DNA from: a virus
Reading direction: 5' to 3' (one strand)
IMG/VR virus record: IMGVR_UViG_3300049737_000387
Location: 1 to 22,082 of that record
Length of the DNA: 22,082 nt
Shown here: in pieces, positions 1 through 22,082 of the stretch
Position numbering within the stretch: position 1 is the first letter of the stretch
How the letters are laid out: each line of letters starts with the position of its first letter
Position numbers and translations under genes: made by a program
Notes under the pieces: model-generated
What the model was told of the DNA's origin: nothing
Database searches by the model: none
Seen by the model: the letters and a program-made list of their open reading frames with translations, nothing else

Positions 1-56
1 TCTGTTGATGTATGGGTAAAGTATTGTGGATCAGAGGGTTGGATCAATTGTGTCAT
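1..56 (-). CDS. Start of a further gene running off the left edge (partial)
   Basis: An ATG at 56, in a different frame from the 79-aa gene, opens MTQLIQPSDPQYFTHTST and remains open to the edge. An overlap of 26 bases with the 79-aa gene is in the range seen elsewhere here. Only 18 residues are visible, so no function can be given. Confidence 0.4.
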   Translation of the reverse strand, partial: MTQLIQPSDPQYFTHTST

Positions 57-270
57 CGTATTTGGTTGCACGTTTACCTAGGTATTGTACTTCATCATAG
101 AATCTATTGTATACTAATAGAAGTATGTGATGTTTTTTATGTGGAGAACCTTGATTATCTTTCTTTGGTCGGATGCCAAGTTCTAATGTAAAGTATTCAG
201 GGCAGATGAAGTATACCCAACCTTCATGATCTTTCCATCTTATTCTATCATTAATTGTTGGTTGATACAT
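31..270 (-). CDS. Unknown small phage protein (79 aa)
   Basis: Starts six bases after the oxygenase. The product reads MYQPTINDRIRWKDHEGWVY, FICPEYFTLELGIRPKKDNQ, HKKHHILLLVYNRFYDEVQY and ends DDTIDPTL. It is beta-rich and aromatic with many His and Lys residues, like a small barrel. I believe similar proteins are widespread in T4-like cyanophages, but the role is unknown. The next gene probably starts within its last 26 bases. Confidence 0.7.
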   Translation of the reverse strand: MYQPTINDRIRWKDHEGWVYFICPEYFTLELGIRPKKDNQGSPHKKHHILLLVYNRFYDEVQYLGKRATKYDDTIDPTL

Positions 271-276
271 TACTTT

Positions 277-864
277 TTACCAATGTTCAGGATTACTAAA
301 TGGATTAATCATACCTTTATTCGGTATTAATGGGGGTTGTTTGATGTAATTAAAGTTAATCACAACACGACGATCTGTTGTAGTAAATGGTGTAGATGAA
401 TGTTCGTATGATGATGGAAATTCAACCAATCTATTTGCGACTGTCTCCACCTCTAGTTCTTCATTATCAGGATCATTGAATATTGTACAACCATCACTAT
501 CATGTACATAGAATATTGCAGTAGTACAATCAAATGTCGTATCAGTATGATATGCACGACGTTGTTGTGTACTAGTATACCAACTCAGATTAGCACGACA
601 ACGAATCATTGCAGCAATAGGTATTTGATTGATGATAGGGCGTATGTAATTATATCCTAGATTTAACATTGGTACATCAGGATATAGTTCTGGTCCTTTA
701 GTATCAGACCAAAAGATATGCTGCATCAATGGATAGTTACCAGGTTGATTACTACCACATGTATACCATGCCATACGATTACTCATGATATACTCTTGCA
801 ATCGTTCAAACTGCTCCTGTGATAAGAAGTTATCAGTGATTACAATCTTACTTTCATCAATCAT
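277..864 (-). CDS. 2OG-Fe(II) oxygenase (195 aa) ending SNPEHW
   Basis: The N-terminus (VITDNFLSQEQFERLQEYI) has the usual opening of P4H-like oxygenases. The core reads WYTSTQQRRAYHTDTTFD (H106, D108), AIFYVHDSDGCTIF, NRLVEFPSSYEHSSTPF (H155) and DRRVVINFNY (R165 or R166). All residues of the iron and 2-oxoglutarate sites are present, so it is probably active. The tail NPFSNPEHW is unlike the family and matches a tiny frame at 3041-3085. The gene starts inside the stop of paralogue B (ATGA). Substrate unknown. Confidence 0.8.
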   Translation of the reverse strand: MIDESKIVITDNFLSQEQFERLQEYIMSNRMAWYTCGSNQPGNYPLMQHIFWSDTKGPELYPDVPMLNLGYNYIRPIINQIPIAAMIRCRANLSWYTSTQQRRAYHTDTTFDCTTAIFYVHDSDGCTIFNDPDNEELEVETVANRLVEFPSSYEHSSTPFTTTDRRVVINFNYIKQPPLIPNKGMINPFSNPEHW

Positions 865-1412
865 TTTTCAAAACCCTCGTAGTATCCATCCATATGTACT
901 GTCATACCTGGAGGTGTAAGATAGAAATTACCTGCTAATATTAGTCTATCATCTACTGGACATTTGTCAACACCATGTATCACACCCATTGGTAATATAA
1001 CTACGAGTCCTTCTTCTACTGGTATTTCTGTATTAGATGATGGGAGAAGGAGAGGTGAAGAGTTAGGTGGTGTTCTCACATAGTATACAAAAGAGTATTG
1101 TGTTGGGATGTGATGATGTGGTACTGAGAAATCATCTTTTGAATACTTAGCAAACCATGTTGAGACAATAGTAAATGTATGATCTAATGTGTAATGTATG
1201 TTTTTAGAAGTAGTATGTACTACCCAATCAACAATGGTATCAATAGCAGGAGATTCTACCCACCATTCAGACATATGTTTAACACGTACTGTTGACACAT
1301 TAGTTTTTTTCCATCCAAGTGTATGTGCATCAGTATACAATTGTTTATTGATGGAAAGATCAGGGTATACAGCAGTGATTACATTGATATTTTCTTTATG
1401 TGGTATGATCAT
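861..1412 (-). CDS. 2OG-Fe(II) oxygenase-like protein, paralogue B (183 aa)
   Basis: A TTG at 1427 opens the frame, but ATG 1412 overlaps the cupin stop by four bases (ATGA) and aligns with paralogue A, so it is preferred. Shared features with paralogue A are DLSIN, TWFAKY, YSFVYYV, SSNTEI, GLVVILPMGVIHGV and DRLILAGN. H99, H101, H146 and R156 fall at identical positions. FSVPHHHIP replaces the HDH of paralogue A. A C-terminal extension of about 20 residues (TPPGMTVHMDGYYEGFEK) is unique to B. It probably arose by gene duplication. Metal binding is likely; enzymatic activity is uncertain. Coupled to the next gene by ATGA. Confidence 0.72.
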   Translation of the reverse strand: MIIPHKENINVITAVYPDLSINKQLYTDAHTLGWKKTNVSTVRVKHMSEWWVESPAIDTIVDWVVHTTSKNIHYTLDHTFTIVSTWFAKYSKDDFSVPHHHIPTQYSFVYYVRTPPNSSPLLLPSSNTEIPVEEGLVVILPMGVIHGVDKCPVDDRLILAGNFYLTPPGMTVHMDGYYEGFEK

Positions 1413-1996
1413 CGTCTGTAATGCCAATTGTAAGAGAAAGTCACCCGAGGACCAAAGATTTTAGGTGCATGATATACTCCTCTTGGAATATAGATGGCAT
1501 CACCTGGATGAAGTTGATGAATTGTATCATCTTCAAACTCATATTGAATCATACCCATACATTGTATGATGAAAAGAGAATGAGGATCACGATGAGATTT
1601 AAAGACATATGATTCAGCAATGACATTACTGTAAATGTGTAAGTTTTCAAGTTTTAAATCAAATGCTTCTTGACATATGTTAACAGTGTTAGGATCAAGA
1701 AAGTCTTGAGTATGTGTAACGATAGTTGGTAGAATAACCTGTCTATCACCACGTATTGCTAAATCAGGGTAATCAGTTTCACCTTCATAATCAATTTGAT
1801 TTTCATGTACAAGTGTATCTGGTGGTATGAGACATCTTAAGTAATCATGATTACGTTCTTGTTGCCATAGGGGGACAATATTATCCCAAGTAATTGTTGC
1901 ATGTTGAGGAAAACGACCGCGAAAGACTTTAACTTCATCACCCCATTCAATGGTAGGATCATAGGTTGTGGGAGTAATTTCAAATTCTGCTTTCAT
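1409..1996 (-). CDS. JmjC/Cupin-4-like putative hydroxylase (195 aa)
   Basis: The C-terminal third is a clear double-stranded beta-helix of JmjC/cupin type. FKSHRDPHSLFIIQCMG gives H135 and D137, LHPGDAIYIPRGVYHAP gives H176, and RVTFSYN closes the fold. The pattern HxD, then IIQ..G, then PGD.IYIPRG..H matches bacterial ribosomal-oxygenase-like cupins. The N-terminal 120 residues carry no known domain (WDNIVPLWQQERNHDYLRC, ENQIDYEGETDYPDLAI). All three metal ligands are present, so it may be an active 2-oxoglutarate hydroxylase of a protein substrate. It sits between the two oxygenase paralogues with ATGA junctions on both sides. Activity is inferred; the fold assignment is fairly secure. Confidence 0.72.
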   Translation of the reverse strand: MKAEFEITPTTYDPTIEWGDEVKVFRGRFPQHATITWDNIVPLWQQERNHDYLRCLIPPDTLVHENQIDYEGETDYPDLAIRGDRQVILPTIVTHTQDFLDPNTVNICQEAFDLKLENLHIYSNVIAESYVFKSHRDPHSLFIIQCMGMIQYEFEDDTIHQLHPGDAIYIPRGVYHAPKIFGPRVTFSYNWHYRR

Positions 1997-2487
1997 TTGA
2001 TATTACCTGCGAGAACAACTCTATTTGTACATTGATTGATTGGTACATAATGTTCTACATTACCAGGGAAGATGACCACTTTACCTGGAGTGGGAGTGAT
2101 TTCTTTATTAGATGTAGGGAAATATAATGATGATGATCCTTCAGGTGAATGAATAAAGTAAACAAAAGAAAATGGTACAAACTTATGATCATGACATCGT
2201 GTACTATCACCATCATTATACTTTGCAAACCATGCTTCATACAACTGATATAGATCTACAGGTAAATCCTGATGAGTGTTGTGTAGTAATGAGATGATCC
2301 ATTCATAGATCGTGTTAACATTATCTGATTTCATTGTCCAATCAGACATCATAGCACCAACATTTGTCTTATAAGACATAGGCCAATCAATGTCTTCTAA
2401 TTCCTGCATGAATCTATCATTAATAGACAGATCATGATAGGTATCAGTGATGATTTGATGTCGTTCACGGATAAAGAATCTATTCAT
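1993..2487 (-). CDS. 2OG-Fe(II) oxygenase-like protein, paralogue A (164 aa)
   Basis: The frame opens with GTG 2514 and ATG 2511, but ATG 2487 is preferred. It gives an 8-base overlap (ATGAATAG) and aligns residue for residue with paralogue B. The core reads WFAKYNDGDSTRCHDHKF, FSFVYFIHSPEGSSSLYFP, then GKVVIFPGNVEHYVP and NRVVLAGN. This is the plan of the putative 2OG-Fe(II) oxygenase family seen in marine phages (2OG-FeII_Oxy_5). Candidate ligands are H99, H101 (or D100), H146 and R156. HxH appears where HxD is usual, so iron binding may differ. Substrate unknown. It is coupled to the cupin gene by ATGA. Confidence 0.72.
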   Translation of the reverse strand: MNRFFIRERHQIITDTYHDLSINDRFMQELEDIDWPMSYKTNVGAMMSDWTMKSDNVNTIYEWIISLLHNTHQDLPVDLYQLYEAWFAKYNDGDSTRCHDHKFVPFSFVYFIHSPEGSSSLYFPTSNKEITPTPGKVVIFPGNVEHYVPINQCTNRVVLAGNIK

Positions 2488-2710
2488 TTGCTTTTGATTT
2501 CGTATGATCATCACGAGACCTATTTTTAATTACAATGAATGCATCCTTATTATACTTACGATGACCTTTAGGTGATGCCCATTTCTTATTATATCCTTCT
2601 GGTTGTTCAATACCAGAAACTACAGTACCACCAACCTCAAGTACAATATCATCATGTGTGACATCCCAACCAAGAGTATGCATCATATGCCATAGTTCAT
2701 CTTGAGTCAT
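2480..2710 (-). CDS. Small unknown protein (76 aa)
   Basis: ATGA overlap with the 47-aa gene. The product starts MTQDELWHMMHTLGWDVTHD, then DIVLEVGGTVVSGIEQPEGY, NKKWASPKGHRKYNKDAFIV and a basic tail. It looks like a small soluble alpha/beta protein ahead of the oxygenase run. The basic C-terminus overlaps the next gene by eight bases when that gene starts at 2487. Function unknown. Confidence 0.65.
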   Translation of the reverse strand: MTQDELWHMMHTLGWDVTHDDIVLEVGGTVVSGIEQPEGYNKKWASPKGHRKYNKDAFIVIKNRSRDDHTKSKANE

Positions 2711-2850
2711 TTGCCAACTCCATAATCAGGTGCTTGTTCTTCTAGTTTACGAATGCCATCATGTAATTTCTTCAATGCAGCACGAGTTTCAGGAGTTTCT
2801 TCATACTCCCAGATATCACCTTTCTTATTCACCATTTTCTTCTTAGTCAT
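2707..2850 (-). CDS. Small basic protein (47 aa)
   Basis: The start shares one base with the preceding TAA (TAATG). The product reads MTKKKMVNKKGDIWEYEETP, ETRAALKKLHDGIRKLEEQA and ends PDYGVGK: a lysine-rich start, then a helix. It is coupled to the next gene by ATGA. No recognised family. Confidence 0.62.
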   Translation of the reverse strand: MTKKKMVNKKGDIWEYEETPETRAALKKLHDGIRKLEEQAPDYGVGK

Positions 2851-3005
2851 TAGTACTGTTCTCCATCTTTTGCTTTAGGGAAAGAATGCACAATCTCAAC
2901 GATGGTTTGAACCATCTCACCTTGTGTTGCAGCAGGCATTGCAGTCACGTACAATAACCCGATGCCACATAATGTAGTTGTCAATAACCAAAAACGGTTG
3001 CTCAT
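2850..3005 (-). CDS. Small exported or membrane-anchored protein (51 aa)
   Basis: First gene after the extended -10 box. The N-terminus MSNRFWLLTTTLCGIGLLYV followed by TAMPAATQG is a typical signal peptide with possible cleavage after AMPA, or a membrane anchor. The remainder (GEMVQTIVEIVHSFPKAKDG) is a short helix. A mature part of about 25 residues could be an envelope-acting peptide. It may be expressed with the oxygenase run downstream, to which it is linked by continuous overlaps. Function unknown. Confidence 0.62.
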   Translation of the reverse strand: MSNRFWLLTTTLCGIGLLYVTAMPAATQGEMVQTIVEIVHSFPKAKDGEQY

Positions 3006-3027
3006 GATATAGGTTGGTTACTCTGTT

Positions 3028-3036
3028 ATTATAACA
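3028..3036 (-). promoter_or_regulatory. Extended -10 promoter before the 51-aa exported protein
   Basis: The minus strand has TGTTATAAT (TGnTATAAT; box 3033-3028), 22 bases before the ATG at 3005, without a good -35. It lies in the short gap between genes. Confidence 0.6.
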
Positions 3037-3040
3037 CAGA

Positions 3041-3085
3041 TCACCAGTGCTCAGGGTTGCTTGTGCCAGTTGTAATAGTGGTCAT
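3041..3085 (-). CDS. Possible 14-residue peptide gene ending SNPEHW
   Basis: An ATG directly after the TAG of the 48-aa gene opens MTTITTGTSNPEHW and a TGA stop. The ending SNPEHW is identical to the end of the oxygenase at 277-864, although the DNA differs at synonymous positions. Such a short frame could be chance, but the shared ending makes it worth listing. Confidence 0.3.
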   Translation of the reverse strand: MTTITTGTSNPEHW

Positions 3086-3232
3086 CTATTGGTTGTGGTT
3101 GTAGCATAAGCACTTATAATCTTTAATTGGATAGAGGTTATACCTCGTGACATATTTAATCACATGATCTTCACATTGAAACCAGCACTTCTTATTGTCT
3201 TCCTTACGATTTTCTAGAAACCATGGGAACAT
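3086..3232 (-). CDS. Small Cys/aromatic-rich protein (48 aa)
   Basis: The frame is open upstream to 3574, but that part is the Ser/Thr/Lys-rich shadow of the AbrB-like gene. ATG 3232 is the first start after that gene ends. The product reads MFPWFLENRKEDNKKCWFQC, EDHVIKYVTRYNLYPIKDYK and ends CLCYNHNQ. The C-x3-C and C-x-C-x2-H spacing could bind zinc (tentative). A fusion with the AbrB-like gene by frameshift is an alternative. The next ATG follows its TAG directly. Confidence 0.5.
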   Translation of the reverse strand: MFPWFLENRKEDNKKCWFQCEDHVIKYVTRYNLYPIKDYKCLCYNHNQ

Positions 3233-3275
3233 ATCCACGTAAGGAAATAGATTTAACTTACGTGAATTCTGATAC

Positions 3276-3560
3276 CTAAACTCTGTTGCTGGTGTACTCT
3301 TGCCCTTCGCTTTCGCTGTTGTACCAGAAGTCTTGGTAGTCTTCTTGCGTGGCGTCACTGATGTTAACGCTTTGATATTCTCCTCTAGTTTTCTTTGAGT
3401 AGTTCGTGAGGATGATTTGTTCGTTGACGACTGTCCAACAGATTTCATCTCCTTCTTGCCAGTTGAGTTCGTTGGTGATTTCTTCTGGGATTTCAATGTA
3501 GTAGTCCTCTGTGTCTTTGTACTGTTGTACTTTAGTGATGTACTTATTTGATGAATCCAT
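3276..3560 (-). CDS. AbrB/MazE-like small protein (94 aa)
   Basis: Residues about 10-55 follow the SpoVT/AbrB/MazE swapped-hairpin pattern: KVQQYKDTEDYYIEIPEEIT, then NWQEGDEICWTVVNEQIILT, with the typical IPEEI and EGDEI elements. Such folds bind DNA as dimers, alone or as antitoxins. Here there is no toxin gene beside it. The C-terminal 35 residues are acidic and extended (DATQEDYQDFWYNSESEG) and longer than the basic domain needs. The start overlaps the metallopeptidase stop by 17 bases. A role as a small phage transcription regulator is inferred; a structural or orphan use of the fold is also possible. Confidence 0.65.
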   Translation of the reverse strand: MDSSNKYITKVQQYKDTEDYYIEIPEEITNELNWQEGDEICWTVVNEQIILTNYSKKTRGEYQSVNISDATQEDYQDFWYNSESEGQEYTSNRV

Positions 3561-4248
3561 TGTTCTCTAACCATTCACGTGTCATAGGAGTTGGTTCATA
3601 ATCTGACCACATTGTTCCTGCTGCACAACTTTCAAGAGCACTCAATGTCATTCCTTCTGTCTTACCCGCCCATGTTGCTTCTTTCTCCCACGGAATTGCA
3701 CCTGGTTGCAATACATATGAACGCTTCGCCATCTCTTGCCACAACATTGGTACGCTATCTTCAGGCATAATGATAGCAATCATACTATTATCAATCGTAC
3801 CTGCCATACAATCCTGCGCTGCATGCCATCCTTCATGACGCATAACACTCATGAGTGTATTAGGACGACCCATAAATGCTTTGTTCAAGAAGAAGTTATT
3901 ACTCACAGTATGATAGACACCACGATGTCCTACAGGGAAATACTTCTCATCCGCAAGATATACTCTGACACCGATTTGATTCAATGCTACAAGCATATGA
4001 TTGAATTCATTGGCAACAGGATAGAAAGAATCTGTGTTGTCATACTGAGAGGAAACATCCAACAGAGAGAACACTTCAGTTACATCATCAGTACACTCCT
4101 GAAGAAGCATACATCCCATGGAATGGTTGGAATAGTAATCATCATCTGTAAGAGGATCTGCAATTGCAGGAGTGCCTACATTGGCAGCAAGTGCTACTAC
4201 AGTACCAACAACAGCATTAATCAGTTTAGTTTGAAAGGGCATAACCAT
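3544..4248 (-). CDS. Exported HExxH metallopeptidase-like protein (234 aa)
   Basis: Starts at ATG 4248 (an in-frame ATG at 4242 is equally possible). Residues 4-30 form a Sec signal peptide: a basic start (QTKLIN), a hydrophobic core (AVVGTVVALAANVG) and an Ala-x-Ala type site PAIA before DP. The mature part contains RHEGWHAAQDC, an HExxH zinc motif at 138-142, with W-E-K-E (177-180) downstream as a possible third ligand (gluzincin-like arrangement). Several Cys (CMLLQEC, DCMAG, ESCAAG) could form disulphides in the periplasm. It resembles no named phage lysis enzyme I know. A peptidase acting on host envelope or periplasmic proteins is inferred from motif and export signal. It overlaps the next gene by 17 bases. 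Confidence 0.7.
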   Translation of the reverse strand: MVMPFQTKLINAVVGTVVALAANVGTPAIADPLTDDDYYSNHSMGCMLLQECTDDVTEVFSLLDVSSQYDNTDSFYPVANEFNHMLVALNQIGVRVYLADEKYFPVGHRGVYHTVSNNFFLNKAFMGRPNTLMSVMRHEGWHAAQDCMAGTIDNSMIAIIMPEDSVPMLWQEMAKRSYVLQPGAIPWEKEATWAGKTEGMTLSALESCAAGTMWSDYEPTPMTREWLENNGFIK

Positions 4249-4412
4249 GTGTCATAATCAGTTTGTTCAATTCTACCATCATTATATAAAATGTCAAGGA
4301 ACTTACTCCAATACTCTTGCTTTGCAGGTATGTTACCACGTAATTCGGGATGCCATACCTTAAGCATCTTTCGGCAGATCCATACTGCCTCCTTCTTTGT
4401 TAGGTATTCCAT
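4221..4412 (-). CDS. Small unknown protein (63 aa)
   Basis: The product starts MEYLTKKEAVWICRKMLKVW, continues HPELRGNIPAKQEYWSKFLD, then ILYNDGRIEQTDYDTW and ends CPFKLN. It is a compact, mostly helical basic protein whose even mix of Trp, Tyr and charged residues looks like a real fold. I think similar proteins occur in other cyanophages but cannot confirm it. Its end overlaps the signal-peptide region of the next gene by 28 bases. Function unknown. Confidence 0.65.
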   Translation of the reverse strand: MEYLTKKEAVWICRKMLKVWHPELRGNIPAKQEYWSKFLDILYNDGRIEQTDYDTWLCPFKLN

Positions 4413-4557
4413 AGTTGTGAATAAAATAGAGAAAACTTTTGAGTGAACGTTTGATACTCAAACTCTTTTTAATCTCCAACCAATCTTGATACTCTTGTTC
4501 TAGAGTATCAATCAGGGGAATCTTCGCTACAAAGGGCTTTGATTTTGTTGATGTCAT
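4360..4557 (-). CDS. Possible small basic protein (65 aa)
   Basis: ATG 4557 has AGAAG seven bases upstream as a possible ribosome site. The product starts MTSTKSKPFVAKIPLIDTLE, has QEYQDWLEIKKSLSIKRSLK, and continues SFLYFIHNYGIPNKE. It looks protein-like and fills a 95-base gap, but overlaps the genes on both sides by 50 and 53 bases, more than is usual here. It could be a decayed or shorter gene, or a chance frame. Confidence 0.42.
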   Translation of the reverse strand: MTSTKSKPFVAKIPLIDTLEQEYQDWLEIKKSLSIKRSLKSFLYFIHNYGIPNKEGGSMDLPKDA

Positions 4558-4642
4558 ACAGAATCTTCTCTGCTAGCGCGTGATCTTTCTTGTTTTCCGC
4601 TTCCATGTACAATAGTATCAATTCCTTGATTTGTTCATCCAT
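4508..4642 (-). CDS. Small helical protein (44 aa)
   Basis: Too short for the usual size cut. ATG 4642 lies within the last codons of the 75-aa gene (8-base overlap). The product reads MDEQIKELILLYMEAENKKD, HALAEKILYDINKIKALCSE and ends DSPD. This is a probable helical hairpin or coiled coil. Short two-helix proteins are common in T4-like cyanophages. Function unknown. Confidence 0.55.
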   Translation of the reverse strand: MDEQIKELILLYMEAENKKDHALAEKILYDINKIKALCSEDSPD

Positions 4643-4862
4643 GTTGGAGCGATTTGTAGAGTTCTGCGAGCTCATCTTCGTTGTAAAACAAAGTTTGCTC
4701 GTTTATGTAGCCCTCTGGATCCATCCATTCAAACCACTCATCTGCAAAATGCAGTGCATCATCAACACGATCATCTGCAATTAGTTCACGAAAGCGAGTC
4801 ATCATCCATTCACAAATGTCATCGCGTTGTTCGGATATCCGAAGAGCATCAACGTTATTCAT
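4635..4862 (-). CDS. Small acidic unknown protein (75 aa)
   Basis: Starts in an ATGA overlap with the 97-aa gene. The product reads MNNVDALRISEQRDDICEWM, MTRFRELIADDRVDDALHFA, DEWFEWMDPEGYINE and ends YKSLQHG. It is strongly acidic and helical, the opposite charge of its upstream neighbour, so the two coupled products might form a pair (inference). It overlaps the next gene by eight bases. Confidence 0.68.
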   Translation of the reverse strand: MNNVDALRISEQRDDICEWMMTRFRELIADDRVDDALHFADEWFEWMDPEGYINEQTLFYNEDELAELYKSLQHG

Positions 4863-5152
4863 AGTTTGATAAGAGTCAGTTTGTTGTTGAGGTGATCGTA
4901 AGAGACAAATTTAACGTCTTTAGGCAAAGATTGCATCAATGCCTTGGTAAATTCTAGAGTGTAGTGACCATGATAACGCCAGAAGCGTCTGTATTCGTCT
5001 GTGAGGGGTTCTGCAGTGGTTGTGACAGGTACACTGTACTCACCTCTGCTATAATGCGTTGGAAGCGGTTTTAAGAGGGTCTTGATATCTGCTACAATTA
5101 ATGGAGCAGCATGTTGGGGTTTCGTCTTAGTATATCGGGACAAGTAAATCAT
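4859..5152 (-). CDS. Unknown basic protein (97 aa)
   Basis: Coupled to the 76-aa gene by an ATGA overlap. The product is basic and rich in His, Tyr and Lys: MIYLSRYTKTKPQHAAPLIV, DIKTLLKPLPTHYSRGEYSV, DEYRRFWRYHGHYTLEFTKA and a C-terminal strand SYDHLNNKLTLIKL. The basic and aromatic composition would suit nucleic-acid binding, but no motif is recognised. It is co-transcribed from the promoter at 5402-5430. Function unknown. Confidence 0.68.
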   Translation of the reverse strand: MIYLSRYTKTKPQHAAPLIVADIKTLLKPLPTHYSRGEYSVPVTTTAEPLTDEYRRFWRYHGHYTLEFTKALMQSLPKDVKFVSYDHLNNKLTLIKL

Positions 5153-5379
5153 TTGACGAAGACCTCCTGAAGTTGTTCTTGAGATAGTTGTTGTGCTTGT
5201 TTGAGTAGATTACACATGTGTGCAACATACTCAACATCCTCTTCATCTGGACTGAATTCATAAGAACCAGACCAATCCACACTGCCGTCATCATTAACAG
5301 CAGCACCAAACATATAACCGTCATCTTCAATGGCAAATGCATTACCATCAGCAACGAGATAGAACAGGGGAGCAGACAT
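5149..5379 (-). CDS. Small acidic unknown protein (76 aa)
   Basis: First gene after the best promoter of the window. The product starts MSAPLFYLVADGNAFAIEDD, continues GYMFGAAVNDDGSVDWSGSY and EFSPDEEDVEYVAHM, and ends with a Gln-rich helix (LLKQAQQLSQEQLQEVFVK). It has a beta-strand N-terminal half and a helical end, and is strongly acidic. It could be a small regulator or DNA mimic, but nothing decides this. It overlaps the next gene by four bases (ATGA). Confidence 0.7.
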   Translation of the reverse strand: MSAPLFYLVADGNAFAIEDDGYMFGAAVNDDGSVDWSGSYEFSPDEEDVEYVAHMCNLLKQAQQLSQEQLQEVFVK

Positions 5380-5401
5380 GAGATAAGATCGGATGAACTA
5401 C

Positions 5402-5430
5402 AGTATACTATGTATGAAGTGGGATGTCAA
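5402..5430 (-). promoter_or_regulatory. Strong sigma-70-type promoter before the 76-aa gene
   Basis: TTGACA (5430-5425), a 17-base spacer and TATACT (5407-5402) stand 22 bases before the ATG at 5379. The TGA of the preceding gene is inside the -35 box. Spacing is optimal and only one base departs from consensus. Confidence 0.8.
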
Positions 5431-5885
5431 CCGGTGTAACCAGCATTGCGATAGAGGTAACCACCGGCCCAGTCAGCGTTTTCAAGCATAAACTCACGCT
5501 CTTTGATGATCAACATGTTGAAACGAACACCTTTGGCAGGTGCTTTAATTGATGCTGGTTTGTATACTTCACCAGTGGTCTTGTTCACGAAAGCATGAAC
5601 ACTACGATTACCACCATCAGTAGTCATCATGACCTTGTGATACTTGCGTCCAGTGTCAACAGTAAACTGATACGTACCAATGTTACGCTTCAGGTCCGCA
5701 ATCTTCTGCTCATGATACTCTCTGTTCACAGCAGATGCTAAGAAGAACTCTTGACGACGGATGCTTTCCTTCACAAAGTCCTGCTCAAGTGCTTGACAGA
5801 GTGCAAATGTATGACCCAAGATCGCTTGTGCGATGTCGTTACGTGCCTCAGCAGATGCAGCGTAGTCAGCGAAGGTGGTGGTCAT
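5427..5885 (-). CDS. Conserved-type phage protein of unknown function (152 aa)
   Basis: The N-terminal half is helical and Ala/Gln-rich (FADYAASAEARNDIAQAIL, ALCQALEQDFVKES, SAVNREYHEQKIADLKRN). The C-terminal half looks like a small beta domain: GRKYHKVMMTTDGGNRSVHA, FVNKTTGEVYKPASIKAPAK, then NADWAGGYLYRN. I believe close relatives are common in marine cyanophages, without a known role, but I cannot confirm this here. The GEVYKPASIKAPAKG segment is basic and could contact nucleic acid. It has its own promoter and ribosome site, which suggests good early expression. Its TGA stop lies within the -35 of the next promoter. Confidence 0.7.
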   Translation of the reverse strand: MTTTFADYAASAEARNDIAQAILGHTFALCQALEQDFVKESIRRQEFFLASAVNREYHEQKIADLKRNIGTYQFTVDTGRKYHKVMMTTDGGNRSVHAFVNKTTGEVYKPASIKAPAKGVRFNMLIIKEREFMLENADWAGGYLYRNAGYTG

Positions 5886-5911
5886 TGGGTGGTTCCCTTT
5901 GGTATGAATAT

Positions 5912-5939
5912 AGTATAGGCTGGATCAGAGCAGATCCAA
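5912..5939 (-). promoter_or_regulatory. Probable promoter before the 152-aa gene
   Basis: TATACT (5917-5912) lies 26 bases before the ATG at 5885, with a weak -35 TTGGAT (5939-5934) at 16 bases. An AAGGGA ribosome site lies about 10 bases before the ATG. Confidence 0.5.
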
Positions 5940-6086
5940 TGCCTCCTGTGACAGTTCTTCAGTCGCACACTTGCGCCAGTCTTGATTTTGTCTGGTATAG
6001 TCTGCAAAGTTGTTTACTGCATCATCATTGATCTCATCAATTTGCTCTAGAAGCCAACGATCAAGCATTACTTCAGAAATAGACAT
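5925..6086 (-). CDS. Small unknown helical protein (53 aa)
   Basis: ATG 6086 forms a TAATG junction with the acidic protein. The product starts MSISEVMLDRWLLEQIDEIN, continues DDAVNNFADYTRQNQDWRKC and ends ELSQEALDLL. It is acidic and nearly all helical with no membrane segment. The end of the gene carries the -35 region of the next promoter, so the unit 6493-5925 ends here or reads on. Function unknown. Confidence 0.63.
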   Translation of the reverse strand: MSISEVMLDRWLLEQIDEINDDAVNNFADYTRQNQDWRKCATEELSQEALDLL

Positions 6087-6232
6087 TAGTTAAAATTAAT
6101 AGTGATTTGTTCAAATTCAAGATGATCACAGCATGTGTCATCATCATGTAGATCAATCATGTCAGTGTCAACATGACTGAATAGTTTATCAAATAGGTCG
6201 TTAACGAACTCTTGATTGGATTGTTGAGTCAT
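6086..6232 (-). CDS. Small acidic protein (48 aa)
   Basis: Starts at ATG 6232, inside the end of the membrane-protein gene. The product reads MTQQSNQEFVNDLFDKLFSH, VDTDMIDLHDDDTCCDHLEF and ends EQITINFN. It is strongly acidic, with HDDDTCCDH suggesting possible metal or nucleic-acid-mimic character, though no motif is established. Its stop shares one base with the next start (TAATG), which supports it as real despite the 32-base overlap. Function unknown. Confidence 0.6.
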   Translation of the reverse strand: MTQQSNQEFVNDLFDKLFSHVDTDMIDLHDDDTCCDHLEFEQITINFN

Positions 6233-6335
6233 AGTAGTTCATCATTTTTGAATCACGCTCTGCTAAGAATAGCAGGTAGCATGTGAGAGCAACAACGGTA
6301 AAGATACCGCCTAGGAGATACTGAGTTACTTTCAT
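6201..6335 (-). CDS. Small single-pass membrane protein (44 aa)
   Basis: ATG 6335 shares one base with the preceding TAA. The product starts MKVTQYLLGGIFTVVALTCY followed by LLFLAERDSKMM. The stretch from about residue 6 to 25 is a clear hydrophobic membrane segment, with a charged hydrophilic tail ending SRVR. Small early membrane proteins in phages often act in exclusion or host membrane change, but nothing specific is visible. The last 32 bases overlap the next gene in another frame. Confidence 0.58.
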   Translation of the reverse strand: MKVTQYLLGGIFTVVALTCYLLFLAERDSKMMNYYDSTIQSRVR

Positions 6336-6493
6336 TAGTTGTCTTCACCAAACATTTCGTTGAATAAGTTGCGACCATCGTAGTCTGTGTTACGCTCACG
6401 ATTGGCATATGCTTCCATGCGTTGGCGAGCAGTGTACTCATCAACGTTGTAGGGCAGGTAAAGCATGGTGCCGTTGGGGAGTTGCTTGAGCAT
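6335..6493 (-). CDS. Small unknown protein (52 aa)
   Basis: First gene after the TATAAT box at 6516. The product reads MLKQLPNGTMLYLPYNVDEY, TARQRMEAYANRERNTDYDG and ends NLFNEMFGEDN. It has a short beta hairpin followed by a helix, and is soluble. There is no Shine-Dalgarno (upstream is CA-rich), which suggests a nearly leaderless or unstructured start. It is coupled to the next gene by TAATG. Function unknown. Confidence 0.62.
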   Translation of the reverse strand: MLKQLPNGTMLYLPYNVDEYTARQRMEAYANRERNTDYDGRNLFNEMFGEDN

Positions 6494-6515
6494 GGTGTTG
6501 GTTGCTTATGTGCTT

Positions 6516-6521
6516 ATTATA
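6516..6521 (-). promoter_or_regulatory. TATAAT -10 box before the 52-aa gene
   Basis: A perfect TATAAT lies 22 bases before the ATG at 6493, just after the preceding stop. No convincing -35 hexamer is seen at 15-18 bases. Position between genes and exact match favour a promoter, possibly activator-dependent. Confidence 0.5.
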
Positions 6522-6524
6522 GGG

Positions 6525-6689
6525 TCATTCCTCCACCTGAAGCGCGTACCTGTGCCACTTCTCTAAGTGGTCATACAGAAACGCATCATCAACATGCTTA
6601 TGGTATACATGGTCTTTAGGATACTTCATCATCATATCCATTACAAATTTCATTTGTTCCGCAGTGAACGGAACTCTTACAATATTCAT
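6525..6689 (-). CDS. Small unknown protein (54 aa)
   Basis: Read directly from an ATGA overlap with the 53-aa gene, with GGAG four bases before the ATG as a ribosome site. The product starts MNIVRVPFTAEQMKFVMDMM, continues MKYPKDHVYHKHVDDAFLYD and ends KWHRYALQVEE. It is a likely small helical protein with several His and Met residues. Its end overlaps a TATAAT promoter region for the next gene, so it closes the 7373-6525 transcription unit or is read through. Function unknown. Confidence 0.65.
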   Translation of the reverse strand: MNIVRVPFTAEQMKFVMDMMMKYPKDHVYHKHVDDAFLYDHLEKWHRYALQVEE

Positions 6690-6847
6690 TCTCCTAATAC
6701 GGGGATAACATCTACAGTACTCACATTAGGATCTTCTTGAATGTTTTTTACTAAATGCAATACATCAGCATCATTGAACAATACAACAGATTGTCTACTA
6801 CGATATCCTTTTTGCTTGCTTCTCCACCATTCAACACGGTATTTCAC
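6686..6847 (-). CDS. Small conserved-looking protein (53 aa), GTG start
   Basis: Too short for a long-ORF scan. The GTG start at 6847 overlaps the preceding TGA by four bases (GTGA). The product reads KYRVEWWRSKQKGYRSRQSV, VLFNDADVLHLVKNIQEDPN and ends VDVIPVLGE. The plan is a beta strand with WWR, then a helix, then a strand. This resembles small unknown proteins I associate with T4-like cyanophages, but I cannot name them. The next ATG overlaps its stop (ATGA). Function unknown. Confidence 0.65.
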   Translation of the reverse strand: MKYRVEWWRSKQKGYRSRQSVVLFNDADVLHLVKNIQEDPNVSTVDVIPVLGE

Positions 6848-7182
6848 AATGAAGATCCTCGCTGGAATTTAGTAACGTCACCAAGGGTAATATGAGCAGC
6901 ATAACCATATGATGTACTACCATCATCGTTGTATACAGGATCCTCTTGCTTGATATCTTTTCTATAGTATGCATCAGTATTAAAATCTTGATCAAGTGAC
7001 ATCAAGCATCTCAACTCTTCTGCACGATTTGCTACTCTACCATGTAGATCAATCACATCCTGGATACAAGATATAATCTCTTCATACGCTTGTCGTGCTG
7101 ATACTTTATCATCGTGGAGATAATCATCAATCGCATCTTGCATACGAAATTTGCGTTGGTGCTCATAAGATCCTTCTTGCAT
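6844..7182 (-). CDS. Unknown helical protein (112 aa)
   Basis: The frame is open to a start at 7239, but ATG 7182 forms a TAATG junction with the preceding stop and is preferred. The N-terminal two thirds is helical and charged (RMQDAIDDYLHDD, SARQAYEEIISCIQDVIDLH, RVANRAEELRCLM), perhaps a helical hairpin. The C-terminus is extended (EDPVYNDDGSTSYGYAAHIT). No membrane segment or known domain is seen. It is coupled on both sides, in an operon with the 63-aa and 53-aa genes. Function unknown. Confidence 0.68.
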   Translation of the reverse strand: MQEGSYEHQRKFRMQDAIDDYLHDDKVSARQAYEEIISCIQDVIDLHGRVANRAEELRCLMSLDQDFNTDAYYRKDIKQEDPVYNDDGSTSYGYAAHITLGDVTKFQRGSSL

Positions 7183-7373
7183 TAGTTGAACTCCTGTTGA
7201 CGACGTTGTTGTAGGTATTGAAGAATGTCTTGTCTCCACTCCATTAATTCATTGAAACATTCTTGATTGTGAGCACATGACCGAAGTCTATTGTCAGGCT
7301 TCAATACACTCTCGTAAAACAAACCGAATGCATCCTTACGCTTTTGCTGCTTCAAATCATAATACTCAGACAT
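7182..7373 (-). CDS. Unknown helical protein (63 aa)
   Basis: This is the first gene after an extended -10 promoter, with a good Shine-Dalgarno (AGGGG, four bases before ATG), unusual in this window. The product is charged and probably all-helical: SEYYDLKQQKRKDAFGLFYE, then a short CAHNQEC segment, then ELMEWRQDILQYLQQRRQQE. Gln-rich helices suggest a coiled coil or small regulator. It overlaps the next start by one base (TAATG). Strong expression early in infection is inferred from promoter and ribosome site. Function unknown. Confidence 0.7.
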   Translation of the reverse strand: MSEYYDLKQQKRKDAFGLFYESVLKPDNRLRSCAHNQECFNELMEWRQDILQYLQQRRQQEFN

Positions 7374-7394
7374 AGTGCCCCTAGAACTGGTGTA

Positions 7395-7424
7395 ATTATA
7401 GCATACTTTAACTTAAAAAGTTAA
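7395..7424 (-). promoter_or_regulatory. Extended -10 promoter with overlapping inverted repeat
   Basis: The minus strand has TATGCTATAAT, an extended -10 (TGnTATAAT, box at 7400-7395), and TTAACT 18 bases upstream (7424-7419). A 7-bp inverted repeat TTAACTT-TTT-AAGTTAA (7424-7408) covers the -35 region and the stop of the preceding gene and could be an operator. A strong ribosome site AGGGG stands four bases before the ATG at 7373. Confidence 0.7.
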
Positions 7425-7725
7425 GTATTGATGGTCTAAATGGTTTGAGTATCTGCATAGCAGTATAAACTCTGGTATCATTTATATCTACTTCCGCACC
7501 TATTTTATTACAGTTGATGGGGGCATGGTAAGTGTGCGTAGTGCTTCTCTTCGTTCGCTTGAACTTGATGAATCCCCAGATGGTACGAATAGGACTATCA
7601 GTAGTATAAGCATAACTTTGAGTGTTACAAAGCCATATAGCAACCACATTACGTTTGAAATCCTGACAATCATAGTAACAGTGCTCGGGTGCTTTATGTG
7701 GAAAATCTGAGGGTAGTTCTATCAT
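7408..7725 (-). CDS. Unknown basic, Cys/aromatic-rich protein (105 aa)
   Basis: A TTG at 7728 opens the frame, but the adjacent ATG at 7725 shares one base with the preceding TGA (TGATG) and is preferred. The protein contains FPHKAPEHCYYDCQDFKRN, VVAIWLCNTQSYAYTTDSP, IRTIWGFIKFKRTKR and AEVDINDTRVYTAMQILKP. The Cys and His spacing (H-x-C-x3-C) could bind metal but matches no motif I know. The basic middle could contact nucleic acid. The stop lies inside an inverted repeat that overlaps the next promoter. Function unknown. Confidence 0.7.
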   Translation of the reverse strand: MIELPSDFPHKAPEHCYYDCQDFKRNVVAIWLCNTQSYAYTTDSPIRTIWGFIKFKRTKRSTTHTYHAPINCNKIGAEVDINDTRVYTAMQILKPFRPSILNFLS

Positions 7726-7970
7726 CAACCCACTGCCATCGGAGCATACTCAGAGCGTGGCATCTGCTCTACGTTGTAGTTAGTTACCTCAGCACCGTTA
7801 GCGATACGCTCTGCCCACTCATTACGTGCTGTGAGCATGGTGACAGTGCTGTAGGACTTGAGACCGTTAGCATTCCAGGTGACACGCTTCTGGAAACGCT
7901 TGACGCCCTCGTCAGCGATGAATGCTTCAGGGAAGAAGTCAACTGTGGTGACGAGTGTAGTGAGTTGCAT
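7725..7970 (-). CDS. Unknown small protein (81 aa)
   Basis: The ATG at 7970 follows the structured leader. The product reads MQLTTLVTTVDFFPEAFIAD, RFQKRVTWNANGLKSYSTVT and NEWAERIANGAEVTNYNVEQ, and ends MAVG. It looks like a small soluble beta-rich protein with no membrane or export signal. GC content is somewhat higher than in nearby genes. I do not recognise the family. The leader hairpin suggests separate expression control, and the next gene is coupled to it by a one-base stop/start overlap. Confidence 0.7.
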   Translation of the reverse strand: MQLTTLVTTVDFFPEAFIADEGVKRFQKRVTWNANGLKSYSTVTMLTARNEWAERIANGAEVTNYNVEQMPRSEYAPMAVG

Positions 7971-8098
7971 GTTAAGGAAAGAAAGGTTTGCTAGTCCCTA
8001 GGAGACTAGCGCGTGACGTGGAAGGTCTCCCCTCCACTCATCTAATATACACGGTTATGGGATGCTGTGCTGGTTTGGTGGACAGTTCAGCAACTGGT
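7971..8098 (-). promoter_or_regulatory. 128-base intergenic leader with hairpin and possible -10 box
   Basis: This is the longest gene-free stretch in the window. A 5-bp hairpin (8083-8096) follows the stop of the 64-aa gene. TATATT (8049-8044) could be a -10 box, without a good -35. A perfect 7-bp stem GCTAGTC/GACTAGC with a 7-base loop lies at 7990-8010, 19 bases before the ATG at 7970. The stem is followed by pyrimidine-rich sequence with no run of four or more U, so it is not a classical terminator. It may be a 5' leader structure or a processing or stability element. No Shine-Dalgarno is seen between hairpin and ATG. Confidence 0.45.
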
Positions 8099-8293
8099 TC
8101 ATTCAAAAACTGGTATGATTCGTTCACGCATCTCTTTCAACTGCTGTGGATCATTACCATACTCACCCATATGCATGAAAACACAATCAATGTATCGTAA
8201 ATTATTACGTTCAGCATCAAGGACAAAGGAATCACAATACCTTAAGATATCTGGAGGTACTTCTAAATTCTGATAGTCGTAATCAATAGTCAT
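8099..8293 (-). CDS. Unknown small protein (64 aa)
   Basis: The open frame could begin at 8359, but ATG 8293 is preferred because it leaves only an 11-base overlap with the preceding gene (ATGACTATTGA). The product reads MTIDYDYQNLEVPPDILRYC, then SFVLDAERNNLRYIDCVFMH and a charged helix ending RERIIPVFE. It is probably a small soluble alpha/beta protein. No signal peptide, membrane segment or recognised motif is present. It is likely co-transcribed from the promoter at 8908-8936. Function unknown. Confidence 0.65.
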   Translation of the reverse strand: MTIDYDYQNLEVPPDILRYCDSFVLDAERNNLRYIDCVFMHMGEYGNDPQQLKEMRERIIPVFE

Positions 8294-8885
8294 AGTTAAT
8301 AAGTTTTTTGTAAAATGGATCACATATTTTGTATTGACCTTTAATGTGACTCTTACCAATAAGATCTTTATTGATATAGTGTACAGTCAATGATGGATGA
8401 TCAATCCAGTCTTTATATGTCCATGATGCAGATCGTACATATTGATTGCCTCCCTCTTCACATTTCTTTCGTATTTGTGAATCAAGTTTGTGTGCTACTG
8501 CATCAATAGTAAACTCTACAACGTAATGTAATATGCCATGAACAAACAAGCCATGAATAATAGGAAGATTGATATCAGTATCCTTGACATATCTTGCTCT
8601 AGTATAATCGTTGAAGCACCCGCTACCATTAGTAGTCTTATTAGTGTAGTTCTTTGGTTTAATCTCTTTCTCTATGTTAGTCCCGATTTGGATTGCATCT
8701 CTGCCAAGCTTACCAGGAAGAGGGTTACATCCAGCAACACGAGCAACAATATGCTCACGCAAAGTGGAACTATTAGAGTCGTTGATGTAGACTTCATACA
8801 ATTCCTCAAAAAGATCACATTCTGTTTGTGTGGGATGACCTAGTGCTCGGTCAGTTGCAAGTGAAATTAATTGCTCGGAGAACAT
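8283..8885 (-). CDS. Unknown protein with possible PD-(D/E)XK nuclease motif (200 aa)
   Basis: The start at ATG 8885 is chosen because a consensus promoter occupies 8936-8908; a GTG at 8942 would add 19 residues. The N-terminal part is helical and acidic (TECDLFEELYEVY). The middle reads KLGRDAIQIG, then NIEKEIKPKNY, giving D63, E74 and K76. This has the layout of the PD-(D/E)XK nuclease core (D, about ten residues, E-x-K). Further on are GCFNDYTRARY, a hydrophobic strand around HGLFVHGILHYVVEF, and an aromatic C-terminus. It resembles type II restriction-like proteins in general plan, but no specific family is recognised. An early-expressed nuclease would fit host DNA breakdown. It overlaps the next gene by 11 bases. 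The gene is secure, the function tentative. Confidence 0.6.
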   Translation of the reverse strand: MFSEQLISLATDRALGHPTQTECDLFEELYEVYINDSNSSTLREHIVARVAGCNPLPGKLGRDAIQIGTNIEKEIKPKNYTNKTTNGSGCFNDYTRARYVKDTDINLPIIHGLFVHGILHYVVEFTIDAVAHKLDSQIRKKCEEGGNQYVRSASWTYKDWIDHPSLTVHYINKDLIGKSHIKGQYKICDPFYKKLINYDY

Positions 8886-8907
8886 TGTATTGATGGACAA
8901 CTCACAT

Positions 8908-8936
8908 AGTATGGCACATATGTTTGAGTATGTCAA
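8908..8936 (-). promoter_or_regulatory. Sigma-70-type promoter before the 200-aa nuclease-like gene
   Basis: TTGACA (8936-8931), a 17-base spacer and CATACT (8913-8908) lie 23 bases before an ATG at 8885. The promoter falls inside the first 19 codons of an open frame that could start at GTG 8942. This is the main reason for choosing the downstream ATG. Confidence 0.65.
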
Positions 8937-8953
8937 GGTCACTGTGACAGTTA

Positions 8954-9181
8954 TTAATCGTCCACTGCATCAACCGACTCAATATCGCACACCGGCACTT
9001 CATGCTCACCACCAATCATGTACCAGTGCATTAACTGTCCATGATATTCGGGATGTGCAACGTATTGTGTAGTATACTCACGTTCACCACAATACAACAA
9101 CTCACTCTCAGGAATACAATGCTCTTTCAACATTGCTTGCAGTTGCATATGCTGCAATTCTACTTTTGATGGTACTTTCAT
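8954..9181 (-). CDS. Unknown small protein (75 aa)
   Basis: The ATG overlaps the stop of the oxygenase gene by four bases (ATGA), which supports this start and suggests co-translation. The sequence has an N-terminal helix (KVELQHMQLQAMLKEH), then CGEREYTTQYVAHPEYHG, MHWYMIGGEHE and an acidic tail ending VDAVDD. The several His, Cys and acidic residues could bind metal but no known motif is complete. No membrane or export signal is seen. It may act with the oxygenase upstream, judged only from coupling. Confidence 0.65.
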   Translation of the reverse strand: MKVPSKVELQHMQLQAMLKEHCIPESELLYCGEREYTTQYVAHPEYHGQLMHWYMIGGEHEVPVCDIESVDAVDD

Positions 9182-9831
9182 TTAAATAATGGTCCCCATG
9201 CCCATGCTACTAATACTTTTCTAGTTCCAGATAAAACTTGATTTACACAATGATTCATTATTGAAGGAAATACAATGACATCACCTTTTTCAAACGTGAG
9301 GGATTGGTATTCAATGTTTCCTTTACGTAAACATTGAAATTGAAACTCTCCTCCCTCATATTCATCAGAATTACTAAGCATAATTGTCATTGAAAGTTTA
9401 CGACAGATTCTACTATCAGGAATTATCAATTCATCACTATGCCAATCATAATGACCACCAAGCACCCCATCTTGATCTTCAGGTGTCGCATTGTATTTGG
9501 TATATTGTATATCTTCAATTTGATTCAAATCAAAACGCCAATCTGGATCATTGTTAGCACTTTGAAATTGCATCATAATATATTTCTTGACAGATTCATC
9601 TTCCACCCAGGCATGTTGTGATAATCTATAATTCTTATCTAATGTGTCATCTACACCAAATACACTATCTTCCCACTTTAAATCAAGTTTATCAATATAT
9701 TCAACTATCTTATCTAATTGATCAATAGGAATTGCAGCTCTTTTGAACTTAAAGAACTGATCATTATTATAATCTACAATTTTCCCAGTATCACTAATAA
9801 TCTTAGTGCCTTTTGTTCCTTGGTTTGTCAT
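9178..9831 (-). CDS. Prolyl-4-hydroxylase-like 2OG-Fe(II) oxygenase (217 aa)
   Basis: The C-terminal half is a clear 2-oxoglutarate/Fe(II) dioxygenase core of the prolyl-4-hydroxylase/PKHD type. GGHYDWHSDE supplies H131 and D133, FPSIMNHCV supplies H194, and GTRKVLVAWAWGP supplies the 2-oxoglutarate-binding R204. YEGGEFQF and KGDVIVFPS are the usual beta strands between them. All metal and co-substrate residues are present, so it is probably active. It couples decarboxylation of 2-oxoglutarate to hydroxylation of a protein or other substrate. Length is normal for the family. It has its own early-type promoter, and its stop overlaps the next start (ATGA). The substrate is unknown; marine phages commonly carry such genes. 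Confidence 0.85.
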   Translation of the reverse strand: MTNQGTKGTKIISDTGKIVDYNNDQFFKFKRAAIPIDQLDKIVEYIDKLDLKWEDSVFGVDDTLDKNYRLSQHAWVEDESVKKYIMMQFQSANNDPDWRFDLNQIEDIQYTKYNATPEDQDGVLGGHYDWHSDELIIPDSRICRKLSMTIMLSNSDEYEGGEFQFQCLRKGNIEYQSLTFEKGDVIVFPSIMNHCVNQVLSGTRKVLVAWAWGPLFK

Positions 9832-9851
9832 AAACTATCATCATTAAAAGA

Positions 9852-9880
9852 AATATATCATATGTTTATGATAGTGTCAA
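9852..9880 (-). promoter_or_regulatory. Strong sigma-70-type promoter before the 217-aa oxygenase
   Basis: The minus strand has TTGACA (9880-9875), a 17-base spacer and TATATT (9857-9852), about 20 bases before the ATG at 9831. The -35 box contains the TGA stop of the preceding gene. An inverted repeat TATCAT/ATGATA spans the spacer and -10 region and could be an operator. This fits a cyanobacterial RNA polymerase early promoter and marks the boundary with the structural block. Confidence 0.75.
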
Positions 9881-10221
9881 CCGAGATCTACGTTTTTCCA
9901 TGTAAAATCACCATCTAAACCAATTACATGACACTCCCAGTAATAGTTTTCGTCAGGACAATCTTCCTTAGAAGGAAACCATGCTGTAGCATTAGCAATT
10001 GCTTGATCTGGATCTGAAAATACAATCATATCCCATGTTCCAAGAGTCTTCATTGCATCCAATACTTCATCTTCAGCGAACTCAGTATACCATGTCCACA
10101 CCTCTGCTTTCTTTGCATCAGTTGCAGACTTAATTTTGTCATTTCTAAAATATACTACACATTTATTATTATTTTGGCAGTATGATTCAACCAAATCCCA
10201 TTCGTTAATTACTTCAATCAT
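9877..10221 (-). CDS. Unknown acidic protein (114 aa), last gene of the structural block
   Basis: I do not recognise this family. The protein starts MIEVINEWDLVESYC, contains KCVVYFRND, and is rich in Trp (WTWYTEF, GTWDMIVF, ATAWFP, YYWECHV) and acidic residues. It probably has a compact alpha/beta fold without membrane segments or an export signal. Its ATG lies inside the end of the 298-aa gene (8-base overlap), so the two are probably coupled and it may act in tail assembly. Its TGA stop lies within the -35 box of the next promoter, which makes this the last gene of the late unit. Function cannot be assigned. Confidence 0.7.
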   Translation of the reverse strand: MIEVINEWDLVESYCQNNNKCVVYFRNDKIKSATDAKKAEVWTWYTEFAEDEVLDAMKTLGTWDMIVFSDPDQAIANATAWFPSKEDCPDENYYWECHVIGLDGDFTWKNVDLG

Positions 10222-11110
10222 TTCCCATTTCCTCTACTTTTTTGATTAAACCATCCAAATAACTAGTTACTTGAGTTTTTTGATCTTCTGTCCATTCTGC
10301 TGGTATTACGTCAGTAGGTGGTTCATATACTATTCCAGACACTTTTAGTGCATCAAGGAATGATTTAAAGAATAAATTTTCCGTAATACTTTTAGTAATC
10401 AAATACGATGAGATCTTTTCTTTAAACGTAACTAGGTAATGAGATGCCATAGGCAAGAATTGATCCTCTGTTGCCAAATAAGTTGCTTCTGCATTCTTTT
10501 CTAAGTAGATAGATTTAAAATATCTAGGACTCATTGGAAATTTAACATCTATAGCATCAGTGGTTACTACATTATCAGGAAGATTTCTAAGTGCTTGTCT
10601 ATATGTTTTATACATTACCTTATCATCATCGGAATAAGGTGAATCTTCAACAAATACATGGTCAGTTTCATCAAGTAAGAAATTACGTGCTAATCTTACT
10701 GTTAACCAACTAACTGAAGATGTTTGGGCATATATTTTAGCAAATTCACTCTCATATTCTTGAGTCGCAAGAGAATCAATTAAGAAAAATGTGTCTTTAA
10801 AAGTCTCGTATAAAGATGATGCAGATTCATCTAACTGCTCCATTTCATAGTCAACCCATTTATATTCACCTGTTTTAAAATTTTTGGTATACTTTCGTCT
10901 TTGAGCAATATATGTATTATTACTATACCAAGCAAATAAAACTAACTTATCCTTATCAGTATCCCATGTGGGATATAAAGCAGGAACAATAACATCTGCC
11001 CAATGAGTATCGGGGATTTGTTTCTCTACGTTTCTATATCGTACAGTTTTTTTAATAGAGTTCACTTCCAGGAGCAACTCCGGAACTGATGAATTACTAG
11101 AAATAGACAT
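10214..11110 (-). CDS. Putative tail-fibre/adhesin assembly chaperone-like protein (298 aa)
   Basis: Residues about 143-190 read ARNFLLDETDHVFVEDSP, then KTYRQALRNLPDNV. This closely follows the pattern of phage tail-fibre assembly chaperones (Phage_tail_APC family: R..LL..TDW....D, then YRQALRDLP). Those proteins help fold or trimerise fibre tips. The segment before it is acidic and aromatic-rich, and the C-terminus contains a second helical segment. Total length is longer than typical single-domain chaperones, so it may also be a structural cap. It starts 27 bases after the Gly-rich adhesin gene, the place where T-even phages often encode an adhesin partner, and overlaps the next gene by eight bases. 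The motif is seen; the role is inferred from family and position. Confidence 0.6.
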   Translation of the reverse strand: MSISSNSSVPELLLEVNSIKKTVRYRNVEKQIPDTHWADVIVPALYPTWDTDKDKLVLFAWYSNNTYIAQRRKYTKNFKTGEYKWVDYEMEQLDESASSLYETFKDTFFLIDSLATQEYESEFAKIYAQTSSVSWLTVRLARNFLLDETDHVFVEDSPYSDDDKVMYKTYRQALRNLPDNVVTTDAIDVKFPMSPRYFKSIYLEKNAEATYLATEDQFLPMASHYLVTFKEKISSYLITKSITENLFFKSFLDALKVSGIVYEPPTDVIPAEWTEDQKTQVTSYLDGLIKKVEEMGND

Positions 11111-11134
11111 ATCTTTAATATAGGTTCCCAGGTG

Positions 11135-11142
11135 TATTTAGA
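11135..11142 (-). promoter_or_regulatory. Possible T4-type late promoter (TCTAAATA)
   Basis: The minus strand reads TCTAAATAC across the stop codon of the 1254-aa gene. This differs by one base from the T4 late promoter core TATAAATA. It lies about 25 bases before the ATG of the 298-aa gene, a usable distance. An 8-base match can occur by chance in AT-rich DNA, so support is modest. Confidence 0.3.
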
Positions 11143-14100
11143 ATGCTTTGATTAGATACTTGCAAAGATGATACGGTTCAAGCACAGGTTTAGGATAATC
11201 AGGATCAATTGTTGCTGTCGGTAAGATTGGATTCTTAGAATTTAATGTAAATTTAGCATCAAGTCCTGTTGCACCTGTTGTGTAAATGCTGCTCTCTCTA
11301 CCTTCAACTGTATATGATAATTTATCTGCAGATTTTGGAATAGCACCGTCTGCAGGTACAAATACAAGTTCAGTTATTTCATTATATTCATAGATGAAAT
11401 CACAAATACCATAGTGATCTGTATCACCAGAATTATCATTAGCAGATGAACCAGGATTTCTATCCTGCACAATTTTAAACCTTACATTTTCAGATTGTGC
11501 TGCTTCAGGTAATTCTATAGAATACCAATACCATTTAGTGTCTCCACTAGATCCATCATAACCAGTAGCAATTTCATTTGCAGTTGGAATAGGAACAATA
11601 ACGCCTAAGAAATTAGTAGCACCATTATAATTATCCGAAAGATCTTTATTAAAATATAATTTTAATTCATCTCCACCATGTTCCGGATTTTCACCACCAT
11701 TTGATCCATTACCACGAGCAACTTTGATTGTAAACCTACGGACATTTGTGCAATCGTGCTCTTTAAGTGTGATATATCTTTGATTAGCAGTACCACTAAG
11801 TTTAACATAATGTGTATATGCAGCAGGGACTACAGATGCCGCCAAGTCAACTCCAGTAACAGTTTTTGCATTTTGATCTACAGTTGCTGTTGCATATGCT
11901 TTTGTTCCTGCACCATGTTTGATACGAACTTCAGGAACTGCAGTATAGTTAGCTCCAGCAGAACCTAAAGTAATATCAGCAACAGCACCACCAGAAAGAC
12001 TAACTGTTGCAGTAGCACCAGTTCCACCGCCACCACCAACAATTTCTACTTCGGGGACTTGTGTTGTTGGTAGTTTAAATCCTCCGGCATTTCCTACCCC
12101 AGAACCAGATGTATAAATTTGTGATTTTGGATCAGCATCAATAATTAATTCACCGGGAACAACATTACTACTTCCACCCTGATATCCAGTAACAACACCA
12201 AAATTAACTGCTGCAAATCCTGCACCAGGACTACTTACACCACTTGGTCTACTACCAGCACTACCAACAGTAACAGTTGCATTACCAGCTTCTCCTAATT
12301 GACTCTTATCAATTAAACTATAAAGATATCCACCTGATCCACCGCCGCCGCCACCGTCAGTCCAATAACTATTATCAGATTCATATACCCATCTTACATA
12401 ACCACTTTGAGTATTAGATGAACTTTGACTAACTAATTGGAATATGTTGGTTTTATAGGCAGTCATACCACGACCACCACCTTTACCACCACCATGGGAA
12501 GCAGCACCACCACCGCCACCACCTTTACCGCCACCGTTAGCAGTGTATGAAGAAGTAGCGATACCGCCACCGCCACCGCCGCCTCCACCACCATTACATG
12601 CTGCATTCTTACCATTAGCACCACCGCCAGCAAATAGATTAGAGGTAGTTGCTAATGGACTATCACTGTTCCATCCAGGGGTATTGTTACCTGCACCTGG
12701 GTATCCTTCTACCTTCTGAGATCCATCATATCCTCCACCGCCGCCACCGCCACCAGCGCCAGCTATTATAGATCCTTGAGCATTTTTAACTAATGATCCA
12801 CCGCCACCACCTGCGCCATTTTGCCCATTTCCGTTTCTGTTACCGCCAGTTCCTCCATTAGATCCGGAAGCACCACTGCCACCACTTTGACTATTTGAAC
12901 CATTATTCCCAGTTTCATAAGTTCCTACAAATCCTCCAGTGGGATTTGCTACAGCAATACGAAGTACCGAACCAGGTCCACCAGATCCACCTGTTTTTCC
13001 AGGTCCACCATTACCACCTGGGTTTGCTTTATGACCTCCACGGCCACCTGCAATATAGAACTCAATTTTTGTAAAATTAGCACCAGTAAGACTAACACTG
13101 CCACTACCAGATTTATTTCCACTATCACCACTAGGTCCAGATTGACTTACATATTTGTGAATACCATCCGTACCATAATTTGCTGCTGCTGCACCCGTGC
13201 TAATACCACCTTTACCAGCTTGATTAGGATTATTAGGATAAGTAAATGCTGGAAATGGTCCACTACTGCCAGATGTACCAGCAGTACTTTTATTTTGTAG
13301 AGTAGATAGCGATGGACCTACAGTTCCTGAAATTACATTAGTTCCACCATTTCCACCAGTTGTACCAGAAGCACCCTTACCTCCGCCTGCTACGACTTTT
13401 AATGCAGAACCATTATCAATTTGGACTGTGGTATCTCCGCCATCTCCCCCAGCTGTAGATCCATCTGACCCACCACCGCCACCACCTGCAGCAATGATTA
13501 ACATAGTTTCCCAAGTTGTAGGGATAGTTAAAGTCTGTGTACCACCAGTATAATTATTTACAGAGGTATATTCTACAATAGGAACTCCACCAGTAAATAC
13601 AGTTCTTCCTCCAATAACAGAAGTAGATGATAATGTTTTAAATACTGTTGCAGGAATATAAGTTAATAATTCATAAGTTCCTGCTCCTTCATCACCTGAC
13701 GCCATATAATATTCATTATTTTCATATCCCCATTTTGTAGATCCAGTTCCTTCAGCACCTGCAGCATAATCAAAGATATCATATGTAGCAACAGTATTGG
13801 ATGTGAGTGGACTTTTTAATAACGCATGTGAGTGCTCAAAAGGTATGCCGCCAACAGGAAAAAATTGCTGTAGACCTTTATTTGTATTATCATATGCAGC
13901 AAGATATCTGTCGCCAGAAAATCCAGGAAGTGCTGCGATATCCTGAGCAGCTTCTGTATGATAAATGTAATGAGTGTGTTGTGGTACACCCTGAAGTCTT
14001 TTCTTAGTCATTGTAACATCAACGGTTTGTGTTCCAACAACTCTAGTAGAAACAGTATCAGTTACGTTATCGTATCCAACAGTAGTAATAGTTCCCAATG

Positions 14101-14902
14101 AAAAATATCCTTGCTGAGAATCTTTAGTAAATACCCAACTTCCACCAGTAAACTTTGCTCCAGCACCAAGAGTAATTAACCCAATAGTTGGTGATCCTGG
14201 TCCATATACATTACCATATCCAACAACTTTTCGTGCTTTTAAATCAGGAACTTTAAATGTTCCTAAATCAGATTCACCATAATAACTGAGAATATTTAAT
14301 GTGCTAATAGAAGTAATTTGTCCATTACTATCAAAGTTATACTTTAATTCTAATCCAGATCCACTACCAGAATTTTGTAAAGTAAATGATGGTGGATTTG
14401 CAGCATCATAACCAAAACCTAATTTAGTAGCAGTTGCTGTAAGTACTTTACCATTAGTTGCTACAACAATCGTTGCTTCTATTATTTCTAAATTGCCTGG
14501 GTTACTTGCATTATATCCTGGTGGGGGATCAAACTCTATAGTCATAGATTGATCTGTTGGATATCCAGAACCTCTTTTTTTTACTTTAATTCCAGGTCTA
14601 GACTCTCCACCATATTCATTTCCGATGACACCGTATAAAAGAGGGAAGTCTGAAATATTATATTCAGATCCATCACAATATAAGTATCCAGGATATTGAT
14701 ATTCTGGATTCTCTTCAGTTTTCGCATCTCCGGATTGTACTGTATATGGTATATTAACGTTATTTGGAATATACTCATTATCATAGACATTATCAATTGC
14801 TTTAAAAGAATTGATAATTGTTCCAATTTCCGTAGAATCACTCGCTTTATCGGAGTAATAAAGTTGCCTAGTATTTCTGTAATTAGGAGCTGAAGATGTC
14901 AT
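11138..14902 (-). CDS. Tail-collar protein with long glycine-rich adhesin-like region (1254 aa)
   Basis: Residues 72-101 (PGYLYCDG, ISDFPLLYGVIGNEYGG) and 213-227 (LGTFKVPDLKARKV) are the two halves of a tail-collar domain. About 110 residues with GSGY and GFGY beta-type repeats are inserted between them. HxH motifs follow (PQHTHYIYH, FEHSHALL). Residues about 472-858 are extremely glycine-rich, with runs of six to ten Gly separated by short variable loops, resembling the polyglycine adhesin tips of T-even gp38-type proteins. After that come more GA-rich beta repeats (GSAGANYTAVPEVRI) and a C-terminal domain ending YLIKAF. The gene is last in the collar trio and is followed by a chaperone-like gene. 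Collar and Gly-rich regions are seen directly. The host-recognition role is an inference from known Gly-rich adhesins. Confidence 0.8.
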   Translation of the reverse strand: MTSSAPNYRNTRQLYYSDKASDSTEIGTIINSFKAIDNVYDNEYIPNNVNIPYTVQSGDAKTEENPEYQYPGYLYCDGSEYNISDFPLLYGVIGNEYGGESRPGIKVKKRGSGYPTDQSMTIEFDPPPGYNASNPGNLEIIEATIVVATNGKVLTATATKLGFGYDAANPPSFTLQNSGSGSGLELKYNFDSNGQITSISTLNILSYYGESDLGTFKVPDLKARKVVGYGNVYGPGSPTIGLITLGAGAKFTGGSWVFTKDSQQGYFSLGTITTVGYDNVTDTVSTRVVGTQTVDVTMTKKRLQGVPQHTHYIYHTEAAQDIAALPGFSGDRYLAAYDNTNKGLQQFFPVGGIPFEHSHALLKSPLTSNTVATYDIFDYAAGAEGTGSTKWGYENNEYYMASGDEGAGTYELLTYIPATVFKTLSSTSVIGGRTVFTGGVPIVEYTSVNNYTGGTQTLTIPTTWETMLIIAAGGGGGGSDGSTAGGDGGDTTVQIDNGSALKVVAGGGKGASGTTGGNGGTNVISGTVGPSLSTLQNKSTAGTSGSSGPFPAFTYPNNPNQAGKGGISTGAAAANYGTDGIHKYVSQSGPSGDSGNKSGSGSVSLTGANFTKIEFYIAGGRGGHKANPGGNGGPGKTGGSGGPGSVLRIAVANPTGGFVGTYETGNNGSNSQSGGSGASGSNGGTGGNRNGNGQNGAGGGGGSLVKNAQGSIIAGAGGGGGGGGYDGSQKVEGYPGAGNNTPGWNSDSPLATTSNLFAGGGANGKNAACNGGGGGGGGGGIATSSYTANGGGKGGGGGGAASHGGGKGGGRGMTAYKTNIFQLVSQSSSNTQSGYVRWVYESDNSYWTDGGGGGGSGGYLYSLIDKSQLGEAGNATVTVGSAGSRPSGVSSPGAGFAAVNFGVVTGYQGGSSNVVPGELIIDADPKSQIYTSGSGVGNAGGFKLPTTQVPEVEIVGGGGGTGATATVSLSGGAVADITLGSAGANYTAVPEVRIKHGAGTKAYATATVDQNAKTVTGVDLAASVVPAAYTHYVKLSGTANQRYITLKEHDCTNVRRFTIKVARGNGSNGGENPEHGGDELKLYFNKDLSDNYNGATNFLGVIVPIPTANEIATGYDGSSGDTKWYWYSIELPEAAQSENVRFKIVQDRNPGSSANDNSGDTDHYGICDFIYEYNEITELVFVPADGAIPKSADKLSYTVEGRESSIYTTGATGLDAKFTLNSKNPILPTATIDPDYPKPVLEPYHLCKYLIKAF
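12329..13489 (-). repeat. Glycine-codon repeat tract inside the 1254-aa gene
   Basis: The plus strand shows repeated CCACC/CCGCC blocks that read as GGN glycine runs on the coding strand. The longest are near 12340, 12510, 12570, 12735 and 13475. The blocks are irregular in spacing and separated by unique coding sequence, so this is an intragenic low-complexity adhesin tract and neither CRISPR nor a satellite. Local GC content is clearly higher than in the flanking genes. Such tracts are prone to slippage and recombination, which could alter loop order. Confidence 0.85.
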
Positions 14903-14903
14903 T

Positions 14904-16331
14904 TTAAATTTTTATCAGATATTCTAATACAATAAATGGAGTTGCAACACTATCTACAGACGCAGAGTTATCTACAGACAAGTTTAATGTTGTAACTAGT
15001 GCATCAGGAGATAATTCTAACGCATCAGTGACTAATGCAAAATTATGAGCACCTTTGTCAAGATCTAACTTATGAAAGTGTTCTGTGGGATCACCATTCT
15101 GTTGATTTAATTCCTGAGATTCGGAAAAACTATTAAACAAAGAAGCGTAAACAAAGTTCTGCTGCGCTGATGCGCCTTGAGTATTTGTATTTAGAGGAAC
15201 TGCATCAACTAAGGATATATCTCTCCAGTCTTTTGGAGCAGTTCCAGTTGTATATGTTGCATTAACATCTTGAGAAGTATTTATTTTATTATTCATATCA
15301 TCTTGAAAACAAACTCCTAAAACAATTGAACCCGAATCACTATATGGTTCTAAATTATTTAATTGATAATTATTACTACTAATTGGATAATTATTCCATT
15401 TATCAGTCAAAAGACAGATATATCTCCATTGATCTTCTAGTATGGCTCCGGAGTTAAAGCAACCATTACTATATGCTGTAGGATCTCCAAAAATTCCTCC
15501 AAGCGCAACACCATCAAAGGAACCAAAGTAAAATTCATATCCACGAGCATATGAATTAGATGCCATTGCTCTGCATGGTGGTTGATTATTACCTGGAAAA
15601 TTAGATGCTCCATCCGCCTTCGTAGCATCTAACCAATCATCAATTGGTATGGTAGTTGCATTAAAGAATGATACTTGCCCAATGGCTTTAGCAGGTAATG
15701 CCGTTGTTGGTGCAGATGAATCAACTTCATTTGTGGATTTAATTCTAGTTCTAACACCATTAAAAAAGTGCATATGTCCATGCATAGCAACTTCACTAAC
15801 AGTTTCAGGATCCGTTCTTCTTCCAAATTGAGTTCCAATAGTCCACGATGGTCTACCTCTCATTTCAATTGTTTGAGATGAAACAACAAAAGTTCCAGAA
15901 TATGTTAAATTGATTGATAATCCAAGAGTTGATGTTGCTTCAATTCCTATACCAGAGCGATTAGTTTCGTTACCAGCTTGTGTTACTACACGAATTGATC
16001 TATATGAACCAGTATCTGCTCCACTAGTTGGTTTGGGATATTTAGATCCTAAATCGGGAACAACAAATTGTTCATCAGATATTACTTGGAGATTATCACC
16101 ATTTAAATCTCTTCTAATAAATTTACCTGTTGATCCAGATCCACATATAGCGGCTAATTGAGGATAATCTGCAACATTATATGCAGTTCCATCACATCTT
16201 AAATAACCAGAGGGTAAATCTCTCTTGTTTGAAGAACTATTAATATCCGGACTTATCTCAACAGGCCAAATAATTATTTGACCTGTTAAATTTCCATATT
16301 TAGATCTTTCTTTTGAGTAAGCTACTGCCAT
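14904..16331 (-). CDS. Tail-collar domain structural protein (475 aa)
   Basis: This is the second of three consecutive collar proteins. After GQIIIWPVEISPD come LPSGYLRCDGTAYN and VADYPQLAAICGSG, then a variable stretch and QFVVPDLGSKYP, the usual order of the tail-collar fold. Two HxH motifs are present: HGHMHFFNG in the middle and EHFHKLD about 60 residues from the end. The C-terminus reads PFIVLEYLIKI, close to the LIKAF endings of its neighbours, as is common in collar-domain proteins. The start codon overlaps the preceding stop (TAATG) and the next gene starts one base after this stop. No Shine-Dalgarno sequence is visible, so translation probably depends on coupling. It is likely a short-fibre or receptor-contact protein, with the host target unknown. 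Confidence 0.77.
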   Translation of the reverse strand: MAVAYSKERSKYGNLTGQIIIWPVEISPDINSSSNKRDLPSGYLRCDGTAYNVADYPQLAAICGSGSTGKFIRRDLNGDNLQVISDEQFVVPDLGSKYPKPTSGADTGSYRSIRVVTQAGNETNRSGIGIEATSTLGLSINLTYSGTFVVSSQTIEMRGRPSWTIGTQFGRRTDPETVSEVAMHGHMHFFNGVRTRIKSTNEVDSSAPTTALPAKAIGQVSFFNATTIPIDDWLDATKADGASNFPGNNQPPCRAMASNSYARGYEFYFGSFDGVALGGIFGDPTAYSNGCFNSGAILEDQWRYICLLTDKWNNYPISSNNYQLNNLEPYSDSGSIVLGVCFQDDMNNKINTSQDVNATYTTGTAPKDWRDISLVDAVPLNTNTQGASAQQNFVYASLFNSFSESQELNQQNGDPTEHFHKLDLDKGAHNFALVTDALELSPDALVTTLNLSVDNSASVDSVATPFIVLEYLIKI

Positions 16332-17974
16332 TAGAATGCTTTAATAAGAAAAATTATATTAATTGATGGTTGATCTGTATCAACTACTATATTTAGAGCG
16401 TCATCAAGATTATCTGGTGCAACAGATCCAATACTTATTTGATCTACATTATATGTAAATGGAGCATTTAATGATCCCCTTGACATTTGAATGTCAAATG
16501 TACCATGATTATGTGAAAGAAATGCTGCCTGATTAGGATCATTATTTCCAAAATTACTCATAGAAGTTGGCCATGTTCCTTCCCTAAAGAATATAGGACT
16601 AGAGGTTGCTCCTATTGCAGGCAGAGATATAGTGACAGTATATACATAATCAGCATCTGTTGTTCCTGCGGTTCTTTCAATAGAAGTAACATATGTTCCT
16701 TTTGCAAATGCAGCACCATCAAGCATTTGCCATGGGTGAATCTTATCATACTGATACCAGACCTTTACATTTGGTGCTGTTCCAGATGTATGTGTTGTTT
16801 TAATATCAGTTCCTGCAGGTAACTCAAATTCAGTAACTGATGGAGCAACAGTTACTGGATCTACGGTAAAAACAACTGCAGGGTTTTCTGGGTTATCTAC
16901 AATCTCTTCATAGATACCACTGCCATGTCCATAAAAATTTCTTCTATTTCCAAAGACTGTTGGTTTTGGAAACAATCCAGTCCATGCCATATTAGAATGA
17001 GTTTTTAGTGGTTCATATGGAAATTGATCTGTATATAGTGATCCAGAAAAATTAACATCCTGACTAATTGCTTGAGGACTATTTCTTGTAGCAGTACCAT
17101 CATGCCAATCAGGAGCAGGAACTTCAGACCAATAATCTTTTCCAGCATCACTCACAAAATTATGAAATCTATCCATGGTTGGAAGAGTTTGTTCATATGA
17201 TTCACTACCATAATATGCCATTAAGGTTTTACCAAATTGCCAGTTAGGTGCCACATCTACACTAGGTAAAATATCACACTGGTTGTTTTTAGACTGAATT
17301 ATACTACATGCTGGATGCTGGTTATTTCCACTAACTTCTACTTGAGACGATGTAAATACTTGAGGTCCGAAAAAACTAGCTTGAGCAGATTCAACACTTC
17401 CTGGGTGATTATGGGAAGGAGTATGATTAATACCCAGTTTTCTATTCAAAGTAGTAATAGATGTTTGGAATGTTGGGTCAGTTATCTGCATTTCAGTATA
17501 CTTACCCGTCAATGAAACCCCAGGTTCAAGTACAAAATCAATATCAGCAGCAGCAGAATATCCTGTTGGAATAACTGCCGTTGTACCAAATCCAACGATT
17601 AGATCAGAAATTTTATCACCAACACTATTATATTGAATATTTAATATATCACCTCCTCCTGCTTGATATTTTTCATCATTTAAGTATTCTGGTTCCAAAT
17701 CCATCATACATCTATTTGTTATATTTGGAAGAGTGAATGTATCACTAAGTTCATAATTAGGAAATTCACCTACAAAATTACCTCCATAAGTTGTACCCAA
17801 ATGAGCTGCCAATAATGGATAATCATTAGCAGAAACTTCTCTCCCATTACTAATTATCCATCCTCTAGGGATGTTATCAACAGAAAATCCTTCAAATCCA
17901 TTTCCGCTCCATGGCAAAATAGTGCCAATACGAGCGGTTTTCATTGTCTTAATTGAATTGTAGTATTGTGCCAT
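16331..17974 (-). CDS. Tail-collar domain structural protein (547 aa)
   Basis: The N-terminus carries a phage tail-collar domain (Pfam Tail collar family): GTILPWSG near residue 17, PRGWIISNG, then NDYPLLAAHLGTTYGG and the closing FTLPNITNR near residues 80-88. Such domains sit in short tail fibres and baseplate-tip proteins of T-even-like phages and face the host surface. Two HxH motifs follow (PSHNHPG near the first third, LSHNHGTF near the C-terminus). In T4 fibre tips comparable motifs coordinate iron. The C-terminus ends in IIFLIKAF, which matches the ending of the 1254-aa collar protein. The gene starts six bases after the giant fibre gene. Its stop shares one base with the next start (TAATG), so the three collar genes are probably co-translated. 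Collar identity is seen directly; the binding role is inferred. Confidence 0.8.
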   Translation of the reverse strand: MAQYYNSIKTMKTARIGTILPWSGNGFEGFSVDNIPRGWIISNGREVSANDYPLLAAHLGTTYGGNFVGEFPNYELSDTFTLPNITNRCMMDLEPEYLNDEKYQAGGGDILNIQYNSVGDKISDLIVGFGTTAVIPTGYSAAADIDFVLEPGVSLTGKYTEMQITDPTFQTSITTLNRKLGINHTPSHNHPGSVESAQASFFGPQVFTSSQVEVSGNNQHPACSIIQSKNNQCDILPSVDVAPNWQFGKTLMAYYGSESYEQTLPTMDRFHNFVSDAGKDYWSEVPAPDWHDGTATRNSPQAISQDVNFSGSLYTDQFPYEPLKTHSNMAWTGLFPKPTVFGNRRNFYGHGSGIYEEIVDNPENPAVVFTVDPVTVAPSVTEFELPAGTDIKTTHTSGTAPNVKVWYQYDKIHPWQMLDGAAFAKGTYVTSIERTAGTTDADYVYTVTISLPAIGATSSPIFFREGTWPTSMSNFGNNDPNQAAFLSHNHGTFDIQMSRGSLNAPFTYNVDQISIGSVAPDNLDDALNIVVDTDQPSINIIFLIKAF

Positions 17975-17980
17975 GTCTTA

Positions 17981-20900
17981 TCAGAGTTCTGTTAACCACC
18001 AACCACGTAGGTTAGCAGGAATTGATGATGCGTTAGGATCTCCAGCTGCATCGGAAGTACCGACATATACAAGACCAAACGATGCATTTCTCGTTTGTAC
18101 AATCAATTCGCCGCTATCCCATGCTGATGCTAGAGTACCACTACCTGCATCAATCTTACTTCCAGTTATATCTCCCTGCATTGCAACCGCTTGGTTATTA
18201 ACTTTAAGTGCTCTCAATACAAGGTTTGTATTATATGTAAGGTTTCCACTAACTTCAACGAATCTAATCATGTCGCCAGTTTCAGCATAATCTGGTAAGT
18301 AAAGAACCATATTGGTTCCTGCAGGATTATTTAAGAGGTAATTATTATTAGGTTGCAATGGTGCTGCCTGAGTTTGACCAACCCCAGTTAAGGATTGCTC
18401 AACATAAGTATATCTACGACCACCATTTCTGGTGAAGTAACGACTAATTCCAAAAGCATCAATTGAACAATCTTGATAGATCTTAAAGTCTCTTGGACCT
18501 TCAGTTCCATTTACTCCGGCACCACCGAGGTTATCAATATGTAAAATTGCAGTTCCAGAATCTCCAGCATCAGTTGCAACTACTTTACCTTTAATGTAAA
18601 GTTGTTCACCCATCTCAAGATTACCAGTGAGATGATTTGCTCGGAAAGTAACTTCGGTAGTACAAATACCAGTGGATTCACAATCTTTAGCACGAAGTTG
18701 TAAAAGTCCATCAAATGTTGCTTGACCATCTAGATATAGACCACCAAATCCAGTTTTAGGATCAAGAACTGAACCATCATTAGGGTGATCATCATCATTA
18801 GCAATGGACATGACGAGAGTTTCTTTATCAGAACCATACATTCTGAATTCACCACTGTAAATTTCTACAGCATCATTAATAGTTGTAGTTCCTCCACCAA
18901 AGTATGCAGTAAAGTCTCCTGTTGTTGCTTGTGCAGTAGTCTGAATTGACTTGGCAAGACGAACTCCATAAGAAGAAACTTGACCATCAATACTATCTGC
19001 CCAGAACCATTCTTGATCTGTATTTTTACGATTGGTATCTAGAGTATTACCAGATACAATTCTAAAGAAATGATCTGTATCCAATTTATTAGCAATTAAT
19101 CTAGAATCAACTAACTTAACTCTAATTTTATCTGCATTAAGATTAGGAGCTTCAACTGCTGTTCTACTTGCAGCAACAGCAATATCTTCATCAAGTGTTG
19201 TTGTAAATGTGTACTTAGAAAGTTTTACGACAACAGCACCAGCAGTCCAGTTCTGTTTACCAGATCCTTCAGCACCTCTACCTCCGATTGGATAAGTTGA
19301 TGCAGGATATTCTGCATTGTAGATAGTTGGTAGATATGCTTGTGTTCCACTAATATATGGATCATCCGTGACTAAAATTATTTCACCTTGTGTTGATCCA
19401 CTATAAATGAGGACCAAATCACCTTTAGAGAATCCAGTTAAATCATCAATAGGAATATTCCAATCATCTGTAGTAAATCCAACTGAAACAGCTGAAATTG
19501 GACCATCTTGTGGATTAAGAGTTTCTTTTCTAAATCTGTATGAATGTACTACCGAAGTTTTGGTATGTGCAATACCAGTTGATCCCCAATATTGACCGAC
19601 GCCAAATGTAGTTCCTCTTACACTTCCAACAGTCATGTCACCATTACACATGTTGACATCCCATACAGGACCAGAAGTATTGCTGATAGTAAGATGATTA
19701 TCTAAAGAAGGATCCGGACTTGGATATGCTCCAGTACTATCTCCACAAACTCCATTTAAACTAAGAGTTCCGTTAATAGTGGTTTTATTAGAATCAATGA
19801 ATACATTACCAGTTACAGAATTAATTTCAAATACGGTTGATTCTGTAGAAGTATCACATCCATTCTTAACTCTAAATGATTTGGCAACTTGATCAAGTAA
19901 GGTCTTAACTTTAAATATTTCACCTGTATCATCAACACCATCACCAGAAGGAGTGCCATCATCGCGAGAAATAATAACATAGTCTCCAATACTGATGTCT
20001 CCACCAAATTGTGCTAGGTAAATATCTTCTTCAGTTCCAGAGTTGTCAAGATTGGTGGTAATCCAAGTAGATTCAAACTGAACAGTACATTTGTAGATTG
20101 CAGCAGTATCGTTATGATCAGATCTAATTTCAGTAAATGTTCCAAATGGAAGTCTCTCAACTATAAGATAATATGGAGCAACGTTGATTCTTGGTAAAGA
20201 AACGATTTTAACAAATTCGGGATGTTTATTACCTGTAATAGCAGTATCAACTAGAAGAATATCATTCTCGGTAAAATACTGAGCATCTTCAGCATCAACT
20301 GGTTTATTCTTAATTGGTAAGTAATACTGATTACCACTCAATGCAGAAAGAACTTGAGGTTCAACATTTGGAGTACCACCAATTGTAGTAATTTCATTCT
20401 GGAATACTGTACCACCCCAATCACCACTACCAGAAGTATCTACAGCATTGTATCTCGCATCGGATACAGCAACTCTAGCGACTGTAATAAGATCAACATT
20501 AGACTTGAATAGATTATTTCCGAGAATACCGCTGGTATGAGTAATCTTACTAGAACCAATTTGTCCTCTATCTGCTGTGAAAGAGTAAGATGCAAATCCA
20601 CCACACAGGGTCATATCAGAATTAAATCTAGCAGTAGAATCAACAATTAAATTGTTTCTAATTCTAGTACTTCCACCCTGACCACCGACTGTAATATCAG
20701 AAGCATTAGTTGCAAAATCAAGTTTTGACGTGCTAGAATTACCAGAGAAAAATTCTACAGTGCCTGCAGTAGAAGAAAGTTTAACCGTATCATCAAGACC
20801 TCTTCTTGTACCTAGTTGAATATCACCAGAAACTTTAAGAGCCTTTGTGTCAATTTGAGTAAACGATAAAGATTCGTTGTTGTTATAAGCACCACCGATA

Positions 20901-22082
20901 GTAATCTTAGAAATATTGCTATTAAGATCTGGTGTATTACCAATCCAAATGTTGCTATGCAGAGATTTATTACCAACATAAACATATTGATCTTGTGTTG
21001 TGGTGTTGAGTAGATTTAAAGTTTTTACAGAATTACCAACGTTAAGTGTGCCAGTAAAAGCAGTATCAGTGACTAGATTAAATGTACCACTTGTCTGAGA
21101 TGTTCTGATCTCAGCAGTTGTACCGTCGTTGCCATTGACTTCAATGTCATGCTCAAAACGAGCATCATCAGTAAATCTAGATGTACCATCAACAACCAGT
21201 GCTCTGTCTAGTTCAGCATTAGTTACATTAATACCAACACGACCATTATTTGTAGTTGCAACTCTAAGTGTTGCTTCATTTGCTGGTGTTGCACTGTCGC
21301 CACCAACTAGAAGTGCATAATCAGAAGTTGTTTCAGTTCTATTAGCGAACGCAGGATTACTTAGATAATCAGAAATTATCTTACCACTGATAAATGCATT
21401 ACCAACAACATCAAGGTTTGCACGAGGAGAAGTATCAACATCAACAAATGCAGTCATATATGCATCATGTGCAGATCTTGCGACTGTGTTAATACCAAGT
21501 TTGTATTGACCAATGTCACTGGTATCAGTTCTAATTGTTTCAGAACCAATAACTCCAAATTCTTTCCAAGAAGAATTAGAGAACTCTAATCTTACATCAT
21601 TTCCAAGTGCTACCTCACTAGACCAAAGTCTTGGATTGTCATTTGCAACGTTAGATCTGTTTTCAATAATAGCAATTTGACAAGTATTAGCACTGGCAGT
21701 AAATCCATTACCAATGATTTGCCAGAGACCATTAAATCCAGGGTCACTATAGTTAGAAATTCTGATCTGGGATCCGCTGGTAACACCAACTTGATCATTA
21801 GATAAGTTGTTACCCCAAGTAATGGTGATAACAGTGCTTCCATTCATCTGGAAGTTAAGGAGATTTGCATTAACAACTCGCGCAAAGAAGTTTGCGTAAA
21901 TCCATCCAAGAGACCCAGTACCACCAACTTCAGATCCTTTGAGAAGAATATCTCCAGATAATGGAACTTCAGACCCGTACAATACATTTTGGGTAGTATT
22001 AATTGCAGTTCCAAGACCTGTGCTATACACTGGACTTTGATTAGGTGTAATATTTGACCCAATGCTTCCAACTACATGATTT
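17981..22082 (-). CDS. Giant tail-fibre-like virion structural protein, 5' end outside window (partial)
   Basis: At least 1366 residues are encoded here and the frame is open to the right edge. The first possible start, a GTG at 22030, is not credible because 17 sense codons lie upstream of it (ending NQSPV). The protein is rich in Gly, Thr, Asn and Ser, with short alternating hydrophobic segments such as RALVVDGTSRF, GVGQYWGSTGIAHTKTS and LHIDNLGGAGVNGTEGPRD. This is the look of a trimeric beta-structured phage fibre. It has no tail-collar signature, membrane segment or enzyme motif. It ends in GWWLTEL, and six bases later the first of three collar genes starts, so it belongs to the same late structural block. 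Large fibres of this type are usual in marine T4-like cyanophages. The role as a distal fibre or baseplate-attached adhesin is inferred from composition and position; receptor specificity cannot be told. Confidence 0.75.
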   Translation of the reverse strand, partial: NHVVGSIGSNITPNQSPVYSTGLGTAINTTQNVLYGSEVPLSGDILLKGSEVGGTGSLGWIYANFFARVVNANLLNFQMNGSTVITITWGNNLSNDQVGVTSGSQIRISNYSDPGFNGLWQIIGNGFTASANTCQIAIIENRSNVANDNPRLWSSEVALGNDVRLEFSNSSWKEFGVIGSETIRTDTSDIGQYKLGINTVARSAHDAYMTAFVDVDTSPRANLDVVGNAFISGKIISDYLSNPAFANRTETTSDYALLVGGDSATPANEATLRVATTNNGRVGINVTNAELDRALVVDGTSRFTDDARFEHDIEVNGNDGTTAEIRTSQTSGTFNLVTDTAFTGTLNVGNSVKTLNLLNTTTQDQYVYVGNKSLHSNIWIGNTPDLNSNISKITIGGAYNNNESLSFTQIDTKALKVSGDIQLGTRRGLDDTVKLSSTAGTVEFFSGNSSTSKLDFATNASDITVGGQGGSTRIRNNLIVDSTARFNSDMTLCGGFASYSFTADRGQIGSSKITHTSGILGNNLFKSNVDLITVARVAVSDARYNAVDTSGSGDWGGTVFQNEITTIGGTPNVEPQVLSALSGNQYYLPIKNKPVDAEDAQYFTENDILLVDTAITGNKHPEFVKIVSLPRINVAPYYLIVERLPFGTFTEIRSDHNDTAAIYKCTVQFESTWITTNLDNSGTEEDIYLAQFGGDISIGDYVIISRDDGTPSGDGVDDTGEIFKVKTLLDQVAKSFRVKNGCDTSTESTVFEINSVTGNVFIDSNKTTINGTLSLNGVCGDSTGAYPSPDPSLDNHLTISNTSGPVWDVNMCNGDMTVGSVRGTTFGVGQYWGSTGIAHTKTSVVHSYRFRKETLNPQDGPISAVSVGFTTDDWNIPIDDLTGFSKGDLVLIYSGSTQGEIILVTDDPYISGTQAYLPTIYNAEYPASTYPIGGRGAEGSGKQNWTAGAVVVKLSKYTFTTTLDEDIAVAASRTAVEAPNLNADKIRVKLVDSRLIANKLDTDHFFRIVSGNTLDTNRKNTDQEWFWADSIDGQVSSYGVRLAKSIQTTAQATTGDFTAYFGGGTTTINDAVEIYSGEFRMYGSDKETLVMSIANDDDHPNDGSVLDPKTGFGGLYLDGQATFDGLLQLRAKDCESTGICTTEVTFRANHLTGNLEMGEQLYIKGKVVATDAGDSGTAILHIDNLGGAGVNGTEGPRDFKIYQDCSIDAFGISRYFTRNGGRRYTYVEQSLTGVGQTQAAPLQPNNNYLLNNPAGTNMVLYLPDYAETGDMIRFVEVSGNLTYNTNLVLRALKVNNQAVAMQGDITGSKIDAGSGTLASAWDSGELIVQTRNASFGLVYVGTSDAAGDPNASSIPANLRGWWLTEL

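Follow-up and report, generated by a model that had tools for sequence, protein, structure and literature searches.

The 22,082-base virus record analysed here (the window), a fragment of a T4-like cyanomyovirus, carries a real fibre/chaperone module, ordinary in kind, with a noteworthy nested ALK-like domain. The reading we favour, with a probability of about 0.75, is that the 1254-residue glycine-rich collar (short-tail-fibre-like) adhesin P0004 is a receptor-binding fibre protein bearing a nested insert and that P0005, the 298-residue protein encoded behind it, is its chaperone. The pair is well conserved and represents a new version of a system whose structure has been solved for another cyanobacterial virus. 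Little is known about receptor-binding proteins in marine T4-like cyanophages. P0004 provides a concrete candidate: a collar scaffold that is conserved but accepts exchangeable inserts, among them an ALK-type TNF-like/glycine-rich domain of the kind already solved in a freshwater cyanophage fibre, together with a chaperone. Gene order, family membership, the predicted fold and the location of variation were established in the analysis.

The module, all features of which are on the minus strand, begins with a long structural/short-tail-fibre protein truncated by the window end (17981..22081; phrog_4527, E 1e-186). This is followed by the collar proteins c1 (547 residues, 16331..17974; Pfam Collar, phrog_4591) and c2 (475 residues, 14904..16331; Pfam Collar), then P0004 (11138..14902), P0005 (10214..11110), a conserved 114-residue protein (9877..10221), the gene for which overlaps that of the chaperone by 8 nt, and a 2OG-Fe(II) oxygenase (9178..9831). 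The 114-residue protein is present in all 22 loci with sufficient downstream sequence. A collar start and related LIKA-like ends are common to c1, c2 and P0004. A nucleotide search against phage records with the window gave no match.

That P0004 is a collar protein into which the Gly-rich part is fused, as the earlier note proposed, is borne out by a true Phage Tail Collar domain (PF07484) at residues 71-103 (14594..14692), scoring 41.6 bits against a cut-off of 24. P0004 also matches phrog_30655 (E 6.5e-220), and it is likely a virion component, something known only indirectly, from the 'virion structural protein' annotation of its relatives. Two histidine motifs, HxHxxxH at residues 309-315 (13958..13978) and HxH at residues 357-359 (13826..13834), are invariant in 32 of 32 relatives, and the first probably binds a metal within the fibre scaffold. 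Beyond them lie the first part of a predicted reelin-like jelly roll (residues ~419-475, 13478..13648, the boundary, from the fold alignment, being approximate), the Gly-rich region (residues 475-945, 12068..13480; 30% Gly), the second jelly-roll part (residues ~1041-1175, 11378..11782; assigned by fold, with a sub-threshold Reelin_subrepeat-B match of 15.8 bits) and a conserved C terminus (residues 1190-1254, 11141..11335), which ends in YLIKAF and is common to other collar proteins. The Gly-rich core, residues 472-861 (12320-13489), is 33% Gly and accounts for the stretch of nearly 390 residues described in the earlier note: 127 of its 390 residues (32.6%) are Gly, compared with 11.5% before it and 10.4% after residue 945, and Gly runs of 6-10 occur. 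The interval assigned to the pair in that note, 10214-13489, takes in P0005 and the portion of P0004 running from where the Gly-rich stretch begins to the end of the protein, but P0004 itself begins at 14902. Likewise, the chaperone gene is indeed the next one, after a 27-nt spacer, but it does not directly follow the Gly-rich region, since 309 P0004 residues that are not Gly-rich (946-1254) intervene.

The fold of P0004 was predicted with AlphaFold2 from an alignment of 32 relatives. The pLDDT is mostly 75-94 over residues 409-1180, including the Gly-rich region; the model as a whole has a low pTM of 0.37, with no fold predicted for the HxH region or the C terminus (pLDDT about 30). ALK/LTK and reelin rank first among the solved structures matched by the model. 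Residues 592-841 (12380..13129) resemble the TNF-like and glycine-rich domain of human ALK/LTK (7NX0, 7LRZ), with a VIA Z of 15.7 (rmsd 3.5, 185 residues) for 7nx0_B and a Foldseek E of 3e-5 for 7lrz. Reelin repeats are matched with a Foldseek E of 1e-4 and a VIA Z of 15.5 (rmsd 2.7, 145 residues). The reelin alignment covers model positions 360-1114 (residues 419-1173); since only 145 residues are aligned across that span, the jelly roll of the model must be discontinuous, interrupted by the Gly-rich domain. It can thus be proposed with good confidence, on the basis of the model, that the Gly-rich region adopts an ALK/LTK-type TNF-like/glycine-rich fold nested in a reelin-like jelly roll. In the literature searched, no description of such a nested ALK-like domain was found for T4-like cyanophages.

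The Reelin Pfam match scores 13-16 bits against a threshold of 27, and was counted only jointly with the fold match. The ALK_LTK_GRD profile (PF12810) had no match in the record, a result that weakens only the claim of membership in that family, composition filters being able to hide Gly-rich matches. PDB sequence searches with the adhesin or its profile as query returned Gly-linker artefacts only, so the likeness to ALK, an animal signalling receptor with a sequence relationship to P0004 that is undetectable by profile, rests on the predicted fold; the 20% identity to ALK is inflated by Gly and was excluded as evidence. The training entries of the structure-prediction network used predate the ALK structures matched, which were released in 2021, and network memory is therefore unlikely to be the source of the match.

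The variability comparison of relatives called for in the earlier note places the changes where it had anticipated them. Between the window and its relative L013 (adhesins 93% identical), 56 of 81 amino acid differences fall in residues 475-945, which make up 471 of the 1195 residues in the comparison (Fisher p 3e-8), and only six of the 81 replace a Gly of the window. Among close relatives, the density of amino acid changes in the Gly-rich region is 3.4-fold that in the rest of the protein, and most of these changes affect residues other than Gly. The dN/dS for the window and L013 is 1.31 in residues 475-945 and 0.07 in residues 1041-1254, the value for the latter being 0.07-0.12 between close relatives; the Gly-rich region differs significantly from the remaining gene in the comparison with L013 (p 0.03), but not in that with a second relative, L011 (p 0.15). 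Across 32 sequences the non-Gly columns are more variable in the Gly-rich region than elsewhere (1.97 versus 1.43 bits, p 2e-21), and its Gly columns stay conserved. Variable runs occupy residues 526-542 (13277..13327), 578-612 (13067..13171), 647-664 (12911..12964) and 858-876 (12275..12331). The pattern agrees with a constant Gly lattice bearing variable tips, though it is not proof of selection; neutral loop drift could produce the dN/dS excess.

An alternative is that constraint on the Gly-rich stretch is relaxed and that it serves only as a low-complexity linker, without any role in recognition; in favour of this, low complexity increases tolerance to change and no receptor is known. We consider this alternative very improbable. 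The Gly columns and Gly runs are kept down to 40% identity, Cys-769 is conserved in 32 of 32 sequences, and neither the pLDDT of the region nor its Z score against a folded receptor domain is what a linker would lead one to expect.

The nearest solved system is the gp24-gp25 pair of the freshwater myocyanophage Pam3 (PDB 7YPX), in which a TNF-like and glycine-rich fibre forms a 3:3 complex with its chaperone (PMC9608196). For gp24, a likeness to ALK, a conserved Gly stem and a variable tip have been reported (PMC9608196), and P0004 shares the combination of a predicted TNF-like/glycine-rich ALK-like fold with a conserved Gly stem and a variable tip. The setting differs: Pam3 has a short single fibre, gp24, whose N-terminal part is a helical bundle, whereas in the window the corresponding domain is nested within a reelin-like jelly roll that itself belongs to a 1254-residue collar protein. 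A Klebsiella phage fibre also resembles gp24, and host-adaptive mutations occur in its glycine-rich domain (PMC12671077). Neither Pam3 gp24 nor S16 gp38 is among the best 50 fold matches listed for the adhesin, which excludes neither.

The analogy with T-even phages drawn in the earlier note is close but inexact. The gp38 proteins of T2, S16 and PP01 use the same principle, a Gly-rich lattice with variable recognition segments, in another architecture (PMC12892980). Were the window to hold a pair of that type, a gp38-like polyglycine-II adhesin would set host range and the 298-residue protein would be its dedicated chaperone; the Gly-rich stem with variable segments, the adjoining genes and the location of variation in the Gly-rich region are all in keeping with this. 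However, in T-even phages gp38 is a protein in its own right that sits at the tip of gp37 and is built of a beta-helix and a PGII sandwich, while the Gly-rich domain of P0004 is an insert within a collar protein, with a predicted TNF-like/ALK-type fold; the fold search, moreover, puts ALK/LTK and reelin on top. Pfam gp38 had no match in the record at E<=1, composition filters acting on Gly-rich sequence. Taken with the behaviour of the chaperone described below, these observations make a T-even type pair unlikely.

P0005 contains the motif ETDHVFVEDSP...YRQALRNLP and is, as the earlier note recognised, a Phage_tail_APC protein: residues 137-195 (10526..10702) score 38.9 bits with PF16778 (cut-off 26.6), and the protein matches phrog_4697 (tail assembly chaperone) with E 2.6e-25. 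A profile of 26 chaperones matches Chromobacterium CV0426 (2kz6) in hmmsearch (E 5e-9), and the P0005 model superimposes on this structure over residues 133-196 (Z 6.2, rmsd 2.8, 62 residues), so that a CV0426-like helical motif domain is indicated by both profile and fold. The model (mean pLDDT 71) has an N-terminal beta domain, predicted at residues 10-94 (10829..11083), the remainder being mainly helical. A Foldseek search with the model gave no significant match, and VIA returned only CV0426, over the motif region, and helical-bundle background; the N-terminal half had no solved counterpart in these searches. Pam3 gp25 and TfaMu are not among the VIA matches listed, which excludes neither, and Caudo_TAP, the Tfa/gp38-chaperone family, is not among the Pfam matches of P0005 at E<=1. 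The layout, N-terminal beta and C-terminal helical, is that of Pam3 gp25, an intermolecular chaperone, but with 298 residues P0005 is nearly twice the length of gp25 (162 residues).

The proposal that an adhesin-like collar protein and a Phage_tail_APC chaperone are conserved neighbours is well supported. Relatives were collected by a search with the adhesin only, giving a set of 60 loci in which the adhesin is complete; the set comprises the window, two named phages and, for the remainder, IMG/VR records, and in 51 of the loci at least 1 kb of sequence lies downstream of the adhesin. The chaperone gene is next in all 51, directly in 43 and after one 2OG-Fe(II) oxygenase gene in eight. The loci include near-duplicates from related samples, with 37 adhesins left after removal of near-identical ones, and Synechococcus phages S-WAM2 and S-RSM4, which are among the 51, were originally found via the chaperone. 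In S-WAM2 the orthologous pair, gp221-gp220, with the accessions YP_009324193 and YP_009324194, has the same gene order (adhesin ~41-42%, chaperone 44% identical), and its presence in an isolate makes tests of host recognition possible. S-RSM4 has a Gly-rich collar protein, SRSM4_211, and a homologous chaperone, SRSM4_209 (28% identical); unlike in the window, their genes are separated by one for a 2OG-Fe(II) oxygenase, and more such oxygenase genes follow.

The suggestion that the chaperone is dedicated to the variable part, by contrast, did not hold. The gene before the chaperone encodes a short collar protein both in S-H9-1 (about 370 residues) and in S-MbCM7 (581 residues, with a jelly roll only), and neither protein has the Gly-rich domain. 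These two collar proteins are 68% identical outside the S-MbCM7 insert, which matches a jelly-roll profile (E 7e-8) and occupies a scaffold position different from that in the window. The collar scaffold thus accepts different inserts while the chaperone stays, which suggests that its client is most likely the shared scaffold (or C terminus), different inserts being tolerated. Distance correlations (mirror tree) are high for all module genes (0.84-0.98), so a specific co-evolution of the chaperone with the Gly-rich part cannot be claimed. With c1 and the small protein controlled for, the partial correlation of the chaperone with the Gly-rich part is 0.03, and the chaperone tracks the N-terminal part of P0004 and c2 more closely, a weak indication that likewise favours the scaffold. 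Both the persistence of the chaperone beside collar proteins devoid of a Gly-rich domain and the lack of a tie between its distances and the Gly-rich part also argue against a T-even type pair.

A strong rival, possible rather than probable, is that the chaperone serves several of c1, c2 and P0004 and is merely encoded behind the last of them. It follows collar proteins of widely differing make-up, all three collar proteins of the window have related ends, and the partial correlation of its N-terminal domain with c2 (0.63) is as high as that with the C-terminal part of P0004 (0.59); however, these partial correlations are weak evidence, as they derive from a single control set and from 26 sequences that are themselves related. 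Tfa-type chaperones, moreover, usually act on the product of the gene immediately upstream, here P0004. As judged from these comparisons of sequence, the shared collar scaffold is probably the client, in preference to the Gly-rich part.

For the favoured reading, in which P0005 is the chaperone of P0004, the following mechanism may be envisaged. In the baseplate of a T4-like cyanophage, P0004 would be the terminal fibre protein of the collar type, its conserved scaffold (the collar domain, the invariant HxH motifs and the YLIKAF C terminus) bearing a receptor-binding insert, i.e. the reelin-like jelly roll hosting the ALK/LTK-type TNF-like/glycine-rich domain. The conserved Gly-rich strands could build a rigid lattice, with the variable non-Gly segments between them binding the cyanobacterial surface. 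P0005 would act in the folding and trimerization of P0004, its N-terminal beta domain gripping the fibre and its helical Phage_tail_APC domain oligomerizing, as in Pam3 gp25. Receptor binding, trimers and chaperone-client contact are what we infer here.

The oxygenase beside the module is PKHD-hydroxylase-like (PF13640, 46.6 bits; PKHD hydroxylase, E 1.9e-6). Five complete phages contain 38 oxygenase matches, of which 12 are no more than 4 kb from the chaperone; an even spread would put 1.6 there, although this expectation overstates the case, since the genomes in question have further oxygenase clusters away from the module. S-WAM2, unlike the window, has no oxygenase match within 4 kb of its chaperone. 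The mutated 2OG gene of S-TIM4 (PMC6224464) was considered as a possible neighbour of this module and rejected, being located near gp5. For phage 2OG-Fe(II) oxygenases, roles in 2-oxoglutarate signalling and in the repair of DNA have been proposed (PMC3037559). It is conjecture, and rather doubtful, that the PKHD-hydroxylase-like oxygenases near the module hydroxylate the fibre or aid its maturation; if so, cyanophage receptor-binding proteins would be post-translationally modified by phage enzymes encoded alongside them. The recurrent 2OG-Fe(II) oxygenase neighbours thus pose a testable question of fibre modification.

The jelly-roll insert appears to be mobile among positions of the collar scaffold: the collar proteins of S-H9-1 and S-MbCM7 share 68% identity outside a jelly-roll insert in the S-MbCM7 protein, which lies at a different site from that in the window. 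Other additions are found in the longer relatives of P0004, the glycine-rich collar adhesin. Adhesins of ~1550 residues occur in L018, L020, L025, L033, L034 and L036; in these a 277-residue repeat-like insert is located after aa 394, immediately ahead of the jelly roll. In the L040 adhesin (L040:7841-12601), ~307 additional residues are inserted after the position equivalent to aa 117, and contain a serine-hydrolase-like motif, GHSQGG (Hydrolase_4, 12.6 bits, under the cut-off), a possible esterase carried in the fibre. Within the glycine runs of P0004 there is a lone cysteine, aa 769 (window 12596-12598), which is unchanged in 32/32 sequences.

The neighbouring collar protein c2 (window 14904-16331) has a divergent patch, aa 241-360, with dN 0.23 and dS 0.19 in comparison with the close relative L013, whereas dS is 0.03-0.05 in the adjoining parts; the patch is probably a recombined tip, more variable still.

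On the other side of P0004, the chaperone gene has an 8-nt overlap with a gene (window 9877-10221) for a conserved 114-aa protein, relatives of which are present in all 22 loci having sufficient downstream sequence. Genes for PKHD-like 2OG-Fe(II) oxygenases are also grouped near the chaperone, including the window copy (9178-9831) and further cases in L002, S-H9-1 (L003), S-MbCM7 (L008) and L009. Twelve of 38 oxygenase matches, from five phages, lie within 4 kb of the chaperone versus 1.6 expected under an even spread, an expectation that overstates the case, since these oxygenases cluster elsewhere in the same genomes too.
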